Part shown: positions 1 to 64,000 of the stretch, piece after piece | Numbering within the stretch: position 1 is the stretch's first letter | Layout: every line of letters begins with the position of its first letter | Assembly: GCF_009831455.1 (NCBI RefSeq) | Contig: NZ_WOWO01000002.1 | Span: 868,001 to 932,000 of the forward strand | Length of the DNA stretch: 64,000 nucleotides | Direction of reading: 5' to 3' | From: Salinirussus salinus | GTDB taxonomy: Archaea > Halobacteriota > Halobacteria > Halobacteriales > Haloarculaceae | Position numbers and translations under genes: made by a program | Notes under the pieces: generated by a model | What the model was told of the DNA's origin: nothing | Database searches by the model: none | What the model saw: only the letters and a program-made list of their open reading frames with translations

Positions 1-1
1 C

Positions 2-1252
2 CGGGGCGACCCGGCGACCGTGACGGTCGTCGACGCGATACCCGAAGACGTCTCGCCGCGCGACCTGCGGTTCCATCCCGAGTACGGCAGCGAGCACTGG
101 GTGATCGACGAGGGAGAGCTCGTCTTCGAGCGGGAGTTCGACCCCGACGAGGAGTACATCACCGTCTACAGGCTCTGTGAAGCGAAGGAGGAGGTCGTCG
201 ACTCGTTCGAGGACCCGACCGTCGAGACGGACTCCGGCATGGAGGCGAGCGAAGGGACCGGCAAAGCCCGGGGGATGGTTCGCGGCGCGGGCGCCGGGCT
301 GACCAACGGCGGGTCCGTACCGGACCCGGATTCCGGGGCCGGCGAGGCGCCCGGGAACGAGGGCGACGTACCGACGCTCGACCTCAACGACCCGGTCGCC
401 AGCGACGGAGCCGGGGAGGGCCAGCGCGAGCCCGCAGAGGACCGAACCACGACGGTGATGGCGGGCGCGGAGAGCGCAGAGTCCGAAGGTGAGAGCGGGT
501 CCGCGGACGGAGCCGAAAGCGAGGGCGACATCCTGAGCGAAAACGGGGATGAGACCCTTGACGAAGGTGAGGGCGACATCCTGAGCGAAAGCGGGGATGA
601 GACCCTTGACGAAGGTGAGGGTGACATCCTGAGCGAGGACGATGGTGACATCCCGGGCGGGAGTGAGGAGACCGCCCCGAACGAGGACGGACCCGACGCG
701 CAGGCCGGGAGCGAGGCGACCGACGAGTCGCTCGTCGCTTCGCTGGCGGCCGAACTCGAGGAGGGGAACGTTCCGGACGAGGACGTCGAGCGGCTCCGGG
801 CGGCGCTGGGCCAGGAGGAGAGCAGTTCCAAGAGCCTCGTGGTCCGGGTAGAGAAACTCCAGCGGGACGTCGACGAGGTGCTCGCCTACACGGACGCGCT
901 CGCGGATTTCCTCGACGAGAACGGGACCGGCGAGGAGATGATCGCGGAGTTCCGCGAGGAAGTCGACGACTTCCAGGCGGAGATGGAGCGGTTCGAGACC
1001 GACCTCGAAGAGGTTGGGACGACGGCCGACCGGACGGAGAGCCGGGTCGACGAACTCGAGACCGACCTCGAGGACGGGTTCGAGGACGTCCGCGACGACC
1101 TGACGGCACTCCGCGAGGAGGTCGAGGAGGTCAGAGACGAGCTCGAGGACGGCGACGTCGACGAGCGGCTCTCGACGCTGGAGGAGGACATCGACAGCCT
1201 CCAGGACTGGCGCGGACGGCTCGCCTCGGTTCTCCAGGAACCGGAGCAGTAG
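2..1252 (+). CDS. Acidic coiled-coil protein, 5' end outside the window
   Basis: I do not recognise a family. The reading frame is open to the left edge; a GTG at position 20 could start it, but the residues before it (RGDPAT) read on smoothly, so the gene probably begins upstream. It has three parts: a folded N-terminal region of about 65 residues (HPEYGSEHWVIDEGELVF), a disordered, very acidic Ser/Gly/Glu linker of about 180 residues with short tandem repeats, and a C-terminal half (about residues 255-400) rich in heptad-like Glu/Leu/Val patterns typical of a long coiled coil. No membrane segment or catalytic motif is visible. A scaffold or structural role would fit but is only inference. 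Confidence 0.6.
   Translation, partial: RGDPATVTVVDAIPEDVSPRDLRFHPEYGSEHWVIDEGELVFEREFDPDEEYITVYRLCEAKEEVVDSFEDPTVETDSGMEASEGTGKARGMVRGAGAGLTNGGSVPDPDSGAGEAPGNEGDVPTLDLNDPVASDGAGEGQREPAEDRTTTVMAGAESAESEGESGSADGAESEGDILSENGDETLDEGEGDILSESGDETLDEGEGDILSEDDGDIPGGSEETAPNEDGPDAQAGSEATDESLVASLAAELEEGNVPDEDVERLRAALGQEESSSKSLVVRVEKLQRDVDEVLAYTDALADFLDENGTGEEMIAEFREEVDDFQAEMERFETDLEEVGTTADRTESRVDELETDLEDGFEDVRDDLTALREEVEEVRDELEDGDVDERLSTLEEDIDSLQDWRGRLASVLQEPEQ
521..640 (+). repeat. 48-bp in-frame tandem repeat
   Basis: Two near-identical 48-bp units (521-568 and 569-616) and a partial third (617-640) lie in the linker of the coiled-coil gene. Each unit encodes 16 residues, EGDILSENGDETLDEG with one N/S change between copies. 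The length keeps the frame, so unit number can vary without breaking the protein. Confidence 0.9.
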
Positions 1253-1812
1253 CTCGCTGGCGGGTGGTCTTTTCCGCCTCCGTTCGGACGCTCGTAACTG
1301 TCTCCCGGCAGTCGTCGGTGCCGGGCTGGCGACGCCCCGGAGTGGCTCGCGACAGCCCGTCCCGCGCGGCCGGAGCCTCCAGCCGGACTGCCCCGAGACC
1401 GGCAGGAGCGGCGCCGCCGGGTGGTTCGTGGGATTCGAAAACCGACCCGCTGGGGCCGGAGATGCCCCACCGGCGGAGAGGGGTTGGGGGGGAGTTTGGC
1501 GGCCACACGCCGTGCCGCCAGTCGTGGCGTCATCAAGAGAGTTATTAAAAGTACGGATAACCGTAGTCGCTGCCGGCAGGGCGGTCGTCCCGCGGAGGCG
1601 GCCGGGTCGGTCGCGGGAAGAACGGGGACCGGGGACCGACTCCCCCCGAAACGGCCCCCGGTGTGTTTTTCGCAATGTGAACACAAAAACCCACAGAAAG
1701 TCCGACAGTATGTCACTCGCCACTGCCAGCCGTCGCGGGCCCCGGGCCGGCCGCGTCACGCCCGGCGAACCGGTCTGCGCAGACTTATGAGCGAGCAGCC
1801 CCAACAGCGTGT
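1253..1812. other. 560-bp intergenic region without a convincing gene
   Basis: No open frame here has haloarchaeal acidic composition or a recognisable motif. There is an AT-rich patch with a TATA-like element (gttattaaaag, about 1540-1550) and a short T-run at about 1665-1669, so a small RNA between them is possible but unsupported. The right end carries the msrB promoter (acttatga, about 1783-1790). Confidence 0.4.
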
Positions 1813-2217
1813 ATGAGCGAACAGGAGCCGATCCCGGACTCGGAGGAGAAGTGGCGCGAGATACTCACCGACGAGGAGTACCGGGTGCTACGCGAGGCCG
1901 GCACCGAGCCGAAATTCAGCGGGGACCTGCTGGACGTCGACGAGGAGGGGACGTTCACCTGCGCCGGCTGCGGCGCGGAGCTGTTCGACTCCGAGGAGAA
2001 GTTCGAGTCCGGAACCGGGTGGCCGAGCTTCTGGGACGTCTACGAGGAGGGCAACATCGAGACGCGGCTGGACACCAGCCACGGGATGCGCCGGACGGAG
2101 GTCGTCTGTGCCCGGTGTGAGGGCCACCTCGGACACGTCTTCGACGACGGCCCCGAGCCGACCGGCAAGCGGTACTGCATCAACTCCGCCGCGCTGGACT
2201 TCGAACCGGAAGCCTGA
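1813..2217 (+). CDS. msrB: Peptide methionine-(R)-S-oxide reductase MsrB
   Basis: A 134-residue enzyme that reduces methionine-R-sulfoxide in proteins, part of oxidative-stress repair in the cytoplasm. It spans the whole family length. The structural zinc site is formed by C50/C53 and C99/C102 (CAGC and CARC). The catalytic cysteine is C122 in the RYCIN motif, and the GTGWPSF and HLGHVFDDGP signatures are present. The ATG is about 25 nt downstream of a TATA-like element (acttatga), which suits a leaderless haloarchaeal transcript. It appears monocistronic; the next gene is convergent. Confidence 0.95.
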   Translation: MSEQEPIPDSEEKWREILTDEEYRVLREAGTEPKFSGDLLDVDEEGTFTCAGCGAELFDSEEKFESGTGWPSFWDVYEEGNIETRLDTSHGMRRTEVVCARCEGHLGHVFDDGPEPTGKRYCINSAALDFEPEA

Positions 2218-2256
2218 GCGGGACCCGGGTCCGCGGCGGTCGATGCGGGTGCTGAC

Positions 2257-3069
2257 TCAGTCGGCGCCCGGTTCGACGACCTCGTAACTGATGCCGTCGT
2301 CCCGGAGCTTGTCGGTGTGCGTCGAGAGCCGGTCGCTGGCCGCGAGCAGCAGTACGTCGAGCCCCTTGGCCGCGGCCTCGCGGACCGCCTCGGGCGTGCC
2401 AAAGCGGACGTCGGGGTCGAGGTCGGCCGCCCGCGCGAGCGCGAGCGCCTCCGGCCCGGCGACCGCGAGCAGGTCGTGGTCCCCGGCCAGCTCCGCGACC
2501 CGGGCGGCGTCGACCGCCCGGCTGCCCCCGTTGCGAACGCTCGGGACCGGCACGGCGGTGACCGCCCCGAGTTCGTAGTCGACGACACCCTCGAAGTCGG
2601 TGACGCCGACCTCCTGACCGGCGTCGGCTGCCGTCACCGCGACGGCCGTCGCGGAGCCTTCCTCGCCCGGAGCAGCGCGCAAGACGCCGTCGCGCATCGT
2701 CAGCGAGATGCGGTCGCCCTCGTCGATGGAGCCCGTCGCCAGCGCGCTCTCGACCTCGACCTCGTCGATGACTTCCTCGGAGACGTGGGAGACCAGCTCG
2801 CGGAGCCCGTCGGTCCGGGAGATGAGCCAGTCCACCCCTTCCTTGGTGACCTCGTAGCGCCCGCGGCCCAGCTTCTCGACCCACCCCTGGTCGACGAGCC
2901 CCTGGAGGTAGTTGCTGACCGCCTGGGAGGTGATGCCGATAGCGTCGGCGACCTCCTGCTGGCTGACGGCGGGCTGGCGGTCCGCGATCTGGACCAGGAT
3001 ACGGTACTGCGTCGCCGCACGCTTGCTGTCGAGGACGCTCCCCGGCTCCCCCTCGACGCTGTCACTCAT
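2257..3069 (-). CDS. Winged-helix (MarR-like) transcriptional regulator
   Basis: A 270-residue DNA-binding protein. Residues about 15-80 form a winged helix (motif VSQQEVADAIGITSQAVSNYL) followed by the wing GRGRYEVTKEGVDWL. The remaining 190 residues are an alpha/beta domain seen in haloarchaeal regulators of this type; its ligand is unknown. I chose the ATG at 3069 because a TATA-like box (aaaatact, 3097-3106 on the minus strand) lies 28-37 nt upstream. The longer frame to 3123 would place the promoter inside the gene. It is divergent from the PH-like gene, and the 220-bp space between them carries both promoters. Target genes cannot be told from the sequence. Confidence 0.75.
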   Translation of the reverse strand: MSDSVEGEPGSVLDSKRAATQYRILVQIADRQPAVSQQEVADAIGITSQAVSNYLQGLVDQGWVEKLGRGRYEVTKEGVDWLISRTDGLRELVSHVSEEVIDEVEVESALATGSIDEGDRISLTMRDGVLRAAPGEEGSATAVAVTAADAGQEVGVTDFEGVVDYELGAVTAVPVPSVRNGGSRAVDAARVAELAGDHDLLAVAGPEALALARAADLDPDVRFGTPEAVREAAAKGLDVLLLAASDRLSTHTDKLRDDGISYEVVEPGAD

Positions 3070-3289
3070 CGGTTGTTCTCTGGGCGGGAAAAGACAAGTA
3101 TTTTTGCACCCGCCGGGGCGCACTCCGTCTGAACCGGTACTCGACGGCGGGCAGCCGGGCCGGTCGGCGGGGATACAACTGAATTTTTCCCGGATCCAAC
3201 GCAGATGGGGCTCGGGCGTGGCGACACGACGTGGATAGCCCCACAGCCGACCGATTTATTATCGATGATGATAACAAACGACTGGTGAC

Positions 3290-4239
3290 GTGCTATCGGA
3301 GACCACACTCAAAATACGGCAGAAGAGCTCGAACCGTGGGGATCGTTCGAGCGGCTCGACCCGGAGCGTCTCGATGGTATCACTCGTGAGAACGAGAGGG
3401 CGCTGGCGACGGTCCGGAGTCCGGACGGGCTGACACGGGCGGACGGGAACGACGAGCGCCGGGTCGACCTCCCGGTCCTGATGGTCGTGACCGACGCGCG
3501 GCTGGTCTTCGTCCCTGCGGACGCGCCGGGGGCCGAGGAGGCCGGGGCGCTGGCATACGGCGACCTCGCGGGTGTCGACGTAGCGAACTCGCTCGCGCTC
3601 CGGTCGGTAGACGGGGTCACCTGGCAGTTGCCGGTCGAGGTGGACGAGCCGACCGCGGCCCACCTGGAGTGGGTCAGCGACGTCCGGGAGCGGGTCACGG
3701 ACCTCGACGAGGACCTCGACAGTGCCGCGCGGCGGCTCGACGCCCTGACCGGGGAGCGCGCCTGGGACGACGCCGAAGAGGTGTACGAGCGACACCGCGG
3801 CCGCCTGGACCGGCTGCTCGGTTCCGTCCAGCGCAGCCCGCTCCCCGACGACAGGGTCGCGCCCGGACTGACGCGGATGGAGCGGACGCTGGAACGGGCC
3901 TACGCGTGGCTCTGTATCGCACGCGCGGAGTCACGGGTCGACCGCAGCCACGGGCCCTCCGCCGAGGAGGCCGGGTGCCGTGCGACGGACCCGGTGGCTG
4001 CTGCCCGGGAATTCCGCGACCGTGCCTGGAGCCGGGTCGAGGAGAGCCGACGTCCCGACGGGTTCCACTTCGGCGAAGAGCGCGAGCTCGAGACCGCACT
4101 CGACCAGCTCGACCTGGAGGTCGAGACGGCAGCGGTCGGAGCGGAGCTGTCCGCCGACGACACGCAAGCTCTCGAGGAGACGGAGGCGGGGGTCGACGGC
4201 GACCACTACCCCGAGACCCTCGAGTTGAGCGACGACTGA
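3290..4239 (+). CDS. PH-like domain protein with an apparent 1-nt frameshift near the start
   Basis: The downstream frame (3316-4239) clearly codes: a PH-like N-terminal domain (VVTDARLVFV, QLPVEVD) followed by an acidic helical region of about 180 residues. That frame has no ATG, GTG or TTG upstream of 3481. A GTG at 3290 in another frame starts VLSETTLK, and joining the frames at the AAAA run (3311-3314) with one extra A gives a continuous protein, VLSETTLKNTAEELEPWGSF. A TATA-like box (ttattat, 3256-3262) is about 30 nt upstream of 3290, which supports that start. The missing base is a real frameshift mutation or a sequencing error. If translation starts only at 3481, a 252-residue product lacking the first strands results. 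Confidence 0.6.
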
Positions 4240-4293
4240 GCGCGACCGGCTTCGTGACACCTAAGAGGACCCCAGCCGGACAGACCGACGCGT

Positions 4294-4377
4294 GCGAGGG
4301 TAGCCAAGCCTGGAAACGGCGGCGGACTCAAGATCCGCTCCCGTAGGGGTCCAAGGGTTCAAATCCCTTCCCTCGCA
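4294..4377 (+). tRNA. tRNA-Leu (anticodon CAA)
   Basis: An 84-nt class II tRNA. The acceptor stem GCGAGGG (4294-4300) pairs with CCCTCGC (4370-4376), with discriminator A at 4377. The anticodon stem GCGGA/TCCGC (4322-4326, 4334-4338) closes the loop CTCAAGA with anticodon CAA at 4329-4331. It has the long variable arm typical of leucine tRNAs, and the T arm AAGGG-TTCAAAT-CCCTT. CCA is not encoded. It reads UUG codons. Confidence 0.97.
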
Positions 4378-4717
4378 TGCGTGAGCACGAGCGGACGCGA
4401 GTGCTCCGCTGCACACGGAGGGAGTTGAACGCTGTCGGCGCCGCCGACTGAAGTTCAAATCCCTTCCCTCGCACTGCAGGACCCACGCGGTCCCTCGCCA
4501 GTGCGGAAGACCCGCGAGGCCGAACGGGAGGCCTCGTTGCGAGCGGGGAGCGCAGTGGCGACCCGCGAGCGGAGCGGTCTTCCCTCGCAAACCTTCTCCG
4601 GAACGACGCGACAGACGAGGGGCTCGCGGGGAGGGACGAGCACTCGGGTCGCTGTCGTCCGGAATCCGGCAGTATCCGGAGGATAACAATCCGGTCTGTC
4701 GGTGTCGGGGGGAGACC
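4378..4717. other. 340-bp intergenic region downstream of tRNA-Leu, with tRNA 3'-end copies
   Basis: No credible gene. The stretch holds a second 21-bp copy of the tRNA 3' end (4453-4473) and a shorter 11-bp copy (4579-4589). It also has GC-rich segments containing GGAGCGCAGTGGCGA-like sequence, and a repeated ATCCGGA near 4668-4680. It looks like a scarred integration site. A purine-rich GGGGGGAGACC just before 4718 may be the ribosome-binding site of the next gene. Confidence 0.6.
4453..4473 (+). repeat. Second copy of the tRNA-Leu 3' end (att-like direct repeat)
   Basis: These 21 bp are identical to 4357-4377, the T-loop-to-discriminator part of tRNA-Leu, 96 bp downstream and in the same orientation. 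An 11-bp third copy (cttccctcgca) is at 4579-4589. Direct repeats of a tRNA 3' end are the usual footprint of tyrosine-recombinase integration. No integrase or element lies between the copies, so this would be a remnant. Confidence 0.7.
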
Positions 4718-5767
4718 ATGAGCGGGCTCTCGGTCGGAGTGGTCGGGTGTGGCTATCGGGCAACCGAATCACACCTGCCCATCTACCGCGAAACGGAGCT
4801 GCCGGTGACGGTCGACTGTGTCTGTGACCTCGACCGCGAGTTGGCGACGCGGGTCGCACGCCAGTTCGACGTCCCCACCGTGTACGACGACGTGTCCGAG
4901 ATGCTCGGCGATGCGGACCTCGATGTCGTCAGCGTCTGCGTGCCCCCGCAGGCGCACTTCCCCGTCGCGCTCGAGGCACTACGAAACGGCTGTCACGTGT
5001 TCGTCGAGAAGCCGTTGACTCTCAGCGTCGAAACGTGCGACGAGCTGATACGGGCGGCCCGGGAGCGCGACCTGAAAATCGGGGTGATGCACAACATGCT
5101 CTACAACGAACCGTTCAGGGCCGCCAAACGGCGGATCTCCGCCGGCGAGATCGGGGAGGTGACCGGGGTCCGCACGCTTCTGACGAACCCCCGCGACGGA
5201 CGGCTTTCGGAGCGGGACCACTGGTACCACGACCTCCCCGGCGGCCTCCTGACCGAGACGTTGCCACACGTCTCGTACATCGCGCTGGACCTGATGGGGT
5301 CGGTCGACGACGTGGCCGTCACCGCACAGCAGGCGACGACCTTCGAGTGGGCGCCACACGACGAGTTCGAGATCCTGTTCGAGGGGCCGGACATCATGTG
5401 CTCGACCCGTGTCTCCTATTCGGGGACCCTGCGAACGATGCGGGTCGACATCCTCGGAACCGACGGCCACCTCCAGGTCGACATGATGGCCAACGCGCTG
5501 TACCGGTTCGGCCTGACGAGTATGGACTTCCTCTCGCTCGGGGTCTACTCGCTGAGCCAGATCGGACAGCGGGTCCGGCACCTGCTGGGCAATGTCGCGG
5601 CCGTCGTCGCGGGGGACGCAACCGCCGGGTCGAGGGTCGTCATCGATGGGTTCCTCGAGAGTGTCCTCCGGGACCGGGCGCCGCCCGTCGACGGCGAGGA
5701 CGGACGGCGATCCGTCGCGGTTCTCGAGGAGACCATCCAGCGCTACGAAACCAACTACGGGGGCTGA
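4718..5767 (+). CDS. Gfo/Idh/MocA-family NAD(P)-dependent oxidoreductase
   Basis: A 349-residue, full-length member of the family. The N-terminal Rossmann fold (VGVVGCGYRA, residues about 5-14) binds NAD(P). The VEKPLTLS motif (about residues 94-101) carries the family's conserved lysine, and the C-terminal half is the alpha/beta substrate domain. Relatives oxidise or reduce sugars, inositols or related cyclic alcohols, but nothing here fixes the substrate. The ATG is preceded by a GGGGGGAG element, suggesting a leadered message. It stands alone downstream of tRNA-Leu, and the tRNA-copy scar just upstream leaves open that it came with an integrated element. Confidence 0.85.
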   Translation: MSGLSVGVVGCGYRATESHLPIYRETELPVTVDCVCDLDRELATRVARQFDVPTVYDDVSEMLGDADLDVVSVCVPPQAHFPVALEALRNGCHVFVEKPLTLSVETCDELIRAARERDLKIGVMHNMLYNEPFRAAKRRISAGEIGEVTGVRTLLTNPRDGRLSERDHWYHDLPGGLLTETLPHVSYIALDLMGSVDDVAVTAQQATTFEWAPHDEFEILFEGPDIMCSTRVSYSGTLRTMRVDILGTDGHLQVDMMANALYRFGLTSMDFLSLGVYSLSQIGQRVRHLLGNVAAVVAGDATAGSRVVIDGFLESVLRDRAPPVDGEDGRRSVAVLEETIQRYETNYGG

Positions 5768-5933
5768 GCGCACCGCAACCGCCCACCCCTGTGCCGGGAG
5801 ACGGGACCGGCAGCCACCGGCGCCGGTCGAAAGAAGCGGCCGCCGGCGGCGTTCCGAAGGCGTGTCAACGTATAACACACAAAAAATCATTACATTTATT
5901 ACCGTCCCGTCAAAGGAAACCGGTACGTCCCTC

Positions 5934-6104
5934 ATGACAGACCATGAGGGATCCCGACCAACCATGTACACCCGATTCACGGACGCCGAGAACACCGGAG
6001 CACCGATGGTCCCGATCGTCGAGGAAGAGCGGGTCGCCACCGACGGCGGCACGACCCGCGAGGAACTGGAAGAGGTCGTCCTCAGCCACCGGATGCGGGA
6101 GTAA
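5934..6104 (+). CDS. Small acidic protein of unknown function (56 aa)
   Basis: A short open frame beginning MTDHEGSRPTMYTRF and ending SHRMRE, with haloarchaeal amino-acid composition. An AT-rich promoter region lies upstream, with a TATA-like element catttatta at 5893-5901. I chose the ATG at 5934; the ATG at 5964 (MYTRF) is also possible. No motif, cysteine or membrane segment is seen. The long AT-rich upstream block (5870-5905) is unusual for this region and supports transcription of something here. Confidence 0.45.
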   Translation: MTDHEGSRPTMYTRFTDAENTGAPMVPIVEEERVATDGGTTREELEEVVLSHRMRE

Positions 6105-6235
6105 GGGGTCTGGAGATGCGCGCCACACCGCCGACACCGGGGGCGAACCGGGACACGCGGGCCGTCGGAACCGCGGTACCGGGTGTACGCAGATAGAACC
6201 GACGACGCTTTTTTGTCCGGCTGCGAGCCGGGGAC

Positions 6236-7042
6236 ATGGACGAGACCCACCGGGCAGCCGTCGCCGAACGGGCCGCCCGGGCGGGCGGCGTCGTCGCCCG
6301 GGAGATGTTCCGACAGGAGATCGCCGTCGAGACGAAAACCGACAAGAGCGACGTCGTCACCGTCGCCGACAGGGACGCCCAGCAACAGGCAGTCGCGACC
6401 GTCCGCCAGGAGTTCCCCGAGGACCCCTTCCTCTGTGAGGAGGAGGTCGCGGTCGTCGGCGGCGTCGACCGCCGCGATTCCGTGCCGACGACCGGCCCGG
6501 TCTGGGTGGTCGACCCCATCGACGGGACCGCAAACTACGTCCGCGGGCTGCGGTACTGGGCGACGGTCGTCGCGGCGCTGGTCGACGGCGACCCCGTCGG
6601 CGTCGCCACCTATCTCCCAGCGCAGGATGACATCTACACGGCCGGGCCGGAGAGCACGACGAAAAACGGCGAGCCCCTGCGGGTCAGCGACCGGTCCGAC
6701 CCCGGCACGTTCGCCCTCGGGGCAGTCGGCCGGTGGCCCCGGGAGGACGGCGGGGCCAGCCTGGACGACCTCGGGAGCCGGTTCGGCGACGTCCGACGGG
6801 TCGGCAGCATGCAGGCGACGCTCGCGCTCGTCGCCGCCGGCTCCCTGGAGGGGGCGGTCGCGACCGGCACTCCCCACCCCTGGGACAGCGTCGCCGGCGC
6901 CGAACTCGTCCGGCGGGCGGGCGGAACCGTGACCGACCTCCGGGGCGAGCCGTGGACACACGACAGCACCGGCCTGGTGGCCTCCAACGGGCGGGCGCAC
7001 GAGCGCTTGCTCGACGCTGTGAGCGAGCCCGACGGGGACTGA
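6236..7042 (+). CDS. Inositol monophosphatase-family phosphatase
   Basis: A 268-residue metal-dependent phosphatase (IMPase/FBPase superfamily). The signature VDPIDGTANY (about residues 91-100) supplies metal- and phosphate-binding aspartates, and the second signature WDSVAGAELVRRAGG near residue 220 is intact. The upstream Glu pair in CEEEV fits the first metal ligand. Haloarchaeal relatives act on inositol-1-phosphate, fructose-1,6-bisphosphate or NADP, and the sequence does not decide between them. A TATA-like T-run (about 6206-6213) sits 25-30 nt before the ATG. It runs in the same direction as the DUF63 gene, with 121 bp between them. Confidence 0.85.
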   Translation: MDETHRAAVAERAARAGGVVAREMFRQEIAVETKTDKSDVVTVADRDAQQQAVATVRQEFPEDPFLCEEEVAVVGGVDRRDSVPTTGPVWVVDPIDGTANYVRGLRYWATVVAALVDGDPVGVATYLPAQDDIYTAGPESTTKNGEPLRVSDRSDPGTFALGAVGRWPREDGGASLDDLGSRFGDVRRVGSMQATLALVAAGSLEGAVATGTPHPWDSVAGAELVRRAGGTVTDLRGEPWTHDSTGLVASNGRAHERLLDAVSEPDGD

Positions 7043-7163
7043 GCCCTCGGGGCCGAGACCACCGAATCCCCGGGAACGCCGCCGCGGGCGTGCGGGCAGC
7101 GCACGCGCGAGACCGGCGCACGCGACCGGAACCCTGAACACGGCGGCCCTCACCCACACCGGT

Positions 7164-8309
7164 ATGGAAGTCCTCGACCGGTACGGGGTGAGCCCGGAGC
7201 AGGCGTGGGTCGGCAGCCTCGTGGCCGCGGTCGCGGTCATCGTCGGCGCCGCGGTCGCCTTCACCGAGCAGGTCTACTACGGCTTCATCTGGCGGTACTT
7301 CTGGGGCCCGGTCCACGCCGACGCCGTCAGCGTCGAGTGTCTGGTCTACGTCCGCGAGACCGGCGAGGTCGTCCGCGGAGCGACGCTCGCGGAGGGGTGT
7401 TCCCGCGCGACCGCGAACTTCGTCGCCGAACCCGGCTACACACTGGTCTCCGAGGCCGGCTACGCGGCGACGCTCGTGTTCATGCTCGCGGGCGTCTACC
7501 TCCTGCTCCGCCGGCTCGACCTGGAGCCGTACCGCGGGTTCCTGTTCGCGCTCGTTCCCTTCTTCCTCTTCGGCGGCGCTCTCCGGGTCGTCGAGGACGC
7601 CTTCGACAGGGGGCTGGAGAGCGGGTTCGGGGTCGCGCTGGAGTACCCGCTCAACACCGTCCTCATCAGCCCGCTCATCTACTTCACCGTCTTCGTGCTC
7701 GCGCTCGTCGCCCTGGTCGTGAGCAAGTACCTCCAGCGCGAGGGGGTCACCGACACCTTCCACTACCCGCTCGCCGGCTTCGGCGTGGCCGCCTCCCTCC
7801 TCACAGTCGGGTACCTCACCTACCTCTCGGCGACGACCCGGTACGTCCAGTTCTACCCGCTCGTGTTCGTCACGACGGTCGGGCTGGCGACGCTGATCGC
7901 CTTCGGCGCCTACTACCTGCTCGAGCGGGTCGCCCCCTGGGTCAACGAGGGAACCGGCACGCTCGGCATCGTGGTCGTCTGGGCCCACGCTATCGACGGC
8001 GTGGCGAACGTCATCGCCTCGGACTGGGCGACCGCCTTCGGCCTGGCCAGCCTCTACGGCTCGAAACACCCCGTCGACCGCATCCTCTCGGGGATCTCGG
8101 AGTCGGTCCCCGTGCTCGCGGCCGTTCCCGGTGACTCCTGGCTCTTTCTCGTGGTCAAGGTCGTCGTCCCGGTCGCCATTCTGGCGATCTTCGAGGAGGA
8201 GTTCTTCGAGGACAGCCCCCGCTACGCCGTCATCCTCCTTGGAGCGATCATCGCCGTCGGCCTCGGACCCGGCACGCGGGACATGATCCGGGTCACTTTC
8301 GGGATCTGA
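7164..8309 (+). CDS. DUF63 family integral membrane protein
   Basis: A 381-residue protein with about eight hydrophobic segments, starting with SLVAAVAVIVGAAVAF (about residues 14-29) and ending with ILLGAIIAVGLG. It matches the archaeal DUF63 family in length and in the motifs YYGFIWRYFWGPVHAD and HAIDGVANVI. Its function is unknown; it is expected in the cytoplasmic membrane. No catalytic residues can be proposed with confidence, although His/Asp pairs within the WAHAIDG segment are conserved in the family. Confidence 0.8.
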   Translation: MEVLDRYGVSPEQAWVGSLVAAVAVIVGAAVAFTEQVYYGFIWRYFWGPVHADAVSVECLVYVRETGEVVRGATLAEGCSRATANFVAEPGYTLVSEAGYAATLVFMLAGVYLLLRRLDLEPYRGFLFALVPFFLFGGALRVVEDAFDRGLESGFGVALEYPLNTVLISPLIYFTVFVLALVALVVSKYLQREGVTDTFHYPLAGFGVAASLLTVGYLTYLSATTRYVQFYPLVFVTTVGLATLIAFGAYYLLERVAPWVNEGTGTLGIVVVWAHAIDGVANVIASDWATAFGLASLYGSKHPVDRILSGISESVPVLAAVPGDSWLFLVVKVVVPVAILAIFEEEFFEDSPRYAVILLGAIIAVGLGPGTRDMIRVTFGI

Positions 8310-8365
8310 GCGGCGACATCCCCGGCGACCGGCCGTCCGGAGCCGGTTCCGACGGTCCCGGCTCG

Positions 8366-10114
8366 TCAGGGGAAGGGGTGGTGCTCGCGGTCTAGGCGTG
8401 CCTCGAAGCCGAGGCTCTCCGGGACTGACCGGGCGCGCTCCCCGAAGTAGGCCTCGCCGAGAAAGAGCGGCTGGGCCGGCGGAACGACGACCCGGACCGC
8501 TTCGAACCCGAGCGCGGCGACGTCGCGGGTCGTCAGCCGCGCGGCGTAGGCGTCCAGGCCGGCGTCGGCGAGCCGCTCGAGGACGGCCTCGAGTTCCGCC
8601 CCGCCCGACAGCTCCGGAGCGGAGACCGACTCCGCGGTGACGGCCGCGTCGGCGTCGACGAAGTCCGCGGCCGCCGGCGGCAGGTCGGCGTAGCGGCCGA
8701 TGGCCCCGCTCTCCTCGCGGGCGCCCTCGGGCCCCATGCTCCGGAGTTCGGTCCAGTTCTGGAGCGCCTCGGCCAGCGCCGACCGCGCGGCGGCGGCCGC
8801 GTCCAGATTCGCTCCCGAACCCAGCGCGAAGCGGGGCCACTCCCCGCGGTGGACGGCCGCCGCCACGACCGGAACGTCGACGTCCTGCGTGAGCAACAGG
8901 AGGGTCACCTCCAGCCCCTCCGACCGGGCCCGGTCGGTCAGCGTCCCCACCACCTCGTCCTCGACGGACAGCTCCAGCGGGTCGACGGTCGAGTACCACG
9001 ACAGCATCGTCGCGTCGCGTTCGATCACCTCGTAGAGACCGGCCAGCAACGCCCCCACGCCCCCGTTACCGAGGCCGAGGCCGGTCGTGAGCGGCGGTCG
9101 AAATCGCTCGGTCGGCGGCGGGTGCAACACGAAGGCCGCGGGCAGGTGGACAGCCTCGCCGGCTGCGAGCGGGTCCCCGGCGGCGAGGTGTTCGCCCTCG
9201 ACCCAGTACAGCGGCGCCGTCACCTCCGGGTCGTCGCGACAGACGAAGGCCGACGGCGGGACCGGGGACTCGACGTCTTCCGGGAGCCCGCGGGGCAGGT
9301 CCGACCGGCGGTAGACGCCCGCGCAGTACCGCTCCATCCCCTCCCCGAGCGCCTTCATGAAGGCCCCGTCCCAGCCGGCGTCGACTCCCGCCGCCTGTCG
9401 CTGGGCGCTCGCGTCGCTGAACCCCGACGTGTCGCAGGTCTCTGCCAGGTAGTACGGCACCGGGAACGACTCCGCCTCGCCGACCTCCCGGACGACTCCG
9501 ACCCGCTCGTCGACGCCGCGCTCGGCCCGGGCGAGGGCCCCGTCGACGTCGCGGTCGGCCTGTGAGCGGTCGAGGTCGCTCCCGGCGCCGTGACTGCCGG
9601 CGTCACACCGACAGCCCGGCAGCCCCAGCAGGTCGCGCTCGACCGGCGGGGAAGCCACCTCGGTGACCCGTCCGAAGATGTCAGCCCCCGCAGTCAGGTG
9701 TCGGGCGAGCGCGTGCCCCGCGAGCGCGCCTGCGAAGCGCGCCGTCTGCGGGGGCGTTTCGGCCCCGGCACCGGTTCCGGCCGCGGCTCCGGTCTCCTCG
9801 TCCAGGTTCGCCTCGACCCGCCCGCGGAGACACTCGTAACAGGCCGTCGCCGGGGAGAGGGCAGCGACGGCGGCCTCCGCGACCGGGGTGCCACCCACGC
9901 CCCCGAGTTCGACCGCCAGCCAGGGCGTCCCGCCGTCGAGGGCGGCGTCGTTGGCCCGGTCGAAGCGGTCGTCGCCCGTGTCACCGACGACGACGCCCAC
10001 CTCGACGCCCCCGGCGTCGACCGGGTCCACCGCTCGCGTGTCGGCGTCCACGTCCGAAAGCGCCGCCTCAACGGCAGCGACCGCGGGCCCGGACCCGACC
10101 AGACCGACTGTCAT
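8366..10114 (-). CDS. Fused E1-like / YcaO ATP-dependent peptide-modifying enzyme
   Basis: A 582-residue two-domain protein. Residues 1 to about 190 resemble the E1-like partner domain of azoline cyclodehydratases. They have a Rossmann-like start (VGLVGSGPAVAAVE) and cysteines C92/C95 and C168/C170 that could hold zinc. Residues about 205-582 are a YcaO domain with its ATP-site acidic motifs (EGMERYC, about 258-264; EVIERDA; AEALQNW) and a proline-containing C-terminus (HHPFP). YcaO enzymes activate backbone amides with ATP to make azolines, thioamides or amidines. The substrate is unknown: no short precursor gene is adjacent, and no TfuA is seen. I chose the ATG at 10114 over a TTG at 10141. 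tbsP lies 84 bp upstream on the same strand. Confidence 0.8.
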   Translation of the reverse strand: MTVGLVGSGPAVAAVEAALSDVDADTRAVDPVDAGGVEVGVVVGDTGDDRFDRANDAALDGGTPWLAVELGGVGGTPVAEAAVAALSPATACYECLRGRVEANLDEETGAAAGTGAGAETPPQTARFAGALAGHALARHLTAGADIFGRVTEVASPPVERDLLGLPGCRCDAGSHGAGSDLDRSQADRDVDGALARAERGVDERVGVVREVGEAESFPVPYYLAETCDTSGFSDASAQRQAAGVDAGWDGAFMKALGEGMERYCAGVYRRSDLPRGLPEDVESPVPPSAFVCRDDPEVTAPLYWVEGEHLAAGDPLAAGEAVHLPAAFVLHPPPTERFRPPLTTGLGLGNGGVGALLAGLYEVIERDATMLSWYSTVDPLELSVEDEVVGTLTDRARSEGLEVTLLLLTQDVDVPVVAAAVHRGEWPRFALGSGANLDAAAAARSALAEALQNWTELRSMGPEGAREESGAIGRYADLPPAAADFVDADAAVTAESVSAPELSGGAELEAVLERLADAGLDAYAARLTTRDVAALGFEAVRVVVPPAQPLFLGEAYFGERARSVPESLGFEARLDREHHPFP

Positions 10115-10198
10115 ACCCGACGGGACGGCAGGCGGGGGCAAAAGCGCCGCGGGTCAGGCGTGAGAGAGATACGGGCGGCGGACGCGACGGCCCGAGTC

Positions 10199-10999
10199 TC
10201 AGAGACGGTCCCGGGCCTCGCGGGCCAGTGCGTCGACCGACTGACCGGCCAGTTCCGGCGGCAGCGTCAGCCGGAGACGGGGCCGGCCCACGTCGATTGG
10301 GACCTTCTCCGTCCCGAGCAGCCCGGCGTCCTCGAGGGCCGTCTTGGTCCGCGAGAACGTCGCCTTGCTCGCCAGACCCACCTCCTCGCCCCACCGGCTG
10401 ACGTCGTACAGCAGCTGCTCGTTACGGGCCGCCGCGAGCAGGCAGAGTGCGACCGCGTCGGCGTCTCTCCCGCCATCGACAGCCCGCAGCAGCGCCTCGA
10501 AGTCGGTCGCCACCGCCTCACCGAGCGCCGACTGGAGCGTCTCCCTGACCCGCGAGAGCGGCGGCGTCCCGAGGTCGTACTCGGGGGCCGCCCCCCACCG
10601 TCTGTCGAAGTCCTCGTACGCCCCGGAGACGAAGCCCTCGTCGGTCGTGACGAGACCCGCGACCAGTTCGGGACCCGGCACCAGCGCGACCACCGACTCC
10701 GGGGAGAGCAACAGCGCGTTTCGGGGGACCGACTGGAGGGTCCGGACCGCGACGACCCCGTCGGCGACCAGGTCCGCGAGCGTCGCCGCGGGGACGAACT
10801 CCGCGAGCAACGCCTTCAGCGTCTCCGGGTCCGCGAACAGGCGCACGCGCGGCGGCTCCTCGGTCGCCGAGAGCCGGTCGACGAGCGCCACCATCGCCGC
10901 CCGCGAGGGGTTGACGACGAGAAGCTCCTCCGACCGACCGAGCGCGTCGGCGACGACGTCACCGACCGACTCCCCGACCCTGTTCGAGGACAGCGACAT
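10199..10999 (-). CDS. tbsP: Transcriptional regulator TbsP (DUF5821 family)
   Basis: A 266-residue haloarchaeal transcription factor. The N-terminal part is an alpha/beta sensor-like domain (ELLVVNPSRAAMVALV). The C-terminal part carries a winged-helix region with GLASKATFSRTKTALEDAGLL and the highly conserved end EKVPIDVGRPRLRL. In Haloferax, TbsP acts with TrmB on central carbon metabolism (known for the family, not shown here). A TATA-like element (cctaaatg, about 11022-11029, minus strand) is about 26 nt upstream of the ATG. The YcaO gene follows 84 bp downstream and could be co-transcribed. Confidence 0.8.
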   Translation of the reverse strand: MSLSSNRVGESVGDVVADALGRSEELLVVNPSRAAMVALVDRLSATEEPPRVRLFADPETLKALLAEFVPAATLADLVADGVVAVRTLQSVPRNALLLSPESVVALVPGPELVAGLVTTDEGFVSGAYEDFDRRWGAAPEYDLGTPPLSRVRETLQSALGEAVATDFEALLRAVDGGRDADAVALCLLAAARNEQLLYDVSRWGEEVGLASKATFSRTKTALEDAGLLGTEKVPIDVGRPRLRLTLPPELAGQSVDALAREARDRL

Positions 11000-11049
11000 A
11001 CCCTCCGGTAGTCGGATGGCTCATTTAGGTGTAGTGGCCGACCGAGTCC

Positions 11050-12030
11050 TCAGACGCCGGGGACGCCTTCCTCGGCCTCGAGCAGTTCGTGGTAGCGGTT
11101 GCGGATGGTGACCTCGGAGATGTTGGCGACCTCCGAGACCTCGCTCTGGGTGACCTTCTCGTTGGTGAGAAGCGAGGCGGCATACACCGCGGCGGCCGCG
11201 AGCCCGACCGGTGACTTGCCGGAGTGGACGCCCTGTTCTTTGGCGTTCTGGAGCAGCTGGCGGGCGCGGCGCTCGGACTCCTCCGAAAGGTCCAGGTCCG
11301 AGGCGAACCGGGGCACGTAGCTCTCCGGGTCCGCGGGCTGGATCTCCAGGTTCAGCTCCCGCACGACGTAGCGGTAGGTGCGGGCGATCTCGTCTTTCTC
11401 GACGCGGGAGACGCTCGCGATCTCGTCGAGCGAGCGGGGGGTGCCGGCCTGGCGGGCGGCCGCGTACAGCGCCGCCGTGGAGACGCCCTCGATGGAGCGA
11501 CCGGGCAGGAGGTCCTCGTCGAGCGCGCGGCGGTAGACGACCGAGGCGGTCTCGCGGACGTTTTCGGGGAGGCCGAGCGCGGAGGCCATCCGGTCGATCT
11601 CGCCGAGTGCCTGCTTGAGGTTGCGCTCCTTGCTGTCGCGGGTACGGAAGCGCTCGTTCCACGTACGCAGGCGCTGCATCTTTTCGCGCTGGCGGCTGGA
11701 GAGCGCGTTACCGTAGGCGTCCTTGTCCTGCCAGCCGATGTTCGTGGACAGCCCCTTGTCGTGCATCATCTGGGTGGTCGGCGCACCGACGCGGGACTTC
11801 TTGTCCTTCTCCTTGGAGTCGAAGGCGCGCCACTCCGGGCCGGGGTCGATCTCGTCTTCCTCGACGACCAGCCCACACTCCTCACAGACCGTCTCCCCGT
11901 GCTCCGCGTCGCTGACTAACGTTCCGCCACACTCCGGGCAGACCAGTTCCTCCTCGTCTTGCGTGTCTTCCTCCTCGCGCTCGTCGCGCTCGCGCTCGCG
12001 TGTACCTCGCCTCGTGGTAGTGTCGGTCAT
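11050..12030 (-). CDS. tfb: Transcription initiation factor TFB (TFIIB homologue)
   Basis: A 326-residue general transcription factor that bridges TBP and RNA polymerase at archaeal promoters. It has an acidic/arginine-rich N-terminal tail, a zinc ribbon (C31/C34 and C49/C52: CPEC and CEEC), the B-finger/linker (PGPEWRAFDSKEKDK), and two cyclin-fold repeats. The last helix-turn-helix (QSEVSEVANISEVTIRNRY) reads the BRE. Haloarchaea keep several tfb paralogues, so the number cannot be assigned. It is divergent from gatC. Confidence 0.95.
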   Translation of the reverse strand: MTDTTTRRGTRERERDEREEEDTQDEEELVCPECGGTLVSDAEHGETVCEECGLVVEEDEIDPGPEWRAFDSKEKDKKSRVGAPTTQMMHDKGLSTNIGWQDKDAYGNALSSRQREKMQRLRTWNERFRTRDSKERNLKQALGEIDRMASALGLPENVRETASVVYRRALDEDLLPGRSIEGVSTAALYAAARQAGTPRSLDEIASVSRVEKDEIARTYRYVVRELNLEIQPADPESYVPRFASDLDLSEESERRARQLLQNAKEQGVHSGKSPVGLAAAAVYAASLLTNEKVTQSEVSEVANISEVTIRNRYHELLEAEEGVPGV

Positions 12031-12184
12031 GGTGGGCAAAGCGGGTGAGAACACCCGGAAAACGCCGTCTCGTACCCTTCTGTTGGGCTTTCGGCAACTT
12101 AAAGTCTTTGGAGGGATTACGGCCGCGTTCGCCGGTGTGAACGGCATCGAAACGCTTAGTGACGGGACGGGCCTCGCGGTAGCC

Positions 12185-12463
12185 ATGAGCGAGTCAGCCG
12201 TCGACCCCGAGGAGGTCGCCCACGTCGCCGACCTGGCGCGGGTCGACCTCGCAGACGACGAACTGGAGGCCTTCGCCGAGCAGTTCGCCGACATCCTCGC
12301 GTACTTCGAGACGCTGGACGAGGTGCCCGAGGTCGAGAGCGAGCCCGACCTCACCAACGTGATGCGGGCCGACGAGGTCGAGGCGTCGCTGAGCCAGGCC
12401 GAAGCCCTCGAAAACGCCCCGGACGCCGAGGACGGCTTCTTCAAGGGCCCGCGGGTCTCGTGA
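12185..12463 (+). CDS. gatC: Glutamyl-tRNA(Gln)/Asp-tRNA(Asn) amidotransferase subunit C
   Basis: A 92-residue small subunit that stabilises GatA. It shows the family pattern EEVAHVADLARVDLADDEL, the EQFADILAYFETLDEV segment and a C-terminal GFFKGPRV tail. It is translationally coupled to gatA, whose start lies within or 2 nt after its stop. The complex amidates misacylated tRNA; gatB is not in this window. I chose the ATG at 12185, which gives the usual length; in-frame sequence upstream is not conserved. Confidence 0.93.
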   Translation: MSESAVDPEEVAHVADLARVDLADDELEAFAEQFADILAYFETLDEVPEVESEPDLTNVMRADEVEASLSQAEALENAPDAEDGFFKGPRVS

Positions 12464-12465
12464 GC

Positions 12466-13770
12466 ATGAGTCACAACGCCTACATCACCGCCGAGCCCAT
12501 CGAGGGCAGCGACGACGGGCCGCTGGCCGGCCTGACGGTCGCCGTCAAGGACAACATCTCCACCGAGGGCGTCCCCACGACCTGCGGGTCGGCGATGCTC
12601 GCGGAGTACGTCCCGCCCTACGACGCGACGGTCGTCCGCCGGCTGAAGGAGGCCGGCGCGACCATCCCCGGCAAGACCAACATGGACGAGTTCGGGATGG
12701 GGACGACGACCGAGACCTCCGCCTTCGGCCCCGTCGAGAACCCCGCCGCCGAGGGCCACGTTCCGGGGGGATCCTCCGGGGGGTCGGCCGCGGCCGTCGC
12801 CGCCGGCGAGGCCGACCTCGCGCTGGGCAGCGATACGGGCGGGTCGGTCCGGTGTCCCGCCGCCTTCTGTGGCGTCGTCGGGATCAAGCCCACCTACGGG
12901 CTGGTCTCGCGGTACGGGCTGGTCGCCTACGCCAACTCCTTAGAGCAGATCGGCCCGCTCGCCCCCACTGTCGAGGAGGCCGCCGAACTGCTCGAGGTCA
13001 TCGCCGGCCCGGACGACCGGGACGCCACCACCCGGGACGCCCGCGCGGAGACCGGCGACGACGACGCCTACGACTACGCGGGCGCCGCCGACGGCGACGT
13101 CGACGGGATGGAGGTCGGCGTGCCCACCGAACTGCTGGAGGGGGCCGACGAGGGCGTCACCGAGCAGTTCTGGGCTGCCATCGACGACCTCGAGAGTCGG
13201 GGCGCGAGCTACCACGAGGTCGACCTGCCCTCGCTTTCCCACGCGGTCGAGGCCTACTACGTCATCGCGATGTCCGAGGCCTCCTCCAATCTCGCCCGGT
13301 TCGACGGCGTCCGCTACGGGCTGCCAGCCAGTGAGACCGATGAGGGGTACGAGGGCGACTGGAACGACACCTTCGCCCGGGTCCGCGAGGAGGGCTTTGG
13401 CGAGGAGGTCAAACGCCGGGTCCTCCTTGGGACGTACGCCCTCTCGGCGGGGTACCAGGACAAGTACTACAAGAAGGCCCAGGACGCCCGCGCCTGGGTG
13501 AAGCGGGACTTCGACGAGGCGCTGTCCGAGGCCGACGTGCTCGCCTCGCCGACGATGCCCGTCCCGCCCTTCGAGCGCGGCGAGAGCCTGGACGACCCGC
13601 TGAAGATGTACCTGGCCGACGCCAACACGACCCCGGTCAATCTCGCCAACCTCCCCGCCATCTCTGTGCCCGCCGGCGAGACCGACGAGGGGCTTCCGGT
13701 GGGCCTGCAGCTGGTCGGGCCCGCCTTCGGGGAGAAGACGGTCATCCGGGCGGGCAGCGCACTGGCGTGA
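12466..13770 (+). CDS. gatA: Glutamyl-tRNA(Gln)/Asp-tRNA(Asn) amidotransferase subunit A
   Basis: A 434-residue amidase that releases ammonia from glutamine and passes it to GatB. The catalytic triad is visible: Lys28 (AVKDN), cis-Ser103 in GGSSGGS, and nucleophile Ser127 in GSDTGGSVR. The usual amidase-signature core and the C-terminal PVGLQLVGP segment are present. A GTG at 12460, which overlaps the gatC stop, would add two residues; I prefer the ATG at 12466. The gene overlaps the next (sugar kinase) by 4 nt at its stop, which indicates an operon. Confidence 0.93.
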   Translation: MSHNAYITAEPIEGSDDGPLAGLTVAVKDNISTEGVPTTCGSAMLAEYVPPYDATVVRRLKEAGATIPGKTNMDEFGMGTTTETSAFGPVENPAAEGHVPGGSSGGSAAAVAAGEADLALGSDTGGSVRCPAAFCGVVGIKPTYGLVSRYGLVAYANSLEQIGPLAPTVEEAAELLEVIAGPDDRDATTRDARAETGDDDAYDYAGAADGDVDGMEVGVPTELLEGADEGVTEQFWAAIDDLESRGASYHEVDLPSLSHAVEAYYVIAMSEASSNLARFDGVRYGLPASETDEGYEGDWNDTFARVREEGFGEEVKRRVLLGTYALSAGYQDKYYKKAQDARAWVKRDFDEALSEADVLASPTMPVPPFERGESLDDPLKMYLADANTTPVNLANLPAISVPAGETDEGLPVGLQLVGPAFGEKTVIRAGSALA

Positions 13771-14714
13771 CGGGGGCGCCCGCGGTCTGCAGCCTCGGGA
13801 GCATCAACGTCGACAGGACCCACCGCGTCTCCGGCGCGGAGCTGTCCGCTCTCGCCGACAGGTACGAGTGGTTCCCGGAGCGCGGCCGGACGGTCCGGGT
13901 GGGGACAGCGACCATCCCGCCGGCGTTCGACGACGCCGACGAGGTCCGCCACGGGGGCAAGGGGGCCAACCAGGCCGTCGCGGCGGCGCGGGCGGGAGCC
14001 GACGTGACGATGCTGGGGACGGTCGGCACGGACCACGAGGAGTTCGGAGTACTCGCCGCCCTGCAAGAGGAGGGCGTCGACACGAGCCGCGTCGGTGTCG
14101 CGGCGACACCGACGGGCCGGGCGGACGTGTTCGTCGACCCCGGCGGCGACAACCGGATCGTCGTGCAGCCGGGAGCGAACGATGCCCTCGACGAGGCCTA
14201 CATCAAGGACCACATCGAAGCCATCCGGTCGGCCGACTGCCTGCTGTTGCAAAACGAAGTTCCGGCCGCCCCGGTCGTGTCCCTGCTCGAGGAGCTGGCT
14301 GCCGCGTCCGACCCGCCGGTCGTGGTCCTCGACCCGGCGCCCCCGGAGGGCGCCGAGGGTCTCGTCGGCGCGGGCGGGGTCGACTACCTCACCCCCAACG
14401 AAACCGAGTACGAGGTGCTCCGTCCTCACCTCGACGGCTTCGGCGGCGTGCTGGTCCGCAAGCGCGGCGGGGAGTCGGTCGTGGTCGAGGACAGCGAGCG
14501 GTTCGCGGTGACGCCGCCGGCGGTCGACGTCGTCGACACGACCGGTGCCGGCGACGTGTTGAACGGCTTCCTCGCGGCCCGGCTGGCGGCCGGTGCCCCG
14601 CTGCGGGCGGCCGTCGAGACGGCGGTCGTCGCGGGGTCGCTGTCGGTCCGCGAGCGGGGGGCACGCGCCGGAGTCCCGACGCTCGATGACGTGCGGGCGT
14701 TCCAGAAGCGGTGA
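13767..14714 (+). CDS. PfkB/ribokinase-family sugar kinase
   Basis: A 315-residue kinase of the ribokinase fold. The first signature is GGKGANQAVAAARAG (about residues 59-73). The second signature, DTTGAGDVLNGFLAA near residue 257, carries the catalytic aspartate of the GAGD motif. LTPNETE is the usual ribokinase motif. The substrate (ribose, another pentose or a nucleoside) cannot be told. It starts with a GTG at 13767 overlapping the gatA stop (GTGA), so it is co-translated with gatC-gatA despite an unrelated role. Confidence 0.85.
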   Translation: MTGAPAVCSLGSINVDRTHRVSGAELSALADRYEWFPERGRTVRVGTATIPPAFDDADEVRHGGKGANQAVAAARAGADVTMLGTVGTDHEEFGVLAALQEEGVDTSRVGVAATPTGRADVFVDPGGDNRIVVQPGANDALDEAYIKDHIEAIRSADCLLLQNEVPAAPVVSLLEELAAASDPPVVVLDPAPPEGAEGLVGAGGVDYLTPNETEYEVLRPHLDGFGGVLVRKRGGESVVVEDSERFAVTPPAVDVVDTTGAGDVLNGFLAARLAAGAPLRAAVETAVVAGSLSVRERGARAGVPTLDDVRAFQKR

Positions 14715-14732
14715 CGGGCCGCGCGGGCGGCC

Positions 14733-15149
14733 TCAGTAGGCCGGCCGCTGCGCGCGGATGACGTCCGCGAACTGTTCCTGTTCGTCGGCGAGTAGTTCGT
14801 GCAGGTCGTCGGCGGTGACGATGCCGACGAGGTCGCCGCCGTCCGTGACCGGGAGCCGGCGGACCCCGTGTTCGCTCATCAGCTCCGTCGCCTCGTAGAA
14901 CCCGGCATCGGCCGGCACCGTGACCAGGTCTTCGGACAGCACGTTCTCGGCGACCAGGTCGGTCGGGGCCGCGTCGGTCAGTGCGCGGACGGCGAGGTCC
15001 CGGTCGGTGACGATCCCCACGGGCTCGTCGCCCTCGGTGATGACGATGCTGCCCACGTTCTCGTCGGCCATGCGCTCGGCCAGGTCCGGGACGGGCGTCT
15101 CCAGGTCGGCCGTGACGACGTCCGACCTCGCGAGGTCTGTTACTGGCAT
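14733..15149 (-). CDS. Two-CBS-domain protein
   Basis: A 138-residue protein made almost entirely of two CBS motifs (VTADLETPVPDLAERM...VGIVTDRDL and VTVPADAGFYEATELM...VGIVTADDL). Together they form one Bateman module that would bind an adenosine nucleotide such as AMP, ATP or SAM. There is no fused effector domain, so it probably regulates a partner or senses energy state. It is convergent with the sugar kinase. An AT-containing stretch (ttgtatttctccccg) just upstream of the ATG is a weak promoter candidate. Confidence 0.85.
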   Translation of the reverse strand: MPVTDLARSDVVTADLETPVPDLAERMADENVGSIVITEGDEPVGIVTDRDLAVRALTDAAPTDLVAENVLSEDLVTVPADAGFYEATELMSEHGVRRLPVTDGGDLVGIVTADDLHELLADEQEQFADVIRAQRPAY

Positions 15150-15261
15150 TGTATTTCTCCCCGATTGACACTCTGGCGGCTGACCTCATATACTGCACGG
15201 TGGTTCTCACCTGCTCGGAACGCGCCGGTCCGGGCGGGCGGCAGCGAGCGTGGACGGCCCG

Positions 15262-16383
15262 TCAGCGTCGAACAGACTGGGCCCGGAGTCGGTCGTAGAC
15301 GGCGGCCAGGCGGTCGACAGCGTGCTCGACGCTGAGGGAGTCCCGGCGGGCGAGACAGGTCTCGCCGAGCCGGTCGCGCTCGGCGAAGGTGCGCTCGATG
15401 GCCGCCGCGAGCGCCTCCGGGTCGTCGGCCGGGGCTCTGTAGCCGGTCTCGCCCTCCTCGATGGTGTCCGCGAGCGCGCCGGCGTCCACCCCTGCCACGG
15501 GCGTCCCGCAGGCGTTTGCCTCCAGCGCGACCAGCCCCTGGGTCTCGACCGGGCTGGGGAAGCCGAAGACGTCGAGCGCGGCGTAGAAGGCAGGGAGGTC
15601 CTCGCGGTCCAGAAAGCCCAGAAAGCGGGCGTCGAGGCCGCGCTTCTCGACCAGCCGCTCGAGGTCACCGCGGGCCGGCCCGTCGCCACCGAAGACAAGC
15701 GTCACCTCCCGGTCCAGCCGTGCGACCGCCTCGACGAGCACGTCCAGCCGCTTCTCGTGACCGTGGCGTCCGGTGTAACCCACGAGCGGCCCGTCGGGCA
15801 GGTCGAAGCGCTCGCGGGGGTTCTCGACGGGCGCGAACACGTCCGTATCGACCCCGTTGGGGACGACCGTCACCTCGGTGTCGACGGCGACGACATCCTC
15901 GACGTGGGCCGCCGTGCGCTCGCTGGGCGCGACGACGACGTCGGCGTGGCCGAGAAACCACCGCTCGTAGCCGGTCGCGGCCCGCCGGACCGTCCGCTTC
16001 ACCCGGCCGTTGACCGAGAGATACTCCGCGTACTCCGCGCAGGGGGTGTGGTAGGAGGCCACAAGCGGCCGGTCGCCCGCCCGGGCCGCCCGCAGCGCGC
16101 CCAGGCCGACGCCGAACGGCGTATGCGCGTGGACGACGTCGGCGCTTTCGACCGCGTCGGGGACGCTGGGCAGCCCCACCCGGAAGCCGTCGTAGAAGGG
16201 GAAGGGGATGCTCCCCACGGGGTGTTCGGCCGCCGCCGGGTCGTGGTCGCTCTCCGGGAAGACGACGTCCATCCGGCCGCCGCGCTGTTCCCAGCGGTCC
16301 CGCCACGTCCGGACGGTGTAGGTCACCCCGTTGACCGTCGGGAGGTACGTGTCGGTGAACGCAGCCACCCGGGGGAGCGTCAT
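15262..16383 (-). CDS. GT4-family glycosyltransferase
   Basis: A 373-residue GT-B fold enzyme. The N-terminal acceptor domain starts with AAFTDTYLPTVNGV and has the HAHTPFGVG motif. The C-terminal GT1/GT4 domain has VGYTGRHGHEKRLD and the nucleotide-sugar motif SPVETQGLVALEANACGTPVAG with the two family glutamates. It resembles enzymes making glycosyl-diacylglycerol or mannosylated lipids (start TYLPTVNGVT), so a glycolipid role at the membrane is plausible but not proven. The next gene on this strand is the histidine kinase, 86 bp upstream. Confidence 0.85.
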   Translation of the reverse strand: MTLPRVAAFTDTYLPTVNGVTYTVRTWRDRWEQRGGRMDVVFPESDHDPAAAEHPVGSIPFPFYDGFRVGLPSVPDAVESADVVHAHTPFGVGLGALRAARAGDRPLVASYHTPCAEYAEYLSVNGRVKRTVRRAATGYERWFLGHADVVVAPSERTAAHVEDVVAVDTEVTVVPNGVDTDVFAPVENPRERFDLPDGPLVGYTGRHGHEKRLDVLVEAVARLDREVTLVFGGDGPARGDLERLVEKRGLDARFLGFLDREDLPAFYAALDVFGFPSPVETQGLVALEANACGTPVAGVDAGALADTIEEGETGYRAPADDPEALAAAIERTFAERDRLGETCLARRDSLSVEHAVDRLAAVYDRLRAQSVRR

Positions 16384-16469
16384 CGGCGCGGAATCGTCGG
16401 TGGAGGGACTAAGTAGTTGTTATTCGCCGGAGTCCGGGCAGGTCAGACGGTGGGCCGCGCGACGGGCAC

Positions 16470-18029
16470 TCAGACGACCGGAAGCCGCTGGCCGAGCCCC
16501 GCAAGTCGCGGGATGACGTGCCTGTACCCGAGGACCGTGAGCGCCGCCAGCGAGACACCCCAGACGAGGTGGCTGACCAGCAGTCGCCCGGAGAGGTTCG
16601 GCACCGGCGCCGGGGTCCCGACCAGCTGTAGCCAGACCGGGGCGACGAACCCGGCGGCGACCACCCAAACGGCGGCCCCCCAGGCGAGGCCGGTGAGAAC
16701 GTAGACCCAGGCGGTGTTCCGGAACCGCCCGAGCGCGAGCGAGAGGAGGCCGACGTACATGAACCCGAAGACGACGCTGTGGAACTCGTGGGTGAGCCAC
16801 CCGACGACGGGGTCGACGGTCCCGTAGAAGACCCCGATGCCGGCGATGGACCCGCCCAGGGACTCCGAGACGAGCCCGTAGGGGACGCCGGCAGCGATGG
16901 CCGCGAGACACGTCACGGCGAGGTGCGGAGCGGCGGGGCGCACGCCGGTCAGGTCCACCCGGTTGGGCTCGCGAGCCCCGTCTGTCGTCACCCGCGGCAA
17001 CCGCACGGTGACCGTCGTTCCGCGGCCGCTGACATCGGTTTCGATCGTCCCGCCGTAGCTCTCGACCAGCAGCCGGACGATGTTCAACCCGAAGCCGACC
17101 CGGGGGTCGTCGAACTCCGCGATGTCGCCGCTCTCCAGGAGCGACTGCTGGCTCTCGGGGAGACCCGGCCCCTCGTCCGCGATACTGACGCGGACTGTCG
17201 TCGGGGTCGCGTCGACGTCGAGCGTCGGCGTGTCGTCGGTTCCGTGGACGATAGCGTTCTCCAGCAGCTGGGTGAAGACGACCGGGAGCCGGTCGTTCGC
17301 GCGCACGCGGAGGGTCTCGGAGGGCGACTCGACGGAGACAGTCGCGTTCGGATGCCTCTCGGTGACCGTCTCGACGCTCTCGCGGAGGGCCTCGCCGAGG
17401 TCACGCGGCGCGCCGGACGAGCCGTCAGCCCCGGTCCGCTCGGTGAGGTATTTCACCTCCTCGATGGTCTCCTGGATGTGCTCTGCGCGCTCGTCGATCA
17501 CCGTCATCCCGTCCTCGGTCTCGCTCGACCCGATGCTGGCGTAGCCGCGGATCGCCGTCACGGCGTTGAGTATCTCGTGACGGAGCAGCCGGTTGAGCGT
17601 CACGAGGCGGTTCGCCTGCTGTCTGAGTTCGCCTCGCTGTCGGCGGTTGCGCGACGCGTACAGGCCAGTGAGCGTGCCGCCGACGCTCCCGCCGATGAGG
17701 AAGTTGGAGAGGTATGTCTGGGACCGGACCGTCGACGGGTCGACCGCCCCCCCGGGAGACGACCCGAGAAGCGTGAGCACGACCAGCGCGAGCATCGTCC
17801 CGAAGCCGACGACACACCAGACGGCCGTCGTCCGGACCATCGCCGGGTCCACGTCGGCAACGGTCAGTGCCACCCCGAACGCGGCCAGTCCGAGCCCGGC
17901 TGCGAGCGGGACGACGCCTGCGAGGTAGAACTGCACCGTGTCCTCGAGCGCGAGCGTGACCGTGAACCGCGTGAGGAAGAACGCGAGCCCGGCGACGACG
18001 ACGCCGCTGTAGTTGAGACGGCTCTCCAT
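16470..18029 (-). CDS. Histidine kinase with membrane domains on both sides of the catalytic core
   Basis: A 519-residue sensor kinase. Four N-terminal membrane segments (about residues 6-27, 33-58, 68-89, 106-124) precede an H-box (LLRHEILNAVTAI, phospho-acceptor H151). The ATPase domain has its N box (LLENAIVHG), G1 (DEGPGLP) and G2 (GFGLNIV). It then continues, unusually, into a C-terminal membrane domain (about residues 368-505) of four or five segments with His-containing motifs THEFHSVVFG and SHLVWG. Most kinases end soon after the ATPase domain. No receiver domain or adjacent response regulator is present. The signal is unknown. Confidence 0.85.
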   Translation of the reverse strand: MESRLNYSGVVVAGLAFFLTRFTVTLALEDTVQFYLAGVVPLAAGLGLAAFGVALTVADVDPAMVRTTAVWCVVGFGTMLALVVLTLLGSSPGGAVDPSTVRSQTYLSNFLIGGSVGGTLTGLYASRNRRQRGELRQQANRLVTLNRLLRHEILNAVTAIRGYASIGSSETEDGMTVIDERAEHIQETIEEVKYLTERTGADGSSGAPRDLGEALRESVETVTERHPNATVSVESPSETLRVRANDRLPVVFTQLLENAIVHGTDDTPTLDVDATPTTVRVSIADEGPGLPESQQSLLESGDIAEFDDPRVGFGLNIVRLLVESYGGTIETDVSGRGTTVTVRLPRVTTDGAREPNRVDLTGVRPAAPHLAVTCLAAIAAGVPYGLVSESLGGSIAGIGVFYGTVDPVVGWLTHEFHSVVFGFMYVGLLSLALGRFRNTAWVYVLTGLAWGAAVWVVAAGFVAPVWLQLVGTPAPVPNLSGRLLVSHLVWGVSLAALTVLGYRHVIPRLAGLGQRLPVV

Positions 18030-18167
18030 CTCTCGTGTGTGTCACACCACAGCAACCGTCTTGAAGATACCGGCAGGCAGACGGCCACAGCTACGCCGGG
18101 CAGCACATCGGGGACTGCCCGAGGGGAGAGCGACGCCGGTCGGCTGGTGTGACCGGAGGCTTCCGGG

Positions 18168-19241
18168 TCACTCCACGACCCGCCCGGGCTCGCCGGCGAG
18201 CGTCGCCTCGTAGGCCTCGACCAGCCCCTCGCCGACCCGTTCGAGGCCGTGCTCGCGGGCGGTCTCGCGGGCGTTCGCGCCGAGGCGTTCGCGCAGGCCC
18301 GGGTCGGCGGCCAGCCGGTCCAGCGCCTCGCGATACTCGGCCCGCGTCGAGCACAGCAGGCAGTCGTGGCCGTCCTCGTAGAACTCCCGGAACACCGGGA
18401 TATCGGAGAGGACGACCGCCTTCCCGCAGGCCATCGCCTCCAGGACGGCGATCCCCTGGTTCTCTGCCTTCGTGGGAAAGAGGTAGACGTCGCCGGCACC
18501 GTACGCCCCGCGGATGTCGTCGACCCAGCCGGTGAAGGTGACGTTCTCGGGCGGGTCGCGGGTCCACGTTCTGACTGTCCGGGAGGCCTGGGGCCCGTCG
18601 TCGTAGGGGCCGAACCACGCGAAGTCGTAGTCGGTCTCCTCGGCCAGCCGGCAGAAGGTGCTCAGCCCCTTGCGCTCGAAGACGTTGCCGACCGCGAACA
18701 CCACCATCCCCGAGAGGTCGAAGCGGTCGCGGTACGCCTCCCGGAGGCTCTCGTGGCCCGCGAGCGCCCCGGTGTCGACCCCGTTGCTCAGCGGCTGAAT
18801 GGGGGCGTCGACGGGGTAGTCCCGGAGGGTGCGCTTGGTGTACTGGCTCGGACACAGCACCAGGTCCGCCTGCGAGTAGTACCAGCGCAGATAGCGTCGC
18901 AGCGCGGGCGCGACGGCGTGTGACCCCCGGAAGCTCCCTCGGAAGTCCTCGCTGGTGACGTGGGTGTGGAGGACGACGGGCCGGTCGTGCCGGCGGGCGT
19001 GTGCGACCAGGGCGGCGCTGGCCGGCCCCATCATGTTGCAGTGCAACAGGTCGTACTCCCGTAGCGGGGCGGCCCCGCCGGCGAGACTGGCCAGCGCGCG
19101 GGTCGGACTCGCGCCCTGCCAGGGCGAGGTGAAGAAATCGACGCCGGCGTCCGCGAGCGCCCGCCGCTGGTGGTCGACGGAGGTGCCGATCCCGCTGCGG
19201 TCCAGCTGCGCGGCCAGCTCCAGATAGTGTAACACCCGCAC
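18168..19241 (-). CDS. GT4-family glycosyltransferase
   Basis: A 357-residue GT-B glycosyltransferase: N-terminal HYLELAAQLDRSGIGTSV, HTHVTSEDF, then FAVGNVFERKGL and the donor-site motif PTKAENQGIAVLEAMACGKAVV with the EX7E glutamates. I chose the GTG at 19241 (VRVLHYLEL) because residues upstream of it read as non-coding basic sequence. Its role is probably lipid or surface glycan glycosylation, as for the GT4 gene at 15262-16383; the pair suggests a small glycan locus with the kinase between them. It is divergent from rnp4 across 157 bp. Confidence 0.82.
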   Translation of the reverse strand: MRVLHYLELAAQLDRSGIGTSVDHQRRALADAGVDFFTSPWQGASPTRALASLAGGAAPLREYDLLHCNMMGPASAALVAHARRHDRPVVLHTHVTSEDFRGSFRGSHAVAPALRRYLRWYYSQADLVLCPSQYTKRTLRDYPVDAPIQPLSNGVDTGALAGHESLREAYRDRFDLSGMVVFAVGNVFERKGLSTFCRLAEETDYDFAWFGPYDDGPQASRTVRTWTRDPPENVTFTGWVDDIRGAYGAGDVYLFPTKAENQGIAVLEAMACGKAVVLSDIPVFREFYEDGHDCLLCSTRAEYREALDRLAADPGLRERLGANARETAREHGLERVGEGLVEAYEATLAGEPGRVVE

Positions 19242-19398
19242 GGGCGAGGCGAAGCGAGGCGGGGGCAAAACGGTACCGGAACCGCGAGCCTCCGGCGGAG
19301 AGTCCCCGAACCGCCGGGGGTCGGCGCGAGGTGGTCGAAGCCACGCTCGGGTGGCGGGAGAGCACAACGCATACGCCCTCGGGCGGTGAAGGGAGCGT

Positions 19399-19683
19399 GT
19401 GAGTATCGCGGCAGAGCGGATCGAGATGCTGCACGAACTGGCCCGGGAGGCCGCGAGCGAGGGCCACGACGAGCGGGCGCGCCGGTACGTCCGCCGCGCC
19501 CGGCGGGTCGCCGAGCGCAACCGTCTGTCGCTGCCCCGGCAGTTTCTCCGCTTCACCTGCGACCGGTGTGACGCCTACCTCCGCCCCGGGCACAACGCCC
19601 GGGTCCGCCTGCAGGACGGCCACGTCGTCGTCACCTGCGACTGCGGCGAGCACGCCCGCTACCCCTACCGCGAGGGCGGGTGA
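19399..19683 (+). CDS. rnp4: Ribonuclease P protein component 4 (Rpp21/Rpr2)
   Basis: A 94-residue archaeal RNase P subunit that helps the RNA enzyme mature the 5' ends of tRNAs. Basic helices (ARRYVRRARRVAERNRL) precede a zinc ribbon made by CDRC and CDCGE, as in the family. It starts with the GTG at 19399. The neighbouring YhbY-type RNA-binding gene and the SRP RNA put it in an RNA-metabolism neighbourhood. It is divergent from the glycosyltransferase. Confidence 0.92.
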   Translation: MSIAAERIEMLHELAREAASEGHDERARRYVRRARRVAERNRLSLPRQFLRFTCDRCDAYLRPGHNARVRLQDGHVVVTCDCGEHARYPYREGG

Positions 19684-19770
19684 AGCGGTTCCGCCGGGGA
19701 GCGGCCCGCGTGCCGGGCGGGAACAGGTGGGATCACTTTTAACTCCCGCGTGGCTGTGTTCCGGGTAGAC

Positions 19771-20016
19771 ATGACCACGGAGCGCAGTCGGGCGGTCCAC
19801 GAACTCGACGCGACGGTGCGGGTCGGCAAGCGGGGCGTGGAGGCGGTCGCCGACGAGCTGGCCAGCCAGCTCGAACACGAGCGGTTCGTCAAGGCGAAGT
19901 TCCTCAGGGCGGCGCGGGGCGGGACCGAGACCGAGGAGCTGGCCGCCGACCTGGCCGAGCACGCCGGTGCCGAGGTCGTCGACGTCCGGGGCCACACGGC
20001 GGTGTTCGAGCGATGA
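19771..20016 (+). CDS. YhbY-family (CRM domain) RNA-binding protein
   Basis: An 81-residue single CRM domain, known from YhbY and pre-50S-associated proteins. It has the pattern LDATVRVGKRGVEAVADEL, the KFLRAARGG segment and the end DVRGHTAVFER. A role in ribosome assembly or RNA binding is likely. I chose the ATG at 19771; a TATA-like tttta (about 19736-19741) is 30-35 nt upstream. Its stop overlaps the mscS start by 4 nt (ATGA), so the two are co-translated. Confidence 0.9.
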   Translation: MTTERSRAVHELDATVRVGKRGVEAVADELASQLEHERFVKAKFLRAARGGTETEELAADLAEHAGAEVVDVRGHTAVFER

Positions 20017-20894
20017 TCCCGCTGCAGTCGGCCGTCTTCTCGGACATCCTCCAGGACGCTGGGGTCCCCTACGCCCAGCCGGTCGGGTCGGCGATCACCT
20101 TCGTCCTCGCCTTTCTCGTCCTCTACATCGTCGGGCGGGCGGTGGTCGGCCGGCTCGTCGGCCGCGTGCTCGACCGCCGCGGGCTCGACGACCACGCCAA
20201 GCGCCCCCTGCAGAAGCTGACCCGGGTCGTCATCGTCTTCGCGGCCATCGCCATCGCCTTCGGGCTTGCCGGCTACGGGAGCTTCCTGGGCGCGCTCGCG
20301 ACGGTCGCCGCCGCCGCCACGCTCGCCATCGGCTTCGCCATGCAGGACGTCATCGCCAACTTCGTCGCCGGCGTGTTCATCTACACCGACAAGCCGTTCC
20401 GGATCGGCGACTGGATCGAGTGGGACGGCAACTCCGGCGTGGTGGAGGACATCTCCCTGCGCGTGACCCGGGTCCGCACCTTCGACAACGAACTGCTGAC
20501 CGTCCCCAACTCCCAGCTCACCGGCGGCGTCATCAAGAATCCGGTCGCGAAAGAGCAGCTCCGGCTGAAATTCCTCTTCGGCATCGGCTACGACGACGAC
20601 ATCGACCGTGCGACGGAGATCATCATCGAGGAGGCCGAAAAGCACGAGGAGATCCTCGACGACCCCGCCCCCTCGGTCCGGCTCACCGAACTCGGCGACT
20701 CCTCGGTCGGGCTGCAGTCCCGCATCTGGATCGACAACCCCTCGCGGGCGGACTTCGTGAAGACCCGCGGCGAGTACGTCACCGCCGTCAAGGAGCGCTT
20801 CGACGAGGAGGGGATCGACATCCCCTACCCGAACCGCACCATCGGCGGCGACCTCGCCATCGAGAACGCGGTCCTGGAGCCCGCCGACGACTGA
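20013..20894 (+). CDS. MscS-family mechanosensitive ion channel
   Basis: A 293-residue membrane channel that releases solutes on hypo-osmotic shock. Three membrane helices are visible: about residues 28-45, 66-86 and the pore-lining glycine/alanine helix GALATVAAAATLAIGFAMQDVIANFVAG. The MscS beta domain (FRIGDWIEWDGNSGVVEDISLRVTRVRT) and the C-terminal vestibule ending near IPYPNRTI follow. Start and stop match the family size. Its operon with a YhbY-type gene is conserved-looking but without an obvious functional link. Confidence 0.9.
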   Translation: MIPLQSAVFSDILQDAGVPYAQPVGSAITFVLAFLVLYIVGRAVVGRLVGRVLDRRGLDDHAKRPLQKLTRVVIVFAAIAIAFGLAGYGSFLGALATVAAAATLAIGFAMQDVIANFVAGVFIYTDKPFRIGDWIEWDGNSGVVEDISLRVTRVRTFDNELLTVPNSQLTGGVIKNPVAKEQLRLKFLFGIGYDDDIDRATEIIIEEAEKHEEILDDPAPSVRLTELGDSSVGLQSRIWIDNPSRADFVKTRGEYVTAVKERFDEEGIDIPYPNRTIGGDLAIENAVLEPADD

Positions 20895-20925
20895 CCGGAG
20901 CCTGTGGCGGCGGGCCGACCCCCGC

Positions 20926-21096
20926 TCAGAACTCGACGGCGCCGACCGCAAGATCCTCGGCGCAGTCCTTGCACTCGTAGGAGGTGTGGTACTCCAGACA
21001 GGACTCGTGGTACTGCTGCCCGCAGGACTCACACGCCACGAACTCCTCCTCACGGAACCGGCCGTTACAGATTCGACATATGTTGGCGTGTGTCAT
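20926..21096 (-). CDS. Small zinc-finger protein (56 aa)
   Basis: A short protein, MTHANICRICNGRF..., with four metal-ligand pairs: CRIC, CESC, H/C in QYHESC, and CKDC. The spacing resembles a treble-clef or RING/PHD-like double zinc site. No other domain is present. Similar small zinc-finger proteins are common in haloarchaea and their partners are mostly unknown. Codon use and composition are haloarchaeal. It lies between mscS (convergent) and the SRP RNA (same strand, upstream). Confidence 0.75.
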   Translation of the reverse strand: MTHANICRICNGRFREEEFVACESCGQQYHESCLEYHTSYECKDCAEDLAVGAVEF

Positions 21097-21255
21097 GGTA
21101 GCGTGAAACTCTCGTAGTCGGTGACAAAGCGTTTGCGGCCCGGGCGGGTACGCCGTAACCAAGCGGAGACCACCCCTCACGGGCCGGGAGACGACCAGGT
21201 GAGCGAAGTGTACGGACAGGCCTCTATCAGGTATGGAAACGGACAGCCGGGGTTG

Positions 21256-21543
21256 CCCGGCGTTCGGGCGCGGGTAGTCCCGCGCGCCTCCTCCACCCCG
21301 CGGCCCTGCGAGCGAGGGCTGTCCGGGGGTCCGCTGCTCGCTTCCGCGCCTGGCGGGGTGCCCCCGGTTAACCGCACGCCTGCGCCCCTGCAGGCACAGC
21401 CGTACGGACCGCCGTCCCCGCAGGACGAGGCTTCGACGTTGGCTTGCGGGGCCCGCGTCCGTCTGACCGGACGCGTCCGGTGTTCGGTCCCCACTTGAGG
21501 CCACGTGTGGGAGTGTGAGCGGGGCCTAACCGCCCGACCTAGT
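21256..21543 (-). ncRNA. ffs: 7S signal recognition particle RNA
   Basis: On the minus strand the RNA begins near 21541 (UAGGUCGGGCGGUUAGG) and ends near 21260. The two ends can form helix 1 (GUCGGGCG with CGCCCGAAC, one mismatch). The SRP54-binding helix 8 is clear at 21332-21353: GCCAGGCGCGGAAGCGAGCAGC, with the GGAA tetraloop and the asymmetric AGCAGC loop, the hallmark of SRP RNA. A helix-6-like stem (GCGGUUAACCG region) lies before it. A TATA-like box is 24-30 nt upstream. The ends are estimates to within about 15 nt. A GC hairpin (21246-21261) just past the 3' end may aid termination or processing. Confidence 0.85.
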
Positions 21544-21566
21544 CCATCTGTGACTACCGCGGGTCC

Positions 21567-21573
21567 GCATAAG
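21567..21573 (-). promoter_or_regulatory. TATA-like box of the SRP RNA gene
   Basis: The minus-strand sequence CTTATGC lies 24-30 nt before the inferred 5' end of the SRP RNA, the spacing expected for a haloarchaeal TBP site. Confidence 0.55.
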
Positions 21574-21591
21574 GGCCTTTCGGGTACGGCC

Positions 21592-21978
21592 TCAGAGAAG
21601 CGAGAGCGCCCGGGCGTACCACAGGGCCGCCAGCGGCGCGACCAGCGCGAGCGCGGCGGTAACCCACCGGTGTGCGTCCGGCAGTTCGACCGCGTCGACG
21701 CGGACGGTCAGCGCCCACCCGAGGAGGATAAGGAAGGCGAAGACGGCGAACACGAGCGCCGCGCCGGCCGCGAACTGCGGGTCGGAGCGCTCCTCGCGAC
21801 CGGCGGCGAAGACGATGACGGCCACGAGCGCGAGGACGGCACCCACCAGCGGGTTCACCACACCGGTCCCGTAGTAGGTCCCGACAGCGTCGGCCGCCAG
21901 GTAGGGGTAGACGAGCGCCGCGAGGACGGCCAGACAGCCGGCGATCCCGACCAGCGGCGCGGCGCGGCGGTGGTCCAT
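21592..21978 (-). CDS. Four-helix membrane protein of unknown function
   Basis: A 128-residue protein of four hydrophobic helices: about residues 8-26, 42-58, 70-90 and 106-124. Short loops connect them, and one conserved-looking tyrosine-rich turn reads GTYYGTG. No motif gives a function. A TATA-like cttaag lies about 30 nt before the ATG. Its stop is only about 50 bp from the SRP RNA start on the same strand, so the SRP promoter overlaps its 3' end. Confidence 0.65.
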   Translation of the reverse strand: MDHRRAAPLVGIAGCLAVLAALVYPYLAADAVGTYYGTGVVNPLVGAVLALVAVIVFAAGREERSDPQFAAGAALVFAVFAFLILLGWALTVRVDAVELPDAHRWVTAALALVAPLAALWYARALSLL

Positions 21979-22085
21979 GTGCCCGACTCCGGCCGGCCGG
22001 CTCTTAAGCCGGACGGTCCCGGACCGTCCCGGAGGGCGCGAGCGGGTCCGCCACGCCGTTCACCCCGGAGGGACGGCCACCAGCC

Positions 22086-23213
22086 TCAGGACGTGCGGCT
22101 CCAGGCCTCCTGGGCCGCCGGGAGGGCGATGTCGAAGACTGTCCCGCGGGGGTCGTTGTCCTCGACGGTCACCTCGCCGCCGTACCCCTCGACCATCGTC
22201 GCGACGAAGTAGAGCCCGAACCCGCCGCCGTCGGGGTCGGCCTGGACGCCGCGGCCGAAGACCGACTCCCGCAGCCCCGCAGGGATCCCCGGGCCGTTGT
22301 CGGCGACCCGGACGTGGACCGTCCCGTCCCGTTCGACGACGTCGACGGTCACCTCGGGGTCGTCGCTGTCGTTGTGCTCGACGGCGTTGGTCAGGACGTT
22401 GCCGAACACCGCCGAGAGCATCCGGTCGGCCTCGACGGTCACCCCCTCGGGGATCGACGCCTCGACGGTCACGCCCTCCATCGCGGCGACCCGGTCGACC
22501 TGTTCGCGGAGCGGCTCCGCGATGTCGACCCGGGAGCCGTCGCGGGCGTCGTCGGTGACGGCGCTCAACATTCCCTGGACCTTCCGCGTGAGGTCGATCA
22601 TGTCGTCGCTCCAGGAGACGATCGTCTCGGCGTGGTCGCGTTCGTCGCCCGAGAGGCGCTCGGAGAGTACGGTCCCGTGCTTGTGGATGACGTCCATCCC
22701 GTTTTGAACGTCGTGTCGCAGGACGCTGTTGAACAGTTCCAGCTGGTGGTTCTGGCGGCGCAACCGCATCGCCTGCTTGTGTCGCTCGACCGCGTACCGT
22801 ATCGACCGCATCAGCCGGTCGGTGTCGAGGTCGTCTTTCGGGAGGTAGTCCTGTGCTCCCCGCTGGATCGCCTCGACGGCAGTCCCGTGGTCGTCCAACC
22901 CCGTGAGGACGACCACCGGGAGGTCCTCGGCAGCCTCGGGCAGCCGGTCGAGCGTGTCGATCCCTGTCGAGCCCGGCAGGCCCAGGTCGAGCAACACGAG
23001 GTCGAATTCCCCGTCCCCGAGCCGGTCGGTCGCTGCCTCGACGGTCTCGACGTGAGTGAGCGTGACCTCGTCGGCGACGTCGAACACCGACCCCTGGCGG
23101 AGGTGGTGCTCGACGAGCGTCGCGTCCCCGGGGTTGTCCTCGACGAGGAGGACCCGCAACACGTCCTCCTCGGTCCCGTCACCGGCGTCGTCGGGGTCGG
23201 GACGAGGCGTCAT
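22086..23213 (-). CDS. Hybrid receiver / histidine kinase
   Basis: A 375-residue cytoplasmic signalling protein. The receiver domain comes first (residues about 18-140: EDNPGD, phospho-acceptor D76 in VLLDLGLPG, conserved Lys in YLPKDD). A dimerisation/H-box region ([10 protein letters not shown]167) and an ATPase domain with N box ([10 protein letters not shown]), G1 (DNGPGIP) and G2 (GGFGLYFV) follow. This receiver-first order is common in haloarchaea. It overlaps the upstream stand-alone receiver gene by 4 nt, so both are co-translated and likely form one phosphorelay. There is no membrane segment. Confidence 0.9.
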
Positions 23214-23653
23214 TTCGGGGGCATCTTGACGACGGAAAACCAGAACTCCTCGATGCGTTCGATGATGTCGACGAAGCCCTCGAAGTCCACCGGCTTCGTG
23301 AGGTAGGCGTTGGCGCTGAGCTCGTAGGACTTGACGACGTCCTCCTCGGCCTCGGAGCTCGTGAGCACGACCACCGGGATCCGCCGTAGCTCCGGGTCCC
23401 CGCGCATCTCCTCCAGCACCTCCCGACCGTCCTTCCGGGGCATGTTGAGGTCGAGCAGGACCAAGTCGGGCTGGGGTTCGCCGGCGTACTCACCCTCGCG
23501 GCGGAGGAACCGCATCGCCTCGACGCCGTTCTCCGTGACGTGGAGGTTGTTGACGATCTTCCCCCGCTCGAGGGCCTTCTCGGTCAGCCGGACGTCGCCG
23601 GGGTTGTCCTCTGCGAGCAGTATCTCGATGGGCTCTCCTGCCTCCGACTGCAT
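23210..23653 (-). CDS. Stand-alone response regulator (RcpA-like receiver)
   Basis: A 147-residue receiver domain without an output domain. Acidic pocket EDNPGD, phospho-acceptor D68 ([13 protein letters not shown]), the switch Thr/Ser in VVLTSSE and the conserved K120 ([10 protein letters not shown]) are all present. It resembles the Rcp1 type of phytochrome- or kinase-partner receivers. It is the first gene of a two-gene operon with the hybrid kinase, with which it probably exchanges phosphate. Confidence 0.9.
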
Positions 23654-23890
23654 CGCTTCCCCGAAGGGAGGGCGCGTGTATCAGTCTTTGGCCCGCGGGG
23701 CTCATCCGGGGACGGAAGCGCCGCCGTGTCGTTGGGGATAAAACCCCCCTGGTCGTAGCTGTCCCCGGGCGCGGTGCCGTCGACCCTCATCTTCCTCCCC
23801 CCTCCCCCCCAGTCGGCGAGCCCGCGCCCGTCGTCGGCCGGCCCACGACGGGTCCGGTCGACTTATGACGGGTCGGGAACACGACACGGT

Positions 23891-24676
23891 ATGACAGCCG
23901 TCAAGGACGAACTCGAGTTCCTGTTACGGTCGGGTAACCGGACGGAGCTGCTGGTGGCGCTGGCCGAGAGCCAACCGCTGGACCGGTACGACCTCGAACG
24001 GCGGCTCGACGCCTCCCGGCGGACGGTCACCAGGGCGCTCGACGCGCTGACCGAACGGGGCTACATCCGGGAGGTCGAGGGGGAGTACATGTTGAGCGCG
24101 TTCGGTGCGTCGCTCGCGGAGGCGTACCGCGACTGTCGCCGGGACGTGGAACTCGCGGCGGAGTACCGCCCGCTCCTCGAGCGGGTCGACACCCGAACCC
24201 TCGACCTCGACCCGTCGCTGCTCAAGGGGGCCGACCTGCTGCTCGCGAGCGAGCGGAGCCCCTTCGTCCTGCTCAACCGGACCCTCGAACTCCGGGCGGA
24301 GGCGAGTCACATCCGGGAGACCGCCCCGGGGGTCGAGAAACGGAGCGTCGAACAGCTCGCCGAGCGGCTCCGGAACGGGGAGGACCTCGAGGTGGAAGTG
24401 GTCCTCCCGGCCACAGCCCTCGAGGCCGCCGAGGGGACCGACGCCTTCAGCGCCGACCACGCCGTCGCACGCGAGGCCGACGCCGTCGACTTCTACGTCG
24501 TCGAGGAAGAGTTCTCGGTGTTCGTCGGCGTGATGGACGAGACCGTCACGGTGGGGGCCGGAACCGGCGGCGAGCCGGAGGTGATGGTCGAGAGCGACCG
24601 GCCCGCGCTCCGGGAGTGGGCCGAAGCGCACCTCGACGAGGTCCGCGACGCCGCCACGCCGCTTTCGGAGTACTGA
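23891..24676 (+). CDS. Winged-helix transcriptional regulator with FilR1-like domain
   Basis: A 261-residue regulator. The N-terminal winged helix (LDRYDLERRLDASRRTVTRALDALTERGYI) is followed by a domain of the type called FilR1 in archaeal regulators (residues about 125-245). A TATA-like acttatg (23860-23866) lies 27 nt before the ATG at 23891, so the transcript is probably leaderless. It is divergent from the receiver/kinase operon, which is a candidate target. Its ligand is unknown. Confidence 0.8.
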   Translation: MTAVKDELEFLLRSGNRTELLVALAESQPLDRYDLERRLDASRRTVTRALDALTERGYIREVEGEYMLSAFGASLAEAYRDCRRDVELAAEYRPLLERVDTRTLDLDPSLLKGADLLLASERSPFVLLNRTLELRAEASHIRETAPGVEKRSVEQLAERLRNGEDLEVEVVLPATALEAAEGTDAFSADHAVAREADAVDFYVVEEEFSVFVGVMDETVTVGAGTGGEPEVMVESDRPALREWAEAHLDEVRDAATPLSEY

Positions 24677-24952
24677 GCCTGCGGGTCCCCGCCCGGCCGC
24701 CGCGCCGGCCCGTCACGCCGTGTCGTCTCGACAGCAGATGTCATTATTTCCCCTCCTCCCGTTTCGACTCGTGGGGGGAGAGATGGGGGCCACGACGGCC
24801 TCGTGTCGGGTCAGGGGACGGACCCGATGGGGCGGATCTGGTACCTCACCACCAGCCGTTCCGGCGCCGGTCCGGACGGCAACAGACTCCTGCATCGGAC
24901 CCCGGACAGCTATCCCACCAGAGTTAACCGTCGGTTCGGACACTAACAGACG

Positions 24953-26404
24953 ATGGGGCTGAGCAAGCGGGGTTACGCGTGGCTCGGGGCCGGGCTGGCG
25001 GCGCTGCTGTCGGGGCTGGTCGCACGCGACATCTACGTGGACTGGGCCGTCGAGGGGAAACCGCTCTGGTCGACACTGGTCGAGAACGCCGTCCCGCTCG
25101 CGCTGGGTGGGGTGCTGTTTCTCGCCGTCTACTGGACCTACAGCCGCCACGACGCGGACTACGTCTCGCGGGTCACGCGGTGGCAGTACGTCGGCGCCGT
25201 CGGCATCTTCGGCATCGTCGGCTGGGTGGTCGCCCTCCAGCTCGTCCAGGGCGAGTTGAAGCCGTACCTGCTCGTCCTCCAGACCTCGCTGGGGGGCGCG
25301 GTCGCCGGGACCGTCGTGGGGTACGCGACCGCGAACCTGGACGAGGCGCGCCGCACGGTCGAGCGCGAGCGCGACCGGTTCGAGGCCCTCTTCGAGAACG
25401 CGCCCGCCGAAGTCGTCGACTGCCGGGTCGGCGGGGACGAACTCCTCATCGACCGCGCCAACGGGGCCTTCCTCCAGGCCACGAACCTGCGGCGCGAGGA
25501 GGCGGTCGGAAGCCGGCTCTCGGAGGTCGTCGCCCACGAGGAGGCGACCATCGACGAGATACGCCGGGCGCTGGCCGACCGGGAACAACTCGAGACCGAG
25601 ACCGTCACCCCGACCGACGACGGCCGCCGGTACTTCCAGGTCCGGGTGGTCCCCTACGGCACGGACCGGGGCTATGTCGTCTACACCGACGTGACCGACC
25701 TGAAGGAGACCCAGCGCGAACTCGAGACGGCCGTCGACCAACTGGAGCGGTCGAACGACCGCCTCCAGCAGTTCGCCTACGTCGCCTCCCACGACCTCCA
25801 GGAGCCGCTGCGGATGATCTCCAGTTACGTCGACCTGCTCGCGACCGAGTACGGGGACGAACTCGGCGACGAGGCCGACGAGTACATCGAGTACGCCGTC
25901 GACGGGGCCGAGCGGATGCAGGACATGATCGACGGGCTGCTGGACTACTCGCGGGTCCGCTCGCAGGGCGAGGCGTTCACCGAGGTCGACGCCGCGACCG
26001 TCGCCGAGCAGGTCCGTCGGGACCTGGAGCTGCTCGCCGAGGAGCACGGCGCGACGGTGACCGTCGACGACCTCCCGACCGTCGAGGCCGACCGCGACCA
26101 GCTCGCACAGGTGTTCCGGAATCTCGTCGAGAACGCCCTGGAGCACGGCGGGACGACGGTCCGCGTCGGCGCCGAGCGACGCGACGACGCCGTCGTCTTC
26201 TCCGTTGACGACGACGGTCCGGGCATCCCCGAAGACGAGCAGGATGCGGTCTTCGACCTCTTCGAGCAACGCGACCGCGACAGCGACGGGACGGGCATGG
26301 GGCTGGCGATCTGCCGGCGGATCGTCGACCGCCACGGCGGGGACATCTGGGTCGAATCCGAGCCCGGCGAGGGGACGACGTTCCGCTTCTCGGTCCCGGA
26401 TTGA
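24953..26404 (+). CDS. Membrane-bound PAS-domain histidine kinase
   Basis: A 483-residue sensor kinase. Three or four N-terminal membrane segments (about residues 8-24, 46-62, 79-98, 107-123) are followed by a PAS domain (ERDRFEALFENAPAEVV, residues about 137-250), a short coiled coil, and a HisKA domain of the phytochrome-like type (FAYVASHDLQEPL, H280). The ATPase domain has NLVENALEHG, DDGPGIPED and GTGMGLAICRRI. No response regulator is adjacent downstream. The 276 bp upstream contain only a probable promoter. Confidence 0.9.
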   Translation: MGLSKRGYAWLGAGLAALLSGLVARDIYVDWAVEGKPLWSTLVENAVPLALGGVLFLAVYWTYSRHDADYVSRVTRWQYVGAVGIFGIVGWVVALQLVQGELKPYLLVLQTSLGGAVAGTVVGYATANLDEARRTVERERDRFEALFENAPAEVVDCRVGGDELLIDRANGAFLQATNLRREEAVGSRLSEVVAHEEATIDEIRRALADREQLETETVTPTDDGRRYFQVRVVPYGTDRGYVVYTDVTDLKETQRELETAVDQLERSNDRLQQFAYVASHDLQEPLRMISSYVDLLATEYGDELGDEADEYIEYAVDGAERMQDMIDGLLDYSRVRSQGEAFTEVDAATVAEQVRRDLELLAEEHGATVTVDDLPTVEADRDQLAQVFRNLVENALEHGGTTVRVGAERRDDAVVFSVDDDGPGIPEDEQDAVFDLFEQRDRDSDGTGMGLAICRRIVDRHGGDIWVESEPGEGTTFRFSVPD

Positions 26405-26489
26405 GGCGTCGCGGCGATGGCCGCGGCCGGTCGAGTCACTCGGTTCGGCCACCACAACACACAGGTGGGCGGCCCCGCTACCCCCGGCC

Positions 26490-26822
26490 ATGGCACTCGG
26501 TGGGACGGCAAAGAAACTCCAGAAGGTCATCGACGCCGCCGAACAGCTCTACAGCAAGATGAACGAGGTGATCGAGCGGGTCGGGAAGGTCGAGGAGGAC
26601 CTCGAGAAGACCAGCGGACAGGTCGACGGTATCGAGCGCGAACTCGCCGAGCAGCGCGCGCTCGTCGAGGCGCTCGCCGAACGGCAGGGCGTCGACGTCG
26701 AGGAAACGCTCGCGGCCGCCGACCTTCCGGAGACCGCGGCAGACGAGGGCGGAGACGGGGACGGGGCGGACGCGGGCGGTGGGGACGACGGAGCCGGGAC
26801 GACCGAAGCAACGGCCGAGTGA
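26490..26822 (+). CDS. DUF5798 family protein
   Basis: A 110-residue haloarchaeal protein starting MALGGTAKKLQKVIDAAEQLYSKM, the family's N-terminal signature. A predicted coiled coil spans about residues 10-65, and the C-terminus is a disordered Gly/Asp/Ala-rich acidic tail. It is of unknown function. The ATG at 26490 fits the family length; the longer frame upstream overlaps the kinase and is not conserved. It sits between the kinase and the lipid-carrier-like gene in the same orientation. Confidence 0.8.
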   Translation: MALGGTAKKLQKVIDAAEQLYSKMNEVIERVGKVEEDLEKTSGQVDGIERELAEQRALVEALAERQGVDVEETLAAADLPETAADEGGDGDGADAGGGDDGAGTTEATAE

Positions 26823-26932
26823 CCCTCCCCACCCGTCTGTGACGGGTGCGTCGCCGGCCGGAACAGGGCCGCAACACCCCGGACGTTCCGAAGCGCTTAT
26901 ACTTTGACGCCCGCCTCCTGACACTCGTGCGG

Positions 26933-28165
26933 ATGCCCTCCAACGCTCCCTCCCCCCGTCACGTAGCGCTGGCCCTCGTCGCGGTGGCCGTGGTGGCCGC
27001 CGGCGTCCTCGCCCTCGCCCCCGCCGACAGCGGCGCGGACGCCACAGCCGGCCAGCACATCGGCCACAACGCCTCCGAGCGGCTCCAGTCCCTCGAGGGA
27101 CTCACCGCGACCGTCGAGACGACGCTGGTCCGGGGCAACGAGACCGACCGGACGGTCAGACGCGTTAGTATGCGACCCGGGACCGGCGAGGTCAGGTCGG
27201 AGCCGGTCGGCGGGAACGGGTCGGTGGTCGTCTCCAACGGGACGGTCATGTGGCTGTACGACCCCGCCGACCGCGAGGCCACGCGGCTGGAGGTCTCCGG
27301 GATCAGGTCGACAACCGACACCCAGGGCGAGCGCATCGAGCGGCTGTTCAACCGCCTGAACGTCAGCCGGGCGGCCGCCGGGGAATCCGAGACGGCCCCG
27401 CCCTCGCCGCGGCTCGTCCCCCTGCCGGTCGTTCCGGCGGGTCCGGCCGCCGGGGCGGCGCCGGAGGGCGTGAATCGAACGAGTTTCGGCGTCCGGTACG
27501 AGGGCACCGACACCGTCGACGGGCGGGAGACGTACGTCCTCACGCTGACGACCGGGGCCGACGGCGGCGCGAACCTCGAGAGCTACACACAGCGGATGTA
27601 CGTCGACGCGGAGTGGTTCGTCCCGCTGCGGACCCACACGGAGTGGACGCTCGACGGCGAGCGGGTCACGGTGACGAGCGTCTACCGGAACGTCACCTTC
27701 GAGCCGGGGCTCTCGGACTCCGTCTTCCGGTTCGACCCGCCCGAGAACGTCACCGTGACCGAGGGACCGAGCGTGGCGGTCGAGGCGTACGACTCCGTCG
27801 GGGCGCTCGAGGAGAACACCTCGGTGTCGGTCCCCGACCCGGACGTGCCGCCGTCGTTCGACCTCGAGACCGCCCGGTCGACGGCCGGGGAGGGACGGTC
27901 GGTATCGCTGCAGTACGCCAACGCGACCTCGCGGCTGACCGTCAGCAAGAGCGTGGCGGCGAACGCCACCAACGGCACGGCCGGGAACGTCACCGGCGAC
28001 GGCGGCGAGCGGGTGACCGTCGGCGGGCAGGAGGGCGTCTACCGGCAGGTCGCCACCAGCAGACTCGTCTCCTGGTCGTGTGACGGGGTCCGGTACACGG
28101 TTTCGGGCACCGGCGTGAGCCGCGGCCTGGTCCTCGAGGTCGCGGACTCGGTCGGCTGCGGGTAG
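26933..28165 (+). CDS. Exported LolA-like protein
   Basis: A 410-residue secreted or membrane-anchored protein. The N-terminus has one hydrophobic segment (LALVAVAVVAAGVLALA, about residues 10-26), then an extracellular region rich in Asn-X-Ser/Thr glycosylation sites. The middle (about residues 45-270) has the open beta-barrel pattern of LolA/LppX-type lipoprotein carriers (SLEGLTATVETTLV, TVMWLYDPADREATRLE, RMYVDAEWFVPLRTHTEW). In archaea the cargo is unknown. A GTG at 26927 is an alternative start; a TATA-like gcttatact (26895-26903) favours either. It is convergent with the CoA-binding protein gene, with 1 bp between them. Confidence 0.75.
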   Translation: MPSNAPSPRHVALALVAVAVVAAGVLALAPADSGADATAGQHIGHNASERLQSLEGLTATVETTLVRGNETDRTVRRVSMRPGTGEVRSEPVGGNGSVVVSNGTVMWLYDPADREATRLEVSGIRSTTDTQGERIERLFNRLNVSRAAAGESETAPPSPRLVPLPVVPAGPAAGAAPEGVNRTSFGVRYEGTDTVDGRETYVLTLTTGADGGANLESYTQRMYVDAEWFVPLRTHTEWTLDGERVTVTSVYRNVTFEPGLSDSVFRFDPPENVTVTEGPSVAVEAYDSVGALEENTSVSVPDPDVPPSFDLETARSTAGEGRSVSLQYANATSRLTVSKSVAANATNGTAGNVTGDGGERVTVGGQEGVYRQVATSRLVSWSCDGVRYTVSGTGVSRGLVLEVADSVGCG

Positions 28166-28166
28166 C

Positions 28167-28574
28167 TCACAGCAGCCGGGCGTGTTCGACTTTGATGCAT
28201 CTGTCCTGGACGACGCGTTTGCCGGCCGCCTCCGCGCGGGCGGCGGCCTCGTCGTCTCTGATCCCCAGCTGCGTCCAGATGACACCCGCGTCCTCGCGGC
28301 CGAGGGCCTCGTCGACGATCCCGTCGACCTCCTCGCTGGGCCGGAACACGTCGACGATGTCGACCTCGTCGGGGACCTCGGACAGCGAGTCGTATGCGGT
28401 CCGGCCGAACACCTCCTCGGCGAAGGGGTTGACCGGGACCACGTCGTAGCCGTGGTCGAGCAGGTACCGGGGGATGTCGTGGGCGTCCTTCCCGGGGGTC
28501 GCCGAACAGCCCACGACCGCGACGCTGTCGAGCGCGAGTATCTCGCGGAGTTCCTCGTCGGAGTCGGCTGGCAT
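28167..28574 (-). CDS. CoA-binding domain protein (YccU-like)
   Basis: A 135-residue single-domain protein with a Rossmann-like CoA-binding fold: SVAVVGCSATPGKDAHDIPRYLLDHGYDVVPVNP, then FGRTAYDSLSEVP and the end VVQDRCIKVEH. Such proteins resemble the first domain of acetyl-CoA synthetase (ADP-forming) or succinyl-CoA synthetase but have no catalytic partner. Their role is unknown, possibly CoA sensing or redox protection through the conserved Cys in DRCIK. The ATG at 28574 gives the typical length. Confidence 0.88.
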   Translation of the reverse strand: MPADSDEELREILALDSVAVVGCSATPGKDAHDIPRYLLDHGYDVVPVNPFAEEVFGRTAYDSLSEVPDEVDIVDVFRPSEEVDGIVDEALGREDAGVIWTQLGIRDDEAAARAEAAGKRVVQDRCIKVEHARLL

Positions 28575-28672
28575 ACCGGGAGCGAGGCCGCCGCCGGTCA
28601 AAAGCCTGCCGTCGGACGCGGGTCTCGGCTCCCGGCGGACACTGCCTCCGGCGGCGCTCGCGCCCGGCGTGC

Positions 28673-29305
28673 TCACCCCCCTGCCGCGCTCGCGCCCGGG
28701 TCGGGGAGCCTGACGCTGACCTCGCGGTCCTCGTCGACCTCGACGACGCCGTCGAACAGCTGCGTGAGCGTGTTCATCGTCTCCGGGTCGTGGGCCGTCG
28801 AGTCGACGACGTAGAGCCCCAGGGCGCCGGCGTCCTCGACCCGGTTCGTGAACACGTGCATGAACTGGAAGACCGTCTGGAGGTCGGTGTACATCAGAAG
28901 CGTCGACAGCGAGTCGAGCAGGACCCGGTTGCGCCGGTACCCGCGCTCGTAGAACTCCTCGAGAAACTCCGAGAAACTGATCCCGATCCCCGTCATGTCC
29001 GTCGGGGAGGAGACGTAGGTCACGGACTCGGAGTCCGTGGGCGAGCCCCCCTGATTCCGGGTCACGCAGTCGACGACACCGACGGCGGCGCTCCCGGGGT
29101 CGGCCACCAGCGACCGGTACTCGGAGAGCACGCGCTCGGCGGAGTCGCGGGTGGTGACGGCCACCGCTCCCTCGCCGGCGGCCGCCCCCGCCGCCAGCAG
29201 CTCCATCGCCAGGCGCCGCTTGCCGGTGAGCGGCGGCCCGGCGACCAGGAGGTTCGTCCCCGGGTCGACGGTGGCGTCGTCGAGTTCCGGTCCGAGGTCG
29301 TACAT
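28673..29305 (-). CDS. RecA-superfamily (KaiC/RAD55-like) ATPase
   Basis: A 210-residue protein of the RecA fold often found next to haloarchaeal signalling genes. It has a Walker A-like GPPLTGKR (about residues 23-30) and a Walker B-like segment VLLDSLSTLLMY (about 127-138). Relatives such as RAD55-like or KaiC-like proteins bind ATP and act in signalling rather than recombination; that role here is inference. It is small for the family and has no second ATPase domain. Confidence 0.75.
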   Translation of the reverse strand: MYDLGPELDDATVDPGTNLLVAGPPLTGKRRLAMELLAAGAAAGEGAVAVTTRDSAERVLSEYRSLVADPGSAAVGVVDCVTRNQGGSPTDSESVTYVSSPTDMTGIGISFSEFLEEFYERGYRRNRVLLDSLSTLLMYTDLQTVFQFMHVFTNRVEDAGALGLYVVDSTAHDPETMNTLTQLFDGVVEVDEDREVSVRLPDPGASAAGG

Positions 29306-29453
29306 TGGCGGTCGGGGTGGCGGAGACAGCGCGCCGCGTCGCGGGTCGTCCGGCCGTGCCTGCAGGCTCCGTGGCCGGGTACAAATGGTTTGCTGTTCAC
29401 CACCCCTTTTGCCACCCTAAACGCCAAGGTGGCCCCGGGTCACAGAGTGTGGT

Positions 29454-30257
29454 ATGGCGACACCAGAGCCAGACCACGGAAGTTACGAGAACTTCGAGAC
29501 GAGCTTCGAGGACGGCGTGCTCCGGGCGGAGATCCACAGCACCGCCGACATGAACGCGCTGAGCGACACGATGTCCGACGAGCTGCTCGACCTCGCGGTC
29601 CGGCTCCACGAGGAACACGTCCGGTGTTTCGTCCTCACCGGCTCCGACGGCGTGTTCTGTGCCGGCGGCGACGTCACCAGCTTCACCAGCGAGAGCCCCT
29701 CCGCCGGGATGCGCAAGGGCGCCTCGGTGCTGCACGACGCCATCGTCCAGTTCCACGAGGCCGAGGTCCCGATCGTCACCGGGATCAACGGCCCCGCGGT
29801 GGGTGCGGGGTTCAGCCTCGCCATCTTCGGCGACTACGTACTCGCGAGCGAGAACGCCTACTTCCAGTTCGGCTACCCCGGCATCGGCGCGACCGGCGAC
29901 GGCTCGGCGACGTACTACCTTCCCCGGGTGGTCGGGCTCCGGCAGGCGAAGCGGCTCGCGCTCACAAACGACAAGGTCCAGCCCGAGGAGGCCGTCGACC
30001 TCGGGCTCGCGACCGAGGCCGTCGACCACGAGGAGTTCGACGACCGGCTGACGGAGCTCGCCGGCGAGATAGCCCGGGGCCCGACGGTCGCGCTCGGGCG
30101 GACACAGCGGCTGCTCGACCACAGCACCTCCGCGAGCCTCGAGGAACAGCTCGCCGCCGAGACCGACACCATCGCCCGGACCGCGAACACCGAGGACTTC
30201 CGGGAAGGAGTCCGTGCGTTCACCGAGGGCGAGCGCCCCGAATTCGAGGGGAAGTGA
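29454..30257 (+). CDS. Enoyl-CoA hydratase/isomerase family protein
   Basis: A 267-residue crotonase-fold enzyme. It has the CoA/oxyanion-hole motifs CAGGDVTSF (about residue 69) and NGPAVGAGFSLAIFGDY (about 112-128), and the FGYPGIGATGDGSATYYLPR stretch in place of the usual glutamate-bearing loop. Its exact reaction (hydration or isomerisation of enoyl-CoA) is open. A second crotonase lies at 42968-43765. A TATA-like element before the ATG is weak. It is convergent with the MBL hydrolase, with 4 bp between them. Confidence 0.85.
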   Translation: MATPEPDHGSYENFETSFEDGVLRAEIHSTADMNALSDTMSDELLDLAVRLHEEHVRCFVLTGSDGVFCAGGDVTSFTSESPSAGMRKGASVLHDAIVQFHEAEVPIVTGINGPAVGAGFSLAIFGDYVLASENAYFQFGYPGIGATGDGSATYYLPRVVGLRQAKRLALTNDKVQPEEAVDLGLATEAVDHEEFDDRLTELAGEIARGPTVALGRTQRLLDHSTSASLEEQLAAETDTIARTANTEDFREGVRAFTEGERPEFEGK

Positions 30258-30261
30258 CGGC

Positions 30262-31167
30262 TCAGGCCGGCGCGGCGACCACGTAGGGGCGGCGCTCGAC
30301 GCGGATCTCTCCCCGCTCGGCAAGGTGGACGGCGTAGGCCGAGGCGACGTTCGCGAGGAAGGAGACGGTCGCCTCGGTCGCGTTCAGCGCTTCCACGGCG
30401 AGTTCGTGGGACGCGAGCTCACCGTGCTCCTCGACGGCCGCGAGTATCGCCTCTTCGGCCCGGCGGGCCTTCTCCAGGGCGTCGTCCACGCGGGCGGCGG
30501 GGTCGTCCATCGGGTCGCCGTGTCCCGGCAACAGGAGCTCCGGGTCGGCCTCCCGGAGCCGCCGGAGGCCGGTCTTGTACTCGCCGATGTCCCAGTGGAC
30601 CGGGCCGTACATGAAGTGGCCGTTGGTCGAGACGATGTCGCCCGACAGCGCCACGCCCGACGGCTCGTGGTGAAGCGTCATGTGCTGGTGGGAGTGGCCG
30701 GGCGTGTGGACGACCTCACAGTCGTAGGGCCCCACGCGGACCGTGTCGCCGTGGCCGACGACCCGCTCGAAGGCGACCTCGTCGGTGGCGTAGTCGAGGT
30801 CGACCGGGAAGTAGACGTCGTCGGGTTCGGGATCGCCCTCGTACAGCCCCGAGGAGAGGGCAGCCATCTCCTCGCGGGCCTCGACGAGGTACCCGTCGTA
30901 CTGCCGGACCAAGTCTTCGGCGCCCTCGTAGACGACGTGGGGGAGCTCTGTCACCGCGTCGACCGTCAGCGAGCCGCCGACGTGGTCGATGTGGGGGTGG
31001 GTCAGGACGACCCGCTCGACGCCCGCGAGGCGGTCCTCGAGGGCCGCTTCCAGGCGCTCGACGGACTCGTCGCAGACGTGGCCGGTGTCGACCAGCGTGT
31101 CCCCGACCCGGTAGGCGTTGGCCCCGCCGTAGTGGGGCTGGACGAGTTCGATGCGCTCGTAGTCCAT
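30262..31167 (-). CDS. MBL-fold metallo-hydrolase
   Basis: A 301-residue metallo-beta-lactamase-fold hydrolase. Metal-binding motif THPHIDHVGG (about residues 59-68), HTPGHSHQH (about 161-169) and GDIVSTNGH supply the two-metal site. The C-terminal third contains a winged-helix-like region (HGELASHELAVEALNATEAT) seen in LACTB2-like hydrolases. The substrate may be a CoA thioester, lactone or nucleic acid; nothing decides. The ATG at 31167 gives the family start. Confidence 0.88.
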   Translation of the reverse strand: MDYERIELVQPHYGGANAYRVGDTLVDTGHVCDESVERLEAALEDRLAGVERVVLTHPHIDHVGGSLTVDAVTELPHVVYEGAEDLVRQYDGYLVEAREEMAALSSGLYEGDPEPDDVYFPVDLDYATDEVAFERVVGHGDTVRVGPYDCEVVHTPGHSHQHMTLHHEPSGVALSGDIVSTNGHFMYGPVHWDIGEYKTGLRRLREADPELLLPGHGDPMDDPAARVDDALEKARRAEEAILAAVEEHGELASHELAVEALNATEATVSFLANVASAYAVHLAERGEIRVERRPYVVAAPA

Positions 31168-31222
31168 ACGCCCACCACCAGGGGCGGGGACAAGAATGGT
31201 GGCGTCGGCAGTCAGTCCCCGG

Positions 31223-32530
31223 TCAGGTCGCGCCGGGACGCGGCCGCGGCAGCGACCGGTGGCGGCGCGGGGGCACGAGGAAGTAGCCCCGCCGGCGGGT
31301 GAAGATGTACTCGAGGATGCCATTATTAACGCGCTGGCGGACCGCAGGCGTCTCTTCGGTGACGTCTTCGCCGTTCATCGCCCGCCGGACGGCCTCGAAC
31401 TCCCCGACGTGTCGCTGCAGGGAGGGGAAGTGGAGGCTCGCGACCTGCTGGTCTGAGCCGATGTCGTCGGTCGACTCGAAGTGCCTGCGCAGCAGGCGGA
31501 CGTTGCCCTCCCCGTCCCGGTTCGTGCGGGCGGCCTTCTGGGCGTGGCCCACGCGGCCGTGCTCGCGGGCGTCGGCCATGAGGTCGTCGACGAAGCGGTC
31601 GATCCCGCTGTCGTCGCCCAGGTTCGACCCGACACCTTCGACGAGTCCCTCCTCGGCGTGGCCCGGGCTGAACAGCTCCATCACCCGCTGGTCGTAGGTC
31701 TGCTCGCCGTACCAGTCCTCGAGGCGCTGGCGGATGTTCGAAATCACCTTGGTTGTGCCGCCGGCCATCGGCCCCTCTTCGATGGTGACGTACTCCTCGG
31801 TAGCCTGGTTCCCCCTGAACCCGGCCTCGAAGCCCATGAACAGCGGCGAGGCCTCGGGCACGGGGTCGCCGTCGGGGATCCCCGCGGCGTCCTGGTGCTC
31901 GGCGGGCAGGCCCGCGCCGACGAAGCCGGTCCGCCGGGAGTCCACAGTCAAAGCGTCGGTGAGCCGGGCGGCGACCTCCTCGCCGTTCGCGGTCCCCCGG
32001 TCCCCGGTCAGCGCCGCTTCGGCCTCGAGTACCACGTCCGCGCGGTCGCTGGCGAGGTGGACGACGGCGTCCTGGGTGTCGAAGGTCGGGGTCTCGAACG
32101 AAGAGAGCGCGCGGGGCCGGGGTAGCTCGACGTTGTCGGGGAGGGCGGCGTCGAACCGGTCGAAGTAGGACCGGGAGTAGGCGACCGAGTGGACCAGCCC
32201 CTCACTGCTCCACTCGTAGGCCCGGTCGAGCGTCGACAGCGCCTCCTCGACGACCCGGCGGTCCTCGGTCGTCGGCGGGCCGTCGCCGTCGAGGCTCACG
32301 TACAGCAGGACCTGGTGGTTCGGGAGCAGCGTGTTGCCGTGCTCGTCGGTCCGGAGGGAGGCGTTCCAGGCGTGCTGGCTGGCGGGCTTCGCGTCGGGGT
32401 TACCCGTCGGGACCGGGTCGCGCTCGCGGTCGGCCTCGCCGAGGCAGGCCGCGAGCGCGCTCGCGCCGCCGAGGGCGACCGCCGCCTTCAGCACGTCCCG
32501 GCGGGGAACGCTCCCGTCGGTGAGGGCCAT
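31223..32530 (-). CDS. Tat-exported DyP-type peroxidase-like lipoprotein
   Basis: A 435-residue protein with a twin-arginine signal (PRRDVLKAAVALGG, residues 9-22) followed by a lipobox-like ALAAC with Cys29, so it is probably anchored outside the cell. The C-terminal half resembles DyP/EfeB haem peroxidases: GFRGN, GGTTKVISNIRQRLEDWY, and the segment FHFPSLQRHVGEFEAVRR-like (LHFPSLQRHVGEFEAV). The proximal-His region would be VGHAQKAARTN. The DyP distal Asp is not obvious to me, so enzymatic activity is uncertain. It is divergent from the Tat lipoprotein at 32715. Confidence 0.62.
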   Translation of the reverse strand: MALTDGSVPRRDVLKAAVALGGASALAACLGEADRERDPVPTGNPDAKPASQHAWNASLRTDEHGNTLLPNHQVLLYVSLDGDGPPTTEDRRVVEEALSTLDRAYEWSSEGLVHSVAYSRSYFDRFDAALPDNVELPRPRALSSFETPTFDTQDAVVHLASDRADVVLEAEAALTGDRGTANGEEVAARLTDALTVDSRRTGFVGAGLPAEHQDAAGIPDGDPVPEASPLFMGFEAGFRGNQATEEYVTIEEGPMAGGTTKVISNIRQRLEDWYGEQTYDQRVMELFSPGHAEEGLVEGVGSNLGDDSGIDRFVDDLMADAREHGRVGHAQKAARTNRDGEGNVRLLRRHFESTDDIGSDQQVASLHFPSLQRHVGEFEAVRRAMNGEDVTEETPAVRQRVNNGILEYIFTRRRGYFLVPPRRHRSLPRPRPGAT

Positions 32531-32714
32531 ACCCGTGGTTCGGGCCCGACCAGCAAGTGGGTTGCGTCCTGCGGTTCGGTCGGGGCCACTCGCCCACTCC
32601 GTCGAAGATCCCGTACGTTTCTGGTCCGTATCCCGGAGGAAGTTCGTCCTCTCCGGCGGCCAGACCTATGCAAAAGACAATAATAACGATAATGACACCT
32701 GCCGACCGCGGCAC

Positions 32715-33470
32715 ATGGGATTGCCAACCAGGCGACAGGTAGTGCTCGCGTGCGCGAGCGGGGCGGCGGCCGCGCTCGCCGGCTGCAGCGGTGACCAGAG
32801 CACTCCGGGCGGGACGGACGACGGGGCGCCGACAGACGGCTCCGGCGACGGCCCCACCGCGACCGAGGACGCCGGCGGAGGGACCGACGGCTCCGGAAGC
32901 GGGACCGGGACGACGGACGGCGGCGGAACGGACAGTGGGGCCCCACAGCTCGGCGACACGGTCGTGTTCCCCGACTCCTTCGCCATGACGGCGACGGTGT
33001 CGACAGGCGGACAGACCTTCGAGATGTCGGGGCGGTTCGACGGGGAGGACCTCTACTGGGAGTTCGAACAGGGAGGGCAGGTGATAGAGTGGTATCTCGT
33101 CGGCGAGAGCAGCTACGTCGTCACGGGAGGGCAGTGTTTCAGCGGGTCGCTCCAGCAGGGCATCAGCCGGGAGGACGTCGACCCGGGCACGTTCTCCGAG
33201 GGAGCGTCGGCGAACCCCGCCGTCGAGCCGGTCGGTACGGACACCATCGACGGGGAAGAGGTGCTGGTCTACGAGGTGTCGGGGAGCGGTGCAGCGGGCG
33301 GGGAGACCCTGACCTACTACGTCCTCGCCGACTCGGGCTACCCCCGGCGGATCGAGTCGGAGTCGATGCAGTGGGACTTCCACTCCTGGGGTGAGGTCGA
33401 GCCGGTCGAGGCACCCGAGATGGACTGCCGGACGATGCCGGGCTCGACCCCCGCACAGTCCGGTGGATAG
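32715..33470 (+). CDS. Tat-exported lipoprotein of unknown function
   Basis: A 251-residue secreted protein. It has twin arginines in PTRRQVVLAC followed by lipobox LAGC, then a 45-residue Gly/Ser/Thr/Asp linker. The C-terminal domain is beta-rich (TVVFPDSFAMTATVSTGGQTFEMSGRFDGEDLY, EWYLVGESSYVV) and has two or three cysteines that could pair (GQCFSG, MDCRTM). I do not recognise a family. An AT-rich stretch (about 32675-32695) provides the promoter. It shares a 184-bp divergent space with the DyP-like gene. Confidence 0.7.
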   Translation: MGLPTRRQVVLACASGAAAALAGCSGDQSTPGGTDDGAPTDGSGDGPTATEDAGGGTDGSGSGTGTTDGGGTDSGAPQLGDTVVFPDSFAMTATVSTGGQTFEMSGRFDGEDLYWEFEQGGQVIEWYLVGESSYVVTGGQCFSGSLQQGISREDVDPGTFSEGASANPAVEPVGTDTIDGEEVLVYEVSGSGAAGGETLTYYVLADSGYPRRIESESMQWDFHSWGEVEPVEAPEMDCRTMPGSTPAQSGG

Positions 33471-33610
33471 GGCCCCACGGGTCGGCGTTTCCGCCGCTTG
33501 CCGGACCTGCGGGCCGGGCGTCCACCTGCGGACGGGCCGGTCCCCGGAGCACACGACAGCGCTCGGGTTCCGGACAACAACTATACCCTGTGCTGTCGAA
33601 CCCGGCAGTC

Positions 33611-34450
33611 GTGAACTCACACACCATCTCCGGCGGCGGGGGCGTCGACCTCCGCGTCGACGAGACCGGGAACCCGGACGGCCGACCGGTCCTCTTCGTC
33701 CACGGGTACTCCCAGTCCCGGCTGTGCTGGAGCCGTCAGCTGGAGTCGGAGCTCGCGGACGACTTCCGGTTGGTCGCCATGGACAACCGCGGTCACGGCC
33801 GGTCGGACAAGCCCGAGGGCGCGTACGCCGACTCGGCGCTGTGGGCCGAGGACGTCCACTCGGTCATCGAGGGCCTCGACCTGGACCAGCCCGTGCTGGT
33901 CGGCTGGTCCTACGGCGGACTCGTCATCTCCGACTACCTGGGGGAGTACGGTGACGAGCACGTCGCCGGTATCAACCTCGTGGGGGCGATCTCGAAAAAC
34001 GGGACCGGAGACGCGATGGCCGTCATCGGCGAGGACTTCACCGACCGGGTCCCGGGCTTCGAGAGCACCGACATCGAGGAGAGCGTCGCGACGCTGGAGC
34101 GGTTCCTGCGGGACTGCATGTACGCGGAGCCGTCGCCGGAGGACCTGTCGTTCATGCTCGGCTACAACGTCCTCGTGCCGCCACGCGTCCGGACGGCCCT
34201 GCACTCCCGGACGGTGACCCACGACGACGACCTCCGGGCGGTCGAGGTCCCGGTGCTGGTCACCCACGGGGAGGCAGACGGGATCGTCCTGCCCGCGGCT
34301 GCCGAGGAACACGCCGACCTCATCGAGACCGCAGAAACGTCGTTCTACCCCGAGGTCGGCCACTCGCCGTTCTGGGAGGCCACGGAGCGGTTCAACCGCG
34401 AACTCCGCGAGTTCGTCGGGTCGACCGACCCGCCTCGGAGGGACAAGTAG
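33611..34450 (+). CDS. Alpha/beta-hydrolase fold enzyme
   Basis: A 279-residue hydrolase. Oxyanion motif VHGYSQSRLCW, nucleophile elbow GWSYGG (Ser about residue 103), an acid residue in HGEADGIV and the catalytic His in EVGHSPFWE are all in order. It resembles haloperoxidase/esterase-type members; the substrate is unknown. A TATA-like element (ctatacc, 33581-33587) fits a leaderless start at GTG 33611 (VNSHTIS); a GTG at 33590 would overlap the promoter. Confidence 0.85.
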   Translation: MNSHTISGGGGVDLRVDETGNPDGRPVLFVHGYSQSRLCWSRQLESELADDFRLVAMDNRGHGRSDKPEGAYADSALWAEDVHSVIEGLDLDQPVLVGWSYGGLVISDYLGEYGDEHVAGINLVGAISKNGTGDAMAVIGEDFTDRVPGFESTDIEESVATLERFLRDCMYAEPSPEDLSFMLGYNVLVPPRVRTALHSRTVTHDDDLRAVEVPVLVTHGEADGIVLPAAAEEHADLIETAETSFYPEVGHSPFWEATERFNRELREFVGSTDPPRRDK

Positions 34451-34782
34451 ACGGCGGTCCTACAGGACCGGCAGTCCGGACGGCGACCCGCCGCGCGGCT
34501 CCGTCCAGGGCAGCGAAGGCACCCGAGCGAACCGCACCTGTTGGCCCCGTCGGGTTAGCACGGCGCGTCACCGAACTGCGGTGTGAGGAGGGTGAAACGA
34601 GAGCGTGTCGGTGTCGGCGGGACCGCGCCAGTGCCGGCACTCTCCCCGACCCATGCTGCACGTGAATTCGTAGAGTGGCCAAGTAGCACGCCCACGGAAA
34701 CCTCACGTAACTGAACGTTGCGGCGAGGCGCGGGCGGACACCGGCACGTCGCGGCCGCCGAGGCCGGACTCCGCGGGGCCGG
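34451..34782. other. 332-bp intergenic region, no gene seen
   Basis: The GC-rich space between the hydrolase and the UspA gene (convergent) has no frame with coding character. A short hairpin ggtcc-taca-ggacc (34457-34470) just after the hydrolase stop could be a terminator. Nothing else is apparent. Confidence 0.4.
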
Positions 34783-35217
34783 TCACTGCTTCTCAACGTC
34801 GGTCACGGTAACCGGGACACTGGCGTTGAGAAGCACCGACTGCGCGACGCTTCCGAGCAGCACCTTCCCGACGGGGGTGCGCTTCCGGCCACACATGACG
34901 ATCTGGTCGGCACCGAATTCGTCGGCCGCTTCCACGATCCCCGGTCCCGGCTCGGCGATCTTCCGGTGTTTCTCCACAGTGATGCCCGCACGCTCCAGCA
35001 CTGCCGTCGCTCTCCCCACGCTGGCCGGGAAGTCCTCCTCGTCGTACCACTCCTCCGAACTGACGGTCCCGCTGTCGACGCTGGAGACCTCGATGTCCTC
35101 GTGGACGTTCAGGACCGTGACGCGGATCTCGTCGGCCGCACACGGCTGCGCAGCAACGGTTTCCGCGGCCGCGACTGCGCGCTCCTCGTCGGCGTCCACC
35201 GGCATGAGTATGTGCAT
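34783..35217 (-). CDS. Universal stress protein (UspA family)
   Basis: A 144-residue Usp domain: start MHILMPVDADEERAV, central region DEFGADQIVMCGRKRTP and the nucleotide-binding motif VGKVLLGSVAQSVLLNASVPVTV (G-2x-G-9x-S type). It therefore probably binds ATP. An AT-rich tract (taattacatttt, about 35240-35255) upstream is a likely promoter. There is no operon partner. Confidence 0.9.
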   Translation of the reverse strand: MHILMPVDADEERAVAAAETVAAQPCAADEIRVTVLNVHEDIEVSSVDSGTVSSEEWYDEEDFPASVGRATAVLERAGITVEKHRKIAEPGPGIVEAADEFGADQIVMCGRKRTPVGKVLLGSVAQSVLLNASVPVTVTDVEKQ

Positions 35218-35531
35218 GCCCGGTACTTTACTATACAGAATAATTACATTTTCGGGTTACTTATGTGGTATCTCCGGGCGACTGTCCGCAAGTGGTTGTC
35301 CCGCCGAGCGCCACAGGCGAATATCCACGCGGGTCCCGGTTCGGGCAGATTCTCACGCCTCTCGCGGCGTCCGTCCACGGTCATGCGACGTCGGTCTGTT
35401 GTCTGCCACAGGGGGTCGAGACGCGGCTGCGAGTGGCTCACGCCGCTCCTGGAACCCGGGTGTGGCGCACCGGCGGGTCCCGCAGGGCGGCCACTTCCGC
35501 GTGCACGGTTGGCGTGGAGTGCCGTCGTCGA
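35218..35531. other. 314-bp intergenic region, no gene seen
   Basis: This lies between the UspA start and the stop of the next minus-strand gene. The left end is AT-rich (promoter of uspA); the rest is GC-rich without coding signs in either strand. Confidence 0.4.
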
Positions 35532-36404
35532 TCAGCCCGTCAGGAATTCCGTGAGGGTGTCGTTCAGTTCGCCTGGCTTGTCGAGCATCAGCCAGTGGCT
35601 CGCGTCGCTGACCCGTTCGTACTGCCACGGCCCATCGACCTTCTCGGTGGATGCTGTCATCTGTTCCTCAGTGAGGTAGTGGTCCCTGTCACTCCACACA
35701 CCCAGCACCGGGCAGGTCACGTCGGGGTAGTCCGCTCCGCGTTCCTCCGGGGGCTCGGGCCTGACGTTCGCCCGATACCAGTTGAGGGCAGCTGTGAGCG
35801 CCCCCGGTCGGGACAGGTTGGCTATGTAGCGGTCCTGGTCGCCATCGCCACGGCTCCACTCGCGGAACAGCCGCCAGTCGTCGTGCCGGAGCCACGCTTC
35901 GGCGACCTCCTCGAACTGGAAGAAGTAGAAGTACCAGGAGCGTTCGCGTTGTTCGACCGTCTGGGACCCCGAATTCCCCGGCGCGCCCACCGACAGCGCG
36001 ACCAGCCGCTCGACAGTGTCCGGCTGCGTCGCCGCTAGCAACCACGCGACGGCCGCTCCCCAGTCGTGGCCGACGAGACGAACGTTCTCGACCTCCAGGG
36101 AACCCAAAATGCGCATCACGTCTTCGGCAGCGTTGGGAACCGCATACGCCTCGACCGGCCCGGGTTTCGGTGCATCCCCGAACCCGCGCATATCCGGTGC
36201 GACCACGCGAAAGCCCGCCTCAGCGAGCGCGGGGACCTGGTACCGCCAGAGATGGCGGGAGTCCGGGAACCCGTGGAGCATGAGCACCACCGGGCCGTCC
36301 CCGTAATCGAGGACCGGGAACGAGCCGCTCTCGGTCTCGACAGTCCTTGTAGCGTCCGCGACATCGACCGGATCCGGTTCCGCGTCCACCATCGGTTTTG
36401 TCAC
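35532..36404 (-). CDS. Epoxide-hydrolase-like alpha/beta hydrolase
   Basis: A 290-residue alpha/beta hydrolase. Oxyanion motif LHGFPDSRHLWR, nucleophile elbow GHDWGA with Asp as nucleophile (as in epoxide hydrolases and haloalkane dehalogenases), VWSDRDHYL acid region and the catalytic His in SDASHWLMLD all occur. The HGFP/GHDWG pair makes an epoxide hydrolase likelier than a dehalogenase. GTG at 36404 is about 27 nt from a TATA-like ctatgata; ATG at 36392 is also possible. Confidence 0.87.
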   Translation of the reverse strand: MTKPMVDAEPDPVDVADATRTVETESGSFPVLDYGDGPVVLMLHGFPDSRHLWRYQVPALAEAGFRVVAPDMRGFGDAPKPGPVEAYAVPNAAEDVMRILGSLEVENVRLVGHDWGAAVAWLLAATQPDTVERLVALSVGAPGNSGSQTVEQRERSWYFYFFQFEEVAEAWLRHDDWRLFREWSRGDGDQDRYIANLSRPGALTAALNWYRANVRPEPPEERGADYPDVTCPVLGVWSDRDHYLTEEQMTASTEKVDGPWQYERVSDASHWLMLDKPGELNDTLTEFLTG

Positions 36405-36763
36405 CCTGCCGGTCTACAGGAACCACTATCATAGACTTATCCCATGCCGGACTATCGCCGCGCGGGAGAGGTATGTCTGGTTTTCCTGCCGCCTGGTGTG
36501 ACGGACGGCTGCCAGCCCCGCCAGGGCTCGGAATCGCTGGCTCCCGAGCGCGCGGTTTTCACTCCGCGGGACGAGAGAGACCTGTCTGGCGAAATAATCG
36601 GTGGTCCGGGATATTCAAAGTTCTACCCGGTGTCGGTCGAGTTGCAGCACACGCTCTCTTGCGCGCGCTGGAACCGGGTCTCCGGGACTGCACGGTGCGG
36701 AGGTGTCCGGGCAGTCGCCGGACATCCGAACAGTTATCTGAATGGCTGTTCATTTACTCAACC
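36405..36763. other. 359-bp intergenic region upstream of the ars operon
   Basis: The divergent space between the hydrolase and arsR. The left end holds the hydrolase promoter (AT-rich, 36421-36445) and the right end holds the arsR promoter and dyad. Nothing recognisable lies between them, apart from an AT-rich attcaaagttc near 36613. Confidence 0.5.
36728..36751 (+). promoter_or_regulatory. Inverted repeat over the arsR promoter (candidate ArsR operator)
   Basis: GAACAG (36728-36733) and CTGTTC (36746-36751) form a perfect 6-bp dyad with 12 bp between. The TATA-like gttatct sits inside it, about 30 nt before the arsR ATG. A repressor bound here would block TBP, so autoregulation by ArsR is likely but inferred. 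Confidence 0.55.
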
Positions 36764-37162
36764 ATGAGCCAGCAGTCAGAACGTCTCGAGCGCCTCATCG
36801 TCGAACAGGAAGGCGAGTGCTGCGTTGAGGACATCAACGCGCGCGTGGAGGCCATGGAGCGGCACGTCTCGGCGTTCCCGGCCGACACCGGGCGCGACCG
36901 GACCGCGCTCAAGGTACTGGGCAACGACACCCGCTACACGATCGTCCGCCTGCTGGCGGCGGCCGGCCGGGAACTCTGTGTCTGTGAGATCACACCCGTC
37001 GTCGACGTCAGCGACAGCGCGGTCAGTCACGCCCTCTCGGACCTGTTCGAGGCGGGGCTTGTCACCCGCCGGAAGGACGGTACCTGGCGCTACTACGAGG
37101 CGACCGAGCGGGCGGCCGCCCTGCTGGACGCGCTCGACAGGACCCGGGAGGGGTCACAGTGA
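36764..37162 (+). CDS. arsR: ArsR-family metal-responsive repressor
   Basis: A 132-residue winged-helix repressor. The DNA-binding region (SDSAVSHALSDLFEAGLVTRRKDG) and the metal box ELCVCEI (C72, C74) match ArsR/SmtB repressors that release DNA on binding As(III). An extra CC pair (C19, C20) in the N-terminal extension could add a third ligand, as in some variant ArsRs. It is the first gene of the arsRCM-acr3 operon and overlaps arsC by 4 nt. Confidence 0.92.
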   Translation: MSQQSERLERLIVEQEGECCVEDINARVEAMERHVSAFPADTGRDRTALKVLGNDTRYTIVRLLAAAGRELCVCEITPVVDVSDSAVSHALSDLFEAGLVTRRKDGTWRYYEATERAAALLDALDRTREGSQ

Positions 37163-37599
37163 GCGACGGCGTGCGCGTGGCGTTCGTCTGCGTCCAGAAC
37201 GCCGGCCGGAGCCAGATGGCGACCGCCTTTGCCGAGCGCGAACGGGAACAGCGGGGGCTGGCAGACGCGGTAGAGGTCCTCACTGGCGGGACCGACCCCG
37301 CGGAGGAAGTCCACGACGTCGTCCGGGAGGTGATGGCCGAGGAGGGGGTCGACCTCGCGGACCGCGCGCCACGGGAGGTCACCACTGCGGAGCTCGAGTC
37401 GTGTGACTACGTCGCGACCATGGGCTGTTCGACGCTCGACCTCGACGCCGACGAGGGGGCCGTCGACGTCCGGGACTGGGCGCTCGAGGACCCGGACGGC
37501 AAGGATCTCGACCGGGTGCGGGAGGTCCGCGAGGCGGTCCGCGAGCACGTCCGCGCGCTGTTCGACGAGATCGAAGCGGAGGTGACCGCGGATGTCTGA
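37159..37599 (+). CDS. arsC: Arsenate reductase / low-molecular-weight phosphatase ArsC
   Basis: A 146-residue enzyme of the LMW phosphatase fold. The P-loop FVCVQNAGRS (CX5R, C11-R17) and the later MGCS cysteine fit the thioredoxin-type ArsC that reduces arsenate to arsenite. The downstream aspartate (RDWALEDPDGKD) acts as general acid. It begins with a GTG at 37159 overlapping the arsR stop, and overlaps arsM by 8 nt. Confidence 0.9.
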   Translation: MSDGVRVAFVCVQNAGRSQMATAFAEREREQRGLADAVEVLTGGTDPAEEVHDVVREVMAEEGVDLADRAPREVTTAELESCDYVATMGCSTLDLDADEGAVDVRDWALEDPDGKDLDRVREVREAVREHVRALFDEIEAEVTADV

Positions 37600-38440
37600 T
37601 TCCGGGGAATCGGGGACGGGACTCGACGCAGCGACCCAGCGACAGGTCGTCCGCGAACGCTACGCCCGGATCGCGAGTTCGGGGACGGGCGAGACGGAGG
37701 GAAGCGGGTGCTGTGCGACCGACGAGTGCCGCGCCGGCGAGACGGCAGAGGAGGCGGCCGAGACCGCGGAACAGCTCGGCTACTCGCGACGCGAGGTCGA
37801 GAGCGTCGACGGCGAGGCGAATCTCGGACTCGGCTGTGGCAATCCCCGGGCGATCGCCTCGCTCGAGGAGGGCGAGACGGTGCTCGACCTGGGGTCGGGT
37901 GCCGGCTTCGACTGCTTCCTGGCAGCACGAGAAGTCGGGGAGTCCGGCCGGGTCGTCGGGGTCGACATGACCCCGGAGATGGTCGAGAAAGCCAGGGAAA
38001 ACGCGGCCGAGAACGGGAGCGACGCCGTCGAGTTCCGGCTGGGGGAGATCGAGCACCTCCCCGTCGCGGACGCCAGCGTGGACGTCGTCATCTCGAACTG
38101 CGTGGTGAACCTCTCGCCGGACAAGCCGCAGGTGTTCCGGGAGTCGTTTCGGGTGCTTCGGCCGGGCGGACGGCTCGCCATCTCGGACGTCGTCCTGACC
38201 GCAGACGTCCCGGAGGGGATCCGTGCCGACCCGGACTCCGTCGCCTCCTGTGTCGCGGGCGCGTCGACCGTCGACCGGCTCCGGGAGGTACTCACCGAGG
38301 TCGGGTTCGAGCAGGTCGACATCTCCCCCAAGGAAGACAGCGACCGGTTCATCAGCGAGTGGGACGACGAACGCGACGTGAGTGACTTCCTCGTCTCCGC
38401 GAGTATCACCGGTCGGAAACCGGAGATCCCCGATGAGTGA
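37592..38440 (+). CDS. arsM: Arsenite S-adenosylmethionine methyltransferase ArsM
   Basis: A 282-residue SAM methyltransferase that makes methylated arsenicals. SAM motif VLDLGSGAGFDCF (about residues 97-109), VVGVDMTPEM and SNCVVNLSPDK. The conserved arsenic-binding cysteines are in place: C82, C170 and C220, with an extra CC at residues 40-41. It overlaps arsC (8 nt upstream) and acr3 (8 nt downstream), so it is translationally coupled. Confidence 0.92.
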   Translation: MSDSGESGTGLDAATQRQVVRERYARIASSGTGETEGSGCCATDECRAGETAEEAAETAEQLGYSRREVESVDGEANLGLGCGNPRAIASLEEGETVLDLGSGAGFDCFLAAREVGESGRVVGVDMTPEMVEKARENAAENGSDAVEFRLGEIEHLPVADASVDVVISNCVVNLSPDKPQVFRESFRVLRPGGRLAISDVVLTADVPEGIRADPDSVASCVAGASTVDRLREVLTEVGFEQVDISPKEDSDRFISEWDDERDVSDFLVSASITGRKPEIPDE

Positions 38441-39596
38441 CGCCGCCCACGCGCACGGCCCGGACTGTGACTGCGAGAGCTGTGGCGACCCCCGGTCGAT
38501 GGACCTCCTCGACAAGTATCTCACCGTCTGGATCTTCGGGGCGATGGCCGTCGGGGTCGGACTCGGATCCGTCGCGCCCTCGGTGACTCAGCCCATCCAG
38601 GACTTCCACCTCGTCGAGATCGGGCTGGTGCTGATGATGTACCCGCCGCTGGCGAAGGCGAACTACTCGCAGCTCCGGGCCGTCTTCTCGAACTGGCGCG
38701 TGCTCGGGCTGAGCCTCGTCCAGAACTGGCTGATCGGCCCGACGCTGATGTTCGGGCTCGCCGTCTTCTTCTTCAGCGGGCTCGTCCCCGGCCTGCCGGC
38801 CCGTCCCGAGTACTTCCTCGGTCTCGTGTTCATCGGGATGGCCCGGTGTATCGCGATGGTGCTGGTCTGGAACGAACTCGCCGAGGGGTCGACGGAGTAC
38901 GTCACCGGCCTGGTCGCCTTCAACAGCCTCTTTCAGATCCTCACCTACGGCGTCTACGTCTGGTTTTTCGGCCTCTTCCTGCCGCCGCTGCTGGGCATGG
39001 ACACCCTGGTCGCCGGCATCGAGACCTTCGACGTCAGCCCGATCCAGGTCTTCGAGGCGATCGTCGTCTTCCTCGGGATCCCCTTCCTCGGCGGCTTTCT
39101 CACCCGCTACATCGGGACCCGGACGAAGGGCGAACAGTGGTACGACGAGACCTTCGTCCCCAGGATCGACCCGCTGACGCTCGCGGCGTTGCTGTTCACC
39201 GTCGTCGTGATGTTCGCGACCCAGGGGGAGAACATCGTCGCCGCCCCCGGGGACGTGCTCCTGATCGCCGTCCCGCTGACGGTCTATTTCGTCGTGATGT
39301 TCCTCGTGAGCTTCGGGATGGGCAAGGGGATCGGCGCCGATTACTCGACGACGACGGCGATCGGCTTCACCGCCGCCTCCAACAACTTCGAGCTGGCCAT
39401 CGCGGTCGCGGTCGCCGTCTTCGGCGTCGGCTCCGGCGTCGCCTTCGCGACGGTCGTCGGCCCGCTGATCGAGGTGCCCGTCCTGCTCGCGCTGGTCAAC
39501 GTCGCGCTGTACTTCCAGCGCCGCTTCGACTGGACCGGCGCGACGACCGGGAGTCTCGCCGCCTCCGACCCCGAGCCCACACCGGAGGACGACTGA
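38433..39596 (+). CDS. acr3: Arsenite efflux transporter, ACR3 family
   Basis: A 387-residue transporter of about ten membrane helices that pumps arsenite out. The conserved Cys of the fourth helix (GMARCIAMV, C139) and the AASNNFELAIAVAVAVFG segment with its Glu are present. The N-terminal extension MSDAAHAHGPDCDCESC has three or four cysteines and histidines not needed by the family, possibly a metal-binding handle. The ATG at 38433 overlaps the arsM stop. Confidence 0.93.
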   Translation: MSDAAHAHGPDCDCESCGDPRSMDLLDKYLTVWIFGAMAVGVGLGSVAPSVTQPIQDFHLVEIGLVLMMYPPLAKANYSQLRAVFSNWRVLGLSLVQNWLIGPTLMFGLAVFFFSGLVPGLPARPEYFLGLVFIGMARCIAMVLVWNELAEGSTEYVTGLVAFNSLFQILTYGVYVWFFGLFLPPLLGMDTLVAGIETFDVSPIQVFEAIVVFLGIPFLGGFLTRYIGTRTKGEQWYDETFVPRIDPLTLAALLFTVVVMFATQGENIVAAPGDVLLIAVPLTVYFVVMFLVSFGMGKGIGADYSTTTAIGFTAASNNFELAIAVAVAVFGVGSGVAFATVVGPLIEVPVLLALVNVALYFQRRFDWTGATTGSLAASDPEPTPEDD

Positions 39597-39722
39597 GCCG
39601 CCGGCACGGGCCGAGTACGGTCGTGTCCGCCACTCCCGACCGCTAGCGCCGGGTGAGCCACGGGACCGGTTCCGTGGGGCGACGGGGCCAGGTTTACACG
39701 TGCTCGCGACACAGGGCCGGCA

Positions 39723-40394
39723 ATGGACGGCGTCCACGACCTCGGTGGCACCGACGGGACGGGGCGGGTCTCGCACACTCCCACCGAGCCCGTGTTCCAC
39801 GACGAGTTCGAGCGGCGGATGTTCGGGATGGTGATGGTCACGATGGCGAACCGGGAGTACACGATGGACGAGTTCCGCCACGCCATCGAGCGCATGGCCC
39901 CGGCGTGGTACCTCGACTCCTCGTACTACGAACACTGGCTGGCAGCGGTGGAGAAGCTCCTCGTCGAGCGCGGCGTGCTGGAGGCCGAGGAACTGCGCGA
40001 GCGCATCGAGCAGGCGCGGGCGGGCGGGGTCACGGTACCGGAACGCGCCGACCCGGAAGCCGCCGAGGCGATGCGTGCGATAGTCGGGAGCGGCGGCGGC
40101 ACGTATCGCGGCCCCGGTGACCCGGCGTTCGAAGTCGGCGACACGGTCAGGGTGCGGAACATGCACCCGGAGGGACACACCCGCTGTCCCGGGTACGTCC
40201 GCCGTGCCGAGGGGACCGTCCGGGAAGTCTACGGCGAGCACGTCCTGCCGGACAGCCACGCACACCGGGACGGGGAGTCCCCGGAGCCGCTGTACTCGGT
40301 CCGCTTCGCGGGCGAGGCGCTGTGGGGTCCCGACGCCGAGGCCAACACGGCCGTCTCCGTCGACCTCTGGGAGCGTTACCTGGAGTCGCCGTAG
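39723..40394 (+). CDS. nthB: Nitrile hydratase, beta subunit
   Basis: A 223-residue subunit of the enzyme that converts nitriles to amides. Start MDGVHDLGGTDGTG is the family signature; FERRMFGM, WYLDSSYYEHWLAAVE and the SH3-like end with HTRCPGYVRRAEGTV follow. It lies 72 bp before the alpha-subunit gene, in the beta-alpha order typical of cobalt-type operons. Cobalt is decided by the alpha subunit's sequence. The gene begins 126 bp after acr3 in the same orientation. Confidence 0.92.
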   Translation: MDGVHDLGGTDGTGRVSHTPTEPVFHDEFERRMFGMVMVTMANREYTMDEFRHAIERMAPAWYLDSSYYEHWLAAVEKLLVERGVLEAEELRERIEQARAGGVTVPERADPEAAEAMRAIVGSGGGTYRGPGDPAFEVGDTVRVRNMHPEGHTRCPGYVRRAEGTVREVYGEHVLPDSHAHRDGESPEPLYSVRFAGEALWGPDAEANTAVSVDLWERYLESP

Positions 40395-40435
40395 GCGAGC
40401 GCCCCCGTACCGGCGGCCCTGGCGACGGTGAGAAC

Positions 40436-40467
40436 CGTTAAGCGCATCGCTACCACACTCCGTGGTA
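40436..40467 (+). promoter_or_regulatory. nthA promoter with perfect dyad at the start codon
   Basis: A TATA-like gttaag (40436-40441) is 26-31 nt before the nthA ATG, implying a separate leaderless promoter. TACCAC (40451-40456) and GTGGTA (40462-40467) form a perfect 6-bp dyad with a 5-nt centre that ends on the A of the ATG, where an operator or RNA hairpin could act. Confidence 0.5.
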
Positions 40468-41111
40468 TGACCGACGGCCAGGAGCACGACCACGACGACC
40501 GGGACCACCCGGTGCCGACGGACGACCCGGAAGCCCGCGCCCGGGCGCTGCAGTCGCTGCTCGTCGAGAAAGAGAAGCTCTCGACCGACGCGGTCGACGA
40601 GGTGGTGAGCATCTACGAGGAGGAGGTCGGCCCGATGAACGGCGCCGAGGTGGTCGCCCGCGCGTGGAGCGACCCCGACTACCGCGAGTGGTTGCTCGAG
40701 GACGGCACCGCCGCGATCGACGACCTCGGGTACACGGGCGTGCAGGGCGTGGACATCGAGGTCAAAGAGAACTCCCCCGGGACGCACAACGTCATCGTCT
40801 GTACGCTCTGTTCGTGTTACCCGTGGCCGGTGCTGGGGCTCCCGCCGACGTGGTACAAGTCCCCGCCCTACCGGTCGAAGATCGTCAAGCGGCCGCGGCG
40901 GACGCTGCGCGAGGAGTTCGACCTCGACCTGTCCGAGGACGTCGGGATCGACGTCTGGGACTCCAGTTCCGAGATCCGGTACATGGTGCTCCCCCAGCGA
41001 CCCGAGGGGACCGAAGGGATGTCGGAGTCGGAGCTGGCCGACCTGGTCACCCGCGACTCGATGATCGGCGTCGAGCGACTGGGCGGGCGGCGTGCGGGGG
41101 AGTTGGCGTGA
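40467..41111 (+). CDS. nthA: Nitrile hydratase, alpha subunit (cobalt type)
   Basis: A 214-residue catalytic subunit. The metal claw VCTLCSCYPW (C112, C115, C117) is intact, and the Thr after the first Cys marks the cobalt rather than the iron type. The GLPPTWYKSPPYRSKIV segment and the RYMVLPQRPEGT end are canonical. The N-terminus has a His/Asp-rich stretch (HDHDDRDH), unusual and perhaps metal related. It overlaps the accessory gene by 4 nt (GTGA), indicating coupled translation. Confidence 0.94.
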   Translation: MTDGQEHDHDDRDHPVPTDDPEARARALQSLLVEKEKLSTDAVDEVVSIYEEEVGPMNGAEVVARAWSDPDYREWLLEDGTAAIDDLGYTGVQGVDIEVKENSPGTHNVIVCTLCSCYPWPVLGLPPTWYKSPPYRSKIVKRPRRTLREEFDLDLSEDVGIDVWDSSSEIRYMVLPQRPEGTEGMSESELADLVTRDSMIGVERLGGRRAGELA

Positions 41112-41551
41112 CCGACGACCTCGAGGCGACCATCAGTGACGTTCGCGCGGCGACCGAGCCGCCGGGCGAGGACGACATCGTCTTCGAGGCGCCCTGGCAG
41201 GCCCGGGCCTTCGCGCTCACTGTCGCGTTGCGCCGCGAGGGCGATTTCCCGTGGGAGGCGTTCCAGACGCGGCTCATCGAGGAACTCGAGGACGTGGGGG
41301 GCGGTGCCGCGGCATCTGCCGGTGCCGAGGAGACCGAGGCGGCGTACTACCGGGCATGGCTCGCTGCCGTCGAGCGCCTGCTCCTGGAGGAGGACATACT
41401 GGAGGACGAGGAGCTGGCCGAGCGCGTCACGGCCTTCGCCTCGGGGGAGCGTGACGCCTCGGAGTTCGTCGTCGGCGACCACGGTCACGACCACTCCCAC
41501 GACCACGGGGACGGGCACGCACACGACCACGGGGACGCGCACGACCGGTAA
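41108..41551 (+). CDS. Nitrile hydratase accessory (activator) protein with His-rich tail
   Basis: A 147-residue protein of the NHase accessory family, which helps load cobalt into the alpha subunit. It shares a helical core with beta-subunit N-termini (FEAPWQARAFALTVALRR, YYRAWLAAVERLLLEE). The end is a His-Asp-rich tail of about 24 residues (GDHGHDHSHDHGDGHAHDHG in part), a likely cobalt-binding store. It starts with GTG 41108, overlapping the nthA stop. Confidence 0.85.
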   Translation: MTDDLEATISDVRAATEPPGEDDIVFEAPWQARAFALTVALRREGDFPWEAFQTRLIEELEDVGGGAAASAGAEETEAAYYRAWLAAVERLLLEEDILEDEELAERVTAFASGERDASEFVVGDHGHDHSHDHGDGHAHDHGDAHDR

Positions 41552-41699
41552 GTACGGACCAGTGTCTCCAGTCAACCACGCGGCGTGGGTAGGTCCGCTC
41601 AGTGACGTGTCGATCTCTGCTACTGTGAGTCGTCCGGATGGCGGGGAATGAAGCAGCGTCGAGGAGACCGAGGCCACCCCCGACCGGGCCACGACAAGA

Positions 41700-41774
41700 T
41701 GGGCGCTGCAGGATTTGAACCCGCGACAGCTTGGTCCGAAGCCAAGTACTCTGTCCAGACTGAGCTAAGCGCCC
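41700..41774 (-). tRNA. tRNA-Arg (anticodon UCG)
   Basis: A 75-nt tRNA on the minus strand. Acceptor stem GGGCGCT (41768-41774) pairs with AGCGCCC (41701-41707), with discriminator A at 41700. The anticodon stem CTTGG/CCAAG closes the loop CTTCGGA with anticodon TCG at 41737-41739. It reads CGA codons. CCA is not encoded. The flanks show no repeat copies. Confidence 0.96.
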
Positions 41775-41846
41775 TCGTCTCCCACCTATCTAGCTCGCCT
41801 CAAAAACTCCCCGATTTCCCAGACTGAGCGGACCACTACCGGGGAG

Positions 41847-42971
41847 CTACAGTGGCTCCTCGCCCTCGATGATGTCCAGCGCGCGCTCTGCCATCGCGGG
41901 CACGCGCTCCTCCATCAGCGGGTAGGCCGGGTTGCTGCTGTTGCCCTCGAGATACCGGCGATACATCATCTCGCAGGCGCCGGCGGATTTGAACACCCCG
42001 AAGGTGCGGTAGAAGCGCTCGTTGTCGAAGGTCAGCCCGGTCTGTTCCTCGTAGCGGTCGAGCAGTTCCCGCCGGGAGAGATAGCCCTCCCTCGCTTCGA
42101 TCCGGTTGCTGAGCGGGTCCTCGCGGTCGGGGTCGCCCGGGTCCGTCCAGGAGATGAGCATCCACCCCAGGTCCATCGACGGGTCCCCGCGGGTGCACAT
42201 CTCCCAGTCGAAGACGCCGACGAGTTCGGGCGGGGTCCCCGGCCCGAACATCACGTTGTCCAGCTTGTAGTCCCCGTGGACCAGCGTGTGGGCGTAGTCG
42301 TCGGGGACGTTGTCGGCCAGCCAGTCGGCCACCTCGTGGAGTTCCGGGATCGGGCGGTCGTCGGCGGTCACCTCGAAGGCCCACTCCAGTTGCTCGGTCC
42401 AGCGCTCGACCTGGCGTTCGGTGTAGCCCTCGGGATGACCCATGTCGTCGAGCCCGACCGCGGCGGGGTCGATGGTGTGGATCTCGGCGATGGTGTCGAT
42501 GAAGGCCTCCGAGAGCAGGCGGCGCTGTTCGGGGTCGGCGAAGCGCTCGGGCTCCTCGTCGCGGATCACGTCCCCCTCCAGCCGTTCCATCACGTAGAAA
42601 TCGGAGCCGATGACGGAGTGGTCGTCACAGGCTGCGACGGTCCGCGGGACCGGAACAGCGGTATCCTGGAGCGCGTCCATCGCGCGGTACTCCCGGAGGA
42701 CCTCGTGGGCGGCGTCGGCATGAGCCCCCGCGGGCGGCCGCCGGAGCACCAGTTCGTGGTCGCCCCAGTCGACGAACAGGGTCTCGTTGGAGTGGCCGGC
42801 CTGGTGGTACTCGACGTGCAACTCCCCGGGACCGAGCGCGTCTTCGAGGAACGCCGCGAGCGCCTCCTCGTCGAACAGCCGGCCGAGGTACTCCTCGTCG
42901 ACGGCTTCCTCGTCCAGCCCGCTCACGCCGTCCTCGGTATCCGTGGCGTCGGTAGTATCGTCCCCACTCAT
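41847..42971 (-). CDS. APH-family phosphotransferase
   Basis: A 374-residue kinase-like protein. ATP-binding domain with HQAGHSNETLFVDWG; the catalytic HGDYKLDN (D234) and the metal-binding DWE (D255) are present. Relatives are often linked to acyl-CoA dehydrogenases (ACAD10/11-like) and may phosphorylate hydroxyacyl substrates. Here it overlaps the enoyl-CoA hydratase by 4 nt and lies by an acyl-CoA ligase, which supports a fatty- or hydroxyacyl-CoA role. The ATG at 42971 overlaps the upstream stop. Confidence 0.85.
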   Translation of the reverse strand: MSGDDTTDATDTEDGVSGLDEEAVDEEYLGRLFDEEALAAFLEDALGPGELHVEYHQAGHSNETLFVDWGDHELVLRRPPAGAHADAAHEVLREYRAMDALQDTAVPVPRTVAACDDHSVIGSDFYVMERLEGDVIRDEEPERFADPEQRRLLSEAFIDTIAEIHTIDPAAVGLDDMGHPEGYTERQVERWTEQLEWAFEVTADDRPIPELHEVADWLADNVPDDYAHTLVHGDYKLDNVMFGPGTPPELVGVFDWEMCTRGDPSMDLGWMLISWTDPGDPDREDPLSNRIEAREGYLSRRELLDRYEEQTGLTFDNERFYRTFGVFKSAGACEMMYRRYLEGNSSNPAYPLMEERVPAMAERALDIIEGEEPL

Positions 42972-43765
42972 CGGTTCTCGAAGTCGGGTTCGCGGCCGTC
43001 CAGCCGGGCCTGGATCCCCTCGCGGTAGTCGCGGGTGTCGTAGATCTCCCGACCCAGCGAGCGTTCGAAGGCCAGCCCCTCGTCGATCGGCATCTCGGGG
43101 GCGGCGTTCAGCGATTCCTTCGCCCGAACCATCCCCATCGGCGCGTTCGCGCCGAGGTCGTCCGCGAGGTCGCGGGCTCGCTCCTTGACCGCGCCGGGCT
43201 CGACGACCTCGTTGACGAGACCGTGGCGCTCGGCCTCCTCGGGGTCGATGAACTCCCCCGCGAGTACGAACTCCTTGGCCTTGGCCATCCCCACCAGCCG
43301 AGGGAGGCGCTGGGTCGCGCCGCCGTGGGGGAAGGTTCCGAGCTGGACCTCGATGACGCCGTACTTGGCGTCCGACCCGATGACCCGGAAGTCGAAGGGC
43401 AAGGAGAGTTCGAACCCGCCCGCCGGGGCCGCGCCGTGGATGGCCGCCACCGTCGGGAGCGGACAGTCCGCGATGGTGTCCAGGAGGTCGGGAAAGAGGT
43501 CGTTGTCGAACTCCTCGGGGGCGTCCGCCCGCTCGCGCATCATGTTCAGGTCCATCCCCGCACACAGGACCGGCCCCTCACCGAGCATGACGACCGACCG
43601 TACCTCCTCGAGGTCCCCGACGGTCCGGAACGCCTCCGTCAGGTCCCGCATCAGTTGCTCGCTCATCGCGTTGCGCTTGTGCGCGCGGTCGAGCACGACG
43701 TCGGCGCGGTGGCCGTCGGTCTCGACCCGCGCCAGGCCGTGGTCCATCTCCGCGTGTGAAGCCAT
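42968..43765 (-). CDS. Enoyl-CoA hydratase/isomerase family protein
   Basis: A 265-residue crotonase. CAGMDLNMMRERAD and HGAAPAGGFELSLPFDFRV form the oxyanion hole (about residues 68-110). VQLGTFPHGGATQRLPRLVG carries a His rather than Asp after Pro in the catalytic loop. It probably hydrates or isomerises enoyl-CoA. It is the upstream partner of the APH-like phosphotransferase in a two-gene operon and is divergent from the MDR reductase. Confidence 0.87.
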   Translation of the reverse strand: MASHAEMDHGLARVETDGHRADVVLDRAHKRNAMSEQLMRDLTEAFRTVGDLEEVRSVVMLGEGPVLCAGMDLNMMRERADAPEEFDNDLFPDLLDTIADCPLPTVAAIHGAAPAGGFELSLPFDFRVIGSDAKYGVIEVQLGTFPHGGATQRLPRLVGMAKAKEFVLAGEFIDPEEAERHGLVNEVVEPGAVKERARDLADDLGANAPMGMVRAKESLNAAPEMPIDEGLAFERSLGREIYDTRDYREGIQARLDGREPDFENR

Positions 43766-43908
43766 ACCAGCCAGTTCGTCACCGGGTGTGATAAAACTCC
43801 GACTGCCTGTCGGCCTGTCGACAGTACGGGGGTGCAGTACGGGGAGGGAGCGAACGCGGGGGCGGGACCCCCACAGTAATGCCCCCGCCCGCCGAAGCCC
43901 GGAGACAC

Positions 43909-44919
43909 ATGAGTTCGGACACGAACCGGCAGTGGATGCTGGCGAGCAGGCCGACAGGCGAACCGACGATGGACGACTTCGAGATGGTCGAATCCGACGT
44001 CCCGGAACCCGGGCACAAGGAGGTGCTGGTCCGGACGCAGTACATGTCCGTCGACCCGTACATGCGCGGGCGGATGCGCGACGCCGACTCCTATGCCGAC
44101 CCCTGGGCGGTCGGCGACCCGATGCGCGCCCGCTGTGTGGGCGAGGTCGTCGAGTCCAACCACGCCGACTTCGCCGCGGGCGACACCGTCACCGGCAACC
44201 TCTACTGGGCGGAGTACGCCGCCGTCGACGGGACGGAACTCGACCACGCCGACACCGGCGACGCCCCGGTCTCGACGGCGCTGCACGTCCTGGGGATGCC
44301 GGGCCGGACCGCCTACATCGGGACCGTGGACGTCGGCGAGGTCGAACCCGGCGACACCGTCGTGGTCTCGGGTGCGGCCGGCGCCGTGGGCTCGGTCGCC
44401 GGCCAGGTCGCTTCCATCGCCGGCGCGCGCGTGGTGGGGATCGCCGGCAGCGACCGGAAGGTCGAGTGGATCACCGACGAACTCGGCTTTGACGCGGGGA
44501 TCAACTACAATACCGACGACCTCTCGGCGGCGGTCGCGGAGGCCTGCCCCCGCGGGGTCGACCTGTACTTCGAAAACGTGGGTGGTGCGGTCAGCGACGC
44601 CGTGCTCGACCACCTCGCGGAGTTCTCCCGGGTCGCGGTCTGCGGGAAGATCTCGCTGTACAACGCCCAGCCCGGCGACGAGGAACTGACCGGCCCGCGG
44701 CGGTTCTACCAGCGGACCAAAACGCGCGTCGAGGGCTTCATCGTCAGCGACCACGCCCACCGCTTCGAGCACATCATGGACCGGCTGCGCCGCTGGACCG
44801 GCGACCGGATCCAGTACGAGGAAACCGTCACCGAGGGGATCGAATCCGCTCCCGACGCCTTCCTCGGGCTGTTCGAGGGCGAGAACATCGGGAAACAGCT
44901 CGTCCGCGTCGGCGAATAA
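43909..44919 (+). CDS. MDR-family NADP-dependent oxidoreductase (prostaglandin-reductase type)
   Basis: A 336-residue zinc-free medium-chain reductase. The family start NRQWMLASRPTGEPTMDDFEMV, the SVDPYMRGRM motif and the nucleotide motif VSGAAGAVGSVAGQVA (about residues 148-163) identify it. It probably reduces alpha,beta-unsaturated ketones, aldehydes or acyl compounds. I chose the ATG at 43909; the upstream ATG at 43879 adds ten unconserved residues. It belongs to the surrounding lipid-related group. Confidence 0.88.
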   Translation: MSSDTNRQWMLASRPTGEPTMDDFEMVESDVPEPGHKEVLVRTQYMSVDPYMRGRMRDADSYADPWAVGDPMRARCVGEVVESNHADFAAGDTVTGNLYWAEYAAVDGTELDHADTGDAPVSTALHVLGMPGRTAYIGTVDVGEVEPGDTVVVSGAAGAVGSVAGQVASIAGARVVGIAGSDRKVEWITDELGFDAGINYNTDDLSAAVAEACPRGVDLYFENVGGAVSDAVLDHLAEFSRVAVCGKISLYNAQPGDEELTGPRRFYQRTKTRVEGFIVSDHAHRFEHIMDRLRRWTGDRIQYEETVTEGIESAPDAFLGLFEGENIGKQLVRVGE

Positions 44920-44971
44920 GAAGGACCGGAAGCGGCACCGTGCCCGGGAGCGCAGCGGGCGGCCGGCGGGC

Positions 44972-46537
44972 TCAGGGCTCGGCGACCTCGGGGTCGACTT
45001 CCTCGCCCTCGCGCAGCTTGAATTTCTGGACCTTCCCGCTGGGGTTCTTGGGGAGTTCGTCGACGAAGTAGTAGGCCCGCGGGCGCTTGAAATCGGCCAG
45101 CCTGTCCGTCTCCAGCATGTACTCCTCCAGAGCCTCCGCGGTGGTGTCGCCGACGATGTAGGCGACCACGCGCTCGCCCCACTCGTCGTGGGGCTCGCCG
45201 ACCACTGCGGCCTCGACGACGTCCTCGTGGGCGTAGAGGACGTCCTCGACCTCGGTGGGGTAGACGTTCTCGCCGCCGGAGATGATCATGTCGTCCTTCC
45301 GGTCGACGACGTAGAGGTAGCCGTCCTCGTCGCGGTACCCCAGGTCGCCGGTGTAGTACCAGGTCTTGCCGTCGCCCTCGCGCAGCGACTCGGCGGTCGC
45401 CTCCGGCCGGTTCCAGTACTCCCGCATGGTGCAGGGACCGGCGAAGAGGATCTCCCCGATATCGCCCTGGTCGACCACCTGGTCGGGGTCGGCGTCGGGC
45501 TCGACGAGCCGGAGGTTGTGGTTCAGCGCCGGCAGCCCCGCCGAGCCCTGTTTGTCGACCTGGTCCTCGGGGTACTGGAAGGTGCCACAGGGGCCGATCT
45601 CGGTCATCCCGTAGGCCTGCAGGTAGCCCGCGTCGAACAGGTCCATACAGCCCTCGAGCACCTCCTCGGGCATCGGCGCGGCGCCGTACATCCCCAAGCG
45701 GAGCGAGGAGACGTCGGCGTCGACCTGCTCGGCGGCCTGGACCAGCCCGTTCCAGCCCGTCGGCGCCGCGAAGAAGACCGTCACGCCGTGCTCGTCGATT
45801 GCCTGCAGCGCGCGAACGGGGTCGAAGTCGTGGTGGATGACGGTGGTCGCGCCGACGTGGATCCGCGGGAACAGCGCGGCCTGGAGTTCCGCACAGTGGT
45901 ACAGCGGGAACGCCGAGAGGCCGACGTCGTCCCGGCGGATCCCGCCCTCGCCGATACAGATGAGGTTGTGCTCGACCATGTCGCGGTGCTCGTGGACGAC
46001 CCCCTTGGGCCGGCCCGTCGTCCCCGAGGTGTAGATGAACGCGTAGACGTCGTCCTCCTCGACGACCGTGTCCGGCCGGCTGTCGTCGGCACCCTCGAGT
46101 AAGTCGTAAAAATCACGGCTCCACTCGGGGCCGTCGTCGTCGATGTAGAGGTACTCGTCGACGGTTTCCAGGTCCGGTCGGGCGTTGGCGACCGCCTCCG
46201 TGGTCCCCTCCTCGAAGACCAGCGCCTGCGAGTCGGCGTCGTTGAGGATGTACTCTACCTCGCCGGCGGGGAGCCGGTAGTTCAGCGGATTGAACACCGC
46301 GCCGAGTTTCGCACACGCGAACACCGTCGTCACGATCTCGGTGCCGTTGTGCAACATCGTCGACACCCGGTCACCCTTCTCGATGCCCAGGTCAGCCAGC
46401 GCGTTGGCCAGCTGGTTGGCCTTGGCGTCGAACTCAGCGTAGGTCCACCGCTGGTCGCGTCGCGGATAGACCAGCGCGTCCTTCTCGGGGTACTTCTCGG
46501 CCGTCAGTTCGAGTGTGTCACGGAGTGTCGTGTGCAT
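44972..46537 (-). CDS. Acyl-CoA synthetase (AMP-binding, fatty-acid type)
   Basis: A 521-residue adenylate-forming ligase. Motifs: AFIYTSGTTGRPKGVV (P-loop-like), AYGMTEIGPCGTFQYP, YYTGDLGYRDEDGYLYVVDRKDDMIISGGENVYPTEVE in part, and the C-terminal lysine PKNPSGKVQKFKL. It would activate a fatty or aromatic acid to its CoA ester; chain length is unknown. It is the last of a lipid-related group. A dyad lies 25-47 bp upstream of its ATG. Confidence 0.9.
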   Translation of the reverse strand: MHTTLRDTLELTAEKYPEKDALVYPRRDQRWTYAEFDAKANQLANALADLGIEKGDRVSTMLHNGTEIVTTVFACAKLGAVFNPLNYRLPAGEVEYILNDADSQALVFEEGTTEAVANARPDLETVDEYLYIDDDGPEWSRDFYDLLEGADDSRPDTVVEEDDVYAFIYTSGTTGRPKGVVHEHRDMVEHNLICIGEGGIRRDDVGLSAFPLYHCAELQAALFPRIHVGATTVIHHDFDPVRALQAIDEHGVTVFFAAPTGWNGLVQAAEQVDADVSSLRLGMYGAAPMPEEVLEGCMDLFDAGYLQAYGMTEIGPCGTFQYPEDQVDKQGSAGLPALNHNLRLVEPDADPDQVVDQGDIGEILFAGPCTMREYWNRPEATAESLREGDGKTWYYTGDLGYRDEDGYLYVVDRKDDMIISGGENVYPTEVEDVLYAHEDVVEAAVVGEPHDEWGERVVAYIVGDTTAEALEEYMLETDRLADFKRPRAYYFVDELPKNPSGKVQKFKLREGEEVDPEVAEP

Positions 46538-46561
46538 GTGGTCCCACCTACCACTGTGTTT

Positions 46562-46584
46562 GCAACAACCCTGTTAAGTGTTGC
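46562..46584. promoter_or_regulatory. Inverted repeat upstream of the acyl-CoA ligase
   Basis: GCAACA (46562-46567) and TGTTGC (46579-46584) form a perfect 6-bp dyad with 11 bp between. The minus-strand TATA-like cttaac lies inside, 36-41 nt before the ligase ATG. This would suit a repressor site, though the regulator is unknown. Confidence 0.4.
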
Positions 46585-46647
46585 CGATACCTGCCTGACA
46601 GGCGTCATCCCCGTTTCCGGGTACGACTCGGGGGCCGCCGAGCAGGG

Positions 46648-47271
46648 TTACCGGCTGGCGAGGCCCGCCAGGTGACTGACCTCGGGGAGGATCAGCTCCC
46701 GGGTACCCAGGCGCGCGGCGTTCTCGCTGCCCGGCAGGGCGAAGACGACCGTCCCCTCGACGACGCCCGCCATGGCCCGGGTCCCGACGACCATCGTCCC
46801 GATCTCCGATTCGGAGCGGCGCCGGAAGAGCTCGCCAAAGCCCGGCAGCTCCTTCCCGAAGCGCTCCGCCACGGTCTCGATGGTCACGTCGTCGGGCGTG
46901 ATCCCGGTGCCGCCGGTCGTGACGACGGCGTCGACGTCCTCGCGCCCGACGAACTCGTCGACTGTCTCGCCGATAGCGTCGCGGCTGTCGCCGACCAGGT
47001 CCCGAGCCACCAGTTCGGTCCCCTCCGAGTCGCCGACCAGCGACTCGATGGCGTCACCCGACGGGTCCTCCGCGAGCGTCCGCGAGGAGGAGACGGTCAG
47101 GACCGCGACCCCCACCGTCTCGACGTCGTGGTGATGATGGTCGCCGTGGTCGCCGTGGTCGTGGTCGTGGTCGTGGCTGTGGTCGTGGTCGTGGCCGCTG
47201 TCGTGACTGTGACCCTCGCCGTGGTCGCCTCCATCATGCCCCGCATCGTGGCCGTCGTTGTCCGCTGTCAT
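46648..47271 (-). CDS. moaB: MoaB/MogA-family molybdenum cofactor enzyme with His-rich N-terminus
   Basis: A 207-residue protein. Residues 1 to about 48 are a His/Asp/Gly-rich tail (HDHDHSHDHDHDHGDHGDHH), followed by a MoaB/MogA domain: AVLTVSSSRT, TTGGTGITPDDVTIE and ALPGSENAARLG. Archaeal MoaB adenylylates molybdopterin before metal insertion. The tail could hold metal ions near this step. Most MoaB proteins lack it. It is convergent with nothing nearby; MOSC lies divergently across 147 bp. Confidence 0.9.
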   Translation of the reverse strand: MTADNDGHDAGHDGGDHGEGHSHDSGHDHDHSHDHDHDHGDHGDHHHHDVETVGVAVLTVSSSRTLAEDPSGDAIESLVGDSEGTELVARDLVGDSRDAIGETVDEFVGREDVDAVVTTGGTGITPDDVTIETVAERFGKELPGFGELFRRRSESEIGTMVVGTRAMAGVVEGTVVFALPGSENAARLGTRELILPEVSHLAGLASR

Positions 47272-47418
47272 ACCTTGGCGAAGGGGCGCCTCCCCCGTAG
47301 GTGTACCGTCGGCCAGTCGGGCGGTCCCGCCACCGGGTCGCCGACCCCCGCCTCACGTTCGTCCATCCCGGTCGCGTTCGCAGGAACCTCTTTACCCGCG
47401 CCGGCCGAGGTGCCGACG

Positions 47419-48189
47419 ATGACAGCGCCACGCGTCGAGCGGCTCACGGTCTACCCGGTGAAGGGGCTGGACGGCGTCGACCTCGAGGAGAGCCGCATTC
47501 TCGACGGCGGGACCCTCCGGTACGACCGCGAGTTCGCCCTCTTCGACGGCGACGGCGAGGTCATAAACGGCAAGCGGACCGACCGCGTCCACGACCTGGA
47601 GACGGACTTCGACCCCGCGACCCGGACCCTCACCGTCGAGACCCCGGCGGGCGAGTACCGCGAGTTCGGCCTCGACGAGGGGGAGGCGGCGGAGTGGTTC
47701 TCCGGCTTCTTCGGGGTGGACCTGTCGCTGGAGCGGGACGCCGACCTGGGTTACGTCGACCGCCGGAGCATGGGGCCGTCGGTCATCAGCACGGCGACCC
47801 TCGAGGAGGTGGCGTCCTGGTTCGAGGGGATGGCCATCGAGGGCGCCCGCCGGCGGCTCCGCGCGAACGTCGAGGTGTCGGGGGTCGAGCCGTTCTGGGA
47901 GGACCGCTTCGTCGGGGAGGGCGCGCCGGCCTTCGAGGCCGACGGCGTCCGGTTCGAGGGGGTGACGCCCTGTGGCCGGTGTGTCGTCCCCGCCCGCGAC
48001 CCCGACACCGGCGAGGCGCTCCCGGAATTTCGCGAGCGGTTCGTCGGGAAGCGGGAGGAGACGTTCCCGGACTGGGCCGACGAGTCGGCCTTCGACCACT
48101 TCTACACGCTGATGCTCATCGCCAGCGTCCCCGAGGCCGACCGCGGCGCGACGGTCGCGGTCGGTGACCCGGTCACCGTCGTCGAGTAG
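47419..48189 (+). CDS. MOSC-domain protein
   Basis: A 256-residue MOSC protein with its N-terminal beta-barrel part (VERLTVYPVKGLDG, FALFDGDGEVINGKR). The MOSC signature RLRANVEVSG and the TPCGRCVVPARD cysteines follow. MOSC proteins handle sulfur or molybdenum cofactor, as in mARC or cofactor sulfurases. A TATA-like ctcttta (47387-47393) sits about 27 nt before the ATG. Its neighbours point to molybdopterin metabolism. Confidence 0.87.
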   Translation: MTAPRVERLTVYPVKGLDGVDLEESRILDGGTLRYDREFALFDGDGEVINGKRTDRVHDLETDFDPATRTLTVETPAGEYREFGLDEGEAAEWFSGFFGVDLSLERDADLGYVDRRSMGPSVISTATLEEVASWFEGMAIEGARRRLRANVEVSGVEPFWEDRFVGEGAPAFEADGVRFEGVTPCGRCVVPARDPDTGEALPEFRERFVGKREETFPDWADESAFDHFYTLMLIASVPEADRGATVAVGDPVTVVE

Positions 48190-48243
48190 TCGGTGCCGGC
48201 GACCGTCCTCGAATGGCCGGACTCGTCGACAGCCGCCGGAGGG

Positions 48244-49155
48244 TTAGGCCCGCTGAGTGCGGGCACGCCGTAGCTCCGCCCGCAGTTCCCGGCGTTTCAG
48301 CAGGACGAACCCGCCGAGGATGAGCAGGAAGCCGACGCCGGTCCAGACGGTGATCGTCTCGCCCAGAAGCGCCCACCCGAGCAGCGTGGCCACGACTGGG
48401 ACGGCGTAGGAGACGAGGTTGGTCTCCAGCGGGCCGTAGGCTCCCAGCAGGAAGAAGTAGATGACGAAGGCGACGGCGGTGGCGAAGACGGCGATGTAGG
48501 TAAGCGCCACGAGTCCCGCCGGGTCGAACTGGACGGCAGCGAGCGACTCGCCGGCCGCGAGGCTGCCGACGTGGAGGATCCCCGCGCCGATGACCATCGC
48601 CCACGCGGTGAACGCGGAGTCCGGCAGCGTCGACTCCCAGCGGCGGATGAGCACGCTCCCCAGGGCGACGCTGACGGCCGCGAGCGCCACCAGCGCCTTG
48701 CCGACGACGCCGGCCGCGAGCAGGTTCCCGGGGTCGGGGCGGGCGATGACGACGACGCCGGCCAGGCCGACGAGAATGCCGACGAGCCCGAGCAGGGAGT
48801 TGCTCTCCTCGGCCAGCAGCGCCCACGCGAACGCAGTCGTCAACAGCGGGATGAGGCTGTAGATGACCGACGCGAGGCTACCGGTGGTGTACTGCTGGCC
48901 GAGAAAGAGCAGGCTGTTGCCGGCGATGAGGAAGATCCCCCCGGCCAGCAGCGCGCCGGCGTCCGCCCGCGTCGGCCGCCAGCGCTCGGCCGCGACGACG
49001 GCGTAGGCGAGCAGGACGACGGCCGCGAGGTCGTAGCGCGCGGCGGCAAAGAGCACCGGCGGGAACGACTCCAGCCCCACCTCGATGGCGGGGAACGAGG
49101 CGCCCCACAGCGCCGCCAGCCCGGCGAACAGGAGGGCGGACCGGTAACGGGTCAC
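48244..49155 (-). CDS. EamA/DMT-family transporter
   Basis: A 303-residue transporter with ten membrane helices in two repeats (each an EamA domain), starting SALLFAGLAALWGASFPA and repeating at SVALGSVLIRRWES. Substrates of this family include amino acids and metabolites; here the substrate is unknown. I chose the GTG at 49155 (VTRYRS), because the residues before it have no membrane or coding character. It interrupts the Mo/W group but is unrelated in sequence. Confidence 0.85.
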   Translation of the reverse strand: MTRYRSALLFAGLAALWGASFPAIEVGLESFPPVLFAAARYDLAAVVLLAYAVVAAERWRPTRADAGALLAGGIFLIAGNSLLFLGQQYTTGSLASVIYSLIPLLTTAFAWALLAEESNSLLGLVGILVGLAGVVVIARPDPGNLLAAGVVGKALVALAAVSVALGSVLIRRWESTLPDSAFTAWAMVIGAGILHVGSLAAGESLAAVQFDPAGLVALTYIAVFATAVAFVIYFFLLGAYGPLETNLVSYAVPVVATLLGWALLGETITVWTGVGFLLILGGFVLLKRRELRAELRRARTQRA

Positions 49156-49306
49156 GGCCGTCGTCTGGGACCGGCCGGCACATGAGTCTGTCCATTCCGT
49201 GCCAGCTCGTGCCACGGCGCCCCCGCACACGCTCACCCGGTTTCGCGGTCCCTGAGCCGGAACGGACGGGGAAATCCTCTTTGTGCCAGTCCCGGTAGGG
49301 CGACCG

Positions 49307-50416
49307 ATGGGCGTCTCGGTCAGCTACCGCGGGGAGACCAGACTCACCTTCTCCTGGAGCGAGCTGACCGGCGCAGTCGGCGACTCCGTCACCGTCCTGC
49401 CGGTGGTCGTCGCCGTCGCGGTGCTGACCGAGCTCTCGCTTCCGGTCATGCTGGTGTGGTTCGGCGTCTTCCAGGTCGTCTGGGGGCTGTACTACGGGGT
49501 CCCGGTCTCCGTCGAGCCGATGAAGGCGCTGGCCGCGCTGGCCATCGCCGGCACGCTCACCGCCGGGGAGTTTCTGGTCGCCGGGCTGCTCGCGGGCGCG
49601 GTCCTGCTGGCGGTCGGGCTGACCGGGACGCTGAGCCGTGTCGAGGCCTACGTCGGCGCGCCGGTGATCCGCGGCGTCCAGCTCGGCGTCGCGCTGGTGT
49701 TGCTCAAGACGGGCGTTCAGCTCGGAGCGGCCGACCCGCGGCTCGCGGCCGCGGGGGTCGCCGTCACCGCCGGCGCGCTCGCGCTCGGCGCCCGCCGGTC
49801 GACCGGGCTGGTCGTCCTGCTCGCGGGGGCGGGCGTCGCCGTCTGGACGACCGGGCTCCCGGTCCCTTCCCTCCCCTCGCTGGAGGGGGTGATGCTGTTC
49901 GGCACGGCGGACCTCACCGCCGACGCGGCGGGCGGGGCACTCGCCCAGCTCGGCATGACCGTCGGCAACGCCGCGCTGGCGACGTCGCTGCTGCTCGCGG
50001 ACTACTTCGACCGGGACGTCTCCGCCGACGAGCTGTCGGCGAGCATGGGCGCGATGAATCTCGCCGCCGTCCCCCTGGGAGCGCTGCCGATGTGTCACGG
50101 CAGCGGCGGCGTCGCCGGCAAGTACGCCTTCGGCGCCCGGACGGCCGGCGCGAACGTCATCCTCGGGGTGGGCTACGTCGCGGTCGCGCTGCTGGCCGCC
50201 GAGGCCGTCGCCGCCTACCCGATGGCCGTCCTCGGGGTCGTGCTCGGGCTGGTCGCGCTCCAGCTCGGCCGGACGAGCCTCCAGCGGGCCGACGCGAGCG
50301 GCTATCCGCTCGTGGTCGCGGTCGGCGTCGTCGGCCTGCTTATCAATCTCGGCGTCGCCTTCGTCGGCGGCGTCGCTGTCCACCTCGCGCGCAGGCGGCT
50401 GGCCCGAGGTCCGTGA
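49307..50416 (+). CDS. MOT1-type molybdate/sulfate transporter
   Basis: A 369-residue membrane protein of about ten helices. It shows the MOT1 signatures PVSVEPMKALAALA (about residues 62-75) and PMCHGSGGVAGKYAFGART. MOT1 is a molybdate importer in eukaryotes and some archaea and bacteria. I chose the ATG at 49307, with a TATA-like ctctttgt 25-30 nt upstream. It adds a second oxyanion uptake route beside the ABC system. Confidence 0.85.
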   Translation: MGVSVSYRGETRLTFSWSELTGAVGDSVTVLPVVVAVAVLTELSLPVMLVWFGVFQVVWGLYYGVPVSVEPMKALAALAIAGTLTAGEFLVAGLLAGAVLLAVGLTGTLSRVEAYVGAPVIRGVQLGVALVLLKTGVQLGAADPRLAAAGVAVTAGALALGARRSTGLVVLLAGAGVAVWTTGLPVPSLPSLEGVMLFGTADLTADAAGGALAQLGMTVGNAALATSLLLADYFDRDVSADELSASMGAMNLAAVPLGALPMCHGSGGVAGKYAFGARTAGANVILGVGYVAVALLAAEAVAAYPMAVLGVVLGLVALQLGRTSLQRADASGYPLVVAVGVVGLLINLGVAFVGGVAVHLARRRLARGP

Positions 50417-50487
50417 GGCCGTGTCCCGGAACCGGGGCCAGGAGTCGGGGCGTCAGGGTATTGACCCTCGGCGGCCAAGCACCGCCG

Positions 50488-50937
50488 ATGGGCGGCGATA
50501 CGGTGACCGTCGCGGGCGACCGCGAGCTGACTCTCCGGGACGCACCCGCGGTCCGCGAGCGCTTCGGCTGGGAGCGGCGGGCAGTCACGATCGACTGCCA
50601 CAGCGGCCGCACCATCGAGGGGGTGTGGTGCGGTGTCCCGGTCGCTCCGGCCGTCGAGGCCGCCGACTTCCCGCCGGAAACCACCCACCTTCGGGCGACC
50701 GCCCGCGACGGCCACCAGGTCTGTGTCCCCGTCCGGACGGGGCTCGCGGGGCTGCTCGGCTTCGTCTGCGAAGAACTCGACGACGGTCGCGAGGGGACCG
50801 GGGGAGACACCGCCGAAACCCCGCGGCTGGTCGCCCCGGACATCGACTCCGCCCGGGCTGTCCGCGGCCTCACGCGAGTCGAGCCGGCCGCTCTCCCGCC
50901 CGGTGAGGACCCACGGGGCCACGAGACAGTCGGGTAG
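50488..50937 (+). CDS. Small molybdopterin-dependent oxidoreductase-like domain protein
   Basis: A 149-residue protein like the molybdopterin-binding domain of sulfite-oxidase-type enzymes, but much shorter. It keeps VTIDCHSGRTIEGVWCGVPVAPAVE (the conserved Cys near residue 36 would ligate Mo) and PRLVAPDIDSARAVRGL. It has no signal peptide. Whether this mini-domain is an enzyme or a cofactor carrier is unclear. It lies just after the MOT1 gene, 71 bp apart, in the same orientation. Confidence 0.75.
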   Translation: MGGDTVTVAGDRELTLRDAPAVRERFGWERRAVTIDCHSGRTIEGVWCGVPVAPAVEAADFPPETTHLRATARDGHQVCVPVRTGLAGLLGFVCEELDDGREGTGGDTAETPRLVAPDIDSARAVRGLTRVEPAALPPGEDPRGHETVG

Positions 50938-51123
50938 TCGGCGGACCGTGAGGGTGCCGCCACGCTCTGTTCCGCTCGTTCGGCGTTACGTCTCCCCGCA
51001 GGAGTAGCCTCCGGGTCCCGACCGGACAGCGGATCGACAGTACCCCACGCTGCATTGCGACCGATATATCCCGAGTGATACAAGCATTTATGTGGATTCC
51101 GCTCGCCGCTCGTTATACCAGCT

Positions 51124-52266
51124 ATGACACAACGGGACCCGGAGACGGAGAGCGCTCGCGGTACGTCCAGACGCTCGCTGCTGAAGGCTGCCGGGACCGT
51201 CGGTGCGGCGGGGGTCCTCGGGCTGGCCGGCTGTGCCAGTCGGGGCGGCAACACTGACGACGGGTCGACCGACGCCGGAGGATCCACCGACGGCGGCGGG
51301 ACAGAGACGGGGGACGGCAGCGGGAGTGGAGGCGGGAGCGAGAGTGCGACCCCCGAACTCGGCGACTCGATGACCATCTTCCACGCCGGGAGCCTCGCGC
51401 CGCCGTTCGACGCGGCCGAACCGCAGTTCGAGGAGGAGTACGGCGTGGACGTCACCCGCGAGGCGAAGGGGTCGGTCGCCTCGACCCAGAAGATCACCCA
51501 GCAGGGCCGCGTTGCGGACGTGCTCGGCACGTCGGATTTCCGGCTCATCCGGAACCGCATCCTCCCGGAGTACGGCGACTGGTACACCGTCTTCACCACC
51601 AACTCGATGTCCATCCAGTACCGCGAGGACTCCCCCGGCGCCGACGAGATCTCCAAGGACAACTGGTGGGAAATCCTGACCCGGGACGGCGTGACGATCG
51701 GCCACTCCGACCCGGCGGTCGACCCCGGGGGGTACCGGGCGGTCATGTCACAGCAGCTTGGCGCCATCGAGTTCCGGGGGAGCCGGCTGTACGACGACGC
51801 GACCTATCAGAAGCTCCGCGAGAACTCGACGGTCCCGACGGGGACGGAGACGAAACTGGAGGGACAGCTCCAGTCGGGCGCGCTGGACTACGCCATCTAC
51901 TACCAGTCCATCTCCTCGACCTCCGGTCTCCCGTACATCGACCTCCAGGACCAGGTCGACCTCTCGCAGGCGACAAGCGAGTACGCCAGCCACTACGCGA
52001 AGGCGGAGGTCGAGACGGGAAGCGGGACGTTCACCGGCGCCCCCATCGCCTACGGGATGACGGTTCCGAGCGTCGCCGAGAACCCCGGCCGCGGCGCGCA
52101 GTGGGTCGAGTACTTCGCCACCGAACCCGGTCGCCAGATCCTCCGGGACCAGGGACTCGTCCCGGTCGACCCCATCGTGGTCCCGGGCAGCAGCGAGGAC
52201 GCGGTCCCGGACCGGGTGATGAACGTCGCGAGCGCCAAGGAAGCCCTCGGCCCGCTCGAGCTGTGA
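51124..52266 (+). CDS. wtpA: Tungstate/molybdate-binding lipoprotein (WtpA-like)
   Basis: A 380-residue Tat lipoprotein: twin arginines SRRSLLKAAG (R16-R17), lipobox LAGC (C37), then a 40-residue Gly/Ser/Asp linker. The binding domain has FHAGSLAPPFDAAE (about residues 86-99), the signature of archaeal WtpA/ModA-type proteins that bind tungstate or molybdate. The AOR downstream favours tungstate. It is the first gene of a wtpABC-type operon; a TATA-like catttatg lies about 35 nt upstream. Confidence 0.87.
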   Translation: MTQRDPETESARGTSRRSLLKAAGTVGAAGVLGLAGCASRGGNTDDGSTDAGGSTDGGGTETGDGSGSGGGSESATPELGDSMTIFHAGSLAPPFDAAEPQFEEEYGVDVTREAKGSVASTQKITQQGRVADVLGTSDFRLIRNRILPEYGDWYTVFTTNSMSIQYREDSPGADEISKDNWWEILTRDGVTIGHSDPAVDPGGYRAVMSQQLGAIEFRGSRLYDDATYQKLRENSTVPTGTETKLEGQLQSGALDYAIYYQSISSTSGLPYIDLQDQVDLSQATSEYASHYAKAEVETGSGTFTGAPIAYGMTVPSVAENPGRGAQWVEYFATEPGRQILRDQGLVPVDPIVVPGSSEDAVPDRVMNVASAKEALGPLEL

Positions 52267-52354
52267 CCGAGTGGCTCTTTCCCCCCGAGCCACGCGGTCC
52301 CGGACACCGCGGGCTCCGTAACACTATCGTCTCACAGGCGAGCTAACCCAATCC

Positions 52355-53677
52355 ATGGCAACCATCGAGGGCTCCTGGTACCGGTCGGGTCGGCTCCGTC
52401 GCGGGTCAGTCGCGGCCGCCTTCCTCCTCGCCCAGCTGGTGGCGGTCGCGGTCGCCTACCGGGCCGGGCGACCGACGCTCTATGCCTTCTTTCTCGTCTT
52501 CAGTACGGCCGCGGCCGCCTACGCCGTCGAGCACGACGGCGGGACGCTGCTCGCCCTCGTCCGGTTTCTCGTCGTCCAGACCGGCGCGCTCGGGGTCGCC
52601 GTCCTCGCCGAGCGCGGCGTCGCGCTCACCACGACCGGTCGCGTCGAGGTGGGGTTCCAGCTGTGGGCCCTCCTGCTCGTCGGCTTCGCCGTTCCCGGCC
52701 TGCTGTACGTGCTGCGGCGGGCTGGCACCTGGTCGGCCGGGGCCGTCGGCGTCGTCGGCGTGGTCCTCCTCTCGGCGACCGCCGCGTTCGTCGTCGGCGG
52801 CGGGTTCGCGATCTTCCTCCCGCTGTGGGGCGTTCTGTACGTCGTCCTCGGCGTTGTTGCGGTCGCGTACACGCTCAGGGGGAGTCTTTTCACCGTCGCC
52901 ACGGCGACTCTGGGGAGCGTCCTGATGGTCGCGCTGGGCCTGCCGCTTGCGCTGTTCGTCGCCAGGCAGGCCCCGTCGGTTGTCGTGGAAAAAGCGCTCG
53001 ACCCGAACGTCCACCGGATGCTCTACCTGGGCATCTACGGCCCGCTCCTGGCTGCGCTTCTCAGCCTCGTCTGTGGCATCCCGCTCGCGCATCTCCTCGA
53101 GCGCGGATTCACCGGTCAGGCGCTCGTCGAAAGCCTCGTCGACCTGCCGCTGGTCGTCCCCCACAGCGTCGCGGGCATCATCATCCTCTTTGGCTTCGGA
53201 CGTGGAGGTGCGTTCCCCAGCGTGCCGGTGCTCGGTACGGTCGTCGGGATGGTGCTGGCGATGACGTTCGTCAGCGCCCCCTACGCCGTCAACGCCACCC
53301 GCGAGGCGTTCGAGGCTATCGACGACCGCCTGGAGTACGCATCCCGCATCCACGGCGCGAACCGCTGGCAGACGTTCCGTCGCGTCACAGCGCCGCTGGC
53401 CGTCCGGGGGATCGTCACCGGCGGCGTGCTCGCGTGGGCGCGGGCCGTCTCCGAATTCGGCGCCGTCGCGGTCGTCGCCTACACCGTCGACTTTTTCTAC
53501 CCGCTGGCGGGCGAGTCGGTCCGGGCCCAGCACGCGCCCGTGTTCGTCTACAACACCTACCTGCAGGGCGGGCTCACCGAGAGCGGCGCCGTCGCCTTCC
53601 TTCTTTTGGGCGTGTCGGCGCTCATCTTCCTCGTCGTCCGCTGGCTCACCGGCGACACCGGAGGGGTCCTCGGGTGA
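52355..53677 (+). CDS. wtpB: Tungstate/molybdate ABC permease (WtpB-like) with extra N-terminal helices
   Basis: A 440-residue permease. The C-terminal half (about residues 185-440) has six helices, the DLPLVVPHSVAGII segment and the EAA-type loop (EAIDDRLEYASRIHGANRWQTF). The N-terminal 180 residues add about five helices not found in typical 250-residue WtpB/ModB proteins. Its stop overlaps the ATPase start (GTGA), so the two are coupled. Confidence 0.85.
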   Translation: MATIEGSWYRSGRLRRGSVAAAFLLAQLVAVAVAYRAGRPTLYAFFLVFSTAAAAYAVEHDGGTLLALVRFLVVQTGALGVAVLAERGVALTTTGRVEVGFQLWALLLVGFAVPGLLYVLRRAGTWSAGAVGVVGVVLLSATAAFVVGGGFAIFLPLWGVLYVVLGVVAVAYTLRGSLFTVATATLGSVLMVALGLPLALFVARQAPSVVVEKALDPNVHRMLYLGIYGPLLAALLSLVCGIPLAHLLERGFTGQALVESLVDLPLVVPHSVAGIIILFGFGRGGAFPSVPVLGTVVGMVLAMTFVSAPYAVNATREAFEAIDDRLEYASRIHGANRWQTFRRVTAPLAVRGIVTGGVLAWARAVSEFGAVAVVAYTVDFFYPLAGESVRAQHAPVFVYNTYLQGGLTESGAVAFLLLGVSALIFLVVRWLTGDTGGVLG

Positions 53678-54768
53678 CGCTCGAGGCCGACATCGCGGCG
53701 ACGTTCTCGGCCGACGGCGCGGAGCCCTTCGTCGTCGACGCCGCCTTCGAGGTCGAACGCGGCGAGACGCTCACGATACTCGGGCCGAGCGGCAGCGGCA
53801 AAACGCTGCTGCTCGAGTCCGTCGCCGGGTTTCACGCCCACGACGGACGCGTCGCGCTCGACGGCCGACCCCTCAGCGACCGCCCCCCGGAGCAGCGGGA
53901 CTTCGGCTTCGTCTTCCAGGACTACGCGCTCTTTCCCCACGCGACCGTCTCCGAGAACGTCGCCTTCGGCCAGCGGTACCTCGGGCCGTCGTGGTGGGAG
54001 CGGGCCAGGGAGCTGGCGACCGGCGACGACAGGCGCTCGCGGCTGCGGGCCCTGGTCCGCGACGACGGGCGGAGTCGGCGGGAGCGACTCCAGCATCTGG
54101 CGCGACTCCAGCGCGAGGGGCCGGACGCGCCGGACCCGGCGCGGTTGCTCGAGGAGTTCGGCATCGACGACCTCGCGGACCGGTACCCGCCGACGCTCTC
54201 GGGGGGCGAGCGCCAGCGGGTGGCGCTCGCGCGCGCGCTGGCGGTCGAACCGGAGGTCCTCCTGCTGGACGAGCCCCTCTCCTCGCTGGATGTCCCGACC
54301 AGACAGTCGCTCCGGCAGGACCTGCAGGACGTCCTCGCGGATGTGACCGCGGTCTACGTCACCCACAACCGGACGACCGCGCGCGCACTCTCCGACCGCA
54401 TCGTCGTCATGAACGACGGCCGGGTCGTCCAGTCGGGGTCGCCGGAGGCGGTGTTCGAACGCCCGGCCTCGCCGATGGTCGCCCGCTTCACGGGCGCGAA
54501 CTGCATCCCGCTCGCGGACGTTCCCGGTCTCCGGGACCGCCTCGACGTCACCGCGGAGTACGTCGCTATCCGGCCGGAGGCGGTAGGTCTCGCCGACGAC
54601 GGGGACCTCCGCGGGGCCGTCGAACGGGTCGTCCGCGAGGGCGCTTCCTCACGGGTGACCGTCGACGCTGGAGAGGCGCGCATCGAGACACTCACCGAAA
54701 GTCCGCCGGCCATCGGGGCCGACGTGGCGTTGCAGTTCCCCCGCGACCGGCTGCACCCGGTCAGCTGA
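53674..54768 (+). CDS. wtpC: Tungstate/molybdate ABC transporter ATPase (WtpC-like)
   Basis: A 364-residue ATPase. Walker A GPSGSGKT, Q-loop FVFQDYALFPH, signature LSGGERQR, Walker B VLLLDEPLSSLD and H-loop VTHN are all intact. Between the Q-loop and signature there is a charged insertion of about 35 residues, longer than usual. The C-terminus has a TOBE-like domain that often senses the oxyanion. It starts at GTG 53674; its 3' end overlaps the convergent JAMM gene by 8 bp. Confidence 0.9.
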   Translation: MTLEADIAATFSADGAEPFVVDAAFEVERGETLTILGPSGSGKTLLLESVAGFHAHDGRVALDGRPLSDRPPEQRDFGFVFQDYALFPHATVSENVAFGQRYLGPSWWERARELATGDDRRSRLRALVRDDGRSRRERLQHLARLQREGPDAPDPARLLEEFGIDDLADRYPPTLSGGERQRVALARALAVEPEVLLLDEPLSSLDVPTRQSLRQDLQDVLADVTAVYVTHNRTTARALSDRIVVMNDGRVVQSGSPEAVFERPASPMVARFTGANCIPLADVPGLRDRLDVTAEYVAIRPEAVGLADDGDLRGAVERVVREGASSRVTVDAGEARIETLTESPPAIGADVALQFPRDRLHPVS

Positions 54769-55168
54769 GCGCAACCGCCTCCCGCGCGAAGCGTTCGCCC
54801 GTCCAGCGCCACGACCCGACGTATGGCCACTCCCCGTCGAGGACGACGATGAGGTACGAGCGCTCGGTCCAGGTCGCCCGCCGCCGGTCCGTGGGGCTCG
54901 GCTCCGCCGGCCCGTGCGGGTGCGAGTGATAGAAGCCGACGACCTCCTCGCCCGCTGCCTCCACCTCCTCCATCAGCGCGAGCTGTTCGGCGGGGTCGAT
55001 GCGGTACTCGGTGCGGGGGTCGGCGGCGACGTTCTCCGCCCGGCGGAGCGTCCGCGCGTGGCTCGTCGCGCCGCGCTCGCCGCCGAGGACGCCACACACC
55101 TCCGCCGGTGCGCCCTCGCGTGCGTGGTCGATGGCGGCGTCGTAGACCTCGCGGGTCAGCCGGAGCAT
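54761..55168 (-). CDS. JAMM/MPN+ metalloprotease (HJAMM/desampylase-like)
   Basis: A 135-residue single MPN+ domain. The full zinc motif is present: Glu23 (PAEVCG), HSH (H81, H83), Ser91 and Asp94 in HSHPHGPAEPSPTD. Archaeal JAMM1 of Haloferax cleaves ubiquitin-like SAMPs from targets and matures precursors. Here it is head-to-head with a SAMP/MoaD-like gene across 87 bp, and the latter has a C-terminal tail that could be its substrate. It is catalytically complete by sequence. Confidence 0.88.
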   Translation of the reverse strand: MLRLTREVYDAAIDHAREGAPAEVCGVLGGERGATSHARTLRRAENVAADPRTEYRIDPAEQLALMEEVEAAGEEVVGFYHSHPHGPAEPSPTDRRRATWTERSYLIVVLDGEWPYVGSWRWTGERFAREAVALS

Positions 55169-55255
55169 ACCGGGGCTTCGGTCCAGGAGTCCAAGAGGGT
55201 ACTCCCGGCCGGCCGCGGCGACGCCTTTTATGACATCCGGCCCCCACCCCGGCAC

Positions 55256-55582
55256 ATGGAGATCGAGATGCGGTTTTTCGCCAACTTCCGGGATGCAGTC
55301 GGCCAGAAGACCGTCACGCGGGAGTTCGACGGGGAGACCGTCGGTGACCTCCTGCAGGACCTCGCCGCGGAGTACCCCGGGATGGACCTGTTCGAGGACG
55401 ACGGCAGCCTCCGGGACTTTCTCACGATCATGAAAGGCGGCAAGGATATCGCCCACCAGGAGGGACTGGACACCCCACTCGAGGACGGGGACACCGTCAG
55501 CGTCTTCCCGCCGGTGGCTGGCGGGAGCGGGCGCGAGGACCAGAGCAAAACGGGACTGTCGTCCCGTGCTCAGCAGCAGTAG
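55256..55582 (+). CDS. Ubiquitin-like SAMP/MoaD-family protein with a C-terminal extension
   Basis: A 108-residue beta-grasp protein: MEIEMRFFANFRDAVG, GDLLQDLAAEYPGM, and the terminal LEDGDTVSVFPPVAGG. Gly-Gly is at residues 89-90, but an 18-residue tail (SGREDQSKTGLSSRAQQQ) follows before the stop. SAMP1 and MoaD act only with a free C-terminal Gly-Gly (isopeptide or thiocarboxylate). A TATA-like ctttta (55225-55230) lies 28 nt upstream. The 3' end overlaps the convergent gene at 55570-56001. Confidence 0.8.
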   Translation: MEIEMRFFANFRDAVGQKTVTREFDGETVGDLLQDLAAEYPGMDLFEDDGSLRDFLTIMKGGKDIAHQEGLDTPLEDGDTVSVFPPVAGGSGREDQSKTGLSSRAQQQ

Positions 55583-56001
55583 ATGAACGGGTAGATCATC
55601 GCGACGCGGTCGCCGTCCTCCAGCTCCGTGTCGAGCCCGTCGAGGTGCTCGTTGAACGTGCCGTTGACCGCGACGCGGGCGTACACCCGTGTCTGCTCGC
55701 CTTCGGGGTTCTTCGCGTAGTTCTCCCCCGGCAGCGACTCCAGCTCCGGCGCCCACCCCTCAGTCGTCGCCTCCTCCTCGGTCTCCGCGATGAGCATCTC
55801 CCCGACGTCGTAGTCCTCGAAAAACGCCTCCAGGAAGTCCCGGAGGGTGCCCCCCTCGAAGGTGTACTCGACCCGCGGCTCGCCGACCGCCGTCCGGACG
55901 TGACCGGTACACCGCGCCTCGACTGTCGTCCGGACCGGTGTCCCCGGGTCGGCCTCGCTCGCCCCGGCGTCGCGTGCCTCCTGCATGTGCGTGTTGCTCA
56001 T
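55570..56001 (-). CDS. MoaD/ThiS-like beta-grasp protein ending in Cys-Cys
   Basis: A 143-residue protein. The core EYTFEGGTLRDFLEAFFEDY, RVYARVAVNGTFN and LEDGDRVAMIYPFIYCC follow the MoaD fold pattern, including the loop VAVNG. The expected C-terminal Gly-Gly is replaced by Cys-Cys just before the stop (tgc tgc tga). An N-terminal region of about 50 residues precedes it. It overlaps the SAMP-like gene end-to-end. Its function is unknown, but its place beside AOR and Mo/W genes suggests cofactor work. Confidence 0.78.
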   Translation of the reverse strand: MSNTHMQEARDAGASEADPGTPVRTTVEARCTGHVRTAVGEPRVEYTFEGGTLRDFLEAFFEDYDVGEMLIAETEEEATTEGWAPELESLPGENYAKNPEGEQTRVYARVAVNGTFNEHLDGLDTELEDGDRVAMIYPFIYCC

Positions 56002-56147
56002 ACGACACACTACCGGCACGGGCGACAAGTCCGTTTGCCGGAACATGTTCGGCCAGTCAGACCGACCGGGCCGGGACCGAGTGAGCGTGGGTGCTCACGG
56101 GCCGGCACTGCCGGACGATTTATGGAGCGAGCACGCCGAGAGCCGGT

Positions 56148-56534
56148 GTGGACGAACTCGAACTGACGATCCCGGAGGGTATCGTCGACTCGCTGCCGGC
56201 CGACAGCGACGACACGAAACAGGACATGGGCAAGGCCGTCGCCGGCTGGGAGCGCGAGCTCAACGCCGCCCTCACCGTCGAGAACGAGGACGAGGCAGTC
56301 AGCGCCGTCGTCGACATGATCGAGCACTTCCAGGAGCGGTGGGAGGCCTACGACGAGTTCGTGGTCGAACTGCGCGCCTGGGGGCAGTCGCCCATCTACG
56401 CGATGGCCTGGCGTGACCTCCACGCCGCGGTGCTCCAGCAGGTCTACGACCACGAGGACCTGGCCGACCGGATCGACCGCGAGCGCAACTTCCGGGCGGT
56501 CGACGACGGGATCCGCCCCGGCTCCGGCGGCTGA
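56148..56534 (+). CDS. Conserved-looking protein of unknown function in the Mo/W region
   Basis: A 128-residue acidic, helical protein: VDELELTIPEGIVDSLP, then AVVDMIEHFQERWEAYDEF and LHAAVLQQVYDHEDLADRIDRE. No motif is recognised. A leaderless start at GTG 56148 fits a TATA-like gatttatgg (56117-56125) 25-30 nt upstream. It ends GSGG, probably by chance. The position between beta-grasp genes and the AOR hints at a link with tungstoenzyme maturation. Confidence 0.6.
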   Translation: MDELELTIPEGIVDSLPADSDDTKQDMGKAVAGWERELNAALTVENEDEAVSAVVDMIEHFQERWEAYDEFVVELRAWGQSPIYAMAWRDLHAAVLQQVYDHEDLADRIDRERNFRAVDDGIRPGSGG

Positions 56535-56629
56535 ACGGCCGCGAGAACTCGCCGCGGACGGTGAACGTCGGGCCTCTCCCGCGCACGCGCCCGACAGCTT
56601 TAGCCCCCTGCCGCCGCTACCGGGAGACG

Positions 56630-56896
56630 ATGATCGAGCGCGAACGGAGTTACCGCGGGATCTCCGCCAGGGCCGCGGTCGGCTATCTCGAAAATCTCGG
56701 CGGCGAGCGGGTCGAGGACGGGATCGTCGAGGACAGGGACGGCAGCTGGCGGGCCTCCCTCTCCGAGGAGAAGGTAGACGTCGGACCCTCGCTGAAACTC
56801 ACCGAAGTGACGGTTGCCTTCGAAGGTGAAAGCGAGGACGCCCTGGACCGTCTGGTCGAGGAATTCTCCCAGAAGGCGATCCGTGCGGGCGGCTGA
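56630..56896 (+). CDS. Small protein of unknown function in the Mo/W region (88 aa)
   Basis: An 88-residue alpha/beta protein: GISARAAVGYLENLGGERV, SWRASLSEEKVDVGPSLKLTEV, FEGESEDALDRLVEEFSQKA. The alternation resembles a ferredoxin-like or DUF1952-like small fold, but I cannot confirm it. TATA-like ctttag (56598-56603) is 27-32 nt before the ATG. It is followed 19 bp later by another small gene, so both are likely co-transcribed. Confidence 0.6.
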   Translation: MIERERSYRGISARAAVGYLENLGGERVEDGIVEDRDGSWRASLSEEKVDVGPSLKLTEVTVAFEGESEDALDRLVEEFSQKAIRAGG

Positions 56897-56915
56897 CAGG
56901 TCTTCCTCCACCCCC

Positions 56916-57278
56916 ATGTCCGAGCAGACCCATCCAATCGAGGGGCAGGTCGTCCTGCTGGCCGGCGCACAGGCGAGCGTCACGCTCCAGGCACTCTCCG
57001 CGCTACTCGAAGACGCCCAGCGCCACCTCGTCGACCGCCGCGAGGACTACGGCCGCCGCTTCGAGCGCGTCGAGGCCGGCAGTCGGACCTACTATCTGGC
57101 CGACGCGAACCACTGGGAGCGGGTCGGAGAAGAACTCGGACTCGGCGACAGCGAGGCGGACGCCGTCCGGCGGGCTCACGGGGCACAGTTCCGGCGGGAC
57201 GGCCGCCGGCTCGACCGGAAGGCGGAGTTCGAGACCGCGATGGAGATCCGCGACCCCGTCGCCATCGCGTCGCCCTGA
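56916..57278 (+). CDS. Protein of unknown function (120 aa) in the Mo/W region
   Basis: A helical, charged protein: MSEQTHPIEGQVVLLAGAQASVTLQALSALLEDAQ and AHGAQFRRDGRRLDRKAEFETAMEIRDP. No cysteine or known motif. The spacing of 19 bp from the preceding gene indicates a shared transcript. I do not recognise a family. Confidence 0.6.
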   Translation: MSEQTHPIEGQVVLLAGAQASVTLQALSALLEDAQRHLVDRREDYGRRFERVEAGSRTYYLADANHWERVGEELGLGDSEADAVRRAHGAQFRRDGRRLDRKAEFETAMEIRDPVAIASP

Positions 57279-57321
57279 GCCGGCGGCGCCGGCCAGGTGC
57301 CGGTGTTAGGGGCGGTGCCGG

Positions 57322-57681
57322 TCACTCCGCGAGCTCGATCGTCTCGACGACCTTCTCGGAGAACTCCACCTCAGTGAGGTCGCCGTTGTGCAGCCGGTCG
57401 AGCCACGCCGCCTCGACGTGCCATCGGCCCCGCTCCTCGCCCTCGAAGTCGGTCACCACGGCGTCGATGTCCGCCCCGCTCCAGTCCTCGTCGTGCAGGT
57501 CCCGGAAGACGTTGATCACCCGTCCCACCTCGCGGTGGGGGACCACGCCCTCGCTGTCGGCGGAGATCGACTCGTAGGTGACCGCGTAGCCCCCCTCCCG
57601 CTCGACGACCTCGTCGACGTAGACGCCGTGGCTGGTCAGCCGCGACTCTACGCGGAACTCGAAATCCTCGTCGTCGGTCAT
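57322..57681 (-). CDS. Small acidic protein of unknown function (119 aa)
   Basis: A 119-residue acidic alpha/beta protein starting MTDDEDFEFRVESRLTSHGVYVDEVVEREGGY, with YESISADSEGVVPHREVGRVINVFRDL and WHVEAAWLDRLHNGDLTEVEF. The beta-rich front half and helical back half look like a single small domain. No motif is known to me. It lies just downstream of the AOR gene on the same strand and may share its transcript. Confidence 0.6.
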   Translation of the reverse strand: MTDDEDFEFRVESRLTSHGVYVDEVVEREGGYAVTYESISADSEGVVPHREVGRVINVFRDLHDEDWSGADIDAVVTDFEGEERGRWHVEAAWLDRLHNGDLTEVEFSEKVVETIELAE

Positions 57682-57768
57682 ACCCGCAAGAAGGTGGCTC
57701 GGGACCGTAAGTGGTCGGCTCCGGACCGCCGGTCCGGACCGGGCGCCGGTGGGTGGCTCGCGGCGGGC

Positions 57769-59709
57769 TCAGTCGTCGGCGGGTGCCTGCGAGTCGCCGC
57801 CGGCGGAGACGCCGGTGCCGGGCCCGACCTCGATGCCGAGCTCGTCGAGCTTCTCGTCGGGGACGACACCGTCGACCCAGCCGCGGACCTCGTAGTACTC
57901 CGCTTTGAGCTGGTCGAGTTCGGCGAGCTGACCCTCGCTGCCGCCCTGGGCCGGGATGGCGTCATCGTGACCCTCGACGAAGCGGCCCGGCAGGTCGTCG
58001 TCGTCGCCGTCGAAGCCGGCGAGGTTGTTGTAGTACCGCTCGAGATTGTAGATGCGCTCGCCGGCCTCCAGCAGCTCCTCCTCGCTGACGTCGCGTCCGG
58101 TCATCCCGTTGTACTGGAGGACGTACTCCTCGATGCCCTCCGCGAAGGCGTTGAACTTGCAGATGTCGAAGGAGTCGGAGATGGCGTGCATGTCCTGGAA
58201 GGTGACACAGAGCTCACCCTTCCCCTCGGGCTCGTGGGGGTCGACCTGCTCGAGGATGCCCAGGATCTCCGCGGCTGGCGTGTACCCCCGGAGGTGACAG
58301 GCCCCGCGGTTCGAGGTGGCGTAGCCGATGGCCATCCCCTTCATGCAGCGGGGGTCGTAGGCGGCCATCGTCTGGCCCTTCACGGCGAGGGAGTTCTCCT
58401 CTGCGTCGAACTCCGCTTCGAGGTGGGCGGGGCCGCCGGCAAGGTGGTCGGCGAACTCCGTCTCCCGGTGGGCGATCCGGTCGAGCAGGTCGACCATCTC
58501 CGAGGAGTCGCCCCAGTCGAGACCGTCGCCCTCGACATCGTCGAACTTGCCCTGCTCGGTCATCTCCATGGCCATCGCCATGGTGTTGCCGGCGTCGATG
58601 GTGTCTATCCCGAGGTCGTTGCATCTGTCGACCATCAGGACGGAGTCGTCGAGGTCGGTGTGCGCGGAGTTGGGGCCGAGCGCCCAGGCCGACTCGTACT
58701 CGAAGGACTCCATCCGGACGTTCATCTCCTCGCCTTTGTGCATCGCCTGGACCTCGACCTCCTTCTTGCAGGCGACAGGACAGGAGTGACAGGTCGGTTC
58801 GTCGACCAGGATGTTCTCCCGGACGTGCTCCCCCGAGACCCGCTCGGCGTCGATGTCCACACCTTCGGAGTCGCTCATCGACCGCGTCGAGGAGTACCGG
58901 CCGTTCTTGGTCGGGAGGCCGTCCATCTCCTCGGTGACGTTCATCAGGACGTTGGTCCCGAACATCGAGAGCCCGCCCTCGTTGGGCGCGGTGACGTCCG
59001 ACTCCTGGATGAGCTGCATCGCCTGCTTGTGGCCCTCCCGGAAGGTCTCGGGGTCGGCGGGCTTTTGCATCTCCGTGGAGGACTTGACGACGACCGCCTT
59101 GAGGTTCTTCGACCCCATGACGGCGCCGGTCCCGCCCCGGCCGGAGGCGCGGTCGTCCTCGTTGACGATGCAGGCGTAGCGGACCTCGTTCTCCCCGCCG
59201 GGCCCGATGGCCATCGCCGAGAGGTTCTTGCCGTACTCGCCGCCGATCTCGTCTTCGATCTCCGCCATCGTGTCGTGGACGCCCCACCCCCAGAGGTGGG
59301 AGGCGTCCCGGAGTTCCACCTCGCCGTCCTCGACGTAGGCGTAGACCGGGTGCTCCGCTTTCCCTTCGAACAGCAGGCCGTCGAAGCCGGCCCACTTCAG
59401 CCGCGCGCCCGACCAGCCGCCGTGGTGGGAGTCGGTCACCTGCCCCTTGATCGGCGACTTGGTGCAGATGGCGATCCGGCCGCTCATGGTGACCTGCGTC
59501 CCCGTGAGCGGGCCGTTCATGAACGCGATGAGGTTGTCCGGCCCCAGCGGGTCCACGTCCGGCCCCTGGTCGAAGACGTACTTGACGCCGAGCCCGCGCG
59601 CACCGATGTACTTCTTCGCGTCCTCGTCGTCGACGCCCTCGTAGGCCACCTCACCCTCGCTGAGGTCTACCCGCGCCACGTGGTCGTGGAAGCCACCTAA
59701 GTCGGTCAT
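57769..59709 (-). CDS. aor: Tungsten-type aldehyde ferredoxin oxidoreductase
   Basis: A 646-residue AOR-family enzyme that oxidises aldehydes (or a related substrate) with ferredoxin as partner. The pterin-binding motif GRGGTGAVMGSKNLKA (about residues 190-205) and the Fe4S4 ligands C307, C310, C314 (CHSCPVAC) and C517 (DICKFNAF) are all present. The C-terminus has a Gly/Asp-rich acidic tail. A TATA-like gttaagt (about 59742-59748) lies about 35 nt before the ATG. Archaeal AORs carry a tungstopterin, so the nearby WtpABC and Moa genes make sense as supply. Confidence 0.93.
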   Translation of the reverse strand: MTDLGGFHDHVARVDLSEGEVAYEGVDDEDAKKYIGARGLGVKYVFDQGPDVDPLGPDNLIAFMNGPLTGTQVTMSGRIAICTKSPIKGQVTDSHHGGWSGARLKWAGFDGLLFEGKAEHPVYAYVEDGEVELRDASHLWGWGVHDTMAEIEDEIGGEYGKNLSAMAIGPGGENEVRYACIVNEDDRASGRGGTGAVMGSKNLKAVVVKSSTEMQKPADPETFREGHKQAMQLIQESDVTAPNEGGLSMFGTNVLMNVTEEMDGLPTKNGRYSSTRSMSDSEGVDIDAERVSGEHVRENILVDEPTCHSCPVACKKEVEVQAMHKGEEMNVRMESFEYESAWALGPNSAHTDLDDSVLMVDRCNDLGIDTIDAGNTMAMAMEMTEQGKFDDVEGDGLDWGDSSEMVDLLDRIAHRETEFADHLAGGPAHLEAEFDAEENSLAVKGQTMAAYDPRCMKGMAIGYATSNRGACHLRGYTPAAEILGILEQVDPHEPEGKGELCVTFQDMHAISDSFDICKFNAFAEGIEEYVLQYNGMTGRDVSEEELLEAGERIYNLERYYNNLAGFDGDDDDLPGRFVEGHDDAIPAQGGSEGQLAELDQLKAEYYEVRGWVDGVVPDEKLDELGIEVGPGTGVSAGGDSQAPADD

Positions 59710-59948
59710 GATAGTCCACTGCAAACCAGGGACCGCAACGCACTTAACGATTCGGTCCGGCTGCCGCCGAAACTGTCGTATTCCCGGGACAGAACGGTTG
59801 AGTTGCCGATATTTCGCTACAGACACAACGGTGGCTCACGGGTCGTCTCCGGGGGCACGGCCCGGCTGTGAGGGAGAGCAAACACCGTCGACCACGCTAG
59901 AACGACTCACAGAAGCGGTGTCGGGTTCGGACGGCAGCGGCCCCGCTG

Positions 59949-61940
59949 TCAGGCCGCCCAGGGCGGGAGCGCCGTGACGTCGATCCCCCACGCGAACGGC
60001 AGCCAGGTCAGCGAGAGGAGGATGATGAGGAGGACGCCGAGGAGGTTGAGGCCGAACCCGGTCCGGACCATCTGTGGCATCGTGATGTATCCCGACCCGA
60101 AGACGACGGCGTTCGGCGGCGTGGCGACGGGGAGCATAAAGGCGAAGGAGGCGGCAGTCGCGCCGGCGACCATGACCGCGTAGGGGTGGACCGAGAGCCC
60201 GAGCGCCAGCGACGCCAGGACCGGCATCAGCATCGCGGTCGTCGCGGTGTTCGACGTGACCTCCGTCATGAAGATAGTCAACACGACCACCACCGCGACG
60301 ACGGCCAGCATCGAGGCCCCCTCGAGTGCGCCCAGTTGCTCGCCGATCCACACCGCCAGCCCCGTCTCGTCGAAGGCGCTCGCGATCGAGAGTCCGCCGC
60401 CGAACAGCAGGATGACGCCCCAGGGGATCTCAAGCGCCGTCGTCCAATCCAGCAGGAAGGTGAGCTCCCCCTCCGAGTCACGCGCCGGGATCAGAAAGAG
60501 CGCGAGCGCCCCGGCGACGGCGATAGTGCTGTCGTCGACCATCGGCAGCACACCCTCGACCACCAGGTCCTCCGAGAGCCACCCCAGGACGACGAAGTCG
60601 TTGATCACGTAGGGCCGGGAGATCCACGCCAGTGCCGTGAGTCCGAACACCGCGAGCACCAGTTTCTCCTCGCGTTTCATCCCGCCGAGAGCCTCCAGTC
60701 GCTCGTCGATGACGCCGACACCGCCGGGAACCCGGTCGATCTCGGGCCTGATCAGAAACTTTGTGACGTAGACCCAGATGAGCACCACGCCCACGACGGC
60801 GATCGGGATCCCGTAGGTCATCCACTGGAAGAAGGAGACCTCCTGGCCGAACTGCGCCTCGACGACGCCCGCGAAGACGATGTTCGGCGGCGTTCCGATG
60901 AGCGTGCCGACGCCGCCGACCGACGCCGCGTAGGCGATACACAGCATCAGCCCGGTGCCGAAGTCGAACTCCCCCTGTTCGACCGTGACTGACGGGTCCT
61001 GCTGGCGGACCAGGTCAGCGACCTGCAGGACGACCGCCAGACCGATAGGGGTCATCATCACCACCGTGGCCGTGTTCGACACCCACATCGAGAGGAACGC
61101 GGTCGCGGCCATGAACCCGAGGATGATCCGGGTCGGACTGGTGCCGATCGCGCGGATCGTCCGGAGCGCGATCCGCCGGTGGAGCCCCCACCGCTGGAGG
61201 CTCACCGCGATGAAAAACCCGCCGATGAACAGGAAGATCAGCGTGCTCGCGTAGGGTTGTGTGGCGCCGCCCGGCTCGACTGCGCCGGTCGCCGGCAGCA
61301 AGACGACCGGCAACAGCGACGTGGCCGGGATCGGGATCGCCTCGGAGATCCACCACACCGCCACCCACGCCGTGGTCGCGCCGACGGCCTGCCCGGCCGG
61401 GGAGAGCCCCTCGGGAGTGGGGGCGGCCAGAAGCACCACGAACAGCAGGGGGCCGAGCAGGAGACCGATCTTCTGTCGGCGGCTGTAGCGCCCGCCGGTG
61501 TCGAAGGACGACCCCTCTTCGGTCCGGGCGAACCCGGCGTCGAAGTCGCCAGTCTCGTCGTCTTCGGGGGTGTCCCCGCCGGTCTCGTCGTCGGGGTCGT
61601 CCCCGCCGTTCCCGCCGTCGCCGGGGGCGTTCCCCCCGTTGCTGCTCGGGCCGCCGCCGTCCGGACCGCTACCGCTTCCCCCGCCACCCTGGCCACCGGA
61701 GGAGCCGCCACCTCCCCCACCGGGTGACGGGCCGCTCGTGCGTGCCGGGCCCTGGCCGGCCCCGGCCGGGGGTGACCGGTCGTCCCCGAACAGCCGTTCG
61801 GCCAGTTCCCGCTCCCGCTCGTCCATCCCCGGCGAGTTCTCCAGCAGCGCAACGGGCTCCATTCGGAGCAGCCGTCTCGTCTCCCGGTCCAGCCGCCACA
61901 GATGCCGCCACAGCCGGCCGGCCCGTGACCTGTCGGCCAT
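59949..61940 (-). CDS. SLC13/DASS-family anion (dicarboxylate) transporter
   Basis: A 663-residue transporter. The N-terminal cytoplasmic part (about 150 residues) contains a Gly/Ser/Asp-rich disordered stretch (about 60-140). About eleven helices follow with the two SNT signatures, WVSNTATVV and VTSNTATTAM. Members move dicarboxylates, citrate or sulfate with sodium; the substrate here is unknown, though sulfate- or molybdate-like anions are possible in this setting. Start ATG at 61940. Confidence 0.88.
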   Translation of the reverse strand: MADRSRAGRLWRHLWRLDRETRRLLRMEPVALLENSPGMDERERELAERLFGDDRSPPAGAGQGPARTSGPSPGGGGGGSSGGQGGGGSGSGPDGGGPSSNGGNAPGDGGNGGDDPDDETGGDTPEDDETGDFDAGFARTEEGSSFDTGGRYSRRQKIGLLLGPLLFVVLLAAPTPEGLSPAGQAVGATTAWVAVWWISEAIPIPATSLLPVVLLPATGAVEPGGATQPYASTLIFLFIGGFFIAVSLQRWGLHRRIALRTIRAIGTSPTRIILGFMAATAFLSMWVSNTATVVMMTPIGLAVVLQVADLVRQQDPSVTVEQGEFDFGTGLMLCIAYAASVGGVGTLIGTPPNIVFAGVVEAQFGQEVSFFQWMTYGIPIAVVGVVLIWVYVTKFLIRPEIDRVPGGVGVIDERLEALGGMKREEKLVLAVFGLTALAWISRPYVINDFVVLGWLSEDLVVEGVLPMVDDSTIAVAGALALFLIPARDSEGELTFLLDWTTALEIPWGVILLFGGGLSIASAFDETGLAVWIGEQLGALEGASMLAVVAVVVVLTIFMTEVTSNTATTAMLMPVLASLALGLSVHPYAVMVAGATAASFAFMLPVATPPNAVVFGSGYITMPQMVRTGFGLNLLGVLLIILLSLTWLPFAWGIDVTALPPWAA

Positions 61941-62039
61941 GCGTCACAATTGCGCGACCACGATCAAAAGCCTGTGGTGGACCGGCCTGATGGCAGACCG
62001 ACCGGCACGGTTAACTACGCCACGGGCGCCACCCGGTGT

Positions 62040-62468
62040 ATGGACCTACCGGAGATCTGGGAAAACAGGGTCCGGTTCGAGGAAACCGACCGGCAGGGCA
62101 TCGTCTTCTACGGCAACTACGTCACCTTCCAGGACGAGACGGTCACGCAGTTCTTCCGCGAGACCGGCTTCGACTACACGGAGCGACACCAGGAGTGGGA
62201 CGTCCACGTCGTCAACGTCGACCTGAACTATCACGGCCAGGCGGACGTCGGCGACGAACTCGTCCACGGCGTCCGGGTCGAGTCGTTCGGCACCTCGAGC
62301 ATGACCTTCGAGTACGCCGCCCACCGGGCCGACGACGGCTCTCTCCTCGTCGACGGGTCGGTCACCCACGTCGCGGTCGACGGGGAGACCCGGGAGCCGA
62401 CTCGGATCCCCGATGACTTCCGGGCGGCCGTCCGGGAGTTCCAGGACGAGCCACCCGTGGAGTCCTGA
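62040..62468 (+). CDS. Hotdog-fold acyl-CoA thioesterase
   Basis: A 142-residue 4HBT-type thioesterase: RFEETDRQGIVFYGNYVTFQDE carries the active-site Asp (TDRQGIVFYGNY), and VNVDLNYHGQADVGDELVHGVRV is the beta sheet. It hydrolyses an acyl-CoA; the substrate is unknown. TATA-like cggttaactac (62007-62017) is about 30 nt before the ATG at 62040. It is divergent from the transporter. Confidence 0.88.
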   Translation: MDLPEIWENRVRFEETDRQGIVFYGNYVTFQDETVTQFFRETGFDYTERHQEWDVHVVNVDLNYHGQADVGDELVHGVRVESFGTSSMTFEYAAHRADDGSLLVDGSVTHVAVDGETREPTRIPDDFRAAVREFQDEPPVES

Positions 62469-62503
62469 CGGCCCGGCGCTGCCGCGCGCCACGTGCCGGG
62501 GCT

Positions 62504-62536
62504 GAGAGGCAAGCTAGGACCCGGAGAGGCAAGCTA
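62504..62536 (+). promoter_or_regulatory. Tandem 20-bp direct repeat upstream of moaC
   Basis: GAGAGGCAAGCTA occurs at 62504-62516 and 62524-62536, exactly 20 bp (about two helical turns) apart. The second copy ends 27 bp before the moaC ATG, where the TATA box would be. It could be an operator with two co-facing sites. Confidence 0.5.
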
Positions 62537-62563
62537 CAACCCTCCCGCGGACGAACGGCAGGT

Positions 62564-63046
62564 ATGAGCGACGACCTCACACACACCGACGAGACAGGCG
62601 AGGCGCAGATGGTCGACGTGGGCGACAAGCCCGACTCCCGGCGGCGGGCGGTCGCCGCGGGCCAGCTCGAACTGCGGCCGTCGACCGTCGAGGCGGTCCG
62701 GGACGACGAGGTGGAGAAGGGCAACGTGCTCGCTACCGCCCGCGTCGGCGCCGTTCAGGCGGTCAAACACACCTGGGAGACGGTCCCGATGTGTCACCAG
62801 ATCCCCATCACGAACGTCGATACCGACTTCTCGCTGGACGCCGAGGCCGGGACCGTCGACCTCGAGGTCGCGGTCGAGACGACCGGCAAGACCGGCTGCG
62901 AGATGGAGGCTCTGGAAGGGGTGACGACGGGACTGAACGTCGTCCTTGACATGGTGAAGGCGGCCGAGAAGAATGCGGACGGACAGTACCCCGAGACGCG
63001 GCTCACCGACGTCCGGGTCGTCGAGAAGGTGAAGCGGTCGGTCTGA
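62564..63046 (+). CDS. moaC: Cyclic pyranopterin monophosphate synthase MoaC
   Basis: A 160-residue enzyme that turns the MoaA product into cPMP, the first stable intermediate of molybdopterin synthesis. MVDVGDKPDSRRRAVA, KHTWETVPMCHQIPI (metal- and substrate-binding) and TGKTGCEMEALEGVT are intact. The ATG is 27 bp after a tandem repeat. It is convergent with moaA, with 33 bp between them. Confidence 0.95.
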   Translation: MSDDLTHTDETGEAQMVDVGDKPDSRRRAVAAGQLELRPSTVEAVRDDEVEKGNVLATARVGAVQAVKHTWETVPMCHQIPITNVDTDFSLDAEAGTVDLEVAVETTGKTGCEMEALEGVTTGLNVVLDMVKAAEKNADGQYPETRLTDVRVVEKVKRSV

Positions 63047-63079
63047 CGGTCGGTGCTCCGCCAGCGCGGCCCCGGGTGG

Positions 63080-64000
63080 TCAGTCGTCGGCGGTCGCGGG
63101 CTTTCTGACGTACTTCTCGTTGAGCACCCACTCGCCGTCCTCCTCGACGAGGTACTCGCCGTAGTAGGGGACGCGGTTCGCGACGGTCTCCCGGAAGGTC
63201 TCCCGGATCTCGGGTTTGGTCATCCCGCCCATCGGACGGTGGTCGTCGCCGCGATTGAGGCAGCCCTTCAGCTTGCCGTCGTGGGTCACCCGGACGCGCT
63301 CGCAGTTGGCACAGAACTCCTCGTTCTCGACGGGGTCGACGATCTCTACCATCCCCTCTCCGTCCCCGTCCTCGGAACTCACGTAGTAGCGCCGGCGGTC
63401 GTGCATCTCGCGGTGTTCGACCCGGTCGGCCTGCTCCTCGAGCCAGCCGTGGACGCGGTCGATGTCGACCGCCCACTCCGGATTGCCGACGAGCTCGGGC
63501 ATGTACTCGATGAGCTGGAGCTGGAGGCCGTCGTTTGCGGCGACGTGGTCGACCATCCGGGGAATGTAGCCCGCGGTCGCCTCGAAGACCACCATGTTCA
63601 GCTTGACGGGAGCGAGGCCCGCCGCCAGCGCGGCCTCCACGCCCTCGATGACCTGGTCGTAGGCACCGCTTTTGGTTATCTGTGCGAAATCGTCGGGGTC
63701 GAGTGCGTCCTGGGAGACGTTGACCCGTTCCAGCCCCGCTGCCTTCAGGTCCGGCGCCCGACCGGGGAGGAACGTGCCGTTGGTCGTCATCGAGACCTCC
63801 ATTCCGTCGGGGGTCCGGCGGATGATCTCCTCCAGGTCCTGCCGGAGCATCGGCTCGCCGCCGGTGAACTTGACTGCCTCGACGTCGAACTCCCGGGCCA
63901 CTTCCAGGAAGCGGACCACGTCGTCGGTGTCCATCTCGTGGTCCTGCGCGTCCATCGGCCCGCGGGTGTCGCCGAGCCCCTCGTTGTGACAGTAGACGCA
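63080..64000 (-). CDS. moaA: GTP 3',8-cyclase MoaA, 5' end outside the window
   Basis: A radical-SAM enzyme that starts molybdopterin synthesis from GTP. At the right edge the frame reads [10 protein letters not shown], the last two cysteines of the CxxxCxxC cluster; the first lies beyond the window. Downstream: [30 protein letters not shown], and the C-terminal Fe4S4 motif [21 protein letters not shown]. The start is not visible. It is convergent with moaC, so the pair is not an operon. Confidence 0.95.

Follow-up and report, generated by a model that had tools for sequence, protein, structure and literature searches.

A SAMP3-like gene of Salinirussus salinus that runs past its Gly-Gly: a putative natural precursor for an HvJAMM1-type desampylase

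Why should a SAMP/MoaD-type gene, whose product is expected to work through a C-terminal Gly-Gly, continue for 18 codons beyond it, head-to-head with a gene for a JAMM protease? The locus lies in a 64,000-nucleotide stretch of contig NZ_WOWO01000002.1 of the haloarchaeon Salinirussus salinus, referred to here as the window. A preliminary description of this DNA proposed a pro-ubiquitin-like switch, in which the protease trims the tail and controls when the carrier can be used. The comparisons presented below favor a simpler answer, which we consider probable: the gene would encode a natural pro-SAMP with a sequence-neutral tail, predicted to be cut after Gly90 by an HvJAMM1-type desampylase.

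The SAMP/MoaD-type gene occupies positions 55256..55582 of the forward strand, from an ATG at 55256 to a TAG at 55580-55582, and encodes 108 residues. Its FPPVAGG motif ends at residue 90, and the 18-residue tail SGREDQSKTGLSSRAQQQ (codons 55526..55579, forward strand) leaves Gly89-Gly90 non-terminal in the gene product, as originally noted. We expect this tail to be removed, and it has no counterpart in same-genus or other relatives. In an AF2 model, residues 88-102 and 104-108 had a pLDDT below 50, and the tail appeared disordered, which is weak evidence given the six alignment rows and overall pLDDT of 69 behind the model. The protein belongs to the ThiS/MoaD beta-grasp family (Pfam ThiS PF02597, 4.9e-16), and its solved relatives are 2m19, 3po0 and 4hro. 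Among these, 2m19 is the nearest chain (9.3e-25), and the SAMP1 chain 3po0 is a far weaker match (7.1e-11). The 2m19 entry is annotated as molybdopterin converting factor subunit 1, and we take it to be Haloferax volcanii HVO_2177 (SAMP3). HVO_2177 was later given the name SAMP3 (PMC4500146). The window protein is best called SAMP3-like, nearer to the H. volcanii MoaD/SAMP3 than to SAMP1, although the NCBIfam SAMP1 model NF041918 also matches it (91.3 bits, cut-off 60). SAMP1 as its exact orthologue was ruled out, since 2m19 is closer and a separate SAMP1 gene is present in the genome.

The divergent neighbor (54761..55168, reverse strand) encodes a JAMM/MPN+ desampylase of 135 residues. As stated in the preliminary description, this protease is complete: the motif HSHPHGPAEPSPTD at residues 81-94, together with a Glu at position 23, supplies the full catalytic set E23, H81, H83, S91 and D94. 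The E...HxH(x7)SxxD pattern and a score of 172.9 bits against the NCBIfam desampylase NF041370 (cut-off 130; Prok-JAB 4.1e-23) place it in the HvJAMM1 type. The genome has no other NF041370 gene and encodes one more distant JAMM protein besides. The two start codons are separated by 87 bp (55169..55255), and a TTTTAT located about 25 nt ahead of the SAMP ATG may represent a TATA box. The divergent pair is common to both members of the genus, and both are tailed. Among the 132 loci examined, no head-to-head SAMP/JAMM pair was observed outside this genus, which ruled it out as a general arrangement. In the other tailed relatives, the SAMP gene does not have a desampylase gene as its neighbor, so the link between tail and enzyme does not depend on adjacency.

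The DNA of the tail also serves the gene that converges on it. A terminator-like hairpin of this convergent gene (computed fold; 7 bp stem followed by TTTT; 55550..55567, reverse strand) lies within the SAMP tail codons, and the end of the tail overlaps by 13 bp the 3' end of the gene itself, which encodes a ThiS-like protein ending in YPFIYCC (55570..56046, reverse strand; PF02597, 3.1e-6). Because it contains both elements, the tail DNA reads as intergenic in nature, as though translation had run on into an intergenic region and not into an evolved pro-peptide. A beta-grasp protein with a C-terminal CC was noted in 2010 as arCOG00539 (PMC2948915), and the convergent protein, assigned by description, is likely a member. 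The same gene also converges on the SAMP gene in several family relatives (e.g. L004, L006 and L032), and the Salinirussus MAG contig of the same genus (L031) lacks it at this position. In that contig (L002/L031), the SAMP core is 85-88% identical to the window copy (88% over residues 1-90), and the gene likewise runs past the Gly-Gly, into an unrelated five-residue tail (SPAEV) followed by a stop codon.

Across haloarchaea, such extensions were found to be frequent. Among orthologues in 169 genomes, 93 stop exactly at the Gly-Gly, and 76 run past VAGG; the earlier remark that most haloarchaeal SAMPs stop at this point holds in this orthologue group, but only barely. The extensions comprise 1-2 residues in 28 cases, 3-44 residues in 34, and an in-frame fusion to the downstream protein in 14. 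Some one-residue tails resemble an overlap between the stop codon and the next start (GCATGA, e.g. in L023), and a long tail, ASDAVVPNTDGQ, is found in the SAMP of Natronobiforma cellulositropha (L034). The Gly-Gly is retained in all 76 tailed orthologues, as [VLI/A]FPP[VI]AGG, and residues beyond a conserved Gly-Gly are what a pro-ubiquitin-like protein would display. A conserved regulatory pro-peptide is not what was observed, as the tail differs among relatives.

These observations bear on the regulated switch, in which the tail would be a dedicated mask and the adjoining JAMM its activator. The complete protease and the divergent, tailed pair shared by both genus members are in its favor. 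However, alignment of the haloarchaeal homologues, which the preliminary description had suggested as a check on conservation of the tail, revealed no tail shared in sequence or length, either within the genus or beyond it, and a tail conserved for regulation was rejected on this basis. In addition, 93 of the 169 orthologues have no tail to remove, the gene pair is confined to this genus, and read-through into the terminator region accounts for the tail DNA. The proposed control over the timing of carrier use was therefore not borne out, given a tail unconserved within the genus and a pair found in this genus only, and we regard the regulated switch as unlikely.

A second explanation is that the tail inactivates this SAMP, the copy being in decay or non-conjugating while other copies do the work. 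The genome does encode two further SAMP/MoaD proteins that stop exactly at the Gly-Gly, a SAMP1-like protein (...FPPVSGG) and a third MoaD-like protein (...PAVYGG), with genes at C1:301523 and C2:1124876. Against inactivation, the core of the window protein is well conserved with respect to the same-genus copy, and no tailed relative has lost the Gly-Gly, a retention that decay does not predict. Inactivation would also leave unexplained the association with the desampylase described next, and it appears quite unlikely.

The distribution of NF041370 was compared with that of the tails. In the SAMP3 group, 74 of the 135 genomes that carry the desampylase had a tail or fusion, compared with 0 of the 31 that lack it (Fisher 1.1e-9); these counts cover genomes in which desampylase status was scored, the wider JAMM family being scored in less complete ones. 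The paralogue SAMP1 displayed the same pattern, with tails in 18 of 65 desampylase-bearing genomes vs 0 of 45 lacking the enzyme (Fisher 3.2e-5), although the positive sample was partly picked from genomes with tailed SAMP3 genes, so that 18/65 is inflated and not an unbiased rate. The desampylase-negative set spans three genera from the same family as S. salinus and also representatives of two further families. Because the genomes are related, the naive Fisher values overstate the association, and relatedness was allowed for on the gene trees by fitting models in which the two traits change either dependently or independently. Tail gain dependent on the desampylase was supported by likelihood-ratio p-values of 0.0019 (SAMP3 group) and 0.0018 (SAMP1), by simulations under independence at 0.05 and 0.02, respectively, and by the same simulations conditional on the total number of tails at 11/518 = 0.02 and 3/608 = 0.005. 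Each tree rests on one gene and about 90 residues, and the negative genomes fall in few clades, so the association is to be read at p of about 0.002-0.05 and not 1e-9. With these caveats of sample and tree, the extension was found to depend on the protease across genomes. Given these short, single-gene trees, we regard the association as well supported, though some doubt remains.

Two tailed genomes yielded no NF041370-type match: G040 (81% complete), with a 44-residue tail, and G048 (59% complete), with a fusion. Both are incomplete, and missing sequence could be the reason for these exceptions. All desampylase-negative genomes tested retain a second, more distant JAMM, so the absence of NF041370 does not equal the absence of all JAMM proteins. 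The same observation bears on a third explanation, in which a different enzyme trims the tail, be it the second JAMM, the proteasome or a carboxypeptidase, and the HvJAMM1 type is linked to the tails indirectly. The second JAMM is indeed available in this genome, as in all genomes tested. However, where it is the only JAMM, tails are lacking in both paralogues (0/31 and 0/45), and HvJAMM1 is the enzyme with the demonstrated activity (PMC4443979); we consider another trimmer quite unlikely. Finally, an assembly or sequencing error, suggested by a 2-base gap just after the Gly-Gly in the DNA alignment with the same-genus contig, as if a 2-base deletion had hidden the stop codon, is very improbable: that contig also has no stop at the Gly-Gly, which rejects an error or a stop-codon loss confined to one strain (the latter being one of the outcomes that the preliminary description had set as its refutation), and tails are widespread in complete genomes.

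The residue that follows the Gly-Gly is itself constrained. Of 59 distinct tails with at least 3 residues, 56 begin with Gly, Ala, Ser, Thr or Cys. The same small residues make up 148 of 311 (48%) at tail positions 2-8 (p = 4e-13 for the difference), and single-base changes of stop codons would be expected to give a small residue in 26%. One of the three exceptions to this rule is G040, which is among the genomes in which no desampylase was found. This bias is most simply attributed to selection for a bond that can be cleaved. Part of it could be due to the way in which tails originate, e.g. from stop/start overlaps such as GCATGA, yet the bias holds for tails of at least 3 residues.

A control for drift of the stop codon is provided by the downstream neighbor (56630..56896, forward strand), which encodes a small protein of 88 residues ending in KAIRAGG. 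Its RAGG is terminal in 108 of 108 distinct relatives, so drift past a Gly-Gly is no general habit of genes in this neighborhood. In many genomes, this gene lies directly downstream of the SAMP gene or is fused to it. The protein matched no Pfam or NCBIfam family, and a sequence-profile search against solved structures returned nothing; its AF2 model (pLDDT 91), in contrast, had 1v8c as its top Foldseek match (TM 0.78), found by fold comparison alone. Since the first half of 1v8c is a VAGG-ending MoaD domain, the haloarchaeal fusions resemble an architecture that already exists in bacteria. A haloarchaeal protein with a TBP-like fold and a C-terminal GG was noted in 2010 as arCOG06308 (PMC2948915), and the RAGG protein, again assigned by description, is likely to be this one. 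With its exposed Gly-Gly, it is a candidate carrier or partner. A conserved ORF of 147 residues (56091-56534, forward strand), also found in L031 and without a Pfam family, separates the RAGG gene from the convergent gene. An aldehyde ferredoxin oxidoreductase (AOR) gene is located near the SAMP genes (57769-59826, reverse strand), and together with MoaE beyond the window, it is consistent with the known MoaD-AOR neighborhood.

We return to the natural pro-SAMP with a disposable tail. The stop codon at the Gly-Gly would have been lost, and translation would have continued into the convergent intergenic terminator, adding the tail. The ribosome would then yield a 108-residue form, which the HvJAMM1-type desampylase, here by chance the divergent neighbor, would cut after Gly90. 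The freed Gly-Gly could be activated by an E1 for thiocarboxylation and sulfur transfer to molybdopterin synthase, or for conjugation. Homologues of a ThiF-family E1 (7.4e-78) and of MoaE (6.0e-26) are encoded in the genome, the latter at G000:C2:933591-933896, about 1.6 kb past the end of the window. In haloarchaea that possess the desampylase, the position of the SAMP stop codon would drift because the enzyme can mend almost any extension, at times ending in fusion to the downstream neighbor; in those without it, the stop would be held exactly at the Gly-Gly. Comparison of about 170 related genomes thus suggests that the tails are for the most part dispensable and that they are tolerated only in the presence of a matching protease, encoded next door in the window. 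From the pro-ubiquitin-like switch first proposed, we retain a tail in need of trimming and the desampylase as its likely trimmer, in view of the association in two paralogues and the constrained residue after the Gly-Gly; the dedicated switch is not retained.

A broader role for the enzyme is also conceivable, and we lean slightly towards it. The desampylase may be the general SAMP maturation protease of haloarchaea, comparable in that role to the enzymes by which ubiquitin precursors are matured in eukaryotes. It would license loss of the Gly-Gly stop, set the small-residue rule and permit the repeated fusions to the RAGG protein, and its loss would lock the stop at the Gly-Gly. The fusions, found in 14 genomes (L005, L013, L020, L028, L030, L090, L098, L109, L127, L137, L183, L194, L207 and L217), give tandem Gly-Gly precursors with linkers of varying length.

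Few cases of JAMM processing of ubiquitin-like precursors are known, and for haloarchaeal SAMPs the case was an engineered fusion. Should our comparison hold, haloarchaea would often encode natural precursors of SAMPs, and one could predict from the occurrence of a single protease whether a SAMP gene may pass the Gly-Gly. The desampylase would have a second role, maturation besides deconjugation, which is directly testable, and the tails would provide a naturally occurring set of about 60 cleavage sites for defining its specificity. Annotation and tagging strategies that take SAMP genes to end at the Gly-Gly would call for caution. In the literature covered, which does not extend to the primary SAMP3 and HvJAMM1 papers (PMC3879616, PMC3558616), no statement was found that haloarchaeal SAMP genes often pass the Gly-Gly or need the desampylase to do so. 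The comparative pattern of tails and desampylase appears new; the kind of system, ubiquitin-like precursors trimmed by JAMM proteases, is already known.

Among the known systems, the closest are those of H. volcanii. SAMP3 (HVO_2177) and SAMP1 (HVO_2619) share with the window protein the beta-grasp family, the FPPVAGG end and an E1-dependent Gly-Gly, but they end at that point, whereas the window SAMP extends 18 residues more. HvJAMM1 belongs to the same family as the window JAMM (NF041370, above the curated cut-off), with the same expected cut after the Gly-Gly: in vitro, it cuts a linear SAMP1-MoaE fusion exactly at this position, and molybdopterin synthesis was restored in vivo only then (PMC4443979). 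That linear substrate was built by hand, whereas the putative substrate in the window is encoded in the genome, as in 74 of the 135 desampylase-bearing relatives. In Caldiarchaeum subterraneum, SAMP precursors are cleaved by CsJAMM, and pro-ubiquitin is paired with CsRpn11, likewise archaeal ubiquitin-like proteins with residues past the Gly-Gly that are processed by JAMM enzymes (PMC6043591). This organism belongs to another phylum, and its tail is treated as fixed, whereas the haloarchaeal tails are variable and come and go. In the bacterial QbsE/QbsD type, a sulfur carrier bears residues after its Gly-Gly that are removed by a JAMM protein; there the extension is a short, fixed dipeptide within a biosynthetic cluster, in contrast to the long, unconserved tails of haloarchaea. 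In the MoaD-related protein 1v8c of Thermus thermophilus, a MoaD half ending in FPPVAGG is followed by a second domain similar to the haloarchaeal RAGG protein. The SAMP fusions of 14 haloarchaea have this same architecture, whereas in the window both genes are separate.

Follow-up and report, generated by a model that had tools for sequence, protein, structure and literature searches.

The β-grasp proteins MoaD, ThiS, Urm1 and the SAMPs are thought to act through their C-terminal glycine, and the Gly-Gly end is needed for adenylation by E1 and for formation of the thiocarboxylate or isopeptide. The sulfur-trafficking proteins DsrC and TusE carry a functional penultimate cysteine on a flexible C-terminal arm, a feature shared with the protein described here, although the folds are unrelated. 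A haloarchaeal β-grasp family with a Cys-Cys C-terminus, arCOG00539, was described by Makarova and Koonin in 2010 (PMC2948915), the only paper in the literature search in which this arCOG was named. No further description of a CC-ended MoaD was recognised in the text available from a broader search, and neither “pterin cluster protein”, as a single gene on a plasmid is called, nor HVO_2178 or HVO_0383 was found in the literature searched; HVO_2177 occurred in one paper.

The window, which is the whole 64,000-nucleotide stretch of Salinirussus salinus DNA analysed here, encoded a protein of this kind on the minus strand (55570..56001). This protein of 143 aa, referred to as the CC protein, had a MoaD/ThiS-like β-grasp and the C-terminus YPFIYCC, in which the penultimate Cys142 was the conserved residue. 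It shared the haloarchaeal origin, the β-grasp and the double-cysteine C-terminus with arCOG00539 and was assigned to that family by description. The sequence-only reading had suggested a sulfur carrier of a new type, which was too strong for the family itself, since a CC-ended haloarchaeal β-grasp arCOG had been published. The available text of PMC2948915 gives the CC motif only; new here are the penultimate-cysteine rule, the dependence on aldehyde ferredoxin oxidoreductase (AOR), with an AOR-only distribution in a nested gene set, and the genomic island together with a second, alternative set of contexts.

The CC gene, its fold and its neighbours

The reading frame started with ATG and ended with LEDGDRVAMIYPFIYCC and a stop, which confirmed the Cys-Cys end in place of Gly-Gly. 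The codons of the Tyr-Cys-Cys end and the stop (55570..55581, minus strand) overlapped the tail of the SAMP1/MoaD gene (55256..55582, plus strand). The two genes were convergent, with stops at 55570-55572 and 55580-55582, and the 13-bp overlap was as first read. The Pfam family ThiS (PF02597) matched residues 105-138 with 28.5 bits, above the cut-off of 22.5. The SAMP1 model NF041918 gave 26.5 bits (cut-off 60) and the archaeal MoaD model TIGR01687 gave 29 bits (cut-off 49.5), both below the curated thresholds. The AlphaFold2 model obtained with alignment A1 had a mean pLDDT of 76 and a pTM of 0.65, with a confident β-grasp core and low confidence in an insert at about residues 71-110 and at residues 141-143. 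The best Foldseek match of this model in the PDB was SAMP1 of M. acetivorans (2l52, E 1.2e-5); HVO_2177 (2m19, E 6.8e-5), a chain of mycobacterial MPT synthase and SAMP1 of H. volcanii were also among the top matches. The Foldseek probability to SAMP1/MoaD was 1.00, and a sequence-profile search returned similar PDB entries weakly. The structural modelling that had been proposed, together with the Pfam match, thus upheld the claim of a MoaD/ThiS-like fold. Compared with SAMP1 and archaeal MoaD (PDB 2l52, 4hro), the CC protein had the same fold, an alignable LEDGD..P end and a common genomic island, but it carried CC or Cx for GG and an insert of about 30 residues with KNPEGEQTR. When aligned by eye without gaps, the two ends read YPFIYCC and FPPVAGG. 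The CC protein is a MoaD-derived β-grasp protein without the Gly-Gly end.

The CC gene was placed in a tungsten-cofactor island. Three ABC transporter genes on the plus strand encoded a substrate-binding protein (51124..52266; best match tungstate WtpA), a permease (52355..53677; best match WtpB) and an ATPase (53674..54768; second-best match WtpC), all below the curated cut-offs. These were followed by a JAMM/Prok-JAB metalloprotease gene (54761..55168, minus strand; PF14464) and by SAMP1 (NF041918, 91.3 bits, cut-off 60). On the other side of the CC gene lay P128, a 128-aa helical protein (56148..56534, plus), the RAGG protein of 88 aa, named after its RAGG end (56630..56896, plus), P121 of 120 aa (56916..57278, plus; no Pfam match) and P119 of 119 aa (57322..57681, minus; no significant family match), the last two being module members in many relatives. 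The AOR gene (57769..59709, minus; AFOR_C 387.5 bits, AFOR_N 248.9 bits), MoaC (62564..63046, plus) and MoaA (63080..64000, minus, continuing past the window end) completed the island. AOR and MoaD neighbourhoods are listed among tungsten cofactor clusters in the available part of PMC1779556.

The SAMP1 of the window carried an 18-aa tail after FPPVAGG (55526-55582 with the stop), with the JAMM protease gene adjoining; the SAMP1 proteins seen in relatives mostly ended in VAGG and lacked this tail. Short tails after VAGG were also present in loci L046, L048, L049, L220, L224 and L241. In four loci (L222, L238, L240 and L226, from genomes G076, G112, G105 and G203), SAMP1 (..FPPVAGG) and the RAGG protein were fused in one reading frame by a short linker. 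Judged from its sequence, this fusion would be a natural two-carrier polyprotein and would need a cut after VAGG. The RAGG end was kept in all aligned rows listed, and the protein had no match to the ThiS family; it is probably arCOG06308 (TBP-like, GG end), according to context and to the description in the text available. In P128 the motif ELRAWGQSPIYA was conserved. Its model was helical (pLDDT 89) and had no PDB fold match at E<=0.001, and P128 was rejected as a GG-ended protein because the GSGG end of the window's copy was not kept in relatives.

The genome contained one E1 gene and one MoaE gene, the latter 1.6 kb past the window. This single pair, the SAMP1 gene next door and a fold kept though GG was lost are in line with a decoy or regulator, which would fill the MoaD site of MoaE or E1, damp the sulfur flow to molybdopterin and shift the supply of Mo/W cofactor, with the Cys tail only sealing the pocket or forming a regulatory disulfide. 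Covalent linkage of SAMP1 inhibits MPT synthase activity, as stated in the available part of PMC4443979. However, a decoy has no obvious need for an invariant cysteine one residue before the end, nor does it predict a strict dependence on AOR, and we consider it quite unlikely.

Conservation of the C-terminal tail

The tail was analysed in 198 loci, which gave 167 distinct reading-frame pieces, a set that includes second copies, broken genes and near-identical entries for species present in more than one collection. PF within the last seven residues, followed by a stop, was found in 160 of these 167 pieces. The penultimate residue of the PF-tailed pieces was Cys in 159 and Ala in one, a second-copy paralogue (L126). 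The last residue was Cys in 126, Leu in 12, Val in 10, Phe in 10, Tyr in 1 and Pro in 1, and none of the 160 had Gly as its last or penultimate residue. The consensus of the tail was P-F-[hydrophobic]-[F/Y]-Cys-[C/L/V/F]. In alignment A1, which leaves out broken copies, Cys142, Pro138 and Phe139 were invariant in 33/33 rows. A tree of 151 rows was computed with the two final residues removed, and it implied at least 11 switches between Cys and a different residue at the last position; as the rows were picked by their PF tail, PF was present in 151/151, and F/Y was likewise found in 151/151. Cysteine made up 0.86% of the residues in the 454 predicted proteins of the CC loci, so that a penultimate Cys in nearly every piece is more than chance.

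Among the seven remaining pieces, those of L039 (5457-5858) and L029 (1495-1887) were shorter tandem paralogues with about 40% identity to the query and the ends PLTC or PLTV. L150 was a second copy ending in PFLFAPRS, L110 had a changed tail, L195 ended in YLFMFRC, and the ends of L024 and L198 were decayed. In-frame stops were found in the copies of L021 and L036, and several genomes had decayed or altered copies of the CC gene.

These results showed that the conserved unit is the penultimate cysteine and not the pair, which was ruled out as the unit by the variable last residue. A homologue without CC would have spoken against the original proposal, and here the outcome was divided: the last Cys was absent in 34/160 pieces, whereas the penultimate one was absent in 1/160. 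A chance C-terminus or a recent frameshift as the origin of the CC end was rejected, since the tail recurs across haloarchaea. The variable last Cys disfavours an obligatory two-cysteine site, be it a metal site or a vicinal-dithiol redox switch, because it changed repeatedly while the penultimate Cys stayed, and the tail pattern would rather favour a single functional thiol.

The same data bear on two further roles of the tail. A metal chaperone whose terminal thiol or thiols bind tungstate-derived W, Cu or Zn and pass the metal on would agree with the Cys end, with the WtpABC-like genes of the island and with the halocyanin, NirK and P-type ATPase neighbours of the CC gene in some relatives. 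Only a single cysteine was invariant, however: residue 31 was Cys in 80 of the 97 tree rows that could be scored (54 rows were left unscored by the pattern), and with both this residue and the last Cys varying, no fixed multi-cysteine site exists within one chain, which makes the chaperone very unlikely. Rab proteins have -CC ends that resemble the tail of the CC protein. Prenylation or acylation of the C-terminal Cys as a membrane anchor would fit a hydrophobic and aromatic tail with a near-terminal Cys, but position 143 tolerates C, L, V, F or Y and nothing ties AOR to membranes here, and the chance of such lipidation appears minimal.

Distribution of the CC gene and its genomic contexts

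When the CC protein (P0001) was used as a query, 28 of 58 genomes of relatives were matched, 26 with E below 1e-15 and two weakly. In the order as a whole, 151 of 253 genomes were matched at E<=0.001; the 145 with E<1e-15 were taken as CC carriers, and six weak ones (G057, G133, G179, G197, G215 and G221) were set aside. When 294 genomes of the phylum were searched with a profile, strong matches (E 8e-41 or better) came from the same order only, and no strong relative was found outside it; all other matches reached at most 29.2 bits, at positions 59-131 in the generic MoaD part.

AOR (PF01314) was present in 184 of the 253 haloarchaeal genomes. Both genes were found in 145 genomes, CC alone in 0, AOR alone in 39 and neither in 69 (Fisher 2.8e-34, with kinship ignored except in four within-genus contrasts). 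These contrasts came from genera g3, g5, g18 and g27, in each of which one genome lacked both genes and its congeners had both. In the sampled genomes, the CC gene exists only where AOR exists, and the suggested link to tungsten AOR, which was to be sought in the co-occurrence of CC-ended homologues with AOR genes, is supported: AOR was present in all 145 carriers, and the CC gene in none of the 69 AOR-less genomes. With a “close” AOR class set by us at E<=1e-105, both were present in 142 genomes, CC alone in 3, close AOR alone in 33 and neither in 75. The three exceptions were the drafts G045, G135 and G199, and in G045 the CC gene adjoined a piece of AOR at the contig edge, with 85% identity to the AOR of the window. 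AOR has no general need for the CC protein, because 33 genomes with close AOR lack the CC gene. The genes formed a nested set in the 253 genomes, with AOR in 184, the RAGG protein in 180, P128 in 179 and CC in 145. All 180 RAGG genomes had AOR, the 179 P128 genomes fell within the 180, and every CC carrier except draft G135 had both small proteins; none of CC, P128 and the RAGG protein was found outside AOR genomes.

The order AOR - P119 - P121 - RAGG protein - P128 - CC - SAMP1 was kept in L031/L002, L032, L040, L050, L051 and L068, and shuffled or partial versions were seen in L035, L046, L054, L064 and L065. Some 390 bp upstream of its CC gene, L035 encoded a protein with the end STGGGCC (5150-5515), which may belong to arCOG08988, the second family with a CC end described in the 2010 paper. 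Of the 123 CC genomes with a listed place for P128, 40 had the two genes at most 10 kb apart, and in the other 83 the CC gene was not near P128. Its other sites were beside nirK, qNor, CGCGG peptide, pseudo-rSAM (TIGR04347) and HTH genes, or alone. It was near nirK in 14/93 and near a type-II DMSO-reductase gene in 4/24, and in L041 and L213 it immediately preceded a type-II DMSO-reductase operon. With kinship ignored, nirK was present in 95/145 CC carriers versus 33/108 other genomes, and a NarG-like type-II DMSO reductase (E<=1e-100) in 24/145 versus 1/108.

These contexts raise the possibility that the CC protein serves anaerobic nitrogen-oxide respiration as an accessory factor and that AOR simply accompanies the anaerobic lifestyle. 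Since the CC gene is often away from P128 and sometimes near nirK or a type-II DMSO-reductase gene, it may act with a different redox enzyme. The strongest signal against a role with AOR comes from the denitrification contexts, which could reflect either a shared Mo/W-pterin role or a partner other than AOR. On the other hand, 50 of the 145 carriers had no nirK and 121 had no NarG-like gene, whereas none lacked AOR, and a role in nitrogen-oxide respiration is therefore unlikely.

A proposed role in tungsten-enzyme maturation

Taken together, the fold, the loss of Gly-Gly and the tie to AOR stood, whereas the requirement for a cysteine pair and the novelty of the type did not. The CC protein is probably a helper of AOR or of the AOR cofactor. 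The explanation that we tentatively prefer, short of calling it probable, is that a GG-less MoaD paralogue takes part in the maturation of the tungsten-pterin AOR by presenting a C-terminal thiol. In this explanation, a MoaD-derived protein would have exchanged Gly-Gly for a single indispensable thiol on the penultimate residue, and its role would be the maturation of AOR and, in genomes that have AOR, perhaps also of related Mo/W enzymes. The protein would dock like MoaD, by its β-sheet, on a cofactor-assembly partner, which could be MoaE, an insertion factor or AOR itself, and the CC tail would be pushed into a pocket of this partner. There, the Cys thiol might carry sulfur as a persulfide or transiently coordinate the metal or pterin, while the dithiolene would still be made by the ordinary GG carrier SAMP1, encoded alongside. 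We infer that E1 cannot use the CC protein as a GG carrier and that the thiol takes part in assembling the tungsten-pterin enzyme. The sequences alone do not distinguish between persulfide carriage, ligation of metal or pterin, and a block of MoaE. A more specific version, possible but doubtful, is a β-grasp persulfide carrier independent of E1 and GG, whose penultimate Cys would deliver sulfur or a W-thiolate to the tungsten-pterin cofactor of AOR together with the AOR-only small proteins P128 and RAGG.

A Gly-less MoaD relative with a near-terminal Cys, kept beside one class of tungsten enzyme only, would show that different chemistry can be carried on the same fold. P128, the RAGG protein and the CC protein form a small, testable gene set that tracks haloarchaeal AOR almost perfectly, and this tracking opens the poorly known maturation of the tungsten enzyme to deletion genetics.
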